Source of the DNA: Thermosediminibacter oceani DSM 16646
GTDB lineage: Bacteria; Bacillota; Thermosediminibacteria; Thermosediminibacterales; Thermosediminibacteraceae
Reading direction: 5' to 3'
Assembly (NCBI RefSeq): GCF_000144645.1
Contig: NC_014377.1
Span: forward strand, 1,674,001-1,738,000
Length of the DNA stretch: 64,000 nt
The translations under genes were made by a program, and so were the position numbers. The stretch's first letter is position 1. Each line of letters starts with the position of its first letter. Below the pieces are notes generated by a model that saw only the letters and a list, made by a program, of their open reading frames with translations, did no database searches and was not told the origin of the DNA. Below are positions 1 to 64,000 of this stretch, one piece after another.

Positions 1-29
1 TAGGCACTTCTGGCGTTAGCCTCTATCAT
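1..29 (-). CDS. Start of a CDS truncated by the window edge
   Basis: Reading the minus strand, an ATG at 29 begins an open frame (M-I-E-A-N-A-R-S-A) that runs off the window. A GGAGG lies 11 nt upstream, inside 41-45. Only nine codons are visible, so no function can be assigned. The roughly 200 bp upstream, up to the terminator at 241-267, hold no other gene I can support and would be its promoter region. It could be a chance ATG after a purine run. Confidence 0.3.
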
Positions 30-240
30 ATCTAAGATAACCTCCGAAAAAACTTTTGCATCAATATATGGTGCAATTTTCGTACCATTCTGCGTCTAAT
101 TTTGCCGTAATATGTCGATATCTCGCTTTAATAATTATAATGCAACGAAAAACTTCAATAAATGAATATTTTTTACCATTAAAAATAAGCCCTGCGGTTC
201 AGATTTTATACTCCTTAAATTTTAGTATTTCCAGGACATA

Positions 241-267
241 AAAAAAAAGGAGGATTTAACATTCCTC
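241..267 (-). terminator. Weak rho-independent terminator
   Basis: On the minus strand a 5-bp stem (GAGGA/TCCTC, 8-nt loop) is followed directly by a run of eight T. It lies just beyond the stop of the 65-residue ORF at 283-480. The stem is short, so the call rests mainly on the T tract and position. Confidence 0.5.
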
Positions 268-282
268 TCCGTTTTCGATATG

Positions 283-480
283 TCAGTTGACGTAAATTAT
301 CTTGTTCCGGCGGCGGGTAAAAAATCCGTTGGACCTTTGCCCATAAGTATCCTTGTCATCATGTATGGTGTCTATGTTCATTATTTTCAACATAATTTCA
401 CGCTTTTCTTCTTCAGAAGCGGTAAGGTAAGCCCTGAGGAGCATGTCTCTTTCCCTCTCTAAGTACTGCTGCCGCGTCAT
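283..480 (-). CDS. Small charged protein of unknown function
   Basis: A 65-residue protein starting M-T-R-Q-Q-Y-L-E-R. I chose the ATG at 480 because GGAGGG sits 6 nt upstream; the longer frame to 555 runs back into the promoter. The sequence is rich in Arg, Glu and Lys with a helical N-terminal half (about residues 5-35) and a basic tail. There is no signal peptide, membrane segment or cysteine motif. It stands alone between its own promoter (527-555) and terminator (241-267), so it is probably expressed as a single-gene transcript. I do not recognise a family. Confidence 0.7.
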   Translation of the reverse strand: MTRQQYLERERDMLLRAYLTASEEEKREIMLKIMNIDTIHDDKDTYGQRSNGFFTRRRNKIIYVN

Positions 481-526
481 TTTTTCCCTCCTTCGTGATG
501 TTGAGACTGTTATATCTTTCACAAAT

Positions 527-555
527 ATTATATCAGACGTTAAAAAATTAATCAA
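527..555 (-). promoter_or_regulatory. Sigma-A promoter of the 65-aa protein
   Basis: Minus strand: TTGATT, exactly 17 bp, TATAAT. It ends about 45 bp upstream of the ATG at 480. The rest of 556-692 is AT-rich and holds nothing else I can support. Confidence 0.75.
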
Positions 556-692
556 GTATGTAAGTTATAAATATCTTATAATTTTCTTAATTTTTATTGT
601 TAATTCTCTACGACCTCCAATCTACCTCCCCTCTTTCATTAATATTTTTGCTCATTTTACCACAGTTTATACATAATTGCTGGAAAAATGGT

Positions 693-731
693 AAAAAAAA
701 AAGCTGCAGGCAAATCCCTCCTACAGCTTTA
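693..731 (-). terminator. Rho-independent terminator of the ftsEX-ctpA operon
   Basis: Minus strand: AAGCTGTAGG and CCTGCAGCTT form a near-perfect 10-bp stem followed by ten T. It lies directly after the stop of the PDZ protein gene (737) and closes the five-gene block. Confidence 0.85.
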
Positions 732-736
732 TTCCC

Positions 737-1981
737 TTATCCATTCCTTTTCCTAAAAAATCTCTTCAACCCCTCTAAAAGACCCTTTTCTTCCATCACT
801 ACAAAAGGCACATCCTGGCTTTTAGGAACGAGTAGGACCCCTAGGATGCTTACTCCGTCGAGATATGTATTCATCTCCATGGTTTTAAAGCTGCCGTCGG
901 TTTTGAGCACATCAAGCCAGATATAGGTGGGCATCATTGTTTTTATCAGTCTTATATCTTCCGAATCCTCAACCTGCCGTCCGTTTATTGAAAGGATTAT
1001 ATCTCCGGGTTCTATTCCCATTTTTTCCGCCGGAGAATCCTTCAATACATCCAGGACCCTGACTCCTCTTGTGGGAGGAGTAAACAGCGGCGGTCTTTCC
1101 CTCTCGTTCTTCCGCCCCATAATTATTAATGCTTCATGGGCTATGGGTGCGAACAGGGCAGCTATATACTTGAAAGCGTGGATCCTGGAAGCCATAATTG
1201 CTAGAAGCAGAAGAACCACGCTGAAAATCAAAAGGTTCAACGCCGACGCCCTGCTCCTGGCCCTGGGAGGCCTGGTAAGAGCTATGTCGCCGTATCCTAA
1301 GGCAGCTACCACCGGCATCATGAGATAGACAAGATCCTTTCTTCCGAGAATTTCGGCAGGAGGTTTAATTATCGGCCACCAGGCGGGCATGTTGATTATA
1401 TCCTGTGTGGGTACCTGCCCCAGCATAACCGCCAGCATCATTATCGGAACCGGCCAGAATTCCTGGAGGGAAAATCCCCCCACTATGCCGTACTTCTTAT
1501 CCTGTATGAAGACGGGGGCCGAATTTAGATGGCCCGCTGTGTAAATGAGGAGGCTTTCCACCATGTGGAGCACTCCTACCAGTGCCATAAGTCCGGCGAC
1601 GTCTATCCTGGGATAGCCGAACAGTAAAGAAAATAGAGAAACTATACCCCCTGCGTAAGAAAAACACATCAGATGCGGGTGTATCAGCATGAGAATAATC
1701 GCCAGAGGCCAGACGTAAATCAAACCGGCCTCCGTTATGCTGATACCCAAAAAGACTATAACAAAGCTGCCGACGATACCTCCCAGTATTCCGAAAAAGA
1801 CGGCGTAAAGCACTTTTTTCCCCGGGCTTACTTTTACGACTCCGAACATCCTCTCTTCCAGGTCGGCAGACTTCCTGTATTGTAGCCATATAATGAGAAG
1901 CACCGTCCAGAAAAATGGATTGGTCACCGCAAGGGGCAGTCCTTTCAGGATAAAAACAAGAATGCGGAATAATGGAAACAT
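737..1981 (-). CDS. Polytopic membrane protein with C-terminal PDZ domain (MinJ-like position)
   Basis: A 414-residue protein. Several hydrophobic segments fill roughly residues 1-290, and a cytoplasmic-type PDZ domain follows at about 295-395, with G-V-R-V-L-D-V and G-I-E-P-G-D-I-I-L-S-I-N-G. The ATG at 1981 is preferred because GAGGAG lies 7 nt upstream; the upstream in-frame TTG would sit on the RBS. It starts 12 nt after the ctpA ATG-frame stop and is surely co-transcribed with it. In Bacillus subtilis the ftsEX/ctpB neighbourhood also contains the PDZ membrane protein MinJ, which links DivIVA to MinD. A similar division-site adaptor role here is inference from context and architecture, not from sequence identity. 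Confidence 0.75.
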   Translation of the reverse strand: MFPLFRILVFILKGLPLAVTNPFFWTVLLIIWLQYRKSADLEERMFGVVKVSPGKKVLYAVFFGILGGIVGSFVIVFLGISITEAGLIYVWPLAIILMLIHPHLMCFSYAGGIVSLFSLLFGYPRIDVAGLMALVGVLHMVESLLIYTAGHLNSAPVFIQDKKYGIVGGFSLQEFWPVPIMMLAVMLGQVPTQDIINMPAWWPIIKPPAEILGRKDLVYLMMPVVAALGYGDIALTRPPRARSRASALNLLIFSVVLLLLAIMASRIHAFKYIAALFAPIAHEALIIMGRKNERERPPLFTPPTRGVRVLDVLKDSPAEKMGIEPGDIILSINGRQVEDSEDIRLIKTMMPTYIWLDVLKTDGSFKTMEMNTYLDGVSILGVLLVPKSQDVPFVVMEEKGLLEGLKRFFRKRNG

Positions 1982-1992
1982 AGCTATTCTCC

Positions 1993-3240
1993 TCAATTAG
2001 CCGCTCTGACGGATGTTTTTAATATGTCAATGGCTTTTTTCAGCTGTTCGTCCTTCTCCGGCGGCAAATCGAATGGATTATCCGTTTTGCCCTGCGCCAC
2101 CTCGACGTTGGGTTCAACTCCTTTTCCGTCGATGCTCCTTCCGCTGGGTAAAAAATATTTAGCTATAGTTAATTTCAGTCCGGAACCGTTGTTCAGCGGT
2201 GTCAGTTCCTGGACGGTACCTTTCCCGAAGGTCTTTTTGCCCACCAGTACGCCCCTGCCCGTGTCCTGAAGGGCTCCTGCCACAATTTCCGCCGCACTGG
2301 CGCTGTTCTCGTTTATAAGTACCGCCAACGGTATATTAAGGCTAGCCGTATCGGAGTAATATTCTTCCAACCGGTGACCGTATCTGTCTTCGGTGAAGAC
2401 CACCAGCCCTTTCCCCATTAATGCGTCGGCTACTTCTGCCGCCGCACTGAGGGAACCGCCGGGGTTATTCCGAAGGTCCAGAACCAGAGCTTTTACGCCC
2501 TTCTGTTGTAAGTAAACCAAGGCATCATTGAATTCTTCGGGCGTGTAAGTATCAAAGGATGTAATCTTTACGTATCCGATGCCATCTCCCAACACATCCC
2601 GTTTAACCGTCTTCAGCTTTATATCATCCCTTACGAGTTCGTATTTCAATAAATTCTTTACTCCCGGTCGCTCTATGTAAACCGTAACCTTGGTGCCCTT
2701 CCTGCCGCGAAGGAGCTTTACGGCCTCGTCCAGAGTCTTTCCCTTGAGTTCCACGTCATCCACCTTTACTATCCTGTCCCGGGGGCGAATTCCGGCTTTA
2801 TGCGCAGGGGTGCCTTCAATCGGCGCTATCACTATTATTGAGCCGGTTTTTTCATCTATGTCGAGCGAAAGCCCTACTCCCTCAAAGCTACCGTTTACGG
2901 AAATCATGAAATCCTGGAATTCATCGGCATCCATGAACACGGAATACGGGTCTCCCAGAGCCTGAACCATACCTTTGATGGCTCCCTGCACCAGCACGTC
3001 TACCGGAACTTCCTTTATGTATCTCTCCCGAATGTAGTTCATCACATCGATAGCCGGTTTGAGCTCCTGAAATTCGATGTTTTCCCGGGAAATAACCTCC
3101 TTCGGCTGCTTTTCCTTTAAAGCAGAAAGGGGCTTAACGTCATGAGTAGCCCCTAAATAGAACCCAACAATAAACAACAGGCATGATATAATCGCCGATA
3201 TAAGCGCACTGATAAATTTTTTTCTGTTATCGGTCAGCAT
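1993..3240 (-). CDS. ctpA: Carboxyl-terminal processing protease (S41 family)
   Basis: A 415-residue exported serine protease with an N-terminal signal anchor (about residues 8-30), a PDZ domain (about 105-190: G-I-R-P-R-D-R-I-V-K-V-D) and a tail-specific protease domain. The catalytic Ser lies in N-S-A-S-A-A-E-I and the Lys in G-K-K-T-F-G-K-G-T-V, the Ser/Lys dyad of the family. Length is normal for Firmicutes CtpA/CtpB. AAGGTGGG lies 8 nt before the ATG. It sits directly after an EnvC-like M23 protein and ftsEX, which suggests processing of cell-wall hydrolases or sporulation substrates at the septum (inference). Confidence 0.93.
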   Translation of the reverse strand: MLTDNRKKFISALISAIISCLLFIVGFYLGATHDVKPLSALKEKQPKEVISRENIEFQELKPAIDVMNYIRERYIKEVPVDVLVQGAIKGMVQALGDPYSVFMDADEFQDFMISVNGSFEGVGLSLDIDEKTGSIIVIAPIEGTPAHKAGIRPRDRIVKVDDVELKGKTLDEAVKLLRGRKGTKVTVYIERPGVKNLLKYELVRDDIKLKTVKRDVLGDGIGYVKITSFDTYTPEEFNDALVYLQQKGVKALVLDLRNNPGGSLSAAAEVADALMGKGLVVFTEDRYGHRLEEYYSDTASLNIPLAVLINENSASAAEIVAGALQDTGRGVLVGKKTFGKGTVQELTPLNNGSGLKLTIAKYFLPSGRSIDGKGVEPNVEVAQGKTDNPFDLPPEKDEQLKKAIDILKTSVRAAN

Positions 3241-3309
3241 ATATTTAACCCACCTTAATCTTGTTTTCCATTTATCTATAATTTATTAAACTTCTTTCTT
3301 TTATATCAC

Positions 3310-4458
3310 TTATTTTAACCAATTCCAGGGGTTAACATGCTGACCGTTCTTACGCACTTCAAAGTGGAGGTGCGGCCCCGTGGAGTACCCAGTGCTGCCC
3401 ACTAGACCCACCCTGTCTCCGCGCTTAACCTTTTCCCCATCGCTTACTAGTATTTTTGAAAGGTGAGCATACAGGGTGGATATGCCGCCGCCGTGGTCGA
3501 CAATAACGGTATTGCCGTAACCGCCGTAATACCCGGCATATATCACTACGCCATCATCGGCCGCCACAACGTTGGCACCCATGGAAGCGCCGATGTCGAC
3601 TCCCGTGTGGAACCGCCTGGTCTTGAATATCGGGTGGGTGCGCCAGCCGTATTCGGAAGTAATCCTCGTTGAACTGGGGCAGGGCCAGAGGAACTCACCG
3701 GTTCCCATATACCCCTTGTTGTTTCTGGCCTGAATTTGCCTTATCATTTCAGCTATTTTCTGGGATTCCGCCTCCAGCTGATCCTGCTGGCGCTCGTACT
3801 CCCTCTTCTCGGCTTCCAGCTTGGCCAACAATCTCTTGCGGTCCTGCTGGCGGGAAGCTATCGTCATCCTATGTCTGTTAATGATCTGGTGCTGCCGGGC
3901 GATCTCCTGCTTTTGTTCCTCAAGCTCCGCCTTCTTCTTCGCTATCAGGTCCTTTTTTGCCTTGAATTCCGCCAGTAGGCTCTTGTCGTAGTCCACAATC
4001 CTTTTTACTGCGTCAATCCTTGTCAAAAAATCGGAGAAACTGGTGGAAGCCAGCAATACCTCCAGGTAATCTACGGGACCAGCTATGTACATCGCTTTCA
4101 GGCGAGCCTTCAGGTTCTCCTTCTGGTCCTCAACCTCCTGTTCAGCCCTGTTGAGCTCCTGCTGGGTAGCAGCGAGCTTTTGCTGAATCAGCTGCAAGTT
4201 TGCTTCGGCCGCAGCCAGTTTTTGCTGCGTCGCCTCCAGGTCCTTCTCTATTTCGGCGAGTTCGTTTATTACATCTTTCCTTTGAGAATCCACTCTCTTT
4301 AAATTATAGTTTACCTCTTGTAACTTACGCGACAAATTGTTGTATTGATTTTTCAGGTCCTGCAGGTCCTTGGCCAGGGCCGGTACTGCCGCTAGTATAA
4401 AAATTACGGCCAAGATCAACGCAAAAAGGCGCCTAGCTTTGTTTTTGATTTCTCCCAA
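3310..4458 (-). CDS. EnvC-like murein hydrolase activator, M23 peptidase domain
   Basis: A 382-residue secreted protein: signal peptide (about 1-29, ending A-V-P-A-L-A), a long coiled coil (about 30-245, Gln/Lys/Glu rich) and a LytM/M23 domain (about 255-380). The domain keeps H-T-G-V-D-I-G and G-P-H-L-H-F-E-V, so the zinc ligands H, D and HxH are present and the enzyme may be active, unlike E. coli EnvC. The start is a TTG with GGGAGG 7 nt upstream; no better ATG exists. It directly follows ftsX, the arrangement expected if FtsEX controls it from inside the cell through the coiled coil. Confidence 0.9.
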   Translation of the reverse strand: MGEIKNKARRLFALILAVIFILAAVPALAKDLQDLKNQYNNLSRKLQEVNYNLKRVDSQRKDVINELAEIEKDLEATQQKLAAAEANLQLIQQKLAATQQELNRAEQEVEDQKENLKARLKAMYIAGPVDYLEVLLASTSFSDFLTRIDAVKRIVDYDKSLLAEFKAKKDLIAKKKAELEEQKQEIARQHQIINRHRMTIASRQQDRKRLLAKLEAEKREYERQQDQLEAESQKIAEMIRQIQARNNKGYMGTGEFLWPCPSSTRITSEYGWRTHPIFKTRRFHTGVDIGASMGANVVAADDGVVIYAGYYGGYGNTVIVDHGGGISTLYAHLSKILVSDGEKVKRGDRVGLVGSTGYSTGPHLHFEVRKNGQHVNPWNWLK

Positions 4459-4479
4459 GCCTATACCTCCCTTCGATGG

Positions 4480-5352
4480 CTAAACCCTCAGAAAACGCTT
4501 AATCGAAAATCCGCTACCAAAGGCTCCCAGCAGGGTCCCCACAGCCAGTAATCCTAGAGTGTAATCGCTAAATTCCTCTATCGGCAGCAGGGAAATCATC
4601 GGAATATTCAACATCACCGTATCATATAAATAATTGTAGCCACTAATAAGGAAAATCATCGCGATCATCGAACCGGCAAAGCCAAGGAGCATACCTTCTA
4701 TGAGGAAGGGCCATCGCACGAACCAGTCGGTGGCGCCGATGTACTTCATGATATTTATTTCCCTTCTCCGGGCGAAAACAGTGATCCTTATTGTATTCGA
4801 TATAATAAATACCGAAATTACGGCGAATATCGCCATAATGGCAAGGCCCAGCAATCTCATCCAGTAGGTGATGTTGAACAGCTTTTCAACAACACCCTTG
4901 CCGTACTTCACTTCCTCCACCCCGGCAATCTCCTGGGTGCGGGAAGCGATATCAACCACCTCCTGGGGATTTTCCACCCTTATGCGGAAGGAGTGAGGCA
5001 ACGGATTTTCTATACCCTCCAGTAACTCCTCCCCCACCTGTTTTTTAAACTCCTCGAGAGCCTGTTCCTTCGAAATAAATGTAACTTCTTTCACTCCGGG
5101 AATACTCTTTATCCGATATTCGATTTGGTTGATCTGCAGCTGGTTTACGGAGTCATTTAGGTAAGCGGTGATCTCCACCTGGGATTCAACGTCTTTTGCT
5201 ATATGGTCGAAATTGATGGAAATCATCAAAAAGGAGCCGAATATTATCAGCGCCGACGCCACGGCTCCTACAGAGGCTAGGCTCATCCAGCCGTTTCGCA
5301 ACAGGTTGACGAAAGCTTCCCTGAAAAAGTAGCGGATAGTCCTAAATTTCAC
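4480..5352 (-). CDS. ftsX: Cell division ABC transporter permease FtsX
   Basis: A 290-residue protein. An N-terminal cytoplasmic tail is followed by TM1 (about 22-45), a large extracellular loop with the FtsX fold (about 50-165), and three further TM segments at the C-terminus. I place the start at a GTG (5352) giving [10 protein letters not shown], the usual FtsX N-terminus, because GAGGGG lies 9 nt upstream. An ATG at 5376 has no good RBS. It overlaps the 3' end of ftsE by 11 nt, so the two are translationally coupled. It acts with FtsE to gate a peptidoglycan hydrolase outside the membrane, here most likely the adjacent EnvC-like protein. Confidence 0.93.
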   Translation of the reverse strand: MKFRTIRYFFREAFVNLLRNGWMSLASVGAVASALIIFGSFLMISINFDHIAKDVESQVEITAYLNDSVNQLQINQIEYRIKSIPGVKEVTFISKEQALEEFKKQVGEELLEGIENPLPHSFRIRVENPQEVVDIASRTQEIAGVEEVKYGKGVVEKLFNITYWMRLLGLAIMAIFAVISVFIISNTIRITVFARRREINIMKYIGATDWFVRWPFLIEGMLLGFAGSMIAMIFLISGYNYLYDTVMLNIPMISLLPIEEFSDYTLGLLAVGTLLGAFGSGFSIKRFLRV

Positions 5353-6028
5353 AGCTATAAACCCCTCTTTCTTCATCCCTGACGAGACGGCCGTTTTCCA
5401 ACTGCAAAACCCTTTTTCTCATCACGTCTACCACTTCTTTGGCATGGGTGGCGACAATCAAGGTAGTGCCCTTTTTGTTTATTTCGTTAAGCAATTTCAT
5501 TATTTCCCAGGAAGTATCCGGGTCCAGGTTGCCGGTGGGTTCATCGGCTATGATTACATCCGGATTGTTGACCAGGGCTCTGGCGAGGGCTACCCTCTGC
5601 TGTTCTCCCCCCGACAGTTCGTGCGGCCTGGCGTTTAATTTGTGGGAGAGGCCCACCATTTCAAGCACCTTGGGCACTCTCTTTTTTATCTCTCTTGGCG
5701 ATGCTTCAACCACTTCCATAGCAAAGGCGACATTTTCGTAGACGGTCTTTTGAGGCAGCAGCCTGAAGTCCTGAAATACGACCCCAAGCCTTCTCCTTAG
5801 ATACGGCACCTCGTTGGGCCTCAAGCGGGTTATGTTCTTACCGTTGAAGAAAATCTGCCCCCGGGTGGGCAGCTCTTCGCGAAATAGGAGTTTAATGAAC
5901 GTGGACTTGCCGGCACCGGTAGGGCCTACCAGAAAAACGAACTCGCCCTTTTCGATTTTGACGCTTATATCCTGAAGGGCGACACTACCGCCCGGGTATA
6001 CTTTGGAAACCCCGACCATCTCGATCAT
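5342..6028 (-). CDS. ftsE: Cell division ATP-binding protein FtsE
   Basis: A 228-residue ABC ATPase. Walker [10 protein letters not shown], signature L-S-G-G-E-Q-Q, Walker [13 protein letters not shown] and the H-loop T-H-A-K-E are all intact. The ATG at 6028 has AGGTG 6 nt upstream and is preferred over the GTG three codons earlier. It is the first gene of ftsE-ftsX-envC-ctpA-PDZ. The 110 bp upstream show no strong sigma-A promoter, only a weak candidate. Confidence 0.95.
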
Positions 6029-6137
6029 ATGTAACACCTAAAATCACCCCTTATTACTATTTTTTTACTTCGACATAAATCCCAAAATTCCTTCCCTCTC
6101 AGGGCTCATATTTTTTGGTAATATCTTCCCGTCAAAC

Positions 6138-6164
6138 AAAAAAAGCGGCTATTCGCCGCTTCGG
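6138..6164 (-). terminator. Terminator of the riboflavin operon, overlapping the ribH stop
   Basis: Minus strand: AGCGGC, a short A/T loop, GCCGCT, then seven T. The 5' arm includes the last codons and the TAG stop of ribH, so the terminator is partly coding sequence. Confidence 0.85.
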
Positions 6165-6628
6165 GGTAGTAATTTCTTAAGGTTAGCCATCTCTATGGCC
6201 GTCAGGGCAGCATCCCAGCCTTTATTCCCCGCTTTTGTGCCCGCTCGCTCCACCGCCTGCTCTATGGTATCGGTGGTCAGGACGCCGAAGATGGTGGGCA
6301 CCCCTGTTTCGAGAGATACCAGGGCAATCCCTTTGGATACTTCGGCCGCGACATAATCGAAATGAGGCGTTGCACCTCTTATAACTGCACCCAGGCAGAT
6401 CACCGCATCGAAGCGCTTGCTCTCGGCCAGCATTTTTGCCGTCAGAGGTATCTCGAAGCTCCCAGGCACCCAGTAAATCTCGATGGCCCCGTCGGCGGCG
6501 CCGTGGCGCACCAGGCAGTCGAGAGCCCCTTCCAGCAGTTTACCGGTAATAAATTCGTTGAAACGGCCGACGACGATGCCGAATCTCAGGTTTTCGGCTG
6601 TGAGTTTAGCTTGGAAAATTTTTGGCAT
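6149..6628 (-). CDS. ribH: 6,7-dimethyl-8-ribityllumazine synthase
   Basis: A 159-residue lumazine synthase. It condenses 5-amino-6-ribitylamino-uracil with 3,4-dihydroxy-2-butanone 4-phosphate. Family motifs are intact: F-N-E-F-I-T near the N-terminus, [22 protein letters not shown] with the catalytic His, and [18 protein letters not shown] lies before the ATG. It is the last gene of ribD-ribE-ribBA-ribH, the standard Firmicutes order. Confidence 0.96.
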
Positions 6629-6650
6629 TTTTAATTCCTCCTCCTTTTAA

Positions 6651-7853
6651 CTATAGCCAGTGACCCATTTTTTCTTTTTTGGTTTCCAGGTACTTGGCAT
6701 TGCTCTCGTTAGCCGGGATTTTTAGCGGCACTCGCTCCACTATCTCTAGGCCGTAACCCGAAAGGCCCACCACTTTTTTGGGATTATTGGTAAGAAGGCG
6801 CATCTTCTCAACCCCAAGGTCCCTGAGTATCTGTGCACCTATGCCGTAATCACGAAGGTCGGGAGGAAACCCCAGCTGTATGTTTGCCTCCACCGTGTCG
6901 AATCCCGCATCCTGCAATTCATATGCTCTGATTTTGTTGGCAAGCCCTATACCCCTGCCTTCCTGGCGCATGTAGAGTATCAGGCCTTTCCCCTCCTCCT
7001 GGATCAACCTCATTGCTGCCCTCAGCTGCGGGCCGCAGTCACAGCGCCGGGAAGAAAAAACATCCCCGGTCAGGCATTCCGAGTGCACGCGCACCAGGGG
7101 TACATCGCCCTTCTTTATCTCCCCCTTCATGAGTGCCAGGTGGGTCTCGGCAGTTACTATGTCTTCATAGCATATCAGCTTAAAATCGCCGTAATCGGTG
7201 GGCAGCACCGTCCGGGCCACCTGCCGCACCAGCTTTTCTCTCGATTTTCGGTACCTGATGAGGTCTTCTATCGTAATTATTTTCAACCCCCTTTCTTTTG
7301 CAAACCTCATAAGGTCGGGGAGCCTTGCCATTGTGCCGTCGTCCTTCATTATTTCGCAGATAACCCCCGCCGGATAAAGCCCGGCCAGCCGGGCAAGATC
7401 GACGGCTGCTTCGGTGTGACCAGCCCTGCGCAGCACTCCGCCGTCCCTGGCTATCAGGGGGAATATATGGCCCGGCCGGCGCAGGTCCTGGGGCTTTGTG
7501 GATGGGTCGATCAACGCCTTTACCGTATCGGCCCTGTCGTAAGCCGATATGCCCGTGGAATTTCCCACGTAATCCACAGAAACCGTGAATGCGGTGCACA
7601 TATTGTCGGTGTTGCTGCTCACCATCAGGGGAAGGTCCAGTTCTTTCGCCCTTTTTTCCGTTATCGGGACGCATATCAGGCCGCGGCCGTAAATTGCCAT
7701 AAAGCTTATGGCTTCCGGCGTTACCTTTTCCGCAGCCATAACCAGGTCTCCTTCGTTTTCTCGGTCCTCGTCGTCGACGACGATTACCATCCTGCCCTGT
7801 TTAATGTCCTCAATCGCTTCCTCAACGGTATTAAATTCAAATTCTCGCGCCAT
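6651..7853 (-). CDS. ribBA: Bifunctional DHBP synthase / GTP cyclohydrolase II
   Basis: A 400-residue fusion. RibB (about 1-205) has [11 protein letters not shown] and the R-R-A-G-H-T-E-A motif. RibA (about 206-400) has the zinc Cys set in H-S-E-C-L-T-G-D-V and R-R-C-D-C-G, with Q-E-G-R-G-I-G-L. It makes both riboflavin precursors, DHBP from ribulose 5-phosphate and the pyrimidine from GTP. The ATG at 7853 has AAGGAG 7 nt upstream; the longer frame to 7874 lacks an RBS. It is co-transcribed with ribE and ribH and controlled by the FMN riboswitch. Confidence 0.96.
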
Positions 7854-7893
7854 CGGTTTTCTCCTTCCTTTCAACCAAAAAGTCCGGCACCGG

Positions 7894-8541
7894 CTAAAAG
7901 CCGTAAAACTTGAGCATTTCAGCGGTGAGGCCTTTCCCCGAATCGCTCTCCCGCATGGTCAACAGGAACTCCCTCACGTACTTCCCTATAATATCGGTTT
8001 CGAGGTTTACCTTATCTCCCGGTTTTTTATACTGGAGGGCTGTAGCTCTGAGGGTATGGGGTATAATTGAAATCATAAAACCATGTTTTTTCACCCCCTG
8101 GACGGTCAGGCTGATGCCGTCTACGGCTACGGAACCCTTAGGGACCACATATTCCATAAGCTCCAGCGGCGCACCTATCTCGATCACTACCGCATTTCCT
8201 TCCGGGTGGGATTTCAGGATCTTGCCGACCCCGTCCACATGACCGAGGACAATGTGTCCACCGAACCGGCCTCCTGCTTTCAACGCCCTCTCGAGGTTTA
8301 CGCGTTTGCCCGCCGAAAGTTCGCTCAAGGCTGTGCTTCTGAAGGTTTCCGGCATTACGTCGGCCACAAAAAAATCATTCCCGACATCCCTGGCGGTCAG
8401 ACATACCCCGTTGACCGCAACACTGTCGCCGACCCTGAGGTCTTCCAGAACTTTTTTGCACGATACGGTGATCATGGCTCCCGAAGAAGACCCTACAAGC
8501 TTTGTAACAACTCCTACCTCTTCGATTATCCCGGTAAACAT
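7894..8541 (-). CDS. ribE: Riboflavin synthase alpha subunit
   Basis: A 215-residue protein with the duplicated lumazine-binding fold: M-F-T-G-I-I-E-E at the N-terminus, first repeat about 1-95, second about 97-195. It dismutates two lumazine molecules to riboflavin. N-G-V-C-L-T in repeat one and D-G-I-S-L-T in repeat two are the matching substrate-site segments. The start overlaps the end of ribD by 16 nt, with GGGAGG upstream of the ATG, so translation is coupled. Confidence 0.95.
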
Positions 8542-9647
8542 GAGTCTTCCTCCCTTTTCAGGTCCGGATATGCTTCCAGCAAAAGATCGCCGCCTATCGC
8601 ATCTATCGAATGAAATTTAAACCGGGGTGCCTGGCTGAGCCGGTCAACATGAAGTTTGCCGACAGAATCAATCCCCTCCCCGCCTATTACTACAGGGGCG
8701 ACGAAGACCAGCAGCTTATCCACCAGATTCCCTTTTATTAGAGATGAGGTAAGGGTAGACCCTCCTTCCACGAGTACACTGGTTATCCCCATACCGCCGA
8801 GGATCTCCATCAGCCGGGACAGGTCCACCCTGCCTTCGGCCGGGGGCACTTTTATCACTTCCACACCCCTCTCCTTCAGAGCACTCACCCTTTCGCTGTC
8901 AGCCCTCTCCGTGGTGGCGAGTATTACCCGACCGCCCTCGCATCTCAGCATCCGCGCGTCGGGGGGCATCCGGGCTCCGGAATCCACAACTATCCTGACC
9001 GGATTTTTCCTTTTTTCCGGCAGCCGGCAGGTGAGGAGGGGATCATCGGCCATCACCGTGCCAACGCCCACCATTATTGCGTCGTACCAGCTCCTTAACT
9101 CGTGGGCTTTTACCCTGGCGGGTTCCCCGGTAATCCACCTGGATTCGCCCGAAGCCATGGCGATCTTGCCGTCAAAGGACTGGGCTATTTTTGCCACAAC
9201 GAAGGGTTTGCCGGTGATGATGTATTTTATGAACACCTCGTTCAATTTTTTGGCCTCTTCTTCGAGCACCCCGACTACCACCTCGATACCGGCTTCTTTC
9301 AAGCGCTTTATGCCCTTACCGGCAACCAAAGGGTTAGGATCGGCCATAGCAGCCACAACCCTTTTTACACCAGCCCTTATTATCGTATCAGCGCAGGGAG
9401 GTGTTCTGCCGTAATGGCAGCAGGGCTCAAGGTTTACGTAAAGCTCCGCCCCCCTAGCCCTTTCAGCCGCCTGGGCTAAAGCTTCTACCTCGGCATGGGG
9501 CTCTCCGGCCTTTCTGTGGTAGCCTTCGCCGACTATCTCACCGTCCTTTACCACTACGGCGCCTACCATGGGGTTCGGACTGGTAGTGCCCCTGCCTTTC
9601 TTCGCCAGATCCAACGCTCGCCTCATGAAGAAAACGTCTCGTTCCAT
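8526..9647 (-). CDS. ribD: Riboflavin deaminase/reductase RibD
   Basis: A 373-residue bifunctional enzyme. The deaminase domain (about 1-145) has H-A-E-V-E-A and P-C-C-H-Y-G-R-T-P-P-C for zinc. The NADPH reductase domain (about 148-365) has V-A-K-I-A-Q-S-F-D-G-K-I-A and V-E-G-G-S-T-L. It catalyses the second and third steps of the GTP branch. The ATG at 9647 has GGAGG 5 nt upstream. It is the first gene after the FMN riboswitch and leader terminator. Confidence 0.96.
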   Translation of the reverse strand: MERDVFFMRRALDLAKKGRGTTSPNPMVGAVVVKDGEIVGEGYHRKAGEPHAEVEALAQAAERARGAELYVNLEPCCHYGRTPPCADTIIRAGVKRVVAAMADPNPLVAGKGIKRLKEAGIEVVVGVLEEEAKKLNEVFIKYIITGKPFVVAKIAQSFDGKIAMASGESRWITGEPARVKAHELRSWYDAIMVGVGTVMADDPLLTCRLPEKRKNPVRIVVDSGARMPPDARMLRCEGGRVILATTERADSERVSALKERGVEVIKVPPAEGRVDLSRLMEILGGMGITSVLVEGGSTLTSSLIKGNLVDKLLVFVAPVVIGGEGIDSVGKLHVDRLSQAPRFKFHSIDAIGGDLLLEAYPDLKREEDSCLPG

Positions 9648-9665
9648 AAACACCTCCGCAATTTA

Positions 9666-9698
9666 TAAAAAAAATACCCTGATGTCCTCAGGGTATTT
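9666..9698 (-). terminator. Leader terminator of the FMN riboswitch
   Basis: Minus strand: AATACCCTGA and TCAGGGTATT form a 10-bp stem with a 5-nt loop, followed by eight T. It lies between the aptamer and ribD, as expected for a transcription-attenuating expression platform that stops ribDEBAH when FMN is abundant. Confidence 0.9.
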
Positions 9699-9719
9699 TG
9701 GCTAAAAAATAATTAAACC

Positions 9720-9859
9720 AGTCTTCTCCCATCCAGACTTTACTGTCGGCTCCGGAATTTCACCGGATCTGCCTTGCGGCTCGCGGGCTTAAGGCTTTCG
9801 CCTATCACCGCCGGTCAGGAATTGAAGGCTAAACGCCTTCTCACCTTGCCCCGAAGACT
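9720..9859 (-). ncRNA. FMN riboswitch (RFN element)
   Basis: On the minus strand the conserved RFN blocks appear in order: G-G-G-G-C-A-A-G-G-T-G, G-A-C-C-G-G-C-G-G-T-G-A-T, A-G-C-C-C-G-C-G-A-G, G-C-A-G-A-T-C-C-G-G-T-G, and C-T-G-G-A-T-G-G-G-A-G. GTCTTC and GAAGAC form the closing P1 stem. The long P2 arm carries an extra hairpin (aaggcg/cgcctt region near 9825-9840). It sits between a sigma-A promoter and the leader terminator upstream of ribD. Confidence 0.96.
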
Positions 9860-9890
9860 TTCGGAATGAATTTCATATTTAATTAACTTA

Positions 9891-9919
9891 ATGATAACAT
9901 AAAAATTTGAGAATTTCAA
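9891..9919 (-). promoter_or_regulatory. Sigma-A promoter of the riboflavin operon
   Basis: Minus strand: TTGAAA, 17 bp, TATCAT. It lies about 30 bp upstream of the FMN aptamer. Confidence 0.8.
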
Positions 9920-9951
9920 TACTCTGAAAGTTAATAACGATAACCTGGGTG

Positions 9952-10012
9952 ACAATAAAAATAAAGCCGGGCTATCGCCAACCGGCCGGATCGGCGACAG
10001 CTCACGGCTTTT
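9952..10012 (-). terminator. Terminator of the GT/GH130 operon
   Basis: Minus strand: a long imperfect stem (AAGCCGTGAGCTGTCGCC pairing with GGCGATAGCCCGGCTT, with bulges) followed by TATTTTTATT. It is placed 5 nt after the stop of the 1182-residue gene. Confidence 0.75.
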
Positions 10013-10016
10013 AACA

Positions 10017-13000
10017 TTACACCCTGACATCGGCTATCCTTTTCAGCCGGCGCCTTACTTCTTCCGGTATCAGATCGCCTACTTTACCGGTAGCAACGCA
10101 GATGCTCGTATCCGCCGCACCGTAATACACCAGGATCTCGTCGTTTTCATCCAAAATCTCCTTATCTTCAGCTGGTACCGCTCCGCATGTAAACACCACG
10201 TTGGGAACCCAGCATTCACCCTCCCTGCCGAGTTCGCACTCGGTCTCCGGAGAAAGAATCGGATTGGGCGAACGATAGAGCACGCGGCCCGGGTCCTTCA
10301 GGTCGACCAGGATAACCCCCAACCTGTACACCATCTGATAGTCGACCCCATGGTATATCAGGAGCCAGCCGTACTTGGTCTTTATGGGCTGGGCTCCCGC
10401 TCCTATTTTCAGGGAATCCCACATCATCCCGGAACGGGGCCCGATTATTATCTTATGGCCTTCATGCGGCCACGGGAAGACCAGCTCATCGGAATAGGCG
10501 ACCCATATACTGGGTTCGATCCGGTGGTATATGACGTAATTTCCCCCTATCTTTTCCGGGAACAAAATAGCGTCCTTATCCCAGAGTCCCGGGAAGGCAA
10601 GCCCCCTTCGCTTCCACCTGTCAAAGTTGCGGTTAAGAAAGTCCTCCACGGAAATTGACGCGGCGGCTATCTGTGCCACGATCCCATCGTAAGCGGTGTA
10701 AAACATTATAATCTCGTCGTCTATTATCACTACTCTGGGGTCTTCGCAGCCCTTTATTTCTTCGTTGGTCTCGGGGACAAATATGGGCTTATCTAGCCTT
10801 TCTATCACGTTGTAGCCGTCGGTAACGGCCAGGCCTATCCTGGAGACCTCATCCTGCCCGAAAGCTCTGTACAGCAGGTAGACCCTATCCTTAATCCTGA
10901 GAGAGGCGGCGTTCAGCACGTACCTGCTCTCCCACCAGTGCTCCTTGATGGGATTCAAAATCGGGTTTCTTTCGTACCGTGTCAGCATCCCGGCAGGCGG
11001 CCAGTCCTCCAGGTCCTGGATTACTACTTCTTCCTTAGGGGGCTTTACGCCCAGAAGCACGTCCTTCAGGTCCTGGCTTTCCCTTCCGAGGGCGATTAGC
11101 TGAAAGACCTGTTGCATTATTTCCCCGGGGTCGTATCCCATTTCTCTATAAATCTCTTCCAAAAGGTCATGGTTAAACCAGTCCCTTTCAACGTACAGCG
11201 AGAGCGGGGTGGGGACTCCTTCGCCGCCTTTGAAACTGAAACTGGCCCAGGTCCATGCAGAACACGGTAAAAAGGTGCCGTCGTGCAGGGTAAGGCTGAG
11301 TCCGTAGCCCTCAGCCATAGCCATGAGCTTGTGTGCCTCTTCTTCCTTGCCCTCTTCGGCGATATTTTTGGCAAACTTCCTGAGCCTCGCCACGAATTCC
11401 CGCTGATGCCAGTTTTCGAATATCTGATGGGCTGAAAACACTTCCTTGCTGTAATGCCGGGTTATGGAGTTTACGAATTTCCGCCCGACTTCTCTGGGCT
11501 CCCTGGCATAATTTTCCCAGATGCGGGAAAAATGCTCGGCTTCGATAATGCTCTTGGCTATCCTGGTAAAATAGCGCAGTTTTGGGTATTTACCCCCCAT
11601 TCCCCTACCGAGGTTCACTACCGCTATCCGCGCAGTCAGCCGGTTATAATCGGAAATATCCCTTACTTCGTTCAACCCTGGGAATCTGTTCCTGCTTAAA
11701 ATCAAGGGCAGAAGCTCCACTTCTTCAAAACTATCGGGGCGCAGGTTATCCTGCAACCATTCGTAAAGGCGGTCAAAGTACTCAGCTTTCTCGGTAAACC
11801 GGGCGAGGGTCAGGATATCCCTGACATCCATGTTGTCCAGGAGTTCCCTCATGCTGCGAAAATTCAATTTAACCAGCAGATTTCTGGGGGGAAATTCGTA
11901 GAGCAGCCTGCGAAGGATCTCCCATTTCACGCACAGCACTTTCCTATGGGGGAATATTTTGAAGAGGTTTTCACACATTTTCAGCGTGCCCTCTTCGGTG
12001 GAAAGGTCCCCGGGAAAAAGGCTGTCTATGGTTTTTTCAAGTTCAGCCATGAAACTTTCAAAACCGCTGATGATCTTCTTCGGATCCTCTTCCTTTTTGT
12101 TCAGGATTTTCGCGATATAATTTTCAAAGGCCGCTTTGTATTTTCTTTGAAGCCTTTTAAAGATCTCGTTCGGGTAAACTTCTCTGCCCCGGTAGCCCCT
12201 CAGCTTTTTCGGGAGGACGATGGGGACCCCCGGAATGAACTCCAGGTAGTCCAGCGGGGTAATCTTCGACCTCGTCCTAACGGCCCGGTTTTTCCATCTG
12301 GCTCTGAAGTCGCTACCGTTTTCTATAAAAGCCCGTTCCTGTTCTTCGTAAAGACTTTGGACTTTGGAATAAACAACATCCCTCAAATCAATGCCGGTAA
12401 TCTTTAAGGCCGCTTCCAGGGTTTGTATCTCTTTGATGTATCCTGCAACCCTGCCGTCGTACACCCCTGACAGCGCATCCAGGACATCCTCCCGGGACAC
12501 GTCGTCCCGGAAGGAGTACGCCAGCAGGAACTCGTAGATGACTTTAGCCCATAATTCCGGCGGAAATTCGAAAACATCATTTTCCATGGAGGCGAGTTTC
12601 TCCAGGGCACCGTACAATTCACCGGCAAGTATTCCCCTGAAGAGACCTTTATAGTGTTCGAAGCTCTCCTTGAAAGATGCGACGAAACTATCATAATTGC
12701 AGGCCACCGTAAGAGGGACTTGTTTTTCTTCCAGTCCAAGTACATCGAGCTTTTTTACCAGATCCCTGTCTTTTAGCCATATATCCTCATCTCTAATTAT
12801 GCACTCGAGAAGAGCTCTGGCCATTGCCTTGAACACTATGGTTCTCTTCTCGAAATCCTGCTGCGAAAGCTTCACTCCCAGATTTACCTCGCATATTCTT
12901 TTTCCCCAGCGAAGAGCCGTTGTTATGAGCCAGGGGTTTATACCGTACCCTCCAACGTGTTCCTGGCACTGGTCGAACTCCGAGCAGTAATCCTCCACTA

Positions 13001-13565
13001 GGTCGTGGGAAATGGCAAAGATGCCGCTCAAGGGGTCTGATATACGAACACCGTACAAAGCTGTAAGCAATGGCGATACCAACAGGCCGCCGGTGGTATT
13101 TTCAAAGGGATGACGCCTGAAATTTGCAATAACAAGGTCGTACTCTTCCCTCACCGGTTTGTATAGCCTGTCTATAGAGGCAGGTCTAAGTCCACGATCC
13201 TCCTCTTTTTTCAAATCAGCCTCCAGGAGGAGTACATCCGATTCTAAAAAACGGGCCACTTCGAAAATGGCCCTTATGCTGAATCCCCTACCGTTGACCC
13301 CTTCGGGCATCAAAAAGACGATGAGATCATCTTCTTTAAAACCCTCCATAAACTCCAGAGTTTCTCTGCCCGCAGGGTCCCCGGCACACACTATCAGTTT
13401 GGAAACTCCACCGAAATTCAAACTTTCTTTTGCTATCCGAACAACTTCCTTCAGGGTTTCCTTTTCGTTATAAAACGGGATGCCTATTACGACATCCACC
13501 TTGTTTTTACCTTCGATAAGCTGTTTTATGCTTTCCAGGGTATCGTAGAAAAGTCTTGATTCCAC
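10017..13565 (-). CDS. Glycosyltransferase / GH130 phosphorylase-like fusion protein
   Basis: An 1182-residue cytoplasmic protein with three regions. Residues about 15-300 form a GT-A-type glycosyltransferase (V-V-I-G-I-P-F-Y-N-E-K-E, L-L-E-A-D-L as probable metal site, S-D-P-L-S-G), resembling glucosyl/mannosyl-glycerate-type synthases. Residues about 300-830 are a largely helical region I do not recognise. Residues about 860-1170 are a GH130 five-bladed propeller with R-N-P-I-L-N-P and G-C-E-D-P-R-V carrying the family's catalytic Asp. GH130 enzymes phosphorolyse beta-mannosides. GTG start with GGAGGAGG upstream. It is last in a three-gene operon with a GT4 enzyme. One polypeptide that may build and break the same glycoside is the inference; the sugar is unknown. 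Confidence 0.85.
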   Translation of the reverse strand: MESRLFYDTLESIKQLIEGKNKVDVVIGIPFYNEKETLKEVVRIAKESLNFGGVSKLIVCAGDPAGRETLEFMEGFKEDDLIVFLMPEGVNGRGFSIRAIFEVARFLESDVLLLEADLKKEEDRGLRPASIDRLYKPVREEYDLVIANFRRHPFENTTGGLLVSPLLTALYGVRISDPLSGIFAISHDLVEDYCSEFDQCQEHVGGYGINPWLITTALRWGKRICEVNLGVKLSQQDFEKRTIVFKAMARALLECIIRDEDIWLKDRDLVKKLDVLGLEEKQVPLTVACNYDSFVASFKESFEHYKGLFRGILAGELYGALEKLASMENDVFEFPPELWAKVIYEFLLAYSFRDDVSREDVLDALSGVYDGRVAGYIKEIQTLEAALKITGIDLRDVVYSKVQSLYEEQERAFIENGSDFRARWKNRAVRTRSKITPLDYLEFIPGVPIVLPKKLRGYRGREVYPNEIFKRLQRKYKAAFENYIAKILNKKEEDPKKIISGFESFMAELEKTIDSLFPGDLSTEEGTLKMCENLFKIFPHRKVLCVKWEILRRLLYEFPPRNLLVKLNFRSMRELLDNMDVRDILTLARFTEKAEYFDRLYEWLQDNLRPDSFEEVELLPLILSRNRFPGLNEVRDISDYNRLTARIAVVNLGRGMGGKYPKLRYFTRIAKSIIEAEHFSRIWENYAREPREVGRKFVNSITRHYSKEVFSAHQIFENWHQREFVARLRKFAKNIAEEGKEEEAHKLMAMAEGYGLSLTLHDGTFLPCSAWTWASFSFKGGEGVPTPLSLYVERDWFNHDLLEEIYREMGYDPGEIMQQVFQLIALGRESQDLKDVLLGVKPPKEEVVIQDLEDWPPAGMLTRYERNPILNPIKEHWWESRYVLNAASLRIKDRVYLLYRAFGQDEVSRIGLAVTDGYNVIERLDKPIFVPETNEEIKGCEDPRVVIIDDEIIMFYTAYDGIVAQIAAASISVEDFLNRNFDRWKRRGLAFPGLWDKDAILFPEKIGGNYVIYHRIEPSIWVAYSDELVFPWPHEGHKIIIGPRSGMMWDSLKIGAGAQPIKTKYGWLLIYHGVDYQMVYRLGVILVDLKDPGRVLYRSPNPILSPETECELGREGECWVPNVVFTCGAVPAEDKEILDENDEILVYYGAADTSICVATGKVGDLIPEEVRRRLKRIADVRV

Positions 13566-13576
13566 GATTCCTCCTC

Positions 13577-14602
13577 CTATACCGCCGGAATAGACACCAT
13601 CTCTTCCCTGTTCTCTATACCTTTGAGAATCTGATGGGCCAGCAAAAAGGAAATGAGCGCTTCAGCTCCCTGGTTCTGGTTAACACCATGGGGAGTTAAA
13701 GCATCGTGACAGCCCTGAGTCTCCCGGTTGATGAGGGGTATTTCGTTTATATTTTTGCCCCAGTACCAATCGTAGGCTACCTTCGCCTTGAGAACGTATT
13801 CTTTTTCCCCGGTCGACAGGAACGCTTGCAGGCAGGCCAGTATTACGGAAGCTGCGTCTACCGGCTGCTGGTCGTATAACGGCATTTCGCTCTCCTTCTG
13901 CCACCATCCCCTGTTGCCGACTATATTGAGATAGCCTCTTTTGAAGAGGGCATCGGTCAGAAATCTCAGGGTATTTCTGGCCACTTCCAGTACCTTCTTA
14001 TCGTTACTTATAGCATAAAAGGCAAAAAGGGAATGGGGGAGGAGGGCATTACAGTACGTTAGTTTTTCTTCAAACCACTGCCAGCTATTCGTATGGCATT
14101 CTTCGTATAATTTAACAAGTCTGTTAGCCATATCTTTGGCAGCAGGATACAGTGCCGAGTAAAAATTAAAATTGTTTATTAGGTAAACCAGCCCCAGCAG
14201 CACGTAGGCCACAGCCCTGGGAGATTGAACATTCAACGCCTTTTTCATACTTTTTAATATCATTTTTTGACTGGCCAGCTTTATATCCTCCAGGTCGCTG
14301 TTCGCAGCGAAACTAGCCGCCATGAAGGCGCGGCCTATGCAGTCTTCAGAATTAAGTACAGGCACGAACCGGTCCTCCAACTTCAAGTTGTTCCAGATGC
14401 CGCTTTCCTCCTGAGCCTGTTCCAGGAAGCTGGCGTATATCCGGGATAGCTTTTCCCTCTCCTTATCCTTCATGTTGATGGCTACTAATAAAGCCCTGGC
14501 ATTATCGTCGACGGTATATCCACTGCTTTTTAAAGGCCGCGACTTATCCGAGAACTGGATTATGCCCGTGGAGTCGGTCATTCGAAGCAAGTGCTTATAC
14601 AT
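13577..14602 (-). CDS. Alpha/alpha-barrel glycoside-processing-like protein
   Basis: A 341-residue soluble helical protein. The motifs Y-T-V-D-D-N-A-R-A-L, Y-D-Q-Q-P-V-D-A-A and C-H-D-A-L-T-P-H-G-V-N-Q-N-Q-G-A-E resemble the (alpha/alpha)6 domain often found fused to the C-terminus of GT4 glycosyltransferases. Here it is a separate gene directly after a GT4 gene, overlapping it by 8 nt, so it looks like an unfused version of that pair. GGAGGAG lies 11 nt before the ATG. No catalytic assignment is safe; the conserved acidic residues suggest a glycosidase-like or sugar-binding role (inference). Confidence 0.7.
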   Translation of the reverse strand: MYKHLLRMTDSTGIIQFSDKSRPLKSSGYTVDDNARALLVAINMKDKEREKLSRIYASFLEQAQEESGIWNNLKLEDRFVPVLNSEDCIGRAFMAASFAANSDLEDIKLASQKMILKSMKKALNVQSPRAVAYVLLGLVYLINNFNFYSALYPAAKDMANRLVKLYEECHTNSWQWFEEKLTYCNALLPHSLFAFYAISNDKKVLEVARNTLRFLTDALFKRGYLNIVGNRGWWQKESEMPLYDQQPVDAASVILACLQAFLSTGEKEYVLKAKVAYDWYWGKNINEIPLINRETQGCHDALTPHGVNQNQGAEALISFLLAHQILKGIENREEMVSIPAV

Positions 14603-15755
14603 CTTTTACCGCACTCCTCCTGTAATTGGGCTGCAGGATTTCCTCTATGATTTCCACGTAGCTTTTGGCAACCTGAGGCCATGTCATGCTCTTCCCTAGG
14701 TTTGCAGCCTTCTTCTCCAGCTGACTTTTCAAAAGAGGGTCGCCCAGCACCATATCTATTAGACGGGCCAGTTCACCGGAATCAGCATCGGACGCTACAA
14801 GTCCCCTGCCATTAGCCAGCATCTCCAGCGAGTAGTCGTAAGGTGTCGAAACTATAGCCCTGCCGCATCCAATGGCGTAGGAAAGTGTACCGCTTACCGC
14901 CTGGTGCCTGCCCGGGTAGGGCGTCAGATAAACGTCGGTCATGTAGAGAAAGTCTCCTAGTTCTTCAAAACTTAAAAATTTGTTTGCAAAGCGCACGTTG
15001 TCATGCAATTTGAGCGAATCTACTAGTTCTTCCAATGACTCCCGATACACTTCTCCTTCTCGCATTTTAAGCTTGGGATGGGTCTCGCCAACCACCCAGT
15101 AAACAATATTCGGGTACTTTTCCTTTAAAATAGCAACAGCCCTTATACCCAGTTCTATGCCTTTACCCGGCCCTATAAACCCGAAGGTCGTAATCACAGG
15201 TCGACCGGCTACTCCGTAGGCCTCCTTCAACCTCTCCCGGGGCTTTTTACGGAATACCGGTACGCCGTGGGGTACTACGTATATTTTGTTCAGCGGTATT
15301 CTGTAAACTTCGTAGAGAAGTTCGGCCGAGCGCCGGGTCATACATATTACGGCCGCGGCCTTGCGTCCCAGCTTCATCAATATGCTCTTTTGGCTTACCG
15401 TTGGCTGGGACAGCACTGTATGGGTATTCAGTATAAAGGGCTTTTTCAGGTGTGCCACAAAATCAAGGACATAGCTGCCGTCACAGCCGCCAAATATTCC
15501 GTATTCGTGCTCAAGAAGCACTGCGTCCATGAAAGCCGCATTGATAAATTCGGCCGCTGAGATAAAATCGTCCTTCTTCTCCTCATGGAGTTCGAAGGCT
15601 ACTTCCTGTGGATATGAATACGGCGTTTCATTGTCGGTAATGGCCAGTATTTTTACGTCTTGCCCCCACATGGTAAGATTGTCCCTGAGATCCTTTGCAA
15701 ATGATGCTATACCGCACTCCCGAGGCGGATAGGTGGATAATATAGCTAAATTCAT
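14595..15755 (-). CDS. GT4-family glycosyltransferase
   Basis: A 386-residue GT-B enzyme. The N-terminal domain begins M-N-L-A-I-L-S-T-Y-P-P-R-E-C-G-I-A-S-F. The C-terminal nucleotide-sugar domain contains T-F-G-F-I-G-P-G-K-G-I-E-L and the family region near T-P-Y-P-G-R-H-Q-A-V-S-G-T-L-S-Y-A-I-G, where the usual Glu of the E-x7-E pair is not obvious. The ATG at 15755 has GAGGG 6 nt upstream; the longer frame to 15830 has no RBS. It is the first gene of the carbohydrate operon that ends with the GT/GH130 fusion. The product is unknown; an intracellular mannoside or compatible solute is a guess. Confidence 0.85.
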   Translation of the reverse strand: MNLAILSTYPPRECGIASFAKDLRDNLTMWGQDVKILAITDNETPYSYPQEVAFELHEEKKDDFISAAEFINAAFMDAVLLEHEYGIFGGCDGSYVLDFVAHLKKPFILNTHTVLSQPTVSQKSILMKLGRKAAAVICMTRRSAELLYEVYRIPLNKIYVVPHGVPVFRKKPRERLKEAYGVAGRPVITTFGFIGPGKGIELGIRAVAILKEKYPNIVYWVVGETHPKLKMREGEVYRESLEELVDSLKLHDNVRFANKFLSFEELGDFLYMTDVYLTPYPGRHQAVSGTLSYAIGCGRAIVSTPYDYSLEMLANGRGLVASDADSGELARLIDMVLGDPLLKSQLEKKAANLGKSMTWPQVAKSYVEIIEEILQPNYRRSAVKDV

Positions 15756-15927
15756 AAACATCCCTCGCTTTTTATTGTATAATGAGAGGACATTACTTTC
15801 GCAGGTAACCGGGTCATTTTTATTATACATTTAAACAGGCTATATTATCCAACTCAAGGCGTTATAGCATCAATTGCCATAAATTGGAGTGTGTTCTGTT
15901 TTTATCAAGTAGTAACCTAAGAAAATT

Positions 15928-15957
15928 AAAACTCTGATGGTGCATCAGAGTTTTTAT
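15928..15957. terminator. Bidirectional terminator
   Basis: ACTCTGATG and CATCAGAGT form a 9-bp stem with a 2-nt loop as written, flanked by A-rich and T-rich sequence on both sides. It lies after the MerR gene on the minus strand. The remaining sequence of 15756-16021 is AT-rich; it has several TATAAT-like boxes but no -35/-10 pair I would defend. Confidence 0.75.
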
Positions 15958-16021
15958 TCGGCGTTATCCATTTCTAATAATTAAAAATATACAATTTTAA
16001 TATTTTGTCAAGTGTCTTATC

Positions 16022-16768
16022 TTATTTTTTGCTATCCGCGAAGATTGCCATGGCATCGCGCATAAATTTCGCTAAACCTTCCCCAAATCGATCTATGTTT
16101 TTAGTGAAGCGGTCATCATCCACGTACATTTGACCTAATCCTTTGAATGCCTCAGGAGAGTAACAACCAAAGTTTTTGTTCAAAAAGTCATACCATTCTT
16201 TAATTGCCGCTTGTGCCTCTTCTGATTCAGGCGAACCATGACGAAGGGCTGCAAGTTTTTTAAAGATCGAATCCATCGCTTTCGCCATAGCTTCTTGCTC
16301 ATCTTGAGACTTACTCCCTATTTTGGCGTTTGCTTTATCGACAGCTTCATCTCCCCAAAGTTCGCGGGCTTCCTGTTCGTATGGATTACGGCTAAAATCG
16401 AAACCTTCAAATTTTTCTTTGTTCGTCATTTGAATTTCTCCTTTCATATGCTTAATCGTTTTGTCAATGGTAGCAATCATTTTATCGAGCCGCCTGCGTT
16501 TTTCAAGCAACATTTTTCGTTGCAGTACCAGCGCCTTGTATCGATCAAATGAAGGACTATTGATCATTTCTTTGATTTTCTTTAAAGGGAAGCCAAGCTC
16601 TTTGAAAAATAGGATCTGTTGTAATTTCTCAAGGTCATCATCGGTGTAAAGGCGATACCCGGATTCAGTAGTCTCCTCTGGAGTTAATAGCCCGATTTCA
16701 TCATAATAATGCAGCGTGCGCACACTAATTCCAACTAAATCCGCAACTTCTTTCACTCTCATTGCCAT
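16022..16768 (-). CDS. TipA/Mta-type MerR transcriptional regulator
   Basis: A 248-residue regulator. An N-terminal MerR winged helix (about 3-72: [24 protein letters not shown]) is followed by a dimerisation helix (about 75-112) and a TipAS effector domain (about 118-245). TipAS domains bind multicyclic peptide antibiotics in TipA; Mta of B. subtilis controls efflux pumps. GGGAGG lies 8 nt before the ATG. No target gene is adjacent, so it may act in trans and on itself. Its codon use is more AT-rich and Bacillus-like than the flanking genes, which hints at transfer. Confidence 0.92.
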
Positions 16769-16792
16769 CGTTGTGGCCTCCCTTCAGCGTTC

Positions 16793-16823
16793 ATTATAAA
16801 GTATTACGTAACGTAAGAGTCAA
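16793..16823 (-). promoter_or_regulatory. MerR-type promoter with 19-bp spacer and internal operator
   Basis: Minus strand: TTGACT, 19 bp, TATAAT. The spacer contains the palindrome TTACGTTACGTAA-like core. A spacer two bases too long with a dyad inside it is the hallmark of MerR-family activated promoters, in which the regulator twists the DNA to align the boxes. It lies about 25 bp upstream of the MerR start, so autoregulation is likely. Confidence 0.85.
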
Positions 16824-16852
16824 CATCAAATTTGAAAACAATGCATCGGATG

Positions 16853-16880
16853 TAAAAAAAAAGTGGATACCCATTCCACT
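16853..16880 (-). terminator. Terminator of the GH4 gene
   Basis: Minus strand: AGTGGA, loop, TCCACT, then nine T. It is placed immediately after the stop of the GH4 glycosidase. Confidence 0.85.
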
Positions 16881-16883
16881 CAC

Positions 16884-18116
16884 TTAAAAGCCCATTTTCC
16901 TATTTCCTTCTAGAATGCTTTCTAAGACCAACTTTGCTTTATCGTAGGATCGTATATGCGGATGAATCATCAAAGCTTCCATTAAAGTGTCGTAATCATT
17001 GTTCAATATCCCCTTGACCGCTAGGTCTTCATATGTATCCATCTGGAATATCATAGCTTTCACGGATTGAGGTATATCCCTCACCGGAAGGGGCTTTGCA
17101 ACACCCCTCTTCACCAGGCAGCCCACTTCGATAACGGAGTTTTCTGGCAAGAAATCCAGGGTAGAACCGTTCCTTACATTGAGGATGTGGTAGCTCCAGT
17201 TGTCATCATTCAAAGCCTTTATATATTCGACAATATACCTGTACCATTTTACGGAACGCCTGTTCAATAAGTTCAAAACTTCCTCGATGTCGCCGGATTG
17301 TATATTTCTAAGAATCTCTCCCTCCAGCGATATAAGTTCTCTAGCCTTCACCGGCTTCGATCCTTCTAAAAATCTTTCGGGATGAAAATAGTACTTCAGG
17401 TAGGAAATAGGAACCGCCCCGTGAATTCTCACTATTTCCTTATCTATATTAACGTCTATATTCTCAAAATTATCAATTACGGTGCGCGTCACATCTACGC
17501 CTTTATGGTACACTTTGTTTATCCATCCGAAATGGTTCAGGCCGTAATATTCGGCGAATATTTTTTCAGGCTTAGTATGCAGAAAGGAAGCAATGCTGTT
17601 AATCAAATTTTGCGGCATGTCACACAGGCCTGTGGCATTTACTTTATGACGATAATTTATTGCCCTCAATACCATTCCACACGGATTAGTAAGCACTATT
17701 AGATTTGCCTTTTTATTGTATTGTTCAACTTCTGCGGTTATTTGGAGCATTACGGGAATCGTCCTCATGGCGTTAGAAAGGCCACCGGGGCCGACGGTTT
17801 CTTCCCCCACTATGCCGAACTTACGAGGGAATTCTTCGTCAAAAGCTCTGGCTTCCAGGCCTCCAACTCTTATTTGGCAAATAATCACATCCATACCGGA
17901 TATTGCTTCAATCCGGTTGTCAGTTGTGTGTATCTTTATATCCTGGCCGCTCTTTTTTACTATGTATTCACAAACGGTTTTAACAGCGTTTAATTTCTCA
18001 ACAGACCGGCCGTTAAGAACGATCAAGTCTAGATTCAGGTAATCATTTAACATGGTGATCTCATTGACCAGGATGGGAGTGTATACTCCGCTACCTCCGA
18101 TTATTCCGATCTTCAA
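16884..18116 (-). CDS. GH4 family NAD+/Mn2+-dependent 6-phospho-glycosidase
   Basis: A 410-residue enzyme. It has an N-terminal Rossmann fold (I-G-I-I-G-G-S-G-V-Y-T-P), T-N-P-C-G-M-V, G-L-C-D-M-P with the metal-binding Cys, and G-L-N-H-F-G-W with the metal-binding His. These are GH4 hallmarks; hydrolysis goes through NAD+-mediated oxidation at C3. G-L-N-H-F-G-W favours the 6-phospho-beta-glucosidase branch. The start is a TTG with AAGGAGG 7 nt upstream; the upstream in-frame ATG would place the RBS inside the gene. No PTS or ABC sugar transporter is adjacent, so the substrate is uncertain. Confidence 0.9.
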   Translation of the reverse strand: MKIGIIGGSGVYTPILVNEITMLNDYLNLDLIVLNGRSVEKLNAVKTVCEYIVKKSGQDIKIHTTDNRIEAISGMDVIICQIRVGGLEARAFDEEFPRKFGIVGEETVGPGGLSNAMRTIPVMLQITAEVEQYNKKANLIVLTNPCGMVLRAINYRHKVNATGLCDMPQNLINSIASFLHTKPEKIFAEYYGLNHFGWINKVYHKGVDVTRTVIDNFENIDVNIDKEIVRIHGAVPISYLKYYFHPERFLEGSKPVKARELISLEGEILRNIQSGDIEEVLNLLNRRSVKWYRYIVEYIKALNDDNWSYHILNVRNGSTLDFLPENSVIEVGCLVKRGVAKPLPVRDIPQSVKAMIFQMDTYEDLAVKGILNNDYDTLMEALMIHPHIRSYDKAKLVLESILEGNRKMGF

Positions 18117-18170
18117 TTTTTTACCTCCTTCCTTGATTAAAAGGTTATTCATTTCCGACGAAAATATACA

Positions 18171-18208
18171 GCCGCTGTTATTTCCGAATTGACGGAAATA
18201 ACAGCGGC
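18171..18208. terminator. Strong 16-bp hairpin after the transketolase genes
   Basis: GCCGCTGTTATTTCCG and CGGAAATAACAGCGGC form a perfect 16-bp stem with a 6-nt loop. The T tract is weak on either strand (TATATTTT on minus). It is probably the terminator of the minus-strand transketolase operon and may also limit read-through into the GH4 gene. Confidence 0.7.
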
Positions 18209-18220
18209 CAACTTAAGTCA

Positions 18221-19147
18221 TTACCGTCTCAAAGATCTTGCAGCCTTGGCAATATCCTCCGCCGTCAGGCCGTAGACTTTCATTAGTTCTTCGGGCCTTC
18301 CGGACTGTCCGAATACGTCGCGAAGGCCTATCCTCTTCATCGGAGTTGGCTTTTCCTCCGCGAGTACTTCGGCCACGGCGCTCCCTAAACCGCCGACTAT
18401 TGAATGTTCTTCGGCGGTGACTATTGCTCCGCATTCGGCTGCCTGCATAATTACCTCTTTATCAATCGGCTTTATCGTGTGAATGTTGATGACCATAGCG
18501 TCTATACCGTCTTTTGCCAGCATCTCGGCTGCCTTCAGCGCTTCGGCCACCATTGTACCGGTTGCGATCAGGGCAACGTCTTTACCGTTTTTGAGGATGA
18601 CGCCTTTGCCCGGTTCAAACTTGTAATTTTCATCGAAGATGGGCTCCACCGGGTGGCGGCCCAGTCTCAGGTATACGGGGCCCTTTAGCATAGCAGCCGC
18701 TCTTACCGCCTGCTTTGTCTCAACGGCATCGGCCGGGGCGATGATCGTCATGTTGGGCAAAGACCTCATAATGGCAATGTCTTCCACGGATTGGTGGGTG
18801 GCTCCGTCTTCGCCGACGGTAATACCAGCATGGGACGCTGCGATCTTTACGTTAAGGTTGGGGTAGCATATAGAGTTTCTTATCTGTTCAAAGGCTCTGC
18901 CGGTGGCAAATACGGCAAAGGTGCTGGCAAAGGGGATCTTGCCGCAGGTGGCCAATCCCGCCGCCGTACCCATGAGGTTTTGTTCGGCTATCCCCATGTT
19001 AAAGAAGCGCTCGGGGAATTTTTTTGCAAATACGCTGGTCTTGGTGGATTTGGAAAGGTCCGCATCCAGAACCACTATGTCCTTTATTTCTTCGCCAAGT
19101 TCGGCGAGGGCTTCACCGTAAGCTTCACGCGTGGCTATTTTGGGCAT
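18221..19147 (-). CDS. Transketolase, C-terminal subunit
   Basis: A 308-residue protein with the transketolase pyrimidine-binding domain (about 3-170) and the C-terminal domain (about 185-300). The TPP Glu lies in G-I-A-E-Q-N-L-M-G, and H-A-G-I-T-V-G-E-D-G-A-T-H-Q is characteristic. Together with the next gene upstream it makes a two-chain transketolase, common in Clostridia and archaea, that transfers two-carbon ketol units in the pentose phosphate pathway. GGAGG lies 7 nt before the ATG at 19147. Confidence 0.94.
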   Translation of the reverse strand: MPKIATREAYGEALAELGEEIKDIVVLDADLSKSTKTSVFAKKFPERFFNMGIAEQNLMGTAAGLATCGKIPFASTFAVFATGRAFEQIRNSICYPNLNVKIAASHAGITVGEDGATHQSVEDIAIMRSLPNMTIIAPADAVETKQAVRAAAMLKGPVYLRLGRHPVEPIFDENYKFEPGKGVILKNGKDVALIATGTMVAEALKAAEMLAKDGIDAMVINIHTIKPIDKEVIMQAAECGAIVTAEEHSIVGGLGSAVAEVLAEEKPTPMKRIGLRDVFGQSGRPEELMKVYGLTAEDIAKAARSLRR

Positions 19148-19187
19148 TTTTAAACCTCCATTCCATTTTAATGATGATAAGCTTCGG

Positions 19188-20015
19188 TTACTGCTCAAGA
19201 GCCTTCAGGGCCTCTTCCGCCTGCTGGCGGGACGGGGCTTTCCCGTGCCAGTCAACCTGGTTTTCCATAAACGGCACTCCCTTACCCTTTACCGTCTTTG
19301 CGACTATCACCGTGGGCCTGCCTTTTGTGTTCACGGCTTCTTCAATACCCCTTATTATGTCTTCGAAATCGTGGCCGTCCACGTCTACGACGTTCCAGCC
19401 GAAGGCTCGGAACTTATCCTGGATTATTTCCGGCGACATTACTTCCGCTATGGGGCCGTCTATCTGCAAGCCGTTGTGGTCGACGAATGCCGTAAGGTTG
19501 TCCAATTTGTAATGGGATGCAGCCATTGCCGCCTCCCATACCTGGCCCTCTTGGAGCTCCCCGTCTCCGAGGACGGCGTACACCCTGTAGTCCTTTCCGT
19601 CAAGTTTTGCTGCGATGGCCATTCCGTTTGCTGCAGAAAGCCCCTGTCCCAGAGAACCGGTGGTCATGTCGACCCCCGGCGTCTTTTTCATGTCAGGATG
19701 TCCCTGCAGCCTGGAATTTATTTTTCTCAAGGTAAGCAGTTCTTCTACCGGGAAATAGCCTTTTTCGGCCAGAACCGCGTAAAGCGCAGGGGCCGCGTGG
19801 CCTTTTGAGAGCACCAGCCTATCCCTTTCGGGCCAGTCGGGATTTTGGGGGTCTACTTTCATCACATGGAAATAAAGGGCAACGAGGATGTCGCCGCAGG
19901 ATAGTGACCCGCCGGGATGGCCCGAACCGGCTTCTGAAGTCATATCTATGATATGCCTTCTCACCCTGCGGGCTATTGCTGTTAGTTCTTCTACTTTTTC
20001 TCGGGTTATTGCCAT
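19188..20015 (-). CDS. Transketolase, N-terminal subunit
   Basis: A 275-residue TPP-binding subunit. S-G-H-P-G-G-S-L, G-S-L-G-Q-G-L-S and the TPP motif G-D-G-E-L-Q-E-G-Q-V-W-E-A are intact. It precedes the C-terminal subunit by 40 nt. GAGGTG lies before the ATG. It begins 36 bp after the YitT gene, so it may share that transcript. Confidence 0.95.
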   Translation of the reverse strand: MAITREKVEELTAIARRVRRHIIDMTSEAGSGHPGGSLSCGDILVALYFHVMKVDPQNPDWPERDRLVLSKGHAAPALYAVLAEKGYFPVEELLTLRKINSRLQGHPDMKKTPGVDMTTGSLGQGLSAANGMAIAAKLDGKDYRVYAVLGDGELQEGQVWEAAMAASHYKLDNLTAFVDHNGLQIDGPIAEVMSPEIIQDKFRAFGWNVVDVDGHDFEDIIRGIEEAVNTKGRPTVIVAKTVKGKGVPFMENQVDWHGKAPSRQQAEEALKALEQ

Positions 20016-20051
20016 TTCCTAATCACCTCGGTAATTTTTTTTTATTATCAT

Positions 20052-20903
20052 CTATTTATTATTATCAATCAGCGTAAATCCTTCCCCCAGCACTTCGTGA
20101 ACGTCGTGGACTATTATAAACGCTCTGGGGTCTATATCCCATATTATCTTCTTCAGCTTTGGAAGCTCCAGGCGGGTCACGGCGCACATTAGCACATCCC
20201 TGTTTTCTCCAGTGTAACCTCCCTTTGCTTCGAAAAGGGTGATGCCCCTGCCCAGGTCTTCCAGTATCCTCTTCTGGATCTCATCATTCCTGTCGGATAT
20301 TATGTATACGGCTTTTGCGTAATTTATACCTTCCTGGACTATATCTATGACCTTGCTGCTGACGTAAAGGGCTATCCAGGAGTACATCGCAAGCTCCCAG
20401 TTGAAGGAAACCCCGTTCAGGGCGATGACAAAAAAGTCAATAATGAGTATACCCTGACCTATGCTGACCGAAGGTAAAAAATGGTGCATCAGCATGGCAG
20501 CTATATCGGAACCGCCGGTGGACGCCCTGGTCCTGAATACGAGCCCGAGTCCCAGGCCCAGGACTATTCCGCCGTAAACGCTGGAAAGCAACAGATCTCT
20601 CGTCAGCACCGGGAAATTCTTCGTGAGTTCGGTGAAAACCGAAAGCAGCACGGTGCCCAGAACAGTTTTTGCGCCAAAACCGGAGCCGAGAAAAACTACT
20701 CCGGCTATAAAAAGGGGTATGTTGAAGGCGAGCATTGTCCAGCCCACCGGCAGGCCGAAGAGATAGTGGAGCACCGTGGCTAAACCGCTAACTCCTCCTG
20801 CGGCCACCTTATTAGGTATCAGGAACATGGTAAGGCCAAGGGAGCCTATAAAAGTACCCAGCGCAATTAAAAGATAATCGTAAACCTGGGCTTTCAGCCT
20901 CAT
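20052..20903 (-). CDS. YitT family membrane protein (DUF2179 tail)
   Basis: A 283-residue protein with five to six hydrophobic segments (about 10-200) containing N-K-V-A-A-G-G-V-S-G-L-A-T-V-L and R-T-R-A-S-T-G-G-S-D-I, followed by a cytoplasmic DUF2179 domain (about 215-280). YitT proteins are proposed transporters of unknown substrate. The ATG at 20903 is preferred to a GTG three codons upstream, which would lie 2 nt from GAGGG. It starts 6 nt from the end of the tagA frame, so it is coupled to it. Confidence 0.9.
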   Translation of the reverse strand: MRLKAQVYDYLLIALGTFIGSLGLTMFLIPNKVAAGGVSGLATVLHYLFGLPVGWTMLAFNIPLFIAGVVFLGSGFGAKTVLGTVLLSVFTELTKNFPVLTRDLLLSSVYGGIVLGLGLGLVFRTRASTGGSDIAAMLMHHFLPSVSIGQGILIIDFFVIALNGVSFNWELAMYSWIALYVSSKVIDIVQEGINYAKAVYIISDRNDEIQKRILEDLGRGITLFEAKGGYTGENRDVLMCAVTRLELPKLKKIIWDIDPRAFIIVHDVHEVLGEGFTLIDNNK

Positions 20904-20908
20904 TATGC

Positions 20909-21649
20909 TCACTTCCCTCTTCTAAAAATTACATTAAAAAGAAACAAGGGAAGAACGCTCATCCTGCGAAACCTTGAGGGCTGGGTTATGAGCCTGTATA
21001 ACCACTCGAGCCCCGCCCTTTGCATGAATACCGGAGCCCGGCGGACCTTCCCCGATAGCACGTCGAGGCTCCCCCCGACCCCCATGGCTACCCTGCACCG
21101 GAGTTTATCCCGGTTTTTCGCCATGAATATTTCCTGCTTAGGGGCTCCCATAGCCACAAACAATATATCCGGAGAAGCCTCATTTATTATGCCCACGACC
21201 TTTTCCTCGCCCGACTCGTCAAAATAGCCGTGGTGAGTTCCTGCGACCCTAATGCCCGGAAATTTCTTCTTTATGTTTTTTGCGGCGTCCTCCGCCACCC
21301 CCGGTTTTCCTCCCAATAAGAAGATTGAAAGTTTTCTGTCTGCCGCCATCTTCAGAAGTTCCATCATGAGGTCAAAACCAGTGGTTCTCTGTTCAAGAGG
21401 GCGGCCCAGTAACCTGGATGCCAGAACAACACCTATGCCGTCGGGTAAGGAAAGGTCGGCGCTGTTTACAGCATCCTTCAATTTTTTGTTTTTCTGGGCG
21501 GCCATAATGATTTCTGCATTGGGTGTTACCACAATTTTGGCGCCCGGAGACTCCAAAAATTCCATAATCCGCTGGCTTGCCTTATAATAATCAACTCTAT
21601 CCAATAATATTCCCATAATATCAATTTCATCGTTGATATCCGGTTGCAT
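20909..21649 (-). CDS. WecG/TagA/CpsF family glycosyltransferase
   Basis: A 246-residue enzyme of the GT26 family: T-P-N-A-E-I-I-M-A-A, L-P-D-G-I-G-V-V, R-T-T-G-F-D-L-M, and the C-terminal membrane-associating appendage rich in Arg (about 190-245). TagA adds ManNAc to lipid-linked GlcNAc, the committed step of wall teichoic acid or a secondary cell-wall polymer. GGAGG precedes the ATG. Its neighbour csaB supports a role in the polymer that anchors S-layer proteins. Confidence 0.92.
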   Translation of the reverse strand: MQPDINDEIDIMGILLDRVDYYKASQRIMEFLESPGAKIVVTPNAEIIMAAQKNKKLKDAVNSADLSLPDGIGVVLASRLLGRPLEQRTTGFDLMMELLKMAADRKLSIFLLGGKPGVAEDAAKNIKKKFPGIRVAGTHHGYFDESGEEKVVGIINEASPDILFVAMGAPKQEIFMAKNRDKLRCRVAMGVGGSLDVLSGKVRRAPVFMQRAGLEWLYRLITQPSRFRRMSVLPLFLFNVIFRRGK

Positions 21650-21692
21650 TGTTCTTCCTCCAGTAAATAAGCGGTAGTTTATGCGGTGAGTT

Positions 21693-22784
21693 TTACTGAT
21701 TCAGACACCTTATGGCAAGTTTTGCAGACTGCAGTGCCCTTTCTTTCAAATTAGTCATTACCGACCGCTCCTGGGGAGTCTGCCCCTCCCTTAATCTAGC
21801 CCTTACCAGTATATGCAAGTCATTCAGGTTGATATCCTCGACCTTTAGGGCCGGCGGTGCGCCGATGAGCCGTAGGAACCGGTCAACCTTTGGGTCATAA
21901 GACAGGCCCACCACGGGCCTGCCGCACGCCGCCGCCATTATGAGAGAATGCAGTCTCATACCCACCATCATACTGAGGCAACCCGTGACCGACAGCATTT
22001 CTTCCACAGTAAGGGGCCTTTTTAGCAGTACCGCCTCCGGTCTTTTCATAAGCTGAATTGCCTGTTTCGCCGCATCCAGATCTTCCGGATGATGAAAGGG
22101 TATAAAAACGGGCAAAGCGCCTTCTTCTATCAGCCTGTCGGCCAGACCTGCAACGGCGGGAAGGTATACCTCTTCCCCCTTCCAGCAGCGCAGGGCAAGC
22201 CCCACCAGCGGCCTGTTCAAATCCGCTCCAGCCTGCCGCAGCAGGGCAATTCCACGGTCCTTATCCACTGTGGAAAGATCCAGGCCGAGAACGGGGTCGG
22301 CGGTGACGACAACGGGAGGCCGGCTTACTCCGAGGTAACGAAGATCCTCAGCCGACTCCTCATCGCGCAAGGTTATATAATCTACAGTCTGTACCACACG
22401 CCTTACCAGCAACCGGGCCCATGCCCGGTTAACCGGGCCAAAGCCCTGGGCGTAAATAAAGACCTTTTTCTTAAAAGTTCTTGCAAGCGAAATCACACCA
22501 AGGTAGTAGAGCAAAGAAAGGGGACTTGTTACATCCTGCAAGAGGCTTCCACCGCCGCTTATCAGCATATCCGCTTTTTTAAGAGCTCCGGCCACCTCTG
22601 ACAATTTCCAGCGATTCACCGCTTTTACCCCGTACAGGCTCTCGGTTTTTTTGGGATTGTTAGAAAGGACCGTTATTTTAAGCTGAGGAGCCTCATGCCG
22701 CAGGGCGGAGACTATAGCATAAAGTACCGCCTCATCGCCCAGGTTATCGAAACCGTAATATCCGGAAAGTACCACCTCAGCCAT
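21693..22784 (-). CDS. csaB: Polysaccharide pyruvyl transferase CsaB
   Basis: A 363-residue protein of the pyruvyl-transferase family: S-G-Y-Y-G-F-D-N-L-G-D-E-A near the N-terminus, G-G-G-S-L-L-Q-D-V-T-S, and G-M-R-L-H-S-L-I-M-A-A. CsaB adds pyruvate ketals to the secondary cell-wall polymer, creating the ligand for SLH domains of S-layer proteins. It overlaps the upstream DUF5693 gene by 8 nt. The pairing is usual in Clostridia. Confidence 0.94.
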   Translation of the reverse strand: MAEVVLSGYYGFDNLGDEAVLYAIVSALRHEAPQLKITVLSNNPKKTESLYGVKAVNRWKLSEVAGALKKADMLISGGGSLLQDVTSPLSLLYYLGVISLARTFKKKVFIYAQGFGPVNRAWARLLVRRVVQTVDYITLRDEESAEDLRYLGVSRPPVVVTADPVLGLDLSTVDKDRGIALLRQAGADLNRPLVGLALRCWKGEEVYLPAVAGLADRLIEEGALPVFIPFHHPEDLDAAKQAIQLMKRPEAVLLKRPLTVEEMLSVTGCLSMMVGMRLHSLIMAAACGRPVVGLSYDPKVDRFLRLIGAPPALKVEDINLNDLHILVRARLREGQTPQERSVMTNLKERALQSAKLAIRCLNQ

Positions 22785-24711
22785 CCTGCCACCTCTTCTC
22801 CAAACACCGGCACAGCCGGAACACTGCTATTAAAACTAGGCCTGCCATTGTTCCCAGGATAAGCCCGTTAATGCTTCGGACAAAGGAGATGATAAACGGT
22901 GTGTGAATGTGAGCAAAAGTATTGACCATAGAAACCTGGCCTATACTGGCCAGAATTAAGATGGGCAGATATCTGTGATCCCTGTAACCCAGGCAAAGGA
23001 GCACAAGCATTAGTGGATGGCCTATTAAAAACTCCTTGGTCCTGGGTCTCACGCCCAGCGCTCGGTCGAGCAGAGCCCGAAATTTAAGCTCCAGAGCGCT
23101 GACCCCCACCGCCCCTTCATTGCCGGTGCGGGTTAAATAGACAATACCCACCACCGCCAGCGCCGCCGCCAGCAGTAAATATTTTACCAGCACCGGCTGG
23201 TCCATGAGCTTTTTCAATCTTTCGCCGGGTGTTCCTTCACCGTAAAGTATGAAAAAGGCGCAGGCCACGAAAAGTACCGGAAAGAGATAGGCCACTTTTA
23301 CTCCACTGAACTGCTGCAGCTTGAGCATAAAGGAAGTATCGGCAAGAACCCCGGACACCATCAGTGCCCCCATCAGGGAAAAAACCGTCATCTGTGACAT
23401 ACGAAGCACGGCTTGCCAGGGCTTGAGGGCCTGCCGGGGCACCAGGCATATAATGGAAAGTGTGGGGAAAACTATAACGGAAGCCAGGGCAACCATTTTG
23501 CGGGCCAGCAGCGGAAAAGCAAAAAAAGCCAATGCAAGGCCTAAAACCCCGATAGCGGTTAACCCGGCGAGAATGGAAGTCCGTTTAATTCCAAGCTTTT
23601 CCAGAAACAGCATGCCGCCCGCCAATGGTCCTAAACCTATCAAAAAAAGCAGTATTGGGCTATGATGAAATGGCTCAAAGGGGCGCGGTATCGTCCCGTT
23701 CCCCGCTTCTAATTGCAGACCGGCAGTTTTAAGCCTTGTTACCACCTTTTCCATGTAACCGGCATTTATTTCAAAACGTCTTTCAACATCAGAGGCAGGC
23801 AAAAATTTCAAAAACAATATACGTATATTTCTCTCTCTTGCAGCAAGGGTCAGGCGGTCCACCAGTTCCTGCGGCTCGATAGTCTGCATTTCTTCGTCGG
23901 TCACACTGTGCATTCGGATCACGCGCTGGTCTAACAGGGTAGCCAGTTTATCGAAACCCCGCTGGTTGTAAAACTCCACCTGACCGAGCGTAAGCCGGTA
24001 CCTGTTCATCTCTTCGGCCAAAACCGGAAGGTATTCCGGATAACCCAGAACCTGCTTTTTTTCGAAGAGGACCGCACTTATATTCTTTCCCGTCAGTGTA
24101 AGATCTTTTATGGCGAAACGTATTCCCCTTTCGTTCACATTGGGCCAGTCTTTCAGCATGAAAACGGAGTGAAAGCCCATATTTTCCAACTTTGCCACGT
24201 TTTCACGGTCAAAACCCACTCCAATCCCCTCTACCAGAGATGGACGCATATCTAACGCTATGGCATAAAATCCGTTTCTTTCCGGCAGCAACGCCATCTT
24301 TTCCCCGCCGAGTTTTTCCGTCAGATGATGCTTCACCCGCTCTTTTACATCGGCGTCGGCAGTCACTATGTAAGTCTCGCCCCCGTTAAACGGCAAATTC
24401 TCCCGCCACCCTAAAAGCATCATCTGCTGCCGGTTGGCAATAAAAATGCGCCCGTCGTCGGCCAGGTCCTTGAGGCTTTCCTCTTTATAAAGCACGGCAT
24501 TGACTTTTGCCTTCTCTTCAAATAACCGAGCGACCTCTTCAACAGTTGTTTGCCGTTCCTGTGCCATATTTTTCAGGTCGGCGTAAGACAGGGCACCGTC
24601 CACCATATTATGGGTATTTTCCGCCCTCATGCGGGGAAGTAAAGCCACCCCCGAGGAAATTATTGACATCGCTAAAAGTAAAACAAACAGGGTTCTCAGC
24701 CATTTCTCCAA
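22777..24711 (-). CDS. DUF5693 family polytopic membrane protein
   Basis: A 644-residue protein. An N-terminal TM/signal anchor (about 8-26) is followed by a large extracytoplasmic domain (about 30-350) and eight or more TM helices to the C-terminus. It matches what I know of DUF5693 proteins, which sit next to csaB. The start is a TTG with GGAGGG 8 nt upstream. Function is unknown; a role in exporting or modifying the pyruvylated wall polymer is inferred only from the conserved neighbourhood. Confidence 0.8.
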   Translation of the reverse strand: MEKWLRTLFVLLLAMSIISSGVALLPRMRAENTHNMVDGALSYADLKNMAQERQTTVEEVARLFEEKAKVNAVLYKEESLKDLADDGRIFIANRQQMMLLGWRENLPFNGGETYIVTADADVKERVKHHLTEKLGGEKMALLPERNGFYAIALDMRPSLVEGIGVGFDRENVAKLENMGFHSVFMLKDWPNVNERGIRFAIKDLTLTGKNISAVLFEKKQVLGYPEYLPVLAEEMNRYRLTLGQVEFYNQRGFDKLATLLDQRVIRMHSVTDEEMQTIEPQELVDRLTLAARERNIRILFLKFLPASDVERRFEINAGYMEKVVTRLKTAGLQLEAGNGTIPRPFEPFHHSPILLFLIGLGPLAGGMLFLEKLGIKRTSILAGLTAIGVLGLALAFFAFPLLARKMVALASVIVFPTLSIICLVPRQALKPWQAVLRMSQMTVFSLMGALMVSGVLADTSFMLKLQQFSGVKVAYLFPVLFVACAFFILYGEGTPGERLKKLMDQPVLVKYLLLAAALAVVGIVYLTRTGNEGAVGVSALELKFRALLDRALGVRPRTKEFLIGHPLMLVLLCLGYRDHRYLPILILASIGQVSMVNTFAHIHTPFIISFVRSINGLILGTMAGLVLIAVFRLCRCLEKRWQDG

Positions 24712-24772
24712 AAATATCTCCCTCCTAAAAATGCTAAAAAAAGTATAACACCATTCATTTTCAATGTAAAGT

Positions 24773-25225
24773 TTACCGTTTAACGGTAAAATTGCCCCTC
24801 ACCATAACGACAACGTTACTTTTAGCGGTAATGCCCCGGCCGTCATCCCGCGGGACAATAAGAAGGTGATTGGCCGGTACAATTTCATCCTTTTTTATAT
24901 CTTTACCAGCGGTAACGTCAGCAAGACCGCCACCGGCGCCGTCCACTATTACCGCCTGACCGCTCCGCAGTATGATTTCCGTCCCCATGTCACCCACAAG
25001 CTGCTGTCCCGGAGACAGGTTAACAATTTCCGGACTTACGGAACCTCCGGTCCCGGAATTTATTGACTGCTGGATGTTTGAAAATAGCTTGTCCACATAA
25101 CTTTTTGTAACTAGCGGATCGCTTTCGGACCCCGGCTCGCCCACATCAGCCCTGCCGGTCATGGAAAAAATCATAAAAACGGTCACTGTAGCTAAAATCA
25201 AAAAAATTTTTCCCATTTTATTCAT
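24773..25225 (-). CDS. Small secreted protein of unknown function
   Basis: A 150-residue protein with a signal peptide (about 1-26, M-N-K-M-G-K-I-F...G-R-A-D). The mature part contains S-D-P-L-V-T-K-S-Y-V-D-K-L-F and a beta-rich, Gly/Val-rich C-terminal half. GGAGG lies 8 nt before the ATG at 25225; the longer frame lacks an RBS. It is 60 bp upstream of the DUF5693-csaB-tagA set and on the same strand, which suggests a cell-surface role. The 3' end forms a TTTACCGTTAAACGGTAAA dyad including the stop, a weak terminator at best. Confidence 0.75.
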   Translation of the reverse strand: MNKMGKIFLILATVTVFMIFSMTGRADVGEPGSESDPLVTKSYVDKLFSNIQQSINSGTGGSVSPEIVNLSPGQQLVGDMGTEIILRSGQAVIVDGAGGGLADVTAGKDIKKDEIVPANHLLIVPRDDGRGITAKSNVVVMVRGNFTVKR

Positions 25226-25353
25226 CTTAAATACCTCCATGTTTATTTTTACATAATATATTTCGACAGAATTCAATATTGTCCTCTAATATACAGGGTA
25301 CAAAGATAAAATGGTATAAATAATGAGCCGTATTAACCGGCTCATCAATTTTT

Positions 25354-26452
25354 TTATTTTGCCATTGATTTTAAATACGCATTTATAAACATATCTATCT
25401 CCCCGTCCATTACGGCCTGGACGTTGCCAACCTCCACATTGGTCCTATGGTCTTTCACCAAGCTGTAGGGGTGAAAGACATACGACCTTATCTGGTTGCC
25501 CCAGGCAATCTCTTTCTGTTCCCCGCGCAGTTCGTTTATCTTCTTCTGCTGTTCTTCAAGGTACAGATTAAAGAGTTTCGCCCTCAAGAGCTTCATGGCC
25601 GTATTCCTGTTACTCTGTTGCGAGCGTTCGTTCTGGCAGGTAACCACGATGCCCGTGGGTATATGGGTAATCCGGACCGCCGACTCGGTCTTGTTTACGT
25701 ACTGGCCGCCCGCCCCACCGGACCTGAAGGTCTCTATCTTTAAGTCCTCGGGTTTTATTTCTACTTCTATATCGTCTTCGATCTCGGGGATGACATCGAC
25801 GGAGGCAAAAGAGGTATGCCGCCTCCCAGCTGCATCAAAGGGGGATATTCTCACGAGCCGGTGCACGCCCTGCTCCGACTTGAGATAGCCGTAGGCGTAA
25901 GGGCCTTCTACGAGTATCGTAGCGCTCTTTATACCAGCTTCTTCTCCCGGCAGCATGTCCAGGACCTTGACCTTGTATCCCTTGTCTTCAGCCCAGCGGG
26001 TGTACATGCGAAGCAGCATCTGCACCCAGTCCTGGGCTTCGGTACCACCGGCTCCGGCGTGGAGCGAAAGTATTGCGTTGTTTTTGTCGTACCTACCCCT
26101 CAGCAGTGTCTTAAGCCTCATTTCCTCGAATTCCTTTTTGAATTCCTCGGCTTCAGCGGATATTTCTCCGTAAAGTCCCTCGTCATGGTCCTCAATGCCG
26201 AGCTCTATCAGCGTCATGAGGTCTTCCCATTTTTTCTTTATAGCCTCGAATTTCTCTACTGTTTCTTTAAGCTGATTCAAAGTCTGTAGGATTTTCTGTG
26301 CCGCCTGAGCGTCGTCCCAGAAATTCGGGGTAAGGGTCTTTTCTTCCAGCTGAGCTATTTCGCTTTTGAGCCTGTCGATTTCAAAGAGCATCCCTCATCT
26401 CTTGGATGTGCGGTTCAAAGGCCTCAATTTCACTCCTTATCTCTTCGAGCAC
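25354..26452 (-). CDS. prfB: Peptide chain release factor 2, with programmed +1 frameshift
   Basis: Release factor 2 recognises UAA and UGA. The GTG at 26452 has GGAGG 8 nt upstream. Frame zero reads 23 sense codons to CTT, then TGA at 26381-26383. A +1 shift at CTT-T gives Glu-Ile-Asp and continues for 342 codons, a total of 365 residues, exactly the E. coli RF2 length. An internal AGGG lies just before the slip site. R-I-S-P-F-D holds the stop-codon-reading SPF tripeptide and [12 protein letters not shown] the catalytic GGQ. It follows secA by 70 bp, the classic Firmicutes order. Confidence 0.96.
26381..26395 (-). other. prfB: Programmed +1 frameshift site in prfB
   Basis: Minus strand: AGGGAT-GCT-CTT-TGA-A. 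The SD-like AGGG, the slippery CTT and the in-frame TGA are the known RF2 autoregulatory arrangement: low RF2 stalls at UGA and favours the +1 slip. The spacing of AGGG to CTT is 5 nt, slightly longer than in E. coli. Confidence 0.93.
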
Positions 26453-26522
26453 CGTTATCGCCTCCTATTTCAACTGAAGTTTGCTTCAGATTTAAGTCAG
26501 GCACCAAATTTTATTATATTGC

Positions 26523-29024
26523 CTACCTCCCGCAGCACTTCTTGTACTTCTTTCCGCTGCCGCAGGGGCACGGATCGTTCCTACCTACTTTTGCGCCCTT
26601 TCTCACGGGCTGGGGCTTTTCACCATCCCCGTGGGAGTATGAAAGGTTGCGAGCCACTTCCCGCCTCTGAGGCGCGGTTTTCAGCTGCACCCTGAACAGA
26701 TACCTAAGCGTATCCTCCTGGATGCTCTTAATCATCTCCTGGAACATCTCGTAGCCTTCGATCTTGTACTCCACTAGCGGGTCCCTCTGTCCGTACGCCC
26801 TGAGGCCGATGCCTTCGCGGAGCTGATCCATGGCGTCGATGTGGTCCATCCACTTCTGGTCCACAACCTTGAGCATTATCACTTTCTCCAGTTCCCGCAT
26901 GGTTTCATCGCCGATTTCGGCTTCTTTCCGCTCATAAGCTTCCAGGGCCCTGTCCACCAGCAAGCGCCTGATTTCTTCCCTGGTCGTCTCCTCAGGATTT
27001 ATCGCGTTAAGGACATCCTTTATGGTGAATATATCCGCATAGTATTCGGCTAGGCCTTTTAGATCCCACTCTTCCGGGTGGATCTCCTTGGCGGCGTATA
27101 TGTCCAGCAGCCGGTTTACTACATCTTCAATCATCTGCTTTATGCTGTCTTTCAGGTTTTCCTGTTCCAGGACCTTGCGGCGCTGAGAATATATTACTTC
27201 CCGCTGGGTATTCATGACATCGTCGAATTCGAGCACGTGCTTCCTTATATCGAAGTTCCTTGCTTCAACCTTTTTCTGTGCGTTTTCTATGGCTCTCGTT
27301 ATTAGAGGATGTTCTATGGGTTGGTCATCCTCCAGGCCCAGGCGGTCCATCAACCCCTTGATGCTGTCGGAGCCGAAAAGCCTCATGAGGTCGTCTTCCA
27401 GTGAAACGTAAAACCTGGAAGAACCGGGATCACCCTGGCGGCCCGAACGGCCCCGGAGCTGATTGTCAATACGCCGAGATTCGTGCCTCTCGGTGCCGAT
27501 TACGTGCAGGCCCCCTAGCTCGGCTACACCTTCTCCCAGCACGATATCGGTGCCGCGTCCGGCCATGTTGGTGGCAATTGTTACCGCTCCCCTCTGGCCC
27601 GCCTTTGCTATTATCTCGGCCTCTTTCTCGTGGTACTTGGCGTTCAGCACCTGGTGCGGGATACCTCTCTTCTTCAGCATCTCGCTCAACATCTCTGACT
27701 TTTCTATCGATACGGTGCCTACCAGCACCGGCTGGCCCCTCCGGTAACAATCTTCGATTTCCCGCACCACCGCCTGGAATTTGGCCTTTTCGGTCTTATA
27801 TACTACATCCGGGTAATCCACCCTTATCATCGGTTTATTGGTGGGTATCACCACTACGTCCATACCGTAGATCTTCCTGAATTCCTCTTCTTCGGTGGCG
27901 GCGGTACCCGTCATTCCTGCCAGTTTCTTGTACATGCGGAAGTAATTCTGGAAGGTTATGGTAGCAAGAGTCTTGCTCTCGCGTTCAACCTTGACCCCTT
28001 CTTTAGCCTCGATGGCCTGGTGCAGGCCTTCGCTGTACCTGCGGCCGTACATTAGCCTTCCGGTGAACTCGTCGACTATTATAACCTGCCCGTCCTTCAC
28101 CACGTAGTCCCTGTCCCTTTTCATAAGGGCATGGGCTTTTAGGGCTTGGTGGAAATGGTGCAGGAGCTCCATGTTTTCCTCGTCGTAAAGGTTGCTGACC
28201 CCCAGGAATTCCTCGGCCTTTTTTATGCCCTTTTCGGTGGGAATCACACTGCGGGCCTTCTCGTCAACGACATAGTCCTCACCAGGTTTTAATCTGGGCA
28301 CAAAACGGGCAAACTTATAGTATATGTCCGTGGATTCCTCGGCCTGACCTGATATTATTAGAGGTGTACGAGCTTCATCTATGAGTATGCTGTCGACTTC
28401 GTCGATGATGGCGTAGTTTAGCTCCCTCTGGACCATGTGTTCCTTAAAAAGCACCATGTTATCCCTGAGATAGTCGAACCCGAACTCGTTGTTTGTACCG
28501 TAAGTTATATCGGCGTTGTACGCCCTCTTTCTCTCCTCGTAATCAAGCCCGTGGACTATCAAGCCCACCTCCAGCCCGAGGAATTTATAAATCGACCCCA
28601 TCCACTCGCTATCGCGCCGGGCAAGGTAGTCGTTCACGGTAACCACGTGCACTCCCCGCCCGGTCAGGGCGTTCAGGTAGGCCGGCATCGTGGCCACAAG
28701 GGTCTTCCCTTCGCCGGTTTTCATCTCGGCTATTCGCCCCTGGTGCAGCACTATGCCCCCCATCACCTGGACGTCAAAGGGCCTCATACCCAGGGTCCTC
28801 TTTGCCGCCTCCTTGACAACAGCGAAAGCCTCGGGCAAAAGGTCATCCAGGGTCTCGCCGGCGGCCAGCCTATTTTTAAACTCGTTGGTCTTCTCTCTAA
28901 GCTGGCTATCGGAAAGCACCTTTATTTTGGACTCCCAGTCGTTTACTTTTTCCACTATGGGGGTTAACTTTTTTATCTCTCTATCGTTGGAATCGCCGAA
29001 TATTTTTTTCAAGACCCCTAACAT
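26523..29024 (-). CDS. secA: Preprotein translocase ATPase SecA
   Basis: An 833-residue motor of the Sec pathway. M-K-T-G-E-G-K-T-L is Walker A (about residue 100), I-I-D-E-V-D-S-I-L is Walker B, and G-R-G-T-D-I and [11 protein letters not shown] lie in the second motor domain. The C-terminal zinc-binding SEC-C motif ([11 protein letters not shown], then K-C-C) is intact. GAGGTG lies 5 nt before the ATG. Confidence 0.97.
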
Positions 29025-29048
29025 ATTATCACCTCAAGAAATTTCCGA

Positions 29049-29084
29049 AAAAATTTATAAGGAACCTTTTTTGCAGGTTCCTTT
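29049..29084 (-). terminator. Terminator after the HD-GYP/DUF5317 genes
   Basis: AAGGAACC and GGTTCCTT form an 8-bp stem with a 9-nt loop. On the minus strand it is followed by ATAAATTTTTT. It lies just past the stop of the DUF5317 gene and before secA. Confidence 0.8.
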
Positions 29085-29088
29085 CTAT

Positions 29089-29667
29089 TCATCTTCCTTT
29101 AATTTTACCACTTGACGACATCTTTTTCAACATAGCCTCCTGAATCAGAATGAATACTCCCGCCGCCATCAACAGGTCACCAATACTGAATACCCGGGGG
29201 TTCGGATACGGCCTGGGCAGAGGTATGATATCCCCGAGAATCGCCAATCTGGTTGAGGGAGTAAGGGCAGTATGGTATAGGTAATCCGGGTTGAATAGAT
29301 CGGCCTTGTAGTCCTGAAGCCCTGCCGCGTCGACAGCCCAGAGAGATACTGGCATTTTGCCGCCGTTGGCAACTATGACCAAAAAGTTCAGAAATACTCC
29401 AATCGCAACGGGCCTCAGCGGCTTTATATGCCAGTTTGAAAATAGGCCGCATAACAGCAGCGTATAGGAAATTATTGAAATTGCTATTATGTGATTTGAG
29501 GCAAATTCTTTGAGCGAACCTTTTAAAAACAACGGCATGTATCGGATAATAAACGAGGCAAATATGATCTCCAGCCTTCTTAATGGGATTTCGGAAAGTC
29601 CCTTTAAATTTCCCTTTCTTAAAAACCCTATTATAAATGAAATTATCATAAAATCAATCAAAAGCAT
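29089..29667 (-). CDS. DUF5317 family membrane protein
   Basis: A 192-residue protein with about five hydrophobic segments. N-G-G-K-M-P-V and T-R-L-A-I-L-G-D-I-I-P-L-P-R-P-Y-P are what I associate with DUF5317. Function is unknown. It overlaps the 3' end of the HD-GYP gene by 14 nt, so the two are translationally coupled. The RBS before the ATG is weak, consistent with coupling. Confidence 0.8.
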   Translation of the reverse strand: MLLIDFMIISFIIGFLRKGNLKGLSEIPLRRLEIIFASFIIRYMPLFLKGSLKEFASNHIIAISIISYTLLLCGLFSNWHIKPLRPVAIGVFLNFLVIVANGGKMPVSLWAVDAAGLQDYKADLFNPDYLYHTALTPSTRLAILGDIIPLPRPYPNPRVFSIGDLLMAAGVFILIQEAMLKKMSSSGKIKGR

Positions 29668-30913
29668 TTTCCCGGATTTTCTCCCTTTCCAAGACTTTTT
29701 TTAACGCCTTTATAACAGCAGGCCGGAACTGTACTCCGGAGTTTCTTTCCAGTTCAGCCAGTGCATCCTTAGGATTCCACGCTTTACGGTAAGGCCTGTC
29801 CGTCGTCAGGGCGTCGAACACATCGGCTACGGCTATTATTTGCGCCCCCAGCGGAATTTCCTTACCCTTCAGCCCCATCGGATAACCGCTTCCATCCATC
29901 CTCTCGTGATGGTACATAATAAAAGAAGAAGCTTGAGCCAAAAAGTCAACGTTTTTTACGATACTAGCCCCCAATGCGGGATGGGTTTTTATTTTGGAGA
30001 ACTCGTCTTCGGAGAGTTTACACGGTTTATTCAAAATTTCCTCTGGAATCCCTATTTTACCGATGTCATGGAGTAATGCCGCATACTGTAAATGGCTGAT
30101 GAAATCGTTGTCCATTCTTAATTCTTCCGCTATGGCCACCGCAAGTTTTGCTACTCTTTCGGAATGGCCTCTGGTATAAGGGTCCTTGGCTTCTATAGCT
30201 GTGGCCAAAGCCTGAATTGTTTCCAAATATACTTTTTTCATGTCCATGTAGAGTTTGAAAGAATGGCGTGCAACTAGGAGGGGGATAAGAAATAAAAGTA
30301 ATCCTAATGCTCCATTGTTAATGTATATAATGGCTAGTAAAATGCCTAAGGGCGCAAGAGCTGCGTAGTTTGGCAAAGCCCATTTAAAAGTAGTCGAAAA
30401 AATATATTTAATCGATTTTTTGTATATTATTGTCAATGCTGTGGTGACTAAGCCAACATTTAATAAAAAGTACGTAATAATTAAAGCAATAAAACTGCTT
30501 AAATTTTCCTGAAGATTAATATTACCGGGAACACCGCCTAGTTTTTCATAGATATAGCCAGAACCAGCCACCATTATTATGTATATCCCAATATTAGTTA
30601 TTTTTTTTAGAAAGGCATAATTAGGTACTCTATGCCTTATTTCACAAAGAAGCTCTGAAAAAAAAGCAACCCAAATGCTCGCCTTATACCCTAATACTAA
30701 TATAGAACCGATGAAAACTGCGAAACCTACCGTAACTTCAGCATCATTTACCAGTTTAACCGGTAATATTTCTGCTAAGAAAGCAAGGCCGACAAAAATA
30801 ACAAAAGTCTTTGTATCAATATGTAATAATGAATTTAAAGAATGTAACAAAAAAAATCCCGCAATAGCCATCAATAATATAAAAAATAAATTTTGTTTAC
30901 TGTTTTTAATCAT
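29654..30913 (-). CDS. Membrane-bound HD-GYP domain phosphodiesterase
   Basis: A 419-residue protein. Six or more TM helices (about 8-215) form a probable sensory domain, followed by a full HD-GYP domain (about 230-410). H-S-E-R-V, H-D-I-G-K-I-G-I-P, H-P-A-L-G, H-H-E-R-M-D-G-S-G-Y-P and D-A-L-T-T-D-R-P-Y-R hold the metal ligands and the GYP loop, so it should be active on cyclic di-GMP or a related dinucleotide. The DNA is more AT-rich than its neighbours. It is the middle gene of a set: 28-aa peptide, HD-GYP, DUF5317. Confidence 0.92.
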   Translation of the reverse strand: MIKNSKQNLFFILLMAIAGFFLLHSLNSLLHIDTKTFVIFVGLAFLAEILPVKLVNDAEVTVGFAVFIGSILVLGYKASIWVAFFSELLCEIRHRVPNYAFLKKITNIGIYIIMVAGSGYIYEKLGGVPGNINLQENLSSFIALIITYFLLNVGLVTTALTIIYKKSIKYIFSTTFKWALPNYAALAPLGILLAIIYINNGALGLLLFLIPLLVARHSFKLYMDMKKVYLETIQALATAIEAKDPYTRGHSERVAKLAVAIAEELRMDNDFISHLQYAALLHDIGKIGIPEEILNKPCKLSEDEFSKIKTHPALGASIVKNVDFLAQASSFIMYHHERMDGSGYPMGLKGKEIPLGAQIIAVADVFDALTTDRPYRKAWNPKDALAELERNSGVQFRPAVIKALKKVLEREKIRENAFD

Positions 30914-30999
30914 GTTTTTGTCACCTGATAAAAATGTTAATCAAAATATTAACTAACTCAAATTTAAATAAAATGAAGGGCCGACTGAAATAAATTATA

Positions 31000-31086
31000 T
31001 TAACCTAACTTAAAATTAGCACCGCCGGCAAGGACAAGAGCCATCAATGCCAGCAATATCTTAACCAGAGTAGCATTGAATTTCAT
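31000..31086 (-). CDS. 28-residue hydrophobic peptide
   Basis: Below usual ORF cut-offs. The ATG at 31086 follows GGGAGGAGG, the strongest RBS in this stretch. It reads M-K-F-N-A-T-L-V-K, then a hydrophobic core (I-L-L-A-L-M-A-L-V-L-A), G-G-A-N-F-K-L-G and TAA. It looks like a single membrane helix or a bare signal peptide with a short tail. It lacks the Cys of cyclic autoinducer peptides. It precedes the membrane HD-GYP gene by about 85 bp and may be its partner or signal (inference). Confidence 0.6.
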   Translation of the reverse strand: MKFNATLVKILLALMALVLAGGANFKLG

Positions 31087-31173
31087 TTTTTACAGCCTCC
31101 TCCCTGTCTACGGTGCTCTGCTCCGCCGCTATTAGAGCAGGCCAAAAAAACCGCTTCGCTTCTGTCGGCCCTT

Positions 31174-31839
31174 TTAAACATTTTCAATCATTTTTTCTTT
31201 TATCAGAAAATTTATCCGGCGGTTTATGGCATTTAGCACCGCCAGGACAATACTCTCTGCTTTATCCTGACGGAAGAGAGCGGTTCCCAGAAAGGTCTCC
31301 TCATTCCCGTCCACAAGTATGGATATAAGTACGGCGATCGCCTCCTTATCACCGATTCTAAAGATATTAATATCTTCGAGGGTAATTATAAAATTACTGT
31401 TCAAGTACTGCTGAACGGCATCGATGGCGGCAAGGGCGACGAGCCTTAAAAATTGCTTAGAAGACCCGGCACCTGTGGTTCTGCCTTCGTATACACTGCC
31501 ATCGGAGCCCTTCAAGGTTATCGTAATCTCGTAGCTGTAATTGGTTTTTTTCACATCTATACCATCTAACTTCAAACGGGATTCCGTTACAAGCTCTTCT
31601 TTGTTAAGCTGAGCCACACTTATTTTCTTATGATCTATTTCAGAACCGAAGGTCGCAATGAGTGCCGTCTCGATGTCTCTCACTATCTGTTTGGGATTCC
31701 TGTCGGAATTGGCCAGAACGTGGATCTCGGAAATATTTCCGTCAGGACTCGTTATGATTTTTGCAGAGACTATATCTTTGATCCTTTTTATGACTTCTTC
31801 ATAATGCCTGATAATCTCATCTCTGTTCAGGTTTTCCAA
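31174..31839 (-). CDS. Conserved-looking cytoplasmic protein of unknown function
   Basis: A 221-residue protein with no signal peptide or TM segment. The N-terminal part carries I-H-V-L-A-N-S-D-R-N-P-K-Q-I-V-R-D-I-E, a pattern I associate with uncharacterised Firmicutes proteins. The rest looks like a duplicated alpha/beta domain (about 95-215). The start is a TTG with GGAGGG 7 nt upstream. It precedes the 28-aa peptide by about 90 bp on the same strand. No function can be assigned. Confidence 0.75.
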   Translation of the reverse strand: MENLNRDEIIRHYEEVIKRIKDIVSAKIITSPDGNISEIHVLANSDRNPKQIVRDIETALIATFGSEIDHKKISVAQLNKEELVTESRLKLDGIDVKKTNYSYEITITLKGSDGSVYEGRTTGAGSSKQFLRLVALAAIDAVQQYLNSNFIITLEDINIFRIGDKEAIAVLISILVDGNEETFLGTALFRQDKAESIVLAVLNAINRRINFLIKEKMIENV

Positions 31840-32011
31840 CTACGATCCCTCCGTCACATCCCATATATAAAATTCGACCATAATTTTCTAATTCCTTCTG
31901 AGATAGATAAATTTTATAAAAAAATAGCCTCAAGGGGCTTGTTTGAATTAAATATTCCCGGCTCTAGAATTTCCGGCACTGACCGAAACTTATAAATTTT
32001 TATTGGAACCG

Positions 32012-32039
32012 TTAACAGATCTTACTCATATCTTATAAT
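32012..32039 (+). promoter_or_regulatory. Sigma-A promoter of the feo genes
   Basis: TTAACA, 16 bp, TATAAT, ending 44 bp upstream of feoA. No convincing Fur box is visible. The 31840-32011 stretch is AT-rich leader and promoter space for the divergent minus-strand gene and shows nothing else I can support. Confidence 0.65.
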
Positions 32040-32083
32040 TAAGAACACCCCGCTTTTTGTAAAAACAATAAAGGGGGCTCTGG

Positions 32084-32323
32084 ATGGAGAAACATGTAAT
32101 CACTCTTGATAAACTCCCGATCGGTAAAACAGGCAGGGTGGCGGCGCTTCTCAGCAAGGGGCTTTTCCGCCGCAGGCTCCTTGACCTGGGATTTGTCCCC
32201 GGAACGCCCATAACTGCTTATTTTACCAGCTTCACCGGTGACCCGACAGCCTACCGGATTCGGGGTACCGTCATTGCTCTGCGAAAAGAAGACGCGTCAA
32301 AAATACTGGTGATTCCCGAATGA
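32084..32323 (+). CDS. feoA: Ferrous iron transport protein FeoA
   Basis: A 79-residue SH3-like protein. L-D-K-L-P-I-G-K-T-G-R-V, R-R-R-L-L-D-L-G-F-V-P-G-T-P and a final A-L-R-K-E-D-A-S-K-I are family features. It is required with FeoB for Fe(II) uptake. GGGGG lies before the ATG. It precedes the FeoB G-domain gene by 19 nt. Confidence 0.93.
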   Translation: MEKHVITLDKLPIGKTGRVAALLSKGLFRRRLLDLGFVPGTPITAYFTSFTGDPTAYRIRGTVIALRKEDASKILVIPE

Positions 32324-32342
32324 AGTTCATAAGGTGATAAGT

Positions 32343-33116
32343 ATGGATTTTTTGTTGGAAGATAGTTTCCCTAGGCCTCTTGTAGCACTAGCCGGAAACC
32401 CCAACACCGGCAAGAGCACTATTTTCAACGCACTGACCGGGATGAAGCAACATACAGGGAACTGGCCGGGCAAAACCGTGAGTCTTGCTCGGGGAACGTT
32501 TTACCATAAGAATGTGAGATTTAACATCGTCGACCTGCCGGGTACCTATTCTCTTCTCGCAAATTCGCTTGAAGAACAGGTAGCCCGCAATTTTATTCTG
32601 TTCAACAGGCCCGACGTCATGCTGGTAGTAACCGACGCCACCTGCCTCGAGAGAAACCTGAACCTGGTGCTGCAGATAATGGAAATTACCGACAGGATTA
32701 TAGTCTGCGTGAATTTGATAGATGAGGCTACTAAGAAAGGAATATATGTGGACAGCGACGTTCTCTCGGAGGAACTGGGAGTCCCCGTGGTTGCCACAGC
32801 TGCGCGCAGAGGTATAGGGTTATATGAGCTAAAAGAAATGATTTTGAAGGTGTATTCCGGAGAAATCAAACCATCGCCGCGGAAAGTAAATTACGGCGAA
32901 GAACTGGAGAAAGCCATCGGGGAACTAGTACCCCGCCTGGAAAAAACCTTTTCCGACGGTATAAATCCCCGCTGGTTAGCCCTGAATATTATCTCGGGCG
33001 ACTATTCGATCGAAGACATCAAAAAACTCATCAAAGTCCGGGATAAAAACCGGGGGGGAAACGCGTATGGATACTCGTATTTTTCAACGGTCCCAAGAAA
33101 CCGGGAACTCAGATGA
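32343..33116 (+). CDS. feoB: FeoB, N-terminal GTPase half
   Basis: A 257-residue protein: the NFeoB G domain (about 12-175) plus the helical GDI-like domain (about 180-240). G1 G-N-P-N-T-G-K-S-T, G2 N-W-P-G-K-T, G3 D-L-P-G-T-Y and G4 N-L-I-D are intact. AAGGTG lies 6 nt before the ATG at 32343. The frame ends at 33116, about 50 nt inside the next gene, which carries the membrane part. The frames diverge at a run of seven G (33052-33058); removing one G would join them into a normal FeoB of about 710 residues. Confidence 0.9.
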   Translation: MDFLLEDSFPRPLVALAGNPNTGKSTIFNALTGMKQHTGNWPGKTVSLARGTFYHKNVRFNIVDLPGTYSLLANSLEEQVARNFILFNRPDVMLVVTDATCLERNLNLVLQIMEITDRIIVCVNLIDEATKKGIYVDSDVLSEELGVPVVATAARRGIGLYELKEMILKVYSGEIKPSPRKVNYGEELEKAIGELVPRLEKTFSDGINPRWLALNIISGDYSIEDIKKLIKVRDKNRGGNAYGYSYFSTVPRNRELR

Positions 33117-34461
33117 CATTTCACATGTAACGACAGACGTGAAAGACCTGATCGTGGAAAAAATTTATGAGAAGGCTGAAAGCATCAGCCGGAAGGCTGT
33201 AAGATACGAAGGTTTTAGGGAAAGCTTAGATAAAAAGATAGACTTGCTGCTCACTTCAAAAGTTACAGGTATTCTTTTTATGCTCCTTCTTTTGGGCGTT
33301 ATATTCTGGCTAACCTTGGTGGGAGCCAATTACCCTTCAAGGATCCTCGCGAAAATTCTTTTTGGAATCCAGGGTTTTCTTGAAAGCTTTCTTGTTTCGA
33401 TCGGAGCCCCTGAGTGGGTCAACGGGTTTTTAATCACCGGAATGTACAAGACCATGGCGTGGGTGGTATCGGTAATGCTGCCTCCGATGGCGATATTCTT
33501 TCCACTATTCACCTTCCTGGAAGACCTGGGCTATCTGCCCCGGGTGGCTTTCAATCTGGACTATTTTTTTAAAAGATCTGGTACCCATGGAAAACAGGCC
33601 CTTACCATGAGCATGGGCTTCGGGTGTAATGCCGCCGGCGTTGTATCCTGCCGGATAATAGACTCACCGCGGGAACGCATCATAGCCATCCTTACCAACA
33701 ATTTTGTGCCCTGTAACGGCCGCTTCCCGACTTTGATGCTGCTCGCGTCGCTTTTTATAGGAGGGCTTGCACCCGATCTGGGGTGGCTGCTGGCTCCCAT
33801 TGCCGTATCCGGATTAGTCGTTTTCGGCGTATTTACAACGCTGGTAGTGTCAAAACTGCTTGCCTCCACCCTGCTCAAGGGGCTACCCTCATCCTTTATA
33901 CTGGAACTTCCGCCATACCGCCCTCCCCATATCGGCGGTATAATAATACGCTCCATATACGAGCGCACCCTTTTCGTTCTGGGGCGGGCTGTGGCCGTGG
34001 CAGCTCCCGCCGGCGGCATTATATGGCTTCTGGCCAATATAAAATTAGGAAATCAGAGCCTGCTGGCCCAGGCAGCAGCCTTTTTAGACCCGCTCGGTCG
34101 GCTGGTGGGCCTGGACGGATACATTCTCATGGCTTTTATCGCAGGCCTGCCCGCCAACGAGATAGTTTTACCCATACTGCTCATGGGGTATCTCGCCCAG
34201 GGATCCATGATTTCCCCCGACAACTTCGCAGGCCTCAAGGACCTGCTTATAAGCAACGGCTGGACCATCCTTACCGCCATCAACACTATGCTCTTTTCCC
34301 TGCTCCATTTTCCCTGCGCCACCACGCTGTGGACCATAAGATGCGAAACAGGAAAAGCCAGATGGGCGATTTTCGCAGCGGTGCTTACGACCACCGTCGC
34401 ACTGCTGGTGTGTTTTATAATCGCATCGTTATACAGGCTGGTAGTGTGGGCTATATTATAA
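33067..34461 (+). CDS. feoB: FeoB, C-terminal membrane (gate-domain) half
   Basis: A 464-residue protein. A short N-terminal linker (about 1-55) is followed by roughly nine TM helices with two gate/nucleoside-recognition domains. M-G-F-G-C-N-A-A-G-V and N-F-V-P-C-N-G-R-F-P-T-L hold the conserved cysteines of the iron path, in the variant form found in some Clostridia. The ATG at 33067 lies 8 nt after the G7 run, which can serve as its RBS, so translation may be coupled to the GTPase half. Whether this is a true two-gene FeoB, a slippage site or a base-call error is open. Confidence 0.88.
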   Translation: MDTRIFQRSQETGNSDDISHVTTDVKDLIVEKIYEKAESISRKAVRYEGFRESLDKKIDLLLTSKVTGILFMLLLLGVIFWLTLVGANYPSRILAKILFGIQGFLESFLVSIGAPEWVNGFLITGMYKTMAWVVSVMLPPMAIFFPLFTFLEDLGYLPRVAFNLDYFFKRSGTHGKQALTMSMGFGCNAAGVVSCRIIDSPRERIIAILTNNFVPCNGRFPTLMLLASLFIGGLAPDLGWLLAPIAVSGLVVFGVFTTLVVSKLLASTLLKGLPSSFILELPPYRPPHIGGIIIRSIYERTLFVLGRAVAVAAPAGGIIWLLANIKLGNQSLLAQAAAFLDPLGRLVGLDGYILMAFIAGLPANEIVLPILLMGYLAQGSMISPDNFAGLKDLLISNGWTILTAINTMLFSLLHFPCATTLWTIRCETGKARWAIFAAVLTTTVALLVCFIIASLYRLVVWAIL

Positions 34462-34473
34462 AGCCATAACGAA

Positions 34474-34502
34474 AAAGCGGTTCCCTTTATAAGAACCGCT
34501 TT
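34474..34502 (+). repeat. Left copy of 29-bp direct repeat; terminator hairpin of feoB
   Basis: AAAGCGGTTC, a T/A-rich loop, GAACCGCTTT: a 10-bp stem hairpin that can terminate from either side. The identical 29 bp recur at 36098-36126, directly flanking the insertion element. It looks like a target-site duplication covering the entire terminator between the convergent feoB and dehydratase-like genes. Confidence 0.9.
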
Positions 34503-34504
34503 CA

Positions 34505-34540
34505 GACTGTCGACAAAGTAACTGTCGACAGTCTTTTTTT
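34505..34540 (+). terminator. Terminator inside the left IS end
   Basis: GACTGTCGAC and GTCGACAGTC form a perfect 10-bp stem with a 9-nt loop, then TTTTTTT on the plus strand. It would stop transcripts entering the element from feoB. The stem overlaps the terminal inverted repeat. Confidence 0.85.
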
Positions 34541-34614
34541 GCAAAAGCTAGTACAGAAATCATCAGCTTTTTAGTAAAATTAAAGAAGATACAAAAATAT
34601 TGTGGGGCGATGAA

Positions 34615-36075
34615 ATGTTAACGAAGAAAAATCGAGAAATAATAGAGCAGGTAGAATTAGTAAGCATCGATAGCTTAGTACCTCAAGACCATCTCCTTAG
34701 GGCAGTAGAAGAAAGCATCGATTTTAATTTCATTTATGATGAAGTAAAAGACCTATATAGCGAAAATACAGGAAGACCTAGTATTGACCCGGTAGTGTTA
34801 ATTAAGCTACTCATGCTCCAAGTATTGTATGGAATCCGCTCCATGCGCCAAACCATCAGAGAAGTAGAAGTCAATGTAGCTTACCGTTGGTTTTTAGGCT
34901 ATGGATTACAAGAAAAAATACCTCACTTTTCAACTTTTGGAAAAAACTATGAACGGCGGTTTAAGGAAAGTGATCTATTTGAAAAGATATTCGAGCGGGT
35001 GTTGATGGAAGCAATAGAATGCGGGTTTGTTAAAACAGATGCAGTATTTATCGATGCTACTCACATAAAAGCCAGTGCCAATAAGAATAAATATATCGAG
35101 AAAGTCGCTAAGCAACGGACTCAAAAATATAAGGAAGAACTTTTAAAAGAAATCAACGCCGAACGGGAAGCAAACGGTAAAAAGCCCTTTGAAGAAGAAG
35201 ATGATGATGACGATAACAACAAAGGAGAAAATAGCTCTAAAAAAGTCAGGGTAAGCACCACAGATCCTGAAAGTGGGATGTTTCAAAAAGGGGAAAAAGA
35301 GCGCTGCTTTGCCTACACAGCTTCTGTAGCCTGTGACCGGAACAACTTTGTCCTTGGTGTCAAAATAGCACCTGGAAATGTTCATGACAGCCAGGTATTC
35401 TCCGATTTATTTCAAGAAGTAAACGATAAATTTTCTAAAATAGAGGCGGTAGTGGTTGATGCAGGCTACAAAACCCCCGGGATATGCAGAGAAATCATTG
35501 AGGCAGGAGCGCTTCCCGTTATGCCCTACAAGAGGCCGATGACCAAAGATGGCTACTTTAAAAAACGCGAATACGTCTATGACGAATATTATGATTGTTA
35601 CATATGCCCCAACAACCAAATATTAGAATACAGCACCACCAACCGGGCGGGATACCGGGAATATAGGAGCAACCCCCAAATATGCTGTAAATGTCCCATG
35701 CGCCTACAGTGCACCAAAAGTAAAAATTACACAAAAATCATAACTCGGCATATATGGGAGCATTACATAGAAATAGCGGAAGATATAAGACACACCCAAT
35801 GGGGTAAAGAACTATACAAAATGCGCGGCCAGACCATCGAGCGGGTATTTGCCGATGCGAAGGAAAAGCATGGCATGCGCTATACAAATCTACGAGGCTT
35901 GAGGAAAGTTGGACATTACCTCACGCTTCTTTTCGCATGCATGAATTTAAAAAAGCTGGCTTTATGGAAGAAAAGACGGGGAACGTTTCCGCCAACAGTC
36001 CCCGCTTTACATTCGTTTTTCTTAAAAATTTTCTTCGCCTTCAACAAAAAGCCGCTTTTAGGTTATGCATCCTAA
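34615..36075 (+). CDS. IS1182 family transposase
   Basis: A 486-residue DDE transposase. The N-terminal DUF772 domain (about 20-110) has H-L-L-R-A-V-E and G-Y-G-L-Q-E-K-I-P-H-F-S-T-F. The catalytic residues probably lie in F-I-D-A-T-H-I-K-A, V-V-D-A-G-Y-K-T-P and T-I-E-R-V-F-A-D-A-K-E-K-H-G. An acidic stretch (E-E-E-D-D-D-D-D-N-N) near residue 195 links the domains. C-x2-C and Cys residues near 360-380 form a zinc-like cluster. The ATG at 34615 has GGGGCG 5 nt upstream. The stop lies within the right-end hairpin. Confidence 0.93.
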   Translation: MLTKKNREIIEQVELVSIDSLVPQDHLLRAVEESIDFNFIYDEVKDLYSENTGRPSIDPVVLIKLLMLQVLYGIRSMRQTIREVEVNVAYRWFLGYGLQEKIPHFSTFGKNYERRFKESDLFEKIFERVLMEAIECGFVKTDAVFIDATHIKASANKNKYIEKVAKQRTQKYKEELLKEINAEREANGKKPFEEEDDDDDNNKGENSSKKVRVSTTDPESGMFQKGEKERCFAYTASVACDRNNFVLGVKIAPGNVHDSQVFSDLFQEVNDKFSKIEAVVVDAGYKTPGICREIIEAGALPVMPYKRPMTKDGYFKKREYVYDEYYDCYICPNNQILEYSTTNRAGYREYRSNPQICCKCPMRLQCTKSKNYTKIITRHIWEHYIEIAEDIRHTQWGKELYKMRGQTIERVFADAKEKHGMRYTNLRGLRKVGHYLTLLFACMNLKKLALWKKRRGTFPPTVPALHSFFLKIFFAFNKKPLLGYAS

Positions 36076-36085
36076 AAGCGGCTTT
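36043..36085 (-). terminator. Terminator inside the right IS end
   Basis: AAAGCCGCTTTTAGG and CCTAAAAGCGGCTTT form a perfect 15-bp stem with an 8-nt loop. Followed on the minus strand by TTTTTG, it would stop minus-strand transcripts entering from the dehydratase-like gene. The transposase stop codon is within the stem. Confidence 0.8.
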
Positions 36086-36097
36086 GTCTACAAGCTG

Positions 36098-36126
36098 AAA
36101 GCGGTTCCCTTTATAAGAACCGCTTT
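36098..36126 (-). repeat. Right copy of 29-bp direct repeat; terminator of the dehydratase-like gene
   Basis: Identical to 34474-34502. Its hairpin lies 19 nt beyond the stop of the minus-strand gene at 36145 and is followed there by T-rich IS-end sequence. Confidence 0.9.
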
Positions 36127-36144
36127 TTCAGTGTCTTTGTTTTT

Positions 36145-37416
36145 TCAGCCGAGCATTTCAAGAAAAGCCTGAACCCGGGTTTTTACCTGCTCCGAATCAT
36201 TTTCGCTGTAATCAGTTTCAATGAGAATAACGGGTATCCCTTCCTTCTGCAAAGCCCGCCTGACAAGTTCATACTCCACAGCGTAGGGCTGGCAGAACTG
36301 CAGATTATAGTAAATGACGCCATCAGCCTCGTATTCCCTGGCCAGGCGTATTATATCATCGATTCTGCCGCGGTTGGGGGTAAAGCATGCGCAGTTAGTC
36401 TTCATGTACCTTTCAGCAAGAGCTCTAAACTGCCCTTCCAGCGTGTTTGAAGCCTCTTCCACGAAGTTTTCAAAGTATCTGGTGCCGGTGCAGGTTTCCT
36501 CGCAGACCACAACGGCACCGCTCGATTCCACTATGTGGTGCAGTTTCCAGTTCGGTATAGCCATGGGAGTACCGGTTATGAGGATACGCTTTGCGTGGGC
36601 CGGGAAAACGCCTTCCCCCGACTTTACCCTTTCCTCCAGTTCGTCGCAAAGGTCGTTTACTTTAGAGGTAAAACGCTCCGGATCATCGTAAAAAGCTATC
36701 TGGCTAACCAAAAGGGCATCCTTTCCGCTGATGGGTACCGGCCTTGCCTTCCTCAGTTCATAAAGGCGCTTTAGAGCCCTTCTCTTTTCGTTTATAAGCC
36801 TTATCGCATCTTTCAATTTATCCGGGGTTATTTCATTCCCCGTAAGTTTTTCCAGCTTTTCCTTTAGTATCTCAATTTCTTGAACCCAGGCTTTTATATC
36901 AACGTCCCGCTTCATTTGAGGAAGGTGCATCACGTGGATATCGGCATAATTTTCAAGTATTTCCCAGGCCTTTTTCTTACCGTCGCAGGTCGTCTCACCT
37001 ACAAGCAGGTCGCAGGACTGAAAGTAAGGACACGTCCTGGTTATTTTTGCCCCCATAAAAGATTTGATCAGCGGACATGTGTTTTTGGGCAGTACCTTTT
37101 CCCCATCAGGCACCCAGAACTGGGACCCGCCGCACAACCCTATGCCTATGGCTCCTGCGGCAACTATAAGCTCGTCGGGCACGTAAACGCAGAAGGTGCC
37201 CACCACCTTGCCCCCGTCATCCTTATGCCGCTTTAGTTCTTCGGGCCTGAGGCCGTGAATCGAAGATACCACCAGATTAAAGTAGTTCATTCCTTCCGGC
37301 CGGTTTTCCTGAGAAAGATACACGTCAGCGAAAAAGCCTGGCAGCAGGTTGCATAGCTGATCGTGCTTTTCAAGGTCAATGTCCATCGATTCCCATAACT
37401 TTTTGTAATCGGTCAT
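36145..37416 (-). CDS. 2-hydroxyacyl-CoA dehydratase / double-cubane-cluster protein family (HgdB/YjiM-like)
   Basis: A 423-residue iron-sulfur protein. Cysteines fall in G-L-C-G-G-S-Q-F, N-T-C-P-L-I-K-S, T-C-P-Y-F-Q-S-C-D-L, C-E-E-T-C-T-G and Q-F-C-Q-P-Y, the layout of the dehydratase D-component fold. The single-gene form, without a second subunit or an adjacent ATP-dependent activator, is closer to the double-cubane-cluster protein (DCCP) of Carboxydothermus and YjiM than to a CoA-ester dehydratase. DCCPs carry an [Fe8S9] cluster and reduce small molecules such as acetylene in vitro; the natural substrate is unknown. GGGGG lies 7 nt before the ATG. The leader upstream is unusual (see 37413-37601). 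Confidence 0.87.
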   Translation of the reverse strand: MTDYKKLWESMDIDLEKHDQLCNLLPGFFADVYLSQENRPEGMNYFNLVVSSIHGLRPEELKRHKDDGGKVVGTFCVYVPDELIVAAGAIGIGLCGGSQFWVPDGEKVLPKNTCPLIKSFMGAKITRTCPYFQSCDLLVGETTCDGKKKAWEILENYADIHVMHLPQMKRDVDIKAWVQEIEILKEKLEKLTGNEITPDKLKDAIRLINEKRRALKRLYELRKARPVPISGKDALLVSQIAFYDDPERFTSKVNDLCDELEERVKSGEGVFPAHAKRILITGTPMAIPNWKLHHIVESSGAVVVCEETCTGTRYFENFVEEASNTLEGQFRALAERYMKTNCACFTPNRGRIDDIIRLAREYEADGVIYYNLQFCQPYAVEYELVRRALQKEGIPVILIETDYSENDSEQVKTRVQAFLEMLG

Positions 37417-37601
37417 TTAAAATCCCCCTTAATAACTTTTTCTTTAGTGATGAGGTTCCCGGGATCGCAGCCCCGACTCCAACGAAATGATAGATAATTT
37501 TTGGGCCAAAGACGCCACCTTTTCGGACGGTTTCGTTTTGTCCGGCTTTTCAGAAGAATATCCAATTCAGATTTTATCACCATAGCAGGCGAACCTGCTA
37601 T
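37413..37601 (-). other. Unexplained structured leader / possible 56-aa leader ORF
   Basis: Minus-strand stretch ahead of the dehydratase-like gene. A perfect 8-bp hairpin with a TTCG tetraloop (37582-37601) starts it. A GC-rich block follows (37448-37551) with possible pairings CGGAC/GTCCG, AACGAAA (37531-37537) with TTTCGTT (37481-37487), and GGG/CCC near 37461. The same stretch is open in one frame from an ATG at 37583 to a TGA at 37413 that overlaps the next ATG (ATGA), giving a very basic 56-residue peptide with no RBS. It matches no riboswitch class I know well enough to name. Confidence 0.35.
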
Positions 37602-37690
37602 CGAAATATATAATAAATTAATATTTACTATCGATATTTTTAATAGATGCTCTTTAAAATTGCTTACCGGCGGTTACTCAATCCTTCGCG

Positions 37691-37741
37691 AAAAAAACTC
37701 CCTCCCCGGAAGTTAAATCACCCTTCCGAAGAGGGAGTTTA
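37691..37741. terminator. thiT: Bidirectional terminator after thiT
   Basis: AAACTCCCTC and GAGGGAGTTT form a long stem, extended by CGGAAG/CTTCCG, with a 10-nt loop. It has T tracts on both strands (TTTTTTT on the minus strand). It ends the thiT transcript; it cannot belong to the downstream gene's leader. Between it and 37601 the sequence is AT-rich promoter space. Confidence 0.85.
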
Positions 37742-37751
37742 AAAAATCATT

Positions 37752-38279
37752 TCAATCAGAAACGCCGCAGCCTTCATCCTTACGAATAAAGCGGTAAAGC
37801 ACAAATCTCAATACAAGAAGGCTTATGACTAGTTCGGGCAACAGGTAACCGCCGTTGTAAAGCACCGAGTAGACAAGGGGACTCATACCCTCGGGAGCGT
37901 AGGAGTAAAAGAAGATTACACCTGAAAGAAGGTGCGACAAAAACCGGCCTAAAATGCCCACGGGTATACCGAGATAAATCCTTCTTCCAAACAGCCCTGC
38001 AAAGCCCAGCATTCCGAATGCAAGCGGGTAGTCTAAAATTACCTGCACAGGATGGACGATAAAGGGTTCTATCATTAGCTGCAAAAGACCGTATACCGTT
38101 CCCGCAAAAAATCCTCTGGAAGCTCCATGCCGTACCGAGTAGAGGATGATGGGCACCATACTTCCTAGGGTAACAGAGCCGCCGTAAGGGGCCTGAAAGA
38201 CCTTGAAGAAACTCAATATTGTAGCAATCCCGATCATCAGTGCGCCTTCGATAAATGCAGATAGATTCTGTCTTCTCAT
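37752..38279 (-). CDS. thiT: Thiamin ECF transporter substrate-binding subunit ThiT
   Basis: A 175-residue membrane protein with six hydrophobic segments. The sequence A-P-Y-G-G-S-V-T-L-G-S-M-V-P and the Trp/Tyr/Glu-rich C-terminal half fit the ThiT (YuaJ) S-component, which captures thiamin for a shared ECF energising module. The ATG at 38279 follows GGAGAGG; the longer frame runs into the riboswitch. It is directly controlled by a TPP riboswitch, which settles the substrate. Confidence 0.92.
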   Translation of the reverse strand: MRRQNLSAFIEGALMIGIATILSFFKVFQAPYGGSVTLGSMVPIILYSVRHGASRGFFAGTVYGLLQLMIEPFIVHPVQVILDYPLAFGMLGFAGLFGRRIYLGIPVGILGRFLSHLLSGVIFFYSYAPEGMSPLVYSVLYNGGYLLPELVISLLVLRFVLYRFIRKDEGCGVSD

Positions 38280-38301
38280 AATTATCCTCTCCTTTTTAAT
38301 A

Positions 38302-38333
38302 TTAAAAATAAAAGCCCACCCGTATAGGTGGGC
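38302..38333 (-). terminator. Leader terminator of the TPP riboswitch
   Basis: Minus strand: GCCCACC, loop, GGTGGGC, then TTTTATTTTT. It is located between the TPP aptamer and thiT, the expected attenuator. Confidence 0.9.
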
Positions 38334-38350
38334 AAGTAAATCGATGCGAT

Positions 38351-38446
38351 TCACGTGCTTCCCTACGCGGGCATTACCCCGTTCAGGTTCTGGGGTCGAA
38401 GCCCTGCCATCGGGCTTCCTCTCAGCCGAAGCTCCCCCAGCACGTT
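38351..38446 (-). ncRNA. TPP riboswitch (THI element)
   Basis: Minus strand blocks in order: GGGGGAGC, GCTGAGAGGAAG, the ACCC...AACCTGAACGGGTAAT core, GCCCGCGTAGGGAAG. ACGTGCT/AGCACGT closes P1. It lies between a sigma-A promoter and the leader terminator of thiT. Confidence 0.96.
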
Positions 38447-38479
38447 CAACATTTATCATTTATTATTTTATTTATATTT

Positions 38480-38508
38480 ATTATACATCATTAATAAATT
38501 ATTGCCAA
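38480..38508 (-). promoter_or_regulatory. Sigma-A promoter of thiT
   Basis: Minus strand: TTGGCA, 17 bp, TATAAT, about 35 bp upstream of the TPP aptamer. Confidence 0.85.
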
Positions 38509-38646
38509 TAGCCTTACTTCAGTCCCGGTGAAAAGTAATCACTGCTTTTTTGACAAAACACGAGAAATTTTGAGATAGTACCCGGTTAGGAGGGTTTACC
38601 GGTACATTGCAGCATAGGATGGTAGAATTTTATAACTTATTTCAGT

Positions 38647-38675
38647 TTGCTTTTATTTTTTTAGAGGAGTATAGA
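38647..38675 (+). promoter_or_regulatory. Candidate promoter of the V-ATPase operon
   Basis: TTGCTT, 17 bp, TATAGA, 36 bp before the first ATPase gene. A second candidate (TTGACA near 38550 with a poor -10) lies upstream. Nothing else is evident in 38509-38646. Confidence 0.5.
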
Positions 38676-38710
38676 TTATAAAAAGATCTAATTAAAAAAG
38701 GGTGATCTGC

Positions 38711-39046
38711 TTGGAAGAAAAAATCGTAGGACAATCGATAGAGCGGTTTCTAGAGATAGACAGTAAAGCAGTGGAGATCAGAGAAAAGAGGGATAAAAGT
38801 CTAGCCGACCTAGAGTCCCGCTACCGCCGGGAAATCCAGGAGATGATTGAAAGTTTTAACCGGGAAATCGACCAAACGGTAAAAGACATTTATGCCAAAG
38901 CAATTCTGACAGGTAATCAACAAGTTGAAAAAATACAAAAAGATACGACTGAATTGATAAAAAATATGGAAGCGAGGTTTACGCAAGTTAAAGATGAAAT
39001 AAAGGATGAGTTCATTAATACGATATTTGATCTAAAGAGGTATTGA
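38711..39046 (+). CDS. V-type ATPase subunit G/H (peripheral stalk)
   Basis: A 111-residue, almost wholly coiled-coil protein rich in Glu, Lys and Arg. It is the usual partner of subunit E in the peripheral stalk of A/V-type ATPases. I chose the TTG at 38711 (GGGTG 6 nt upstream) over the GTG at 38702. The stop overlaps the RBS region of the C subunit. Sequence alone is low-complexity; the call depends on its position as the first gene of the operon. Confidence 0.75.
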   Translation: MEEKIVGQSIERFLEIDSKAVEIREKRDKSLADLESRYRREIQEMIESFNREIDQTVKDIYAKAILTGNQQVEKIQKDTTELIKNMEARFTQVKDEIKDEFINTIFDLKRY

Positions 39047-39048
39047 TT

Positions 39049-40092
39049 ATGGACAGGATAACTCGATTTGCCGCCGTCAACACGAAGATAAGAGCAATGG
39101 AACGCAATTTTTTGCAAGACCAGCATTACGCCGAGATGCTTCGGAAAAGGTCTATCGCAGAGCTTGCCGGTTATCTTAGAGAAAATACTCCCTACCGTAA
39201 GCTGTTGGACGATATAAACACCGATAAGTTGAGCAGGGCTACCCTCGAAAGAATCCTTCGACGCAATATGGTGAAAAATCTCGATAAACTGCTTTATTTT
39301 TTTAGAGGGAATTATAAGGAATTTTTGAAGGCGCTGTACCTGAAGTATGAAATCGAGGATTTGAAAAATCTGGCAAGAGACATATATAACAGCTCCGAAA
39401 CTGGCCTGATTGACAGGCCTTATGCGTTTATAGGCAGGTACAGCAATGTACCCTCCGATAAGGTGCTTAAGGCAGAGACTTTAAGAGATCTCATAATGGC
39501 TTTGGAGGGGTCCGAATTTGACGATTACGTAAAGCCCCTGCTTGACGGAAAAAGGGAAAATCTCTTTCATCTGGAAATGGCCCTGGATACGGCTTACTTC
39601 AGCATTTTAAAGAAGAGGTCAGAAAAGCTTGAAAATGGAGATAGAAAAATTCTAGAAAAATGGGAGGGGATGGTATCGGATTTATATAATCTTCAATGGA
39701 TATACAGGGGCAAGAAATTTTACATGCTGTCCCCGGAGGAGTTGCTCAATTACACTATAGACATGGGGGACCGCATCAGCTTTTTAAAGCGCAGGGAACT
39801 GTGCTATTCTATAAATCTCGACGAACTAGATAGTATGGCCGGGGAGCTGGGGTACGGCTTCCTTTTCAAAAAAGACGAAACCGGTGACATATACATGGAA
39901 AGGAGAATAAATAGATTTTTGTTCTACAGACTTAAGGCTTTATTACGACGTTCTCCCATGAGCATAATACAGGCTATCGCTTATGCATTGTTTCTGGAGT
40001 TCGAAATAAAAGACATTATCTCGATAACCGAATGCATTAGATACAACCTTTCACCCGAGGAATCCGGGAGGTTCTTGATAAGGGCGGTATAA
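39049..40092 (+). CDS. V-type ATPase subunit C (AC39/NtpC)
   Basis: A 347-residue, mainly helical protein matching the vATP-synt AC39 family, the funnel that joins the central stalk to the membrane ring. F-A-A-V-N-T-K-I-R-A-M and the closing S-P-E-E-S-G-R-F-L-I are typical. GAGGT lies 7 nt before the ATG. It is second in the operon, ahead of subunit I, rather than between E and F. Confidence 0.88.
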   Translation: MDRITRFAAVNTKIRAMERNFLQDQHYAEMLRKRSIAELAGYLRENTPYRKLLDDINTDKLSRATLERILRRNMVKNLDKLLYFFRGNYKEFLKALYLKYEIEDLKNLARDIYNSSETGLIDRPYAFIGRYSNVPSDKVLKAETLRDLIMALEGSEFDDYVKPLLDGKRENLFHLEMALDTAYFSILKKRSEKLENGDRKILEKWEGMVSDLYNLQWIYRGKKFYMLSPEELLNYTIDMGDRISFLKRRELCYSINLDELDSMAGELGYGFLFKKDETGDIYMERRINRFLFYRLKALLRRSPMSIIQAIAYALFLEFEIKDIISITECIRYNLSPEESGRFLIRAV

Positions 40093-40109
40093 TTAGGAGG
40101 CGAGCTTTT

Positions 40110-42143
40110 ATGGCTATTGAGAAAATGAAGATGATGGGGATAATAGGCAAAATCCCCCAAATGAACAGGATCCTGCGACTAATTATATTAAACGGTAGCA
40201 TGCATGTAATCAACTCCATCTCCAGGATAAGCTCTAGCGATTTCGTCTTACCTCCCAATGAAAAAAATATAGAGGCTTTAGAAGATCTTCCTTATATTAA
40301 ACCGTATACATTGCGGAGGGACTTTTCCCGGGAGGAAGAGGTTGTAAACAACCTCCTGGGCATTTTCAATTTAAAGCCCGCCGTAATACCCGAGTACATG
40401 GGGCAGGATTACGAATTTGACGATTTTATGAAGCAAATTTTCGAAATCTATTCTGAGATACACTCCTTAGCCGAGAGTATAAACCAGAGAAAAAGGTCTA
40501 TAGAAGAAAAAAAGACTTATATAAACAATCTGAGGTACCTCGAAAAGTACAAATTTAATGTGGAACAACTGGAAAAAATGAATTTCCTGACCTTCAAGCT
40601 GCTTAAACTCACGAAGGAAAACTACCTCAAGCTCAAAAAGAATTACGAAAATATACCGGCGGTGGTCTTAAAAATTAAGGATGAAGGCAAAAACGTGGTG
40701 GTAGCCTCTATAACACCGAAAAGCCTTGAAGAAACCGTAGAAAGGATTTTTACTTCCCTCAATTTTGTAGAGCTTCCTCTTCCCGATAGTTTCAACGGGA
40801 CACCGGCCACCGTCATAAAACAGCTGGAAGCCGGTATAAATGAAGATATGAACGCCATTGATTCCATGACAAAGTCCATAGAAAATTACAGGGAAAAATA
40901 CACGGTCGAAGTTGAAAAGGCTTACGCCCGGCTTGCAATGGAAAAGAAGGTTGAGGAGGTTAAAACCAATCTCGCTACGGGTAAGCACCTGTTTTTTATG
41001 TTCGGATTCGTTCCGGAAAGCTGCGTAGTCCGCCTTAAAGAAGAACTCGAAGCTACCTTCGGGAATGACATTATAATAATCGTCGAAGATGTACAAAAAA
41101 GAACGCCGGGCATAACGCCGCCTACGAAATTGAGGAATCTTCCCATTATCAGGCCTTTTGAAGAAATGGTAAAAATGTACGGAGTGCCTGCTTACAACGA
41201 GAAGGACCCGACTTTATTTTTTGCGCTAAGTTATCTCCTGCTCTTCGGAGCCATGTTCGGAGACGTGGGTCAGGGCCTCGTGCTGTTAATCGCCGGGCTC
41301 TTGCTTAGATATCTGAAGGCAAGAACCGCCCTCGGCGGGATCCTGAGCAGTATCGGTTTAAGTTCCACAGTCTTCGGCCTTCTCTACGGCAGCGTGTTTG
41401 GGTCGGAGGAGATAATTCCGGCCCTCCTGGTAAGGCCGATGGCCAATATTAACCTCATGCTGGCGGGGGCTGTCGTTCTGGGTGCTATATTGATAATCCT
41501 TGGGTTTATTTACAGCATAATGAATTCATATATTGAAAGGAACCTCGAGGAAGGTATGTTCGGCAGAAACGGGGTAACAGGCCTCGCATTCTACGTCCTG
41601 CTTTTATATGCAGCTTACAGATATGCTGTTGGAATAGGCGGCCTTTCACCGTACCTTTCGCTTTCCCTGGTTGCACTTATCATCCTGATGGTGTTTAAGC
41701 AGCCGCTGGCCGGCAAAATAACGGGAGCTGAGAAGCTCTACAGACAATTACCGGGGGATTATTACGTAGAGGAAGGGTTTGGTGCTCTCGAAACCCTACT
41801 TTCCGCAATGTCCAATACCATTTCCTTCATCCGGGTGGGTGCCTTTGCTCTAAATCATGCCGGCCTTTATATAGCTTTTGCCACTATGGCCGAAATGACA
41901 AATTCCGGAATCGGAAGCTTTTTCCTCCTGGTACTTGGCAATGCTGTGATAATAGGTCTGGAAGGGTTGATAGTTTTCATACAGGCTTTGAGACTGGAAT
42001 ATTACGAGCTATTCAGCAAGTATTTCAAGGGAGATGGTGTAGAGTATGAGCCCGTAAAAATCAAAAAAGCGATTTCAAGAAAAATTGCTTTCCGGCAAAA
42101 GCGTTTCGCAAAGCGTTCTATTGGCATGAATTATGCAATATAA
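40110..42143 (+). CDS. V-type ATPase subunit I (a subunit)
   Basis: A 677-residue protein. An N-terminal cytoplasmic arm with coiled coils (about 1-350) is followed by seven to eight TM helices. F-G-A-M-F-G-D-V-G-Q-G, S-F-I-R-V-G-A-F-A-L-N-H-A-G-L holds the essential Arg of the ion half-channels, and L-R-L-E-Y-Y-E-L-F-S-K-Y-F is the C-terminal signature. GGAGG precedes the ATG. Confidence 0.95.
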   Translation: MAIEKMKMMGIIGKIPQMNRILRLIILNGSMHVINSISRISSSDFVLPPNEKNIEALEDLPYIKPYTLRRDFSREEEVVNNLLGIFNLKPAVIPEYMGQDYEFDDFMKQIFEIYSEIHSLAESINQRKRSIEEKKTYINNLRYLEKYKFNVEQLEKMNFLTFKLLKLTKENYLKLKKNYENIPAVVLKIKDEGKNVVVASITPKSLEETVERIFTSLNFVELPLPDSFNGTPATVIKQLEAGINEDMNAIDSMTKSIENYREKYTVEVEKAYARLAMEKKVEEVKTNLATGKHLFFMFGFVPESCVVRLKEELEATFGNDIIIIVEDVQKRTPGITPPTKLRNLPIIRPFEEMVKMYGVPAYNEKDPTLFFALSYLLLFGAMFGDVGQGLVLLIAGLLLRYLKARTALGGILSSIGLSSTVFGLLYGSVFGSEEIIPALLVRPMANINLMLAGAVVLGAILIILGFIYSIMNSYIERNLEEGMFGRNGVTGLAFYVLLLYAAYRYAVGIGGLSPYLSLSLVALIILMVFKQPLAGKITGAEKLYRQLPGDYYVEEGFGALETLLSAMSNTISFIRVGAFALNHAGLYIAFATMAEMTNSGIGSFFLLVLGNAVIIGLEGLIVFIQALRLEYYELFSKYFKGDGVEYEPVKIKKAISRKIAFRQKRFAKRSIGMNYAI

Positions 42144-42162
42144 AAATTGGAGGGAATGTAAA

Positions 42163-42567
42163 ATGTACACAGTGGTTTTTCTTGCAATGATCATTTCTGT
42201 TTTAACCGTTGCTGCAGGTATTTACTACAGGCTCGATGGGGCTAAAGCCCGAAAGGTGTTGAGGTGGAGTGTAGGTTTTTACGCGCTCTTAATTGCGGCT
42301 TTTCTCACGTTTATAATGCCTGCCGAGGTCAGAGCGGCCGGTTCGGATAACCCATCGGGCGGCCTAGCCTTTATAGCAGCAGCGCTCTCCACCGGCCTTG
42401 CTACAATAGGTGCGGGTTATGCGGTGGGAGCTGTGGGTTCATCGGCATTGGGAGCAGTGTCCGAAGACCCGAAAATCCTCGGTAAGACGCTCATTTATGT
42501 GGGTCTTGCCGAAGGTATAGCTATCTACGGCCTTATTGTTTCCATCATGATCCTGGGCAGCTTATGA
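42163..42567 (+). CDS. V-type ATPase subunit K (proteolipid ring)
   Basis: A 134-residue membrane protein with about four hydrophobic segments. A hairpin at the C-terminus (about 68-134) carries G-A-G-Y-A-V-G-A-V-G and the ion-binding Glu in G-L-A-E-G-I-A-I-Y-G-L. The Gln/Thr ligands of sodium-binding rings are not evident, so proton coupling is more likely (inference). GGAGGG lies before the ATG at 42163. Confidence 0.93.
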   Translation: MYTVVFLAMIISVLTVAAGIYYRLDGAKARKVLRWSVGFYALLIAAFLTFIMPAEVRAAGSDNPSGGLAFIAAALSTGLATIGAGYAVGAVGSSALGAVSEDPKILGKTLIYVGLAEGIAIYGLIVSIMILGSL

Positions 42568-42577
42568 GGGATAGATT

Positions 42578-42886
42578 ATGAAGGCTTTTGTCTTGAGCGA
42601 CAATGCTGATACGTTAACCGGTATGAGGCTGGCGGGGATTGATGGGAAGGTATTACACGAGAGAGAAGAAGTGCTGAGAGAATTAACGGAGATTTACTCC
42701 AAAAAAGATATTGGTCTTGTCATAATAACCGAGGGGTTGGCAGAAAAAGTAAAGGATCAGCTGAACCGGCTTAAACTCAGAAAAGGCCTTCCCATAATAA
42801 TCGAGGTTCCCGACAGGCATGGCAGCCGCCGCCCGCCGGACTTCCTAACCCGTTATATCAAGGAATCCGTTGGAATTAAGATTTGA
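42578..42886 (+). CDS. V-type ATPase subunit F
   Basis: A 102-residue Rossmann-like central-stalk subunit. L-V-I-I-T-E-G-L-A-E and P-I-I-I-E-V-P-D match family positions. It sits between K and E, 10 nt after K. Confidence 0.88.
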   Translation: MKAFVLSDNADTLTGMRLAGIDGKVLHEREEVLRELTEIYSKKDIGLVIITEGLAEKVKDQLNRLKLRKGLPIIIEVPDRHGSRRPPDFLTRYIKESVGIKI

Positions 42887-42895
42887 GGTGACAAT

Positions 42896-43525
42896 ATGTC
42901 AACGACCATAGATGATAAAATATCCCTCTTTACAAAGGTCATTTTCGAAAGACTGGAACACGAATACAGCGAAAAATACCAGAAGCTTGTGGACCGTTAC
43001 GAAGCTCAAAAAGCGGCTTTATCGGAGGAATTTAAGAAAAAAATGGAGGAAAAAGTATCAGAAGCCGCCCGGGAGGCAAATGTAAAAAGAGAACAGATGG
43101 TCTCCAGGGCCCGTGCTGACGCTCATTTCGAGGTGCTGAGAAAAAGAGAGGAACTCCTGGAAAGGCTTCTGAATGAAGTAAGGGATAAGATAAAAAAATT
43201 TCTCAACACCCCTGGATACATGGAATTTTTGAAAAAGATGCTGGTTCAGGTAACCTCCCGCTTCCCTAAAGGAGAGAAAATAATTTATATCTTTACACCC
43301 ACCGATCTTGGTAAATACGAACAGGTCATTAGGTCCATTATCTCTGACCTGAAGCCCCCGGGCGAATTTGAAATAGTTTCGGGGGATGACAGCATGATCG
43401 GTGGTGTTGTGGCAAGAAGCGAAAGCGGCAGGATAGAGGTGGACCTCTCTGTTGATACTCTCGTAGAAGAGAATCGCAGTGTACTTGCTCGACTCCTCTA
43501 TAATCATCTTAGCGGGGAGGTGTAA
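42896..43525 (+). CDS. V-type ATPase subunit E
   Basis: A 209-residue protein with a long N-terminal coiled coil (about 10-95) and a globular C-terminal domain containing G-G-V-V-A-R-S-E-S-G-R-I-E-V-D, the part that binds the catalytic head. It pairs with subunit G/H. GAGGTG lies before the ATG. Confidence 0.9.
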   Translation: MSTTIDDKISLFTKVIFERLEHEYSEKYQKLVDRYEAQKAALSEEFKKKMEEKVSEAAREANVKREQMVSRARADAHFEVLRKREELLERLLNEVRDKIKKFLNTPGYMEFLKKMLVQVTSRFPKGEKIIYIFTPTDLGKYEQVIRSIISDLKPPGEFEIVSGDDSMIGGVVARSESGRIEVDLSVDTLVEENRSVLARLLYNHLSGEV

Positions 43526-43528
43526 CAA

Positions 43529-45292
43529 GTGGAGACAGGGAGAATAATTTACATCAACGGACCCGTTGTCAGAGCTTCCGGTATGAAAGGCTTCACAATG
43601 AGAGAGATGGTACTGGTAGGCGAAAAAAAGCTCATCGGTGAGGTCATATCTCTGGATAAAGAAGTGGCCACGATCCAAGTGTACGAAGAGACTTCCGGTC
43701 TCCGTGCGGGAGAGCCGGTAACCGGTACCGGAAAGCCCCTGTCGGTGAAGCTTGGGCCGGGCATTTTGGGCAATATATTTGACGGCATCGAAAGACCGCT
43801 TTCGCACATTTACAAAGAAGAATCAGGCTTTATACCGCCGGGGATAGGACTCATATCCCTCGACGAAGAAAAACTCTGGGATGTGGAAATTCTTATCCGC
43901 GAAGGGGATCACCTGAAGGAAGGCGATGTATTCGCCCGGGTGCAGGAGACCTCCATGATAGTCCACCGGATAATGGTACCCCCCGGGTTACACGGTCGGG
44001 TAGTATGGGCGAAAGAAAGCGGAAGGTACACCATAAACGACACCCTGGCCCTCCTTGAAAACGAAGGAAAGACCTTTGAGCTCAAAATGTGCCAGGAGTG
44101 GCCTGTCAGAGAGCCCAGGCCGGTGGCAAAGCGGATGCCTATCGGGAAACTCCTGGTGACCGGGCAGAGGGTTATAGATACGTTTTTCCCCCTGGCAAAG
44201 GGAGGAACCGCCGCCATTCCGGGCGGTTTCGGCACCGGCAAAACTATAACCCAACACCAGCTGGCCAAGTGGAGCGATGCCGACATTATCGTATATATAG
44301 GTTGCGGTGAACGGGGCAACGAAATGACCGAAGTGCTGGAGGATTTCCCTAAATTGCAGGACCCCAGAACCGGCAAACCTCTTATGGACAGGACAGTGCT
44401 TATAGCCAACACATCAAACATGCCCGTTGCTGCCCGCGAGGCATCAATATATACCGGTATAACTATAGCTGAATATTTCAGGGATATGGGATACAACGTA
44501 GCATTAATGGCCGACTCTACATCGCGCTGGGCGGAGGCTCTGAGAGAGATCGCCGGAAGGCTGGAAGAAATGCCTGCCGAGGAGGGTTACCCTGCATATC
44601 TTGCGTCAAGGCTGGCCCAGTTTTACGAGCGGGCCGGCTATTTTAAAAATCTCAACGGCAGCGAAGGGTCCATTACGATTATAGGCGCCGTTTCCCCCGC
44701 CGGCGGCGATTTTTCGGAGCCCGTCACCCAGGCTACTAAAAGGGTTGTGGGGGCTTTTCTGGCTCTGGACAAAGAGCTGGCCTATGCGCGGCATTTCCCG
44801 TCTATAAACTGGCTTTTATCATACAGCGGCTATGTAAAGATGCTGGAGGATTGGTTCTCGGACAACGTAGCTCCCGACTTACTCGAACTCAGGGCGAAGA
44901 TGCTCGGCCTTCTCCGCGAAGAAAATAAGCTGATGGATATAGTCAAACTGGTTGGCGAGGATGTACTTCCCGACGATCAGAGGCTGGTGCTTGAAATAGC
45001 CAGGGTGCTGAAGATGGCTTATTTACAGCAGAATGCCTACCATAAGGAAGACTCCTACGTGCCCCTTGACAGGCAGTACACAATGCTGAAAGTTATCGAC
45101 AGACTTTACGAAAGGGCTTTATCTTCGGTTAAAAAAGGTATTCCCATTGCCAAGGTTAAAAACGAGAAGATCTTTAATGATGTCATTATGATGAAGTATA
45201 CTCTGAATTTCGATGAGCTCATTAAACAGATAGACGAGTATTTCGACAGCCTCGAGAGCATGTACAAAGAAGGTGTGTTTTATGAAGGTTAA
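43529..45292 (+). CDS. V-type ATPase catalytic subunit A
   Basis: A 587-residue catalytic subunit. P-G-G-F-G-T-G-K-T is the P-loop (about residue 232), G-C-G-E-R-G-N-E-M carries the catalytic Glu, and [11 protein letters not shown] is the following signature. GTG start with GGGGAGG upstream. Confidence 0.97.
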
Positions 45293-46655
45293 GTATCTGA
45301 AGCTGGAAAAGGTTGAGGGCCCACTCGTAATAATGGAAGATGTCGGAGAAGTCGCTTACGACGAAATTGTAGAAATAGAAATCCCGGGGCGCGGAACCCG
45401 CATGGGTAAGGTTGTGGAAATCAGCGGTAGTAAGGTTATAATCCAGGTGTTTGAGGGAACTTCCGGCATATCCCTCGACAAAGTGAGCGTCAGTTTTACC
45501 GGTAGCCCCATGAGAATCACCCTCTCCAGGGATATCCTGGGCCGGATTTTCAACGGAATTGCAAAACCCATTGACGGTGCCGGAGAGATTTACTCCGAAA
45601 ATACGTACGACGTAAACGGCAGGCCTATAAATCCCGTAGCCAGGCTCTACCCGAGGAATTTTATTAGAACGGGAATTTCCGCCATCGACGGGCTTATCAC
45701 CCTCATCCGCGGGCAAAAGCTTCCGATATTTTCCGGTGACGGCCTGCCCCACAACGAGCTGGCAGCCCAGATAGTCCGGCAGGCGGGTATATCGGGAGAG
45801 GAATCCGGGAAGTTTGCGGTCGTTTTTGCCGCCATGGGGATAAAGCACGACGAAGCTGATTTTTTTGTGAGGAGTTTCGAAGAAGCCGGTGTAATGGATC
45901 GGGTAGTGATGTTCGTCAACCTGGCCGACGATCCGGTAGTGGAAAGGATCATAACCCCCCGGTGCGCTCTCACCGCGGCAGAATATTTGGCCTTTGAGTG
46001 CGACATGCACGTGCTGGTCATTATGACCGATATGACCAGCTACTGCGATGCCCTGAGGGAGATATCTTCCGCCCGGGAAGAAGTACCGTCGCGAAAAGGT
46101 TATCCCGGATACATGTACTCGGACCTGGCCAGCCTTTACGAGAGAGCGGGAATTCTAAGGGGGTCCGGCGGCAGCATAACCCAGATCCCCATACTCACCA
46201 TGCCAAACGACGACATAACCCACCCCATCCCGGACCTGACCGGATATATAACAGAAGGGCAAATAGTGCTTTCCAGAGCCCTATACCAGCTGGGCATTTA
46301 TCCTCCTATCGACGTGCTCCCGTCTCTCTCCAGGCTCATGAAGGACGGTATCGGCAGTGAGTACACCCGGGAGGATCACCCGGACCTGGCAAACCAGATA
46401 TTTGCCGCTTATTCCAGGGTGCAGGAAGTCAGAGCCCTGGCTCAGGTTATAGGAGAAGAGGAGCTGTCCGAAACCGATAAATGCTATATGGAATTCGGTC
46501 GCAGATTTGAAAGAGTTTTCCTGACTCAGAAATTCGACGAAAACAGAAGCATAGAGCAGACTCTAGACATCATGTGGGATCTACTAAAAGTGCTGCCCGC
46601 ATCTGAAATTACCAGGATCGACCCGGCTCTTGTAAATAAATACCTTAGGAAGTGA
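45282..46655 (+). CDS. V-type ATPase subunit B
   Basis: A 457-residue non-catalytic head subunit. F-S-G-D-G-L-P-H-N replaces a true P-loop, as in all B subunits; [12 protein letters not shown] and [11 protein letters not shown] follow. It overlaps the end of A by 11 nt. I use the ATG at 45282 rather than the in-frame TTG three codons earlier. Confidence 0.96.
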
Positions 46656-46659
46656 ACTT

Positions 46660-47286
46660 ATGAGGGAAAATATAGCTCCTACAAAGGCTAACCTGATAGC
46701 TGCAGCGGCGGCCCTGGAATTTTCAAGGAAGGGCTATGAACTCCTGGACAAAAAGAGAAACGTGCTTATAAGGGAAATGATGGGATTGATGAACAGGGCC
46801 GCAGAACTTCAGGATAAAGTGAGAAAGATTTTTAGCGAGGCTTACGAGGCACTCCAGATGGCCAATATCACCCTGGGTATATCCCAGGTCTACGAGGTGG
46901 CCAGGTCGATCCCGGAAACCGCCGAGTTCACGGTACTTACCCGCAGCGTAATGGGAGTGGAAATCCCTATTGTCAGGTATGAGAAGAAAGATCTGGAAAA
47001 AAGTTACAGTTTCTACCATACAAATGCGGCTCTGGATGTAGCCCGCCAGAAATTTTACGAGGTAAAATACCTGTTCTTTGAACTCGCAGAGGTGGAGGAC
47101 TCCGTTTTCAAGCTCGCCATAGAGATAAAGAAGACGCAGAAAAGGGCTAACGCGCTAAAGAACATACAGATCCCAAAATTTGAAACAATCGTAAAAATGA
47201 TATCGGAAATGCTCGAAGAAAAGGAAAGAGAAGATTTCTTCCGGCTGAAAACCCTAAAGAAAAAATTGAGCGCACCGGTGCAATGA
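46660..47286 (+). CDS. V-type ATPase subunit D (rotor shaft)
   Basis: A 208-residue helical hairpin. I-A-P-T-K-A-N-L near the N-terminus and R-R/K-A-N-A-L-K-N-I-Q-I-P near the C-terminus are signatures. It is the last gene of the operon; its stop overlaps the terminator hairpin. Confidence 0.95.
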   Translation: MRENIAPTKANLIAAAAALEFSRKGYELLDKKRNVLIREMMGLMNRAAELQDKVRKIFSEAYEALQMANITLGISQVYEVARSIPETAEFTVLTRSVMGVEIPIVRYEKKDLEKSYSFYHTNAALDVARQKFYEVKYLFFELAEVEDSVFKLAIEIKKTQKRANALKNIQIPKFETIVKMISEMLEEKEREDFFRLKTLKKKLSAPVQ

Positions 47287-47300
47287 GTCGCCGGTGCGCT
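47263..47300. terminator. Shared terminator of the V-ATPase operon and the P1B ATPase
   Basis: AGCGCACCGG and CCGGTGCGCT form a perfect 10-bp stem. The minus-strand side has CAATTTTTT, the plus-strand side only ATCATTTT. It overlaps the stop of subunit D and lies 6 nt past the stop of the minus-strand ATPase. Confidence 0.85.
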
Positions 47301-47306
47301 ATCATT

Positions 47307-49457
47307 TTAAGTCCTTTCTTCCAACTTCTTTATTTTCAACAACCTGATTCCGTTGAGAGTCACCAGTAAAGTCGCTCCCATATCGGCCAGAATGGCCAGC
47401 CACAGCGTCAACCACCCCGGGAAAACGGCCGCCACCGCCAGGGCTTTAATGACCAGCGACAATGTTATATTCTGGCGTATCACCTGCAGTGCAGCTCTGC
47501 TCAGGCGGATCGTAAACGCCACTTTAGTCAGGTCGTCGGTCATTAACACTATGTCCGCCGTCTCAAGGGCCGTATCGGTACCGGTCCCGCCCATGGCTAT
47601 TCCTAAGGTAGCTGCAGCCAGTGCGGGAGCGTCATTTATACCATCCCCCACCATGGCAACCTTCCCGTATTTTTTTATCAAATCTTCGAGGGCTCTTACC
47701 TTATCCTGAGGCAGCAGTTCGGCTAAAAACTCATCGACACCGGCGCGGGCGGCTACAGCTTTAGCAGTGGCTTTATTATCGCCGGTAAGCATTATCGTCC
47801 GCTCGATGCCGGCGCGTTTGAGTAAGGCCAAAGCCTTTTTGCTCGTTTCCCTTATCTCGTCGGCAACGGCAATAATTCCTATAATACCGTTTTCCGTCCC
47901 CACCAGCATAGCCGTCTTGCCTTCTTCCTGAAGGCGCTTTACGTCCTCCGTTATTCCACCGGCCTCTACACCCAGTTCCTCAAAAAACTTCATATTTCCT
48001 ACAAATAGCGCCTCTCCGTCCACGGAACCTCTTGCCCCCCGGCCTGTGAAAGCAGTAAAATCTTCTGCCGGTATCATTTCTACACCCCGGGCTTCCGCGG
48101 CTTTAACTATGGCAACGGCAAGGGGGTGTTCCGATCGCTTTTCTACGCTGGCAGCCTTGCGAAGAACCTCTGTTTCAGATTCGTTACCTACAGCTATTAC
48201 ATCGGTAACCACCGGCTTTCCTCTCGTAAGAGTACCGGTCTTGTCAAGAGCGACAACCTTTAAAGAACCAGCTTCTTCAAGGTATATTCCGCCTTTTATT
48301 AAGACTCCGTTCCTTGCCGCGTTACCTATAGCACTTACTACAGCTACAGGCGTTGAAACCACAAGAGCGCACGGACACGATACCACCAGCAAAGCGAGGC
48401 CGCGGTACAGCCATGGCGTCCATTCATGGCCCAGGAAAAGCGGCGGCACCAGTGCTACGGCGCCGGCGAGCACAATCACTATTGGTGTATATACAGCTGC
48501 AAACCGGTCCACAAAAGCCTGAACCGGAGCGCGTCTTGTCTGGGCCTCCTCAACCAGGTGTATAATTTTCGCCAGGGTGGTATCCTGAACGAGTTTCGTA
48601 ACTTTTACTTCCAGCGAGCCGTGAGTGTTAATGGTCCCCGCATAAACCTCGTCACCGGGCCCCTTTTCGGCGGGTATCGATTCTCCGGTGATAGCAGCCT
48701 CGTTTATCGCCGACTCGCCCTTTAGTATGACCCCGTCCATGGCTATTTTCTCGCCGGGACGGATTACAATTATATCGCCAATATTAATTTCATCTACGGG
48801 GACATCCACTTCGCCCCACGGCTTTTTTATTCTTGCGGTTTTGGGTGCTATGTCCATGAGCAGGCGTATCGACCGTCTCGCTCTCTCCATGGTCCAGGAT
48901 TCCAGCATTTCCGAAACCGAGTACAGGAATGCCACAACGGCACCCTCCTCCAGCTCGCCGATTGCCACTGCTCCTATGACAGCTATGCTCATTAGAACGC
49001 TCATATTCAAATTAAGTCGTCTTAAAGAATAATAGGCCTTCCGGAAATTCTCCCAGCCCCCGGCGACCATGGCAAGCAGGAACAGAGGGACATAAAAGTA
49101 AGCTATCACACCCACTTTTCTCCCGATATAAGCCGCCAAAAGAGCAGCTGCGGATACCACCGTCCGGAGCAATTCTTTGTTTATCTTAATTCCTGTCCCC
49201 GCCTGAGCCCGCTCCTCTTTTTCCTCGGCCGGGAATATTTTATAGTTTTCTTTAAGGCCTTCCCGCCGGATAGCGTCAATGTCCACATTGCCTTCCACGG
49301 TGAGCCTACCCGTCGCCGGGTTTAAGACAGCCCTGGTAACACCGGGCAGTGCTGCCACGTTTCTTTCAAACTTGGCAGCACAATCGAGTCAGGTTATGCC
49401 TTCGACTCTGTACACCTTTTTTTCATTAACCCTGTATAGCTTTTCTTCAGCTCCCAT
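47307..49457 (-). CDS. Selenocysteine-containing P1B metal-transporting ATPase (Zn/Cd/Pb type)
   Basis: A 716-residue protein if TGA at 49389-49391 is read as selenocysteine (residue 23). The ATG at 49457 has GGAG 6 nt upstream. The HMA domain (about 1-80) reads V-E-G-I-T-U-L-D-C-A-A-K-F-E, so Sec replaces the first Cys of CxxC. After it come S-C-P-C-A-L (ion site), D-K-T-G-T-L-T (phosphorylation), S-E-H-P-L and G-D-G-I-N-D-A-P-A. The Asp near the end (D-M-G-A-T) suits ZntA/CadA-type zinc, cadmium or lead export. A SECIS-like hairpin starts 7 nt after the TGA. Without Sec insertion only a 22-residue peptide, or an internal GTG start at 49358 lacking the HMA motif, would be made. Confidence 0.9.
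49349..49381 (-). promoter_or_regulatory. Bacterial SECIS-like hairpin
   Basis: Minus strand: GTGCTGCCA pairs with TGGCAGCAC (9 perfect bp); an A/G mismatch follows, then GTTT/AAAC. The apical loop is GAAAG, beginning with G. From the TGA to the loop is 21 nt. Stem length, loop size, loop G and spacing all fall in the range of bacterial SECIS elements bound by SelB. Confidence 0.85.
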
Positions 49458-49491
49458 ATATTTCTCCCCACCCTCTACTGAAAAAATGCTA

Positions 49492-49522
49492 TCAACATTT
49501 GAACAGTTATTTAATTGTTTGA
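49492..49522 (-). promoter_or_regulatory. ArsR/SmtB/CadC-type operator
   Basis: An imperfect 31-bp dyad between the -10 box and the RBS of the metal ATPase. The plus strand contains TGAACAGTTATT, the core known from SmtB-family operators, with TCAACA and TGTTTGA at the outer arms. The location around the transcription start is typical of metal-released repressors. The repressor gene is not in the window. Confidence 0.6.
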
Positions 49523-49526
49523 TTTT

Positions 49527-49555
49527 ATTATATACCTGTCATCTATAGATTGCAA
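49527..49555 (-). promoter_or_regulatory. Sigma-A promoter of the metal ATPase
   Basis: Minus strand: TTGCAA, 17 bp, TATAAT, about 70 bp before the ATG and directly upstream of the SmtB-like operator. Confidence 0.85.
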
Positions 49556-49600
49556 CATTTATCCAGAAAAAAACGGCCGGGAAATCATAAGCGCTGAAAA

Positions 49601-49638
49601 TTGTCAATATTGACAAGATACCGGGACTGGTTTAATAT
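49601..49638 (+). promoter_or_regulatory. Promoter of the ubiA gene with palindromic operator
   Basis: TTGACA, 17 bp, TAATAT (49610-49638), a strong sigma-A match. A perfect 16-bp palindrome, TTGTCAATATTGACAA (49601-49616), covers the -35 box, so a repressor binding there would block RNA polymerase. The factor is unknown. Confidence 0.8.
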
Positions 49639-49679
49639 TAAACTCGAAAAAACCAATTTCCTGGGAGAGGAGGGTATCA

Positions 49680-50603
49680 ATGATTAACGAAAACCGGATC
49701 CGACTCTGGCGTGGCTTCTGGCAGCTGGCCGATCCTAAAATATGGGTCGCTTCAACGGTTCCTATGGCTGTGGCCGCCGCCCTTGCCTATAGTCTCGAGG
49801 GAACGTTTAACCTGTACTGGTTCCTTTGGAGTCTGGTGGGGGTATACCTAATAGAAATAGGTAAAAATGCGGTAAACGAATTTGTAGACTTCGAATCCGG
49901 CGTTGATACATCCATTACGCCTGACAAAAGAACCCCTTTCAGCGGCGGGAAAAAAGTCATAGTCGACGGAATACTGACCCTATCGGAAGTTAAGGTAATC
50001 GCCGCTGTTACCATGATTCTGGCGGGCCTCGTTGGTTTGTATGTAGTCTTTGCAAGAGAACCCGAGGTATTATGGATAGGTATCGCCGGTTATGCCATTT
50101 CCATATTCTACAGCCTTCCGCCTGTAAAACTCTGCTACAGGGGCTTCGGCGAACTCGCTGTGGGGTTAACCTTCGGACCTCTCGTGCTGTGCGGAACTTA
50201 CCTTGTCCAGACTTATAAAATCTCTACCGAAGCCGTCCTGTGTTCATTAATTCTGGGACTTCTCATCGCTAACGTCCTCTGGATCAACCAGTTCCCCGAC
50301 TACGAAGCGGACATGATGGGTCAAAAGAAAAACTGGGTTGTAAGGATGGGCAAAAAAAAGGCCACCTCTGTGTTTGCCGCACTTTTTACGGCGGCCTTTG
50401 CTCTGAGTGCTATACTTGCTTTCATTGCGGGCAACCCATTTTTCCTTTTGCCGTTATGCGTCTTTCCCCTTGCCAGGCGTGCCGTTGATGTCGCACGGCG
50501 GTATTACGACGATATTCCGAGGCTTATAGAAGCCAACGCTAAGACAGTCCAAGTATACCAGCTGACCGGTTTAACCCTCATAATCGCCGCCCTCTTGGGT
50601 TAA
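49680..50603 (+). CDS. UbiA family prenyltransferase (demethylmenaquinone type)
   Basis: A 307-residue membrane enzyme with about eight TM helices. The two Asp-rich prenyl-diphosphate motifs are N-A-V-N-E-F-V-D-F-E-S-G-V-D and N-Q-F-P-D-Y-E-A-D-M. It would attach a polyprenyl chain to a naphthoquinone precursor. Located next to a flavinylated lipoprotein, a polyprenyl synthase and NDH-2, it corresponds in position to DmkA of the flavin-based electron-transfer locus. GAGGAGGG lies before the ATG. No other menaquinone-synthesis gene is in the window. Confidence 0.9.
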   Translation: MINENRIRLWRGFWQLADPKIWVASTVPMAVAAALAYSLEGTFNLYWFLWSLVGVYLIEIGKNAVNEFVDFESGVDTSITPDKRTPFSGGKKVIVDGILTLSEVKVIAAVTMILAGLVGLYVVFAREPEVLWIGIAGYAISIFYSLPPVKLCYRGFGELAVGLTFGPLVLCGTYLVQTYKISTEAVLCSLILGLLIANVLWINQFPDYEADMMGQKKNWVVRMGKKKATSVFAALFTAAFALSAILAFIAGNPFFLLPLCVFPLARRAVDVARRYYDDIPRLIEANAKTVQVYQLTGLTLIIAALLG

Positions 50604-50641
50604 AAAGTTCAAAAAAAAAATATTACCCGAAACAAAAAAAT

Positions 50642-50671
50642 TTAGAAGGATTTTGCCTTTTGATGTATAAT
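50642..50671 (+). promoter_or_regulatory. Candidate promoter of the FMN lipoprotein gene
   Basis: TTAGAA, 18 bp, TATAAT, 45 bp upstream of the lipoprotein start. The -35 match is moderate. Confidence 0.4.
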
Positions 50672-50716
50672 ATAATTAAAGAGAAGCAACAAATTATTCG
50701 ATACAGGGGGGTTATT

Positions 50717-51532
50717 ATGAAAAAATTACTGTCACTAACAATCGCACTTCTCCTGGTCGTAACCCTTGTAGCCGGCTGCAGTTCCCAAAACTCGCAACAG
50801 CAGCCGCAGGATCAGCAAAATCAGCAGCAAACTGAGCAGCCTCAGCAGGGAGCACTGCAGGACGGCACCTACTACGCAGAAGACAAGGAGTTCGATGACC
50901 ATGGCTGGAAGGGTCTTGTGACCGTAATTGTGAAAGATGGAAAAATAACAAACGTGTTCTACGATGAAATCAACCAGGAAGGCAAGCTGAAGAGCTTCGA
51001 TCCAGAATACGGTTCCAGGATGAAAGAGAACTCCGGCACCACACCGCTGGATGTTTATCCGAAACTGGAGCAGGCCCTGGTAGAAAAGCAGAAACCCGAA
51101 GATGTTGAAGCCGTTTCTGGCGCCACGAGCTCTTCTGACAGATTCAAGAGCCTGGTAGCCGAAGCACTGAAAGGCTCACCAGTTGAAGCCAAAGACGGCT
51201 TAAAGGACGGCCTTTACAAGGCATCGGAAGCCGACTTTGACGACCACGGCTGGAAGGCAATGGCCGCGGTAATCGTAAAAGACGGCAAAATTCAGTCTGT
51301 ATTCTTCGATGAGGTCAACAAAGAAGACGGCCATTACAAATCGACCGACCAGGAGTACGCCAAGAATATGGAAGCAAAATCGGGCTCCACTCCCACAAAA
51401 GCGGTTGAGGCTTTGTCCAAGTCCCTCGTAGAAAAGCAGAATCCGGAACAGGTGGATTCGGTGACGGGTGCCACCGGAACTACCACCAAGTTCAAGGATT
51501 TGATGACAAAAGCCCTTTCTCTGGCAAAATAA
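50717..51532 (+). CDS. Lipoprotein with two FMN-binding (flavinylation) domains, PplA-like
   Basis: A 271-residue surface protein. A signal peptide with lipobox L-V-A-G-C puts the lipidated Cys at residue 21. A Gln-rich flexible linker follows (about 22-48). Two homologous FMN-bind domains occupy about 50-155 and 165-271, each with D-D-H-G-W-K and a flavinylation site: A-V-S-G-A-T-S-S and S-V-T-G-A-T-G-T. ApbE-type transferases link FMN to the Thr of such motifs. Two tandem domains on a lipoprotein match PplA, the extracellular electron shuttle of Listeria. No ApbE gene is in the window. GGGGGG lies 5 nt before the ATG. Confidence 0.9.
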   Translation: MKKLLSLTIALLLVVTLVAGCSSQNSQQQPQDQQNQQQTEQPQQGALQDGTYYAEDKEFDDHGWKGLVTVIVKDGKITNVFYDEINQEGKLKSFDPEYGSRMKENSGTTPLDVYPKLEQALVEKQKPEDVEAVSGATSSSDRFKSLVAEALKGSPVEAKDGLKDGLYKASEADFDDHGWKAMAAVIVKDGKIQSVFFDEVNKEDGHYKSTDQEYAKNMEAKSGSTPTKAVEALSKSLVEKQNPEQVDSVTGATGTTTKFKDLMTKALSLAK

Positions 51533-51553
51533 TAGCCTGAAAAAGGAAATCCG

Positions 51554-51587
51554 AAGGGCATACTCTAATGTATGCCCTTTCTTTTAT
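51554..51587 (+). terminator. Terminator of the FMN lipoprotein gene
   Basis: AAGGGCATAC and GTATGCCCTT form a 10-bp stem with a 6-nt loop, then TCTTTTAT. It separates the lipoprotein gene from the polyprenyl synthase, which therefore depends on read-through or its own start. Confidence 0.9.
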
Positions 51588-51626
51588 AATGTAACGGAAT
51601 TTTATATAGAAAGAGTGAAGTTTCGC

Positions 51627-52598
51627 ATGGCAAGATTCGATTTTTACCGTGAGATCTCCCGTGAAATGTCCTGCCTTGAGGAAGAACTTCTCTCATCGAT
51701 AAAGACAAATGAACCTTTTCTCTCGGAACCTTTAGAAAGGACTATAAAGGCTGGCGGCAAAAGGATAAGGCCCGCTCTGGTGTACCTTTCAGCCAGATTC
51801 GGAAATTACGACTATGAAAAGATCAAACCCCTTGCGGTAGCTGTGGAGCTGGTACATACGGCCACATTGATCCACGATGACATCGTTGACGATTCCCCCC
51901 TTAGGCGGGGCATCTCAACGGTACAGGCTGCTATCGGAAAGGACGCGGCGGTCTACGCTGGAGACTACGTACTTGCCAGGACTTTCAAGATACTCGTAGA
52001 CCACGGCGATTTCGACATTTTAAAGTCCGTATCCAGTGTACTTTACAGAGTATGCGAAGGTGAAGTGCGTCAGAAAAGGGAGGCCTTCGATATCACTATA
52101 AGCTTTTTAGATTACGCCCGGCGCATCCGGAAAAAAACCGCCCTCCTCTTCGCCCTTAGCTGCGAACTGGGAGCAAGGGGAGCGAAAGCTGATCCCCGCA
52201 CTATATCTGCTCTAAAAAAATACGGCATTCTGTTGGGAATGGCTTTTCAGGTAATGGACGATATCCTGGATCTAACTGAAGACGAAAGCCGGAGCGGAAA
52301 ACCCAGGGGAAATGATATAAAAGAAGGGGTAATCACTTTACCCCTCCTGTACGCTCTGAACAATCAATCCACTGCGCTAGAGCTGCGGGAACTTCTATCG
52401 GATAAACACCGGATAGACGACAGCACAATCAGCACCATAATCGAAATTGTAAAGGAATCGGGAGGAATAGAATACGCCCGACATATAGCCGGGCGTTACG
52501 TAGAAAAATCAAAAGAAAATCTATTAGTTCTTGAAGACAGTCCCGCCAGGAGTTCTCTCATGCTCCTAGCCGACTACGTTGTGGATAGAACCAGGTAG
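51627..52598 (+). CDS. Polyprenyl diphosphate synthase (DmkB/HepT-like)
   Basis: A 323-residue trans-prenyltransferase. The first Asp-rich motif is H-D-D-I-V-D-D-S and the second F-Q-V-M-D-D-I-L-D; G-K-R-I-R-P is the IPP site. It would make the side chain used by the adjacent UbiA enzyme. The start is uncertain: ATG 51627 or GTG 51615, neither with a strong RBS. The 3' end overlaps the convergent NDH-2 gene by 33 bp. Confidence 0.9.
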   Translation: MARFDFYREISREMSCLEEELLSSIKTNEPFLSEPLERTIKAGGKRIRPALVYLSARFGNYDYEKIKPLAVAVELVHTATLIHDDIVDDSPLRRGISTVQAAIGKDAAVYAGDYVLARTFKILVDHGDFDILKSVSSVLYRVCEGEVRQKREAFDITISFLDYARRIRKKTALLFALSCELGARGAKADPRTISALKKYGILLGMAFQVMDDILDLTEDESRSGKPRGNDIKEGVITLPLLYALNNQSTALELRELLSDKHRIDDSTISTIIEIVKESGGIEYARHIAGRYVEKSKENLLVLEDSPARSSLMLLADYVVDRTR

Positions 52599-54320
52599 CG
52601 CCGGTTTTCGGCCTCCCCCTCTGACAATCCTCTTTACAAGCCTGGAGATCCAGGGGATCACCCAGCGGTCGAGTCCGAAGGAATGGCCTGCACCCGAGAA
52701 GCACACCGCCAGCGACACCATAAAGAACCACATGTCTCCCGAACCGGAGATCATGAAATTAATCAGCATGAAGAGCGATCCCAGTGAAGCCAGCGATGTA
52801 AACAGACCTAAGATGAGGCACGTACCTATCGCCAGCTCGCTAAGCGTTATTACCGTCTGGAAAAACAGCGCGTTGGGGAAGATGAATTTTTCAACGAAAT
52901 TGGCATACCATTCCGGCGTATTCGGCCCTATAGGACTTGTAGACGCTCCTGCTACCAGCTTATCTCCTGCCGCCAGCCATCCGGCGTGTACCTTTTCCAT
53001 ACCCGAAACCAGCCACCTGTAGCCCAGGTAAATCCTCAGAATAGCCAACCATACCATACTGGTGCTAACGCCTATATTTTCAACGATGAAAGATTTCCCA
53101 CGGTTTTTCCGGAAGAACTGATGCCCGATATATTCCCTTACGAAACCTAAACCGCCGACACCGAAAAGATAGTGCATGTCGGCCAAATGCTTTATGAAAG
53201 TAGCTATAAAGCCGGTAAGTTTACGTCCCATTACCTCGGCGACGCAGTACCTTTCACCTATCGAGACCATATTCCCGTGGAGGTTGAGTTTGAGCGCTTT
53301 CTTGGGCTTACCGGTAATATCGGCGGCTATGTTATGAGCCGCACACTCGCCGGACTGCATCGCAGATTCGACCAGCGCAGGCATGACGAAATTTTTTTCA
53401 TTCACGTAGAAGCTTACGTCCCCTATCGCGTATATACCTTTTTGACTGGTCTCAAGGTATTCATTGACCTTTATCCTACCCCGGCCACCGGTCTCCAGCC
53501 CCAGCTTTTCGGCGAATGAGTTCCCCCTCACACCACCGGTCCATATAAGGGTCTGGGTTTTTATTTTTTCACCGGTTTTGAGGGTAAAGCCGTCGGGTTC
53601 AACGCTGACAATGGGAGAATTCAGGATTATTTTCACGCCATGCTTTTCGAGATAAGAAGTCGCCTTTTTGATGAGCTCATCGGACAGGTTGGGAAGGATT
53701 TTGGGGAGCGCTTCCACCACCATCAGTGATACTTCACTGCGGTCTATGCCGTATTCCCTACAAAGGTCTTCAACCCACTCCACCAGCTCTCCCACCATCT
53801 CGATGCCGGTAAATCCACCGCCGCCGACCACGAAGGTGAGATATTCACGCCTTCTTTTCTCATCGACCTCGTATCTGGCCTTTTCGAACATCTCTATTAC
53901 TCGCTGCTTAATCCTCAACGCATCTTCGTGCGACCAGAGCGTAAAGGCGTGTTCTTTCATACCCGGAATGCCGAAATACTCCGGTTCGCTGCCGCAGGCG
54001 AGTATAAGGTAGTCGAAGGTGTAGTCCGCCTTTCTGCCCCTCAGTGTTCTGGTCTTCAAATCGGCATCGTGGATTTCATCCACTACCAGCCTAACCCCGG
54101 TCCCCTCCAGAGCCTTCTCCAGCGAATATAGCACTCCTTCCGGTTTTACCCTGTTGCCGGCAACCAGGTGAAGCTCAGTCAGGTAAACCTGATAAGGGGA
54201 TCTGTTTATGAGGTAGATCTCCACGTCGTCTCTCTTGGCCAGGAGCTTGTTCAGCTTTTGAGCTGCCGTCAGTCCTCCATATCCACCTCCCAGCACAAGG
54301 ATTCGCTTTTTATCCGCCAT
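52566..54320 (-). CDS. Type II NADH dehydrogenase with DoxX-like membrane tail (Ndh2)
   Basis: A 584-residue flavoprotein. FAD-binding G-G-G-Y-G-G (about 10-15), A-C-G-S-E-P-E-Y-F, NAD-binding V-V-G-G-G-G-F-T-G-I-E (about 160), and Y-A-I-G-D-V form the NDH-2 core (about 1-405). The C-terminal 160 residues hold about four TM helices resembling DoxX. NDH-2 proteins with an extra membrane region pass NADH electrons to a dedicated quinone pool in flavin-based extracellular electron transfer. GGGGG lies before the ATG. It is convergent to the polyprenyl synthase. Confidence 0.92.
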   Translation of the reverse strand: MADKKRILVLGGGYGGLTAAQKLNKLLAKRDDVEIYLINRSPYQVYLTELHLVAGNRVKPEGVLYSLEKALEGTGVRLVVDEIHDADLKTRTLRGRKADYTFDYLILACGSEPEYFGIPGMKEHAFTLWSHEDALRIKQRVIEMFEKARYEVDEKRRREYLTFVVGGGGFTGIEMVGELVEWVEDLCREYGIDRSEVSLMVVEALPKILPNLSDELIKKATSYLEKHGVKIILNSPIVSVEPDGFTLKTGEKIKTQTLIWTGGVRGNSFAEKLGLETGGRGRIKVNEYLETSQKGIYAIGDVSFYVNEKNFVMPALVESAMQSGECAAHNIAADITGKPKKALKLNLHGNMVSIGERYCVAEVMGRKLTGFIATFIKHLADMHYLFGVGGLGFVREYIGHQFFRKNRGKSFIVENIGVSTSMVWLAILRIYLGYRWLVSGMEKVHAGWLAAGDKLVAGASTSPIGPNTPEWYANFVEKFIFPNALFFQTVITLSELAIGTCLILGLFTSLASLGSLFMLINFMISGSGDMWFFMVSLAVCFSGAGHSFGLDRWVIPWISRLVKRIVRGGGRKPALPGSIHNVVG

Positions 54321-54384
54321 TCAAATTCCCCCTTCTTACAAAAATTACTATAATAATTACAAAAAAAATGTTTTATTCAATTCT

Positions 54385-54413
54385 ATAATACAACTTACCG
54401 TGTTTTTTGACAA
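54385..54413 (-). promoter_or_regulatory. Sigma-A promoter of the NDH-2 gene
   Basis: Minus strand: TTGTCA, 17 bp, TATTAT, about 65 bp upstream of the ATG. Confidence 0.8.
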
Positions 54414-54499
54414 GAGAAAATGATTACTAGTGCTATAAAAGTGTACAAAATGCTATATATTTGTCAACTTTTTTAGTTTTAGTAACAAATAGACTTTTT

Positions 54500-54640
54500 T
54501 TACTTGAGTCCAGTCGTAAATATTCCTTTTACAAACTGCTTCTGGAATATCAAGAAAACCAGTATAGTCGGCAGTGTCAGAAGCAATGTGCCCGCCATAA
54601 CCTGGTTCCAGCACTGATAGCTATACAGAAGATCTTCCTC
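54500..54640 (-). pseudogene. C-terminal remnant of a MalG-type sugar ABC permease
   Basis: Minus strand: from W-N-Q-V-M-A-G onward about 37 codons read T-L-L-L-T-L-P-T-I-L-V-F-L-I-F-Q-K, Q-F-V-K-G-I-F-T-T-G-L-K, TAA. This is the last TM helix and the conserved F-V-K-G-I...G-L-K tail of carbohydrate ABC permeases. No permease body precedes it. A separate short frame begins at an ATG overlapping the debranching-enzyme stop (M-K-R-K-I-F-C-I-A-I-S) and runs out of frame. This looks like a deletion joining the start of one gene to the end of the permease. Confidence 0.75.
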
Positions 54641-54641
54641 T

Positions 54642-56705
54642 TCATGATCTTCCCCTCTCCTTCATAATGATATTAATACCTTCTGACCGTAAAATTTCTA
54701 GCTTAATGCCACCCCCTATCCTGTGAACCGCAAAGTCAACGGTTTCACCTCCTATCAACATATCCCTTATCTCTATATGGTTTATATCCTCCGGCAATGC
54801 CGGATTTAACTCTATACACTTTTGTGCGGCGTCAATCCGCATTCCCAGCATCGCCTGGAGCAGAGCTATGGGGGTAGCCGCAGCCCAGGCCTGCGGTGAA
54901 CACGCCACCGGGTACCTCACCGGACCGCCGTCCTCCCTGCTAAACCCGCAGAAAAGCTCCGGCAGCCTGCAGTACTCGAAGTACTCCGAAGCGGCTATCA
55001 TCCCGCTTATTAACTTCTTAAGGTGATCCTTGAAGCCGTACCTGGCGAGTCCCAGAGCTATAAGGGAATTGTCGTGGGGCCATACCGAACCGTTGTGATA
55101 ACTTGCGGGATTGTAGGCGGCTTCTCTGCAGCTCATGGTCCTTATTCCCCATCCGGAAAAAAGTTCGTCGCTCAAAAGCCTATCGGCCACGAGTACTGCT
55201 TTTTCGTATTCCAACATGCCGGACCACAGGCAGTGCCCGGGGTTTGAGGTTATGGAATCGACCTTCCTCTTTTCCCCATCCAGGGCCTCGGCGAAGTACT
55301 TTTTATCCTCCATCCAGAACGCCCGGTGAAATCTTTCCTTCAAATGAGCGGCTTTTCTTAATAATCCATTCGCCTTTTCTTTCTTCCCCAGCTCCCCGTA
55401 AATCCGTGCCATCCTCATAAGGGCGTCATAGGCATAACCCTGAATTTCCGCCAGTGCTATGGGAGGATCGGCGAGCCTTCCGTCGCTGAAGACCACCGAA
55501 TCTTTCGAATCCTTCCATCCCTGATTGACAAGGCCCCCCTCTTTTTCCCTTATGTATTCGAGAAAGCTGTCTCCGTCCCTATCTCCGTATTGCTCCATCC
55601 ACTTAAGCGCTTTTTCGGCGGCCGGAAAGAGCTCCATGAAGAATTTTTTATCCCCGGTCCAGTTGTAGTATTCCGAAAGCAGGATGAGGAACAGCGGTGT
55701 GGCGTCCAGGGTGCCGTAGTAAGGCCCGAAGGGCACCTCCTTAGTATTCACCAGCTCTCCCTGCCTGAGCTCGTGCATTATCTTGCCGGGCTCTTCGTCG
55801 CTCCATGGATCTAGCTTTTGCCCCTGGTATCTCGCCATGGTCCCCAGCGTACCCCGAGCAATTTCGGTATTGGCAAGCAGTGCCTGGATCCCTGTTATGA
55901 TGCTGTCCCTACCGAAGGGCACCGCAAACCAGGGGATACCGGCCACGGCCATCGGCCCTTCTCCGAAATCGCTCAGCAGCATCCGCAGGTCTGCCAAGGA
56001 TCTCTTGTAAAGGTTGTTGAACTGACTGCTGTCAGTGAAAACCTTTGTGCAGCGCTCGAACCACAAATCGTAGCTTTCGCGGATCGCTTTAAAATTTTTC
56101 TCGAAGTCGGATGATATAAAATCTTGTGAATCAATTTCGCCAGCGTGGACGCATACGCAAAGGTCAAAGCTCTCTTTGGGACCCAGCTCTACCGAAAAAC
56201 CCAGCCTACCGTCTTTGAAAGAGGTTATATTCCGGCTGAACGTTATCACCGTTGACCTGAGGATGTTGTCAGAACCGGTATATCTTAAGATTATCTTTCT
56301 CGGCTCCACAACCGGGGCAAGTTTCTTGCCCGTGCCCTTTCTTCCGGCAAACCCCCTCACCTCAAACATGTGCTTGAAATCCGCATCAAGCTCGATCGTG
56401 AGATAAAGCTCTGAGGTCCTTAAACCGTAATTTGTAAGCCGAATTCTCTCGTTGAAAGTATTTTTATAGATGCAGGATTTCCTGGAGATGAGGACTTCGT
56501 TTTTTTCATCGGCAAGATAAACTTCTTTAAAATAATTTTTCTCTGCGCTGGCCGATAAAAACACCGGCCTTTTTCCGTTTATCTTAAGTTCGTACTTCGA
56601 TAAGTAACGGGTATCCTGGTAAAACATGCCCAGTGTCGACTCTTCTATGTCTCCCGATTCGCAGGTTTCAACAAAAACTCCGTCTTCTTTTATAACTTTA
56701 TGCAA
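54642..56705 (-). CDS. Amylo-alpha-1,6-glucosidase / debranching-type glycoside hydrolase
   Basis: A 687-residue protein. An N-terminal beta-sandwich domain (about 1-190) is typical of glycogen-debranching-enzyme-like proteins. An (alpha/alpha)6 catalytic domain follows (about 225-650) with P-F-G-R-D-S-I-I-T, Y-G-T-L-D-A-T-P-L, N-Q-G-W-K-D-S and N-P-G-H-C-L-W-S-G. The closest assignments are GH63/GH15-like debranching or glycoside-processing enzymes; the substrate is not certain. TTG start with GAGG 9 nt upstream. It follows a LacI regulator by 28 bp, so the pair was probably part of a sugar-uptake operon whose transporter has been lost. Confidence 0.82.
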   Translation of the reverse strand: MHKVIKEDGVFVETCESGDIEESTLGMFYQDTRYLSKYELKINGKRPVFLSASAEKNYFKEVYLADEKNEVLISRKSCIYKNTFNERIRLTNYGLRTSELYLTIELDADFKHMFEVRGFAGRKGTGKKLAPVVEPRKIILRYTGSDNILRSTVITFSRNITSFKDGRLGFSVELGPKESFDLCVCVHAGEIDSQDFISSDFEKNFKAIRESYDLWFERCTKVFTDSSQFNNLYKRSLADLRMLLSDFGEGPMAVAGIPWFAVPFGRDSIITGIQALLANTEIARGTLGTMARYQGQKLDPWSDEEPGKIMHELRQGELVNTKEVPFGPYYGTLDATPLFLILLSEYYNWTGDKKFFMELFPAAEKALKWMEQYGDRDGDSFLEYIREKEGGLVNQGWKDSKDSVVFSDGRLADPPIALAEIQGYAYDALMRMARIYGELGKKEKANGLLRKAAHLKERFHRAFWMEDKKYFAEALDGEKRKVDSITSNPGHCLWSGMLEYEKAVLVADRLLSDELFSGWGIRTMSCREAAYNPASYHNGSVWPHDNSLIALGLARYGFKDHLKKLISGMIAASEYFEYCRLPELFCGFSREDGGPVRYPVACSPQAWAAATPIALLQAMLGMRIDAAQKCIELNPALPEDINHIEIRDMLIGGETVDFAVHRIGGGIKLEILRSEGINIIMKERGRS

Positions 56706-56733
56706 AACTATCAACCTCGCTTATCTAGGTATT

Positions 56734-57765
56734 TTACTGCTCTGGCGTGCATCCTGTACGTAAGGCCCGGGTTGACTGACGGACGACGAGCCTGTGGGGT
56801 ACTACCACGTGCCTGGGTTTTTCTCCCCTTATAATCGACAGCAGAAGTTCGGCGGCCTTATACCCTATCCTGTACTTCTCCTGCCTTATCGTGGTGAGGT
56901 TCGGAGTTATTATTGTGGCGAGCTCTATGTCGTCAAATCCCACTATCGAGATCTCTCCCGGTACCTTTTTTCCCATCTCCCCGGCAGCCTTGAGAGCTCC
57001 CACAGCCATCAGGTCTGAGGCGCAAAAGACAGCAGTGATCTGAGGAATCTCCCGAAGCAGTTCTTTAAAAGCCTCGGCTCCGCTCTGCTGGGTGTAATCC
57101 CCGTACGCCACATATCGTTCGTCATACGGGATTCCGTGGTGTTCCAGAGCTTTCCTGTATCCTTCCAGCCTTTCAATACTGACGGCGGCGTCTTTATGCC
57201 CGTTTATAAAGCCGATTTCACTATGCCCTATCTGCACCAGGTAATTTACCGCATCGAAAGCCCCCTTAACGTTATCTGAACTCACATACCCTACCCTTTC
57301 GGTGAGGATGGGTATGTCTATCAGTACCGTTGGAATATCAGTGCTTTTAATCTGTTCGATGTAAGGGTCGCTCAGTTTTAAGCCCTGCACTATGGTGCCG
57401 TCTACTTTTCGCTCCTTGCACAGCCTTTCGTAGGAAGTTTTTCCCTGGGATTCGGGGTCTACGGTGAAGAGTATGATATCGTAACCCGACTTATGAAGGG
57501 CCGCCTTGATACCCGACAGCACCTCCAGGAAAAAGGGGTGGTATACCCCCGGCTTTATTATTTCGGACACAACCAGACCTACCGTATTCGTCTTTTTCAT
57601 CACCAGCCCCCTTGCAATAGAGTTGGGGGTGTAATTGAGTTCCTCCGCTATCTTCTTTATCTTTTGCCTGGTTGCTTCGCTCACATCCGAATACCCGTTG
57701 AGCGCCCTGGAAACGGTGGTGACTGACACGCCTGCCAGCAGTGCTATATCCTTAATAGTAGGCAT
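56734..57765 (-). CDS. LacI family transcriptional regulator
   Basis: A 343-residue repressor. The helix-turn-helix and hinge (about 1-60) read T-I-K-D-I-A-L-L-A-G-V-S-V-T-T-V-S-R-A-L-N. A periplasmic-binding-like effector domain spans about 62-340. GGAAGTGA lies before the ATG at 57765. It is upstream of and co-directional with the debranching enzyme gene. A 16-bp palindrome at its own 5' end suggests autoregulation. Confidence 0.93.
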   Translation of the reverse strand: MPTIKDIALLAGVSVTTVSRALNGYSDVSEATRQKIKKIAEELNYTPNSIARGLVMKKTNTVGLVVSEIIKPGVYHPFFLEVLSGIKAALHKSGYDIILFTVDPESQGKTSYERLCKERKVDGTIVQGLKLSDPYIEQIKSTDIPTVLIDIPILTERVGYVSSDNVKGAFDAVNYLVQIGHSEIGFINGHKDAAVSIERLEGYRKALEHHGIPYDERYVAYGDYTQQSGAEAFKELLREIPQITAVFCASDLMAVGALKAAGEMGKKVPGEISIVGFDDIELATIITPNLTTIRQEKYRIGYKAAELLLSIIRGEKPRHVVVPHRLVVRQSTRALRTGCTPEQ

Positions 57766-57774
57766 TTTATCACT

Positions 57775-57790
57775 TCCAAAACGTTTTGGA
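57775..57790 (-). promoter_or_regulatory. LacI-type operator
   Basis: TCCAAAACGTTTTGGA, a perfect 16-bp palindrome with the central CG of LacI-family sites. It lies between the -10 box and the start codon of the LacI gene, 10 bp from the ATG, so bound repressor would block initiation or elongation. Confidence 0.8.
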
Positions 57791-57799
57791 TTCAATTAA

Positions 57800-57828
57800 A
57801 TTATATGATATTAAGCAAACACAGTCAA
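57800..57828 (-). promoter_or_regulatory. Sigma-A promoter of the LacI-glycosidase pair
   Basis: Minus strand: TTGACT, 17 bp, TATAAT, immediately upstream of the palindromic operator. Confidence 0.88.
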
Positions 57829-57970
57829 TTGTAAATTATCAATCATTGCTGGGAGCCCGCTAATCCTTAAAAGATGAAAATCAAGAAAATAAAAAAAGCA
57901 AGATATGACCATAAATGGATATTGGTTTTTTGTATATACTAAAAAAAAATTGCTGCAGGGGGTATCGATT

Positions 57971-59983
57971 TTGAATTCAATTGATAGTAAAAGGAAACCC
58001 AACCGGCTGATTAACGAAAAATCGCCCTATCTGCTTCAGCACGCTTACAACCCCGTGGACTGGTACCCGTGGGGAACGGAGGCGTTTGAAAAGGCGAAAA
58101 CTGAGAATAAGTTGATTTTCTTGAGCATAGGGTATTCGACCTGCCACTGGTGCCACGTCATGGAGAAGGAAAGCTTCGAAGATGAAGAAGTTGGGAATAT
58201 ACTTAACAGATACTACGTCTCCATCAAAGTAGACCGTGAAGAGCACCCCGACGTGGACAATTTTTACATGGAAGTGTGTCAGGCTCTTACCGGCAGCGGC
58301 GGTTGGCCTTTAACCATTATCATGACTCCTGATAAGCACCCGGTATTTGCGGCAACTTATCTACCAAAGGAGGACTCCTACGGCCGGCCGGGACTCAAAA
58401 CTGTACTTTTTAAGATAAACGAACTGTGGCAAAAAGATAGGGAAAGGTTAATCACCACAGGTAGGGAAATAGTGTCATCGATTAAAAAACTGGAGCGCAC
58501 CGGTCACGGAGAACTGGATCCCGGGGTGATCGATAAAGCCTTTGAAATACTGAAGGCCTCTTACGACAGGAAATACGGCGGATTCTTCGGGGCGCCCAAG
58601 TTTCCGATGCCCGGCACCCTGCTTTTCCTGCTCGGGTACTATCACTACAGGAAGGACCCCGAAGCCCTCGAAATGGTGGAAAATACCCTGAAAAACATGT
58701 ACAAAGGCGGCATATACGACCATATAGGCTTCGGCCTGTGCCGGTATTCCACCGACAGGCGATGGCTGGTACCCCATTTCGAGAAAATGCTGTACGACAA
58801 CGCACTGGTCTCTTTTGTCTGCGCCGAAGCCTACAAAATAGCCCGGGACGAGTTTTTCAAGACCTTTGCTCTGGAAATAATAGACTACGTCTTAAGGAAT
58901 CTCAGAAACCCGGAGGGAGGGTTTTACACCGCTGAAGACGCCGACTCGGAAGGGGAAGAAGGCAGGTTCTACACCTGGACGCCGCAGGAGATAAGGCATG
59001 TATTGGGCGACCGCGCCGATGAGTTCATGGAAAGTTACAATATAACCGAAAGGGGAAATTTCGAAGGAAAAAACATCCCGAACCTTATAGGCAGGGATCT
59101 TTCCTGTAAAATGGACGAGGATACCAGAAAAAAGCTCTTTGAATACAGGGAACAAAGGGTAAAACCTTTCAGGGACGAAAAAATCCTGGTTTCGGGCAAC
59201 AGCCTAATGATCGCCTCCCTATTCAGGGTATACGGGATTACGAAGAACGAAAACTACAGGAAAGAAGCCGAGGTCGCTTTGAATTTCATTCTGGAAAACG
59301 CCCGTGGGTCCGATGGGCGCCTCCACGTCGGATACAGGGAAGGCATTATGAAGGCCAAGGCGACCTTCGACGATTACAGCCATCTTTTATGGGCTCTTCT
59401 GGAGGCTTACGAGTATACCCTCGAAACCAGCTACCTTAAAAAAGCAAAGTCCCTGGCGGATGAAATGATAGACCTCTTTTACGACAAAGAAGCCGGCGGG
59501 TTTTACCTCACCGGCAGCGATGTGGATCACCTGCCCGCACGGGCAAAGGATGCCTACGACGGCGCGGTGCCTTCCGGAAATTCGATGGCCGCTTTTTCCC
59601 TTGCCAGGCTCTCGAGACTGCTCTTCGACAGCGGCATGGAAGAGCTGGCCCGAAATCAGTACAGGGTTTTCGCAAGGACAATCAGCGAAAACCCCGTTTA
59701 CCACACTTTCTTCCTCTACTCCTTTATATATGCAGTGACAGGAGGTACTGAAGTCATAATAGCCGGAGAAAGGCCCGAGATGTTCACCAACTATCTCGCG
59801 GAAAATTTCTTCCCATATGCGGTTTGGGCCCATGCGGACCGTTTGAAAGAAATAGTCCCCGCGTATGAAAACTACGGCAAAATCGGCGGCAGGACGGCAG
59901 CATACGTGTGCAAAAACGGGTCCTGCAAAAGTCCGGTCACTACTCTGGAAGAATTCAAAGAAGCCCTGGACTTTGACGGATGA
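57971..59983 (+). CDS. YyaL family thioredoxin-domain protein (DUF255)
   Basis: A 670-residue protein. The N-terminal thioredoxin-like domain (about 10-165) begins [15 protein letters not shown] and holds C-H-W-C-H-V-M. It is followed by an (alpha/alpha)6 barrel (about 190-560) as in SPATA20/YyaL. The biochemical role of the family is unclear. I place the start at a TTG (57971) with GGGGG 8 nt upstream; an in-frame ATG at 57905 has no RBS. It is convergent to rtcB with a 4-bp gap. Confidence 0.88.
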
Positions 59984-59987
59984 ATCT

Positions 59988-61421
59988 TTACGATTCGTCG
60001 CCTTCGCCCTTTAAGACTCCCATGGGCTTTAGCTTCACCACCGGCTTTGTGAGGCCGGCATCAACCAGAGTGAACACCACCTCGTCGATATCTTTGTAGG
60101 CCAACGGCGCCTCATCTAGCAGCGCCTTTAAATTGCTCGCCGCTATAACCACGTTTTTTGTCTGTTCCAGGAGCTGTTCTCTTGTAAATTCGCTCTTTGC
60201 CCTCTTCCTGGACATGACCCGGCCGGCGCCGTGGTTTACCGAGCAAAAAGTGCGGTGTATTTCGGGGAGTCCCACCAGCACGTACGAGGCCGTGCCCATG
60301 CTGCCGGGGATTATCGCCGGATGCCCAGTATCCCTGTAGCAGGGCGGATTATCGCCATGGCCGGCGGGGAGGGCTCTGGTAGCGCCCTTCCTGTGGACGA
60401 GGAGCCACCTTCCCCCGTGCTTTTCTTTTTTTGCGATGTTATGGGCTACGTCGTAAAGCAGGTCGAGTCCCAGCTCGGATTCGGGCTTTTTCAGGACCTC
60501 TACGAAGGCCTCCCGCACGAAATGGGTTATTAACTGCCGGTTGCAGAAAGCGTAGTTGGCCGCACAGGCCATGGCTTTCAAGTAGTTTTGGCCGTCCTCC
60601 GAAAAAACCGGTGCGCACGCAAGTCCCTTCACCGGAGCCTTGGAGCCGTTCCTCTCGGAATGTTCCCACATAATCCTGGAATAATCGGTGCATATCTGGT
60701 GCCCCAGGCCCCGGCTGCCGGTGTGTATGAGCACGTATACCATGTCTTTAAAAAGCCCGAATCTTTCCGCGGTCTCCTGGTCGAAGACCTTTGCAACCCT
60801 GCCTATTTCTATGAAGTGATTGCCGCCGCCTATGGTGGCAAGCTGGTCAGCCCTTTCCCTCGCCGCCTTGGGCACCGCTGCGGCATCTCCTCCGGGGATG
60901 CACCCCCGGTCCTCGATCCTCTCCAGGTCTTCCTTTCTGCCGAAGCCTGCCCTTACAAAATACTCGACCCCGATCTGAGCCACCGCATCCAGGTCCGGTT
61001 TTCGAAGAGCCTTCACCGCACTCGATTTGCCCACTCCGGAAGGCACACGGGATGATATGGCATCCAGGATCTTCGATATCTTTTCCTTGTTTATTTCCCC
61101 TGCGTCAATCCTGGTGGTCAAAAGTCTGACGCCGCAGTTTATGTCCATCCCTACGGCACCCGCCGAAACCACGCCGGTTTCGTAGTCGGTAGCCATGACT
61201 CCTCCTATGGGCAGCCCGAACCCGGTATGTATGTCCGGCATGCCGATAACCGGGCTTACAACCCCCGGCAGGAGTGAGGCGTTGTAAAGCTGGTTTATGG
61301 CTTCGTCCTCCCCGAAATCCTGAAATAGCCCGGGACTGAGATAAACATGAATTTCAACCTTTGATTCGGGGTTGGTGAATGCGTAGCAGTTGGTGGAAAC
61401 GGGTTTCAGTTTTGCCTTCAT
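59988..61421 (-). CDS. rtcB: RNA-splicing ligase RtcB
   Basis: A 477-residue GTP/Mn2+-dependent RNA ligase that joins 2',3'-cyclic phosphate or 3'-phosphate ends to 5'-OH ends. G-M-D-I-N-C-G-V-R holds the Mn ligands D and C, G-G-G-N-H-F-I-E the next His, H-T-G-S-R-G-L-G-H another, and V-N-H-G-A-G-R-V-M-S-R the His that is guanylylated. No archease or RtcA gene is adjacent. It probably acts in RNA repair. Confidence 0.95.
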   Translation of the reverse strand: MKAKLKPVSTNCYAFTNPESKVEIHVYLSPGLFQDFGEDEAINQLYNASLLPGVVSPVIGMPDIHTGFGLPIGGVMATDYETGVVSAGAVGMDINCGVRLLTTRIDAGEINKEKISKILDAISSRVPSGVGKSSAVKALRKPDLDAVAQIGVEYFVRAGFGRKEDLERIEDRGCIPGGDAAAVPKAARERADQLATIGGGNHFIEIGRVAKVFDQETAERFGLFKDMVYVLIHTGSRGLGHQICTDYSRIMWEHSERNGSKAPVKGLACAPVFSEDGQNYLKAMACAANYAFCNRQLITHFVREAFVEVLKKPESELGLDLLYDVAHNIAKKEKHGGRWLLVHRKGATRALPAGHGDNPPCYRDTGHPAIIPGSMGTASYVLVGLPEIHRTFCSVNHGAGRVMSRKRAKSEFTREQLLEQTKNVVIAASNLKALLDEAPLAYKDIDEVVFTLVDAGLTKPVVKLKPMGVLKGEGDES

Positions 61422-61587
61422 TATCAGCCACTCTCCATTTTCGAGTTATAAAGTTATTCAATACCTTATAATATTGCCACACAGTTCCTCTATTAGCCCG
61501 CCTTTAAGATAAAGTTTATCATTTGAAATCCCTGAATTCAACGTATTCCGGGGAATCCGGGGAAAAATAAATATGAGGTGAAAGATT

Positions 61588-62613
61588 ATGGACCCCTTTA
61601 TCCCCAAAAGAGCTTATTTTGAGCGCGATGCCCTGGATTATCCCCTGGGAAGGCAGATATATTTCAAAATGCAGGAGCTGGGGGTGGACATTTACTTTGT
61701 CGGGTCCCACAACAGAGTTACCGGGATACCCGGTAAAAATCCCCAGGAAGCTTACTTTGAAGCCAAGAGGACCCTGGTCGTCGGCATCCGGCGCAGCCCG
61801 GAATTCCAAAGCTGCAGGCCTTCCGCCCACTACCAGCTTCCTCTTGTTACCAGCTGCATAGGCGAATGCGAGTACTGCTACCTCAACACAACTCTGGGGA
61901 AAAAACCCTACATCAGGGTTTACGTAAATATAGACGAGATACTGGACCGGGCAGAAAAGTACATTGAAAAAAGACTGCCGGAGACTACCATTTTCGAGGG
62001 ATCGGCCACTTCGGATCCGCTCCCGGTGGAACCGTACACCGGTGCTCTCAAAAAGACCATCGAGTTTTTTGCAAAACAGGAAAAAGGCCTTTTTCGGTTC
62101 GTAACCAAGTTCACCAATGTGGATTCACTGCTGGATGCCCAGCACTGCGGCAGGACTACCTTCCGGTTCAGCATCAATTCTGCTAGCGTCATAAAAAATT
62201 TCGAGCACAAGACCCCGCCTCTGGAAGAAAGGATCGAAGCCGCATCAAAGGTCGCGGAGGCTGGATATCCGCTAGGTTTCATTATTGGCCCCATCTTCCA
62301 CTATCCCGGATGGGAACAGGAATACGGAGAATTGCTGGAAAACCTCAAGAAGGAGCTTGCCAGCCGGGTAAAACATCCGCCGGAATTCGAACTCATAACC
62401 CACCGGTTCACCGCCAGGGCAAAGAAAAACATCCTGGATGTGTTCCCCAGGACGAAGGTGCCGCTTGATAAAAGGGAACGGGTCTTTAAATTCGGCCAGT
62501 TCGGCTACGGCAAGTACCTATATCCGCCAGAAAAAATGAAGGATTTAAAGGAGTTTTTCGAAGAAAAAATCCGGGAATATTTCCCGGATGCTAAGGTTCT
62601 ATACTTTGTATAA
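61588..62613 (+). CDS. splB: Spore photoproduct lyase
   Basis: A 341-residue radical-SAM enzyme that reverses the spore photoproduct thymine dimer in germinating spores. The cluster motif is S-C-I-G-E-C-E-Y-C-Y-L (C-x3-C-x2-C). F-E-G-S-A-T-S-D-P and S-I-N-S-A are family features. GAGGTG lies 7 nt before the ATG. Its presence supports an endospore-forming host. Confidence 0.95.
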   Translation: MDPFIPKRAYFERDALDYPLGRQIYFKMQELGVDIYFVGSHNRVTGIPGKNPQEAYFEAKRTLVVGIRRSPEFQSCRPSAHYQLPLVTSCIGECEYCYLNTTLGKKPYIRVYVNIDEILDRAEKYIEKRLPETTIFEGSATSDPLPVEPYTGALKKTIEFFAKQEKGLFRFVTKFTNVDSLLDAQHCGRTTFRFSINSASVIKNFEHKTPPLEERIEAASKVAEAGYPLGFIIGPIFHYPGWEQEYGELLENLKKELASRVKHPPEFELITHRFTARAKKNILDVFPRTKVPLDKRERVFKFGQFGYGKYLYPPEKMKDLKEFFEEKIREYFPDAKVLYFV

Positions 62614-62625
62614 ATTTATCGATTT

Positions 62626-63432
62626 CTAATAATATACATCCGGCCGCCGGTCTTCAAATACGGGGATATATCTCCTCACCTTATCGACGGCTGAAAGGTC
62701 AATAGTTGTTTCAAATATGCCCTCCTTTTCATCAGCTTCTAGCAGCACTTCACCCCACGGGTTCACAACAAGGGATATACCCGGAAAGACGGCTTTGCCC
62801 TGGCTTCCCACTCTGTTTACACCCACCACGTAGAATTGATTCTCTATGGCCCTGACCATGTTCAGGAGTTTCCAGTGCATCTGTCTTGGTTTCGGCCACT
62901 GAGCCGGTACGAAAAGGATTCTGGCTCCGAGCAGCGCTATTTTCCTAATGAATTCCGGGAACCTTATGTCGTAGCATATAGCCAGACCACAGGTTACGCC
63001 GTCCAGGTCAAAGGTGACGGCCCTTTCGCCCGGTGCTACATACTTTTCCTCGCCCATCAGCCTGAACCTGTGGACCTTGTCGTACCGGGCTACAACCTCT
63101 CCGCTCCTGTTGATGACGTAAGCTGTGTTGTACACCCGGGGTTCCTCCGCGGGCGATTCGCTCCTGATGTCGGCTATAGAACCCGCTACTATGTTTATGC
63201 CGTTCTCCGCAGCTACTTTTTTGAGCCATTCTATGGTGGGCCTGCCGTCCCTGTCGGCTATCTCGGAGAGCCTTTCCAGGGCATAACCGGTGTTCCACAT
63301 TTCCGGCAGCACTATCACATCTGGCTTAACTTTTGGCTTCAAAGCCTCCCGCAAGAGCCCTTCCAACTTCCGGCGGTTTTCCACCGGGTCACCATGAGCT
63401 AAATCCATCTGAATAAGACTCACCTTAAGCAT
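62626..63432 (-). CDS. Carbon-nitrogen hydrolase (nitrilase superfamily, omega-amidase-like)
   Basis: A 268-residue enzyme with the Glu-Lys-Cys triad in V-L-P-E-M-W-N-T-G-Y, Y-D-K-V-H-R-F and C-Y-D-I-R-F-P-E. The last motif is characteristic of the Nit2/YafV branch that hydrolyses alpha-keto-omega-amides of the methionine and glutamine salvage routes. GGAG precedes the ATG. It is convergent to splB with a 12-bp gap. The exact substrate is inferred from motif type only. Confidence 0.9.
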   Translation of the reverse strand: MLKVSLIQMDLAHGDPVENRRKLEGLLREALKPKVKPDVIVLPEMWNTGYALERLSEIADRDGRPTIEWLKKVAAENGINIVAGSIADIRSESPAEEPRVYNTAYVINRSGEVVARYDKVHRFRLMGEEKYVAPGERAVTFDLDGVTCGLAICYDIRFPEFIRKIALLGARILFVPAQWPKPRQMHWKLLNMVRAIENQFYVVGVNRVGSQGKAVFPGISLVVNPWGEVLLEADEKEGIFETTIDLSAVDKVRRYIPVFEDRRPDVYY

Positions 63433-63468
63433 AACGAATCTCCTTTCGTAAAAAATTAACTGACTTCT

Positions 63469-64000
63469 TCAATCAGCCCTTATAACGAACGTATTGCCGG
63501 TTTCGAAGTACTTAAGGCCCATGGAAAAAACAAGATATCCGACAACGTTCAGGAGTATCCCAAATCCCAGGCTCCCAAGTATCCAAAAGTAAGCCCGGTT
63601 ATAAATAACCTGTACGGGGACGTAAGAGATGAAACCCGCCGGGATGACGGTGAATATTATCCATTTGGCCGCTCCCCTGAATATCCAGTTCGGGTACGTG
63701 CTGAAGGTGATCAGGGCGTTGTATAATTCCGTACCGATACCGTCTGCGGATTTGAGGAAAAAGCCAAGAGAACCCAGGATGAGAAGAAAACCGTGGATGA
63801 TTGCAGCCGAGATCGCCGACATCATTAAGAACAGAATAATTGACGCAAGTTCCGGTTTCAGTATGATAAAACTGATAAACCATATGAAAGCTTCCACCAG
63901 ATCCACCAGCTGCATCCTGGCGATTAAAAGGTGAAAGAGCGCATTTTTTGGCCTTACAAGGTAGTACTCAAGCTTACCCTCATTGATAAGCGCCGGGATC
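63469..64000 (-). CDS. ABC-2 family transporter permease (DUF990 type), truncated by window edge
   Basis: The minus-strand frame is open from the stop at 63469 to the window end, 177 codons. The first visible residues are I-P-A-L-I-N-E-G-K-L-E-Y-Y-L-V-R-P, the conserved loop of ABC-2/DUF990 permeases, followed by L-F-H-L-L-I-A-R-M-Q-L and four TM segments. The ATG at 63915 is internal, not the start. Such permeases come as pairs with an ATPase, which would lie beyond the window. They export antibiotics or lipids of unknown identity. Confidence 0.88.
   Translation of the reverse strand, partial: IPALINEGKLEYYLVRPKNALFHLLIARMQLVDLVEAFIWFISFIILKPELASIILFLMMSAISAAIIHGFLLILGSLGFFLKSADGIGTELYNALITFSTYPNWIFRGAAKWIIFTVIPAGFISYVPVQVIYNRAYFWILGSLGFGILLNVVGYLVFSMGLKYFETGNTFVIRAD

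Follow-up and report, generated by a model that had tools for sequence, protein, structure and literature searches.

P1B-2 metal ATPases of the ZntA/CadA type export Zn, Cd and Pb and exhibit a cysteine at the first position of the C-x-x-C motif in their heavy-metal-associated (HMA) domain. A predicted selenoprotein family named 'Cation-transporting ATPase E1-E2', with a U-x-x-C motif and ABB15669.1 as reference protein, is listed in the Table of PMC9312934 and, also as 'predicted', in Table 1 of PMC13188914, and an entry in PMC5029168 gives 32 such proteins in 25 organisms. These sources bear out the suspicion of the initial annotation of the locus described here that related selenoprotein ATPases may already be listed. 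A 2026 review places the family among the transporters linked to metal resistance, urges experimental work, and covers MerT/MerP-like mercuric-transport proteins and CopZ-like proteins in which selenocysteine (Sec) likewise replaces cysteine in soft-metal handling, although these are different proteins and not ATP-driven pumps (PMC13188914). The ATPase gene studied here, located in a 64,000-nucleotide stretch of the Thermosediminibacter oceani genome (the window), belongs to the same protein family as the listed ATPases (TIGR01525/COG2217), has the same U-x-x-C motif and the same dependence on Sec, and shows no categorical difference from them. With ZntA (4UMV) and CadA it has in common the whole architecture, the CPC motif, the Lys and Asp residues and the single N-terminal HMA domain, but it has Sec where they have the first Cys of the HMA motif. 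The gene is a well-supported new example of an already listed predicted selenoprotein family and not a new kind of selenoprotein.

The host is a deep-sea, heat-loving bacterium. The genome of T. oceani JW/IW-1228P has been published (2,280,035 bp; PMC3035372), and the genome carrying the window is closed, at 2,280,035 bp. When TGA is translated as U, the minus-strand frame encodes a P1B-2 (ZntA/CadA-like) ATPase (Table 1), which matches the ATPase profile TIGR01525 with 622 bits (cut-off 346) and the cadmium subfamily TIGR01512 with 535 bits (cut-off 313). Its best PDB match is ZntA 4UMV (E 4e-131), with whose transport-site residues the CPC motif of TM4 and, in the C-terminal transport helices, the Lys of NITLSLVIK and the Asp of DMGATLLV align, and the sequence suggests a pump specific for Zn, Cd and Pb. 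The single HMA domain is N-terminal, and the sequence around the TGA reads MGAEEKLYRVNEKKVYRVEGIT-U-LDCAAKF, with ULDC at residues 23-26. Without read-through, the listed open reading frame starts at GTG 49358 and the metal-binding motif is missing; an ordinary call would therefore cut the pump short and place its start inside the SECIS hairpin.

Table 1. Features of the window; positions are counted from its first nucleotide.
Feature	Position	Strand	Remarks
Predicted selenoprotein, P1B-2 heavy-metal ATPase gene	47307..49457	-	716 aa, Sec23; single in-frame TGA; TIGR01525; ZntA 4UMV
Shine-Dalgarno-like GGGGAG	49469-49464	-	6 nt 5' of ATG 49457
HMA metal-binding domain with U-x-x-C	49266..49415	-	Residues about 15-64; Pfam PF00403
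TGA (predicted selenocysteine) codon 23	49391-49389	-	First Cys of HMA CxxC; TGA/Cys exchange in homologues
Bacterial SECIS hairpin (predicted)	49349..49381	-	13 pairs, GAAAG loop 49367-49363
UbiA/MenA-like prenyltransferase	49680-50603	+	Adjoins ATPase
Lipoprotein, two FMN-binding domains, PplA-like	50717-51532	+	198 bits, below model cut-off 325
Polyprenyl diphosphate synthase	51630-52598	+	
NDH-2-like NADH dehydrogenase, DoxX-type C-terminus	54320-52566	-	
FMN riboswitch	9717-9862	-	Above Rfam gathering score
TPP riboswitch	38343-38448	-	Above Rfam gathering score

The initial annotation had extended the frame upstream past the TGA to an ATG with a ribosome-binding site, had described the HMA domain as intact save for a TGA at the first Cys (G-I-T-TGA-L-D-C), and had placed a hairpin of 9 pairs, a mismatch and 4 pairs, with a 5-nt loop starting with G, just downstream. 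All of this was recovered. The ATG is preceded by a Shine-Dalgarno-like sequence, as is the equivalent ATG of Thermosediminibacter litoriperuensis (GGAGGG), and the Pfam HMA match spans the TGA (43.5 bits, cut-off 24.8, E 4e-11). With regard to the hairpin, the agreement is exact: a spacer of 7 nt (49388-49382) separates the TGA from a lower stem of 9 pairs formed by GUGCUGCCA (49381-49373) and UGGCAGCAC (49357-49349), above which lie an A.G mismatch (49372/49358) and an upper stem of 4 pairs, GUUU/AAAC (49371-49368 / 49362-49359). Bacterial SECIS elements usually have a small loop with a G in its first two bases, about 16-37 nt after the UGA; the GAAAG loop, which begins 21 nt past the TGA, agrees with this rule. 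The fold has a predicted energy of -21.4 kcal/mol (z = -3.84), equalled by 1 of 200 dinucleotide shuffles. Rfam at its gathering thresholds gave no match at the ATPase locus, and hence no curated model backing the SECIS.

The sel genes, whose presence the initial annotation left to be confirmed, are all found in the genome: selA, selB and tRNA-Sec are adjacent at 762006-765488, and selD is also encoded. The frames of SelD, FdhA (formate dehydrogenase, with the context CARLUHAP) and GrdA (glycine reductase protein A) each exhibit one in-frame TGA. As the Sec apparatus is full and these TGAs are single, selenocysteine use in this genome is of the usual kind. A general reassignment of UGA was considered and is unsupported in view of the same genes.

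Homologues were sampled from 60 relatives, from 399 genomes of the phylum and from a further set of named genomes. Among the 60 relatives and the phylum genomes, orthologues carry either TGA or a Cys codon at this HMA position, and when 123 homologues were scored, with U or C in the motif as a requirement, 46 had Sec and 77 had Cys at the identical codon. In the HMA alignment C23 and C26 are invariant, and D25 is near-invariant. The TGA occurs independently in T. litoriperuensis (L098), the nearest named relative of the window genome, in a metagenome-assembled genome (MAG) of the Thermosediminibacteraceae, in Desulfofundulus thermobenzoicus and in many Bacillales, which include Neobacillus, Peribacillus and Halalkalibacter; further Sec forms are found in actinobacterial and Coriobacteriia MAGs. 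In the ATPase of L086/G072, which we take to be Carboxydothermus hydrogenoformans, the source of reference protein ABB15669.1, U occupies the HMA residue equivalent to that of the window protein. On a FastTree tree of the 123 homologues, built with the Sec/Cys codon masked, the Sec forms lie within the Bacillales CadA-like Cys forms, and the label requires at least 17 switches, compared with a mean of 37 for shuffled labels; branches with strong support make 9 of the switches unavoidable. A single genome, that of Neobacillus pocheonensis, has both a Sec form (L130) and a Cys form (L152). Because closely related organisms, and here a single genome, contain the two forms, they offer a natural matched pair on the role of selenium in the metal-binding domain. 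In a genome of the same genus (G001), a second TGA is the ordinary C-terminal stop at residue 712.

The hairpin accompanies the TGA and not the HMA domain. Whether homologues with either codon would conserve the hairpin had been left open in the initial annotation; TGA relatives have it, and Cys relatives as a group do not. Among the first 50 distinct loci, the mean folding energy was -16.0 kcal/mol for Sec forms (z -2.2) versus -9.7 for Cys forms (z +0.2), and for all 123 homologues the mean values were -14.3 (z -1.74) and -7.7 (z 0.01), with a Mann-Whitney p of about 1e-9 that ignores relatedness and is therefore optimistic. Two SECIS architectures are observed among the Sec forms, that of the window and a second one with the stem 5 nt further on. 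In the window type (10 sequences), 90% of the cells are paired and 3 pairs are altered on both sides, versus 0 in controls slid by -3 to +2, with 2 for the +3 slide; for the second type (G036, G154, G120, G207, G231 and G183), 5 pairs are changed on both sides, versus at most 2 in the slides. Several of the pair-keeping changes are silent at both codons, such as Ala GCU/GCA in the window and GCC/GCG in T. litoriperuensis. The genome G282, which has the Cys form and gave no selA match, exhibits a hairpin remnant (z -1.7), and its sequence looks like a recent change from Sec to Cys. The same ATPase (L052) also has an in-frame TGA at residue 346, a Trp in the window protein, which could be a nonsense mutation, an error or something else.

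selA is present in almost every genome with the Sec form, and less often in those with the Cys form. In the phylum set, 23 of 24 genomes with the Sec form gave a selA match, as did 25 of 30 with the Cys form, the latter including the HMA-truncated G004, G006 and G008. The named set gave 20 of 22 versus 8 of 26 (p 3e-5), and the pooled counts were 43 of 46 versus 33 of 56 (Fisher p 7e-5). Three Sec-form genomes gave no match to selA: G225, the small MAG of an actinobacterium (L104) and that of Halalkalibacterium halodurans DSM 497 (L114). Gaps in the assemblies, wrongly assigned contigs or gene decay may account for them. In the last of these, the Sec-form ATPase, with its hairpin, lies on an 8.7-kb contig, which is possibly foreign; the gene may alternatively have been transferred recently.

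Based on the exchange of TGA and Cys, the hairpin tied to the TGA and the linkage to selA, the reading of the gene as encoding a selenoprotein, made in the initial annotation, is supported. The window gene very probably encodes a Sec-containing P1B-2 metal exporter, in which Sec would be inserted by means of the hairpin and the selenolate would act as a ligand. SelB, acting on the hairpin just past the UGA, would bring Sec-tRNA(Sec) to codon 23, and the comparative evidence indicates that the ribosome then reads through and produces a pump with U-x-x-C instead of C-x-x-C in its cytosolic HMA domain. Most likely, the selenolate would belong to a pair of soft ligands, which would take up divalent soft metal (Cd, Pb, Zn and possibly Hg) and regulate or feed the CPC/Asp transport site in the membrane. 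A by-product of this coding would be that synthesis of the complete pump depends on the selenium supply. The initial annotation had proposed that Sec may change the affinity for Hg, Cd or Zn, or may make transport depend on selenium.

If the TGA were instead a real stop, a shorter, HMA-less pump would be translated from GTG 49358, where the automatic open reading frame begins, and the upstream frame would be a relic. Such a pump would be viable, as G004, G006 and G008 are close relatives with natural pumps in which the HMA domain is mostly lost. Nevertheless, this GTG is part of the hairpin and lacks a good Shine-Dalgarno sequence, the hairpin occurs together with the TGA, and the TGA recurs across families at the identical codon, with Cys as the sole alternative in the 123 homologues, which were scored on the condition of a U or C in the motif. 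Between the window and T. litoriperuensis, the codons from the ATG to the TGA exhibit 4 synonymous and 2 nonsynonymous differences, in contrast to 3 synonymous and 10 nonsynonymous differences in the 22 codons 5' of the ATG. As the change is mostly synonymous, unlike in the codons before the ATG, the 22 codons upstream of the TGA are under constraint at the protein level, which argues against a stop and makes this reading highly improbable. A pseudogene is ruled out by the independent TGA occurrences and the coding-type conservation upstream. A sequencing or assembly error, with TGT or TGC as the true codon, would need only a single-base change to restore Cys, but the same TGA in the independently sequenced T. 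litoriperuensis, the Thermosediminibacteraceae MAG, D. thermobenzoicus and many Bacillales, dozens of genomes in all, leaves it a negligible probability.

A more serious alternative, though still an unlikely one, accepts the Sec residue and regards it as a redox switch, in which a U-x-x-C selenenylsulfide gates metal binding, and not as a stronger ligand. Most uncharacterised prokaryotic selenoproteins, U-x-x-C proteins included, are thought to be redox proteins (PMC13188914), and in the many hosts that are anaerobes a Se-S pair could respond to oxidants. However, the Sec occupies the position that classically provides a metal ligand in HMA domains, the Cys at the second position is kept, with an Asp directly before it in many members, and metal-ligand roles for Sec are named for other metal-resistance selenoproteins (PMC13188914). 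These points favour Sec as a metal ligand of the exporter.

The Bacillales Sec forms (L114-L177) exhibit an additional feature downstream of the SECIS loop. At codons +13 to +16, identity at synonymous sites is 100% where the amino acid is shared, versus 22-53% in Cys forms; these frozen HLDG codons are mostly CAC CTG GAT GG. and lie 3' of a short GTTC-loop-GAAC hairpin. Silent-site identity over codons +1 to +15 is 0.71 in Sec and 0.43 in Cys forms, compared with 0.51 and 0.41 over codons +16 to +33. Shared ancestry accounts for part of the identity in Bacillales, but its peak is sharp and local, as would fit an extended RNA element. We found no published description of synonymous sites frozen in this way 3' of the SECIS loop in Bacillales members. 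It is conceivable, though doubtful at present, that Sec in CadA/ZntA pumps is a frequently re-evolved switch, with an extended recoding element in Bacillales, by which selenium tunes soft-metal export; if so, the Bacillales element would count as an atypical SECIS variant, either long-range or pseudoknotted.

Orthologues from three genomes of the same family as the window genome (L021, L022 and L024 from G006, G004 and G008, respectively) have lost most of the HMA domain. In these proteins, either GITCPDCAARFED is fused straight to the membrane portion or the domain is replaced by CTLCHCGHCH, a short stretch of Cys and His. Just upstream of the Sec-form ATPase L029 (G036), a frame resembles by eye an ArsR/SmtB-like repressor (ELCVCDL...), which would suggest metal-induced expression. 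In the window itself, the genes beside the ATPase, from 49680 to 54320, form a set that resembles a locus for flavin-based extracellular electron transfer.
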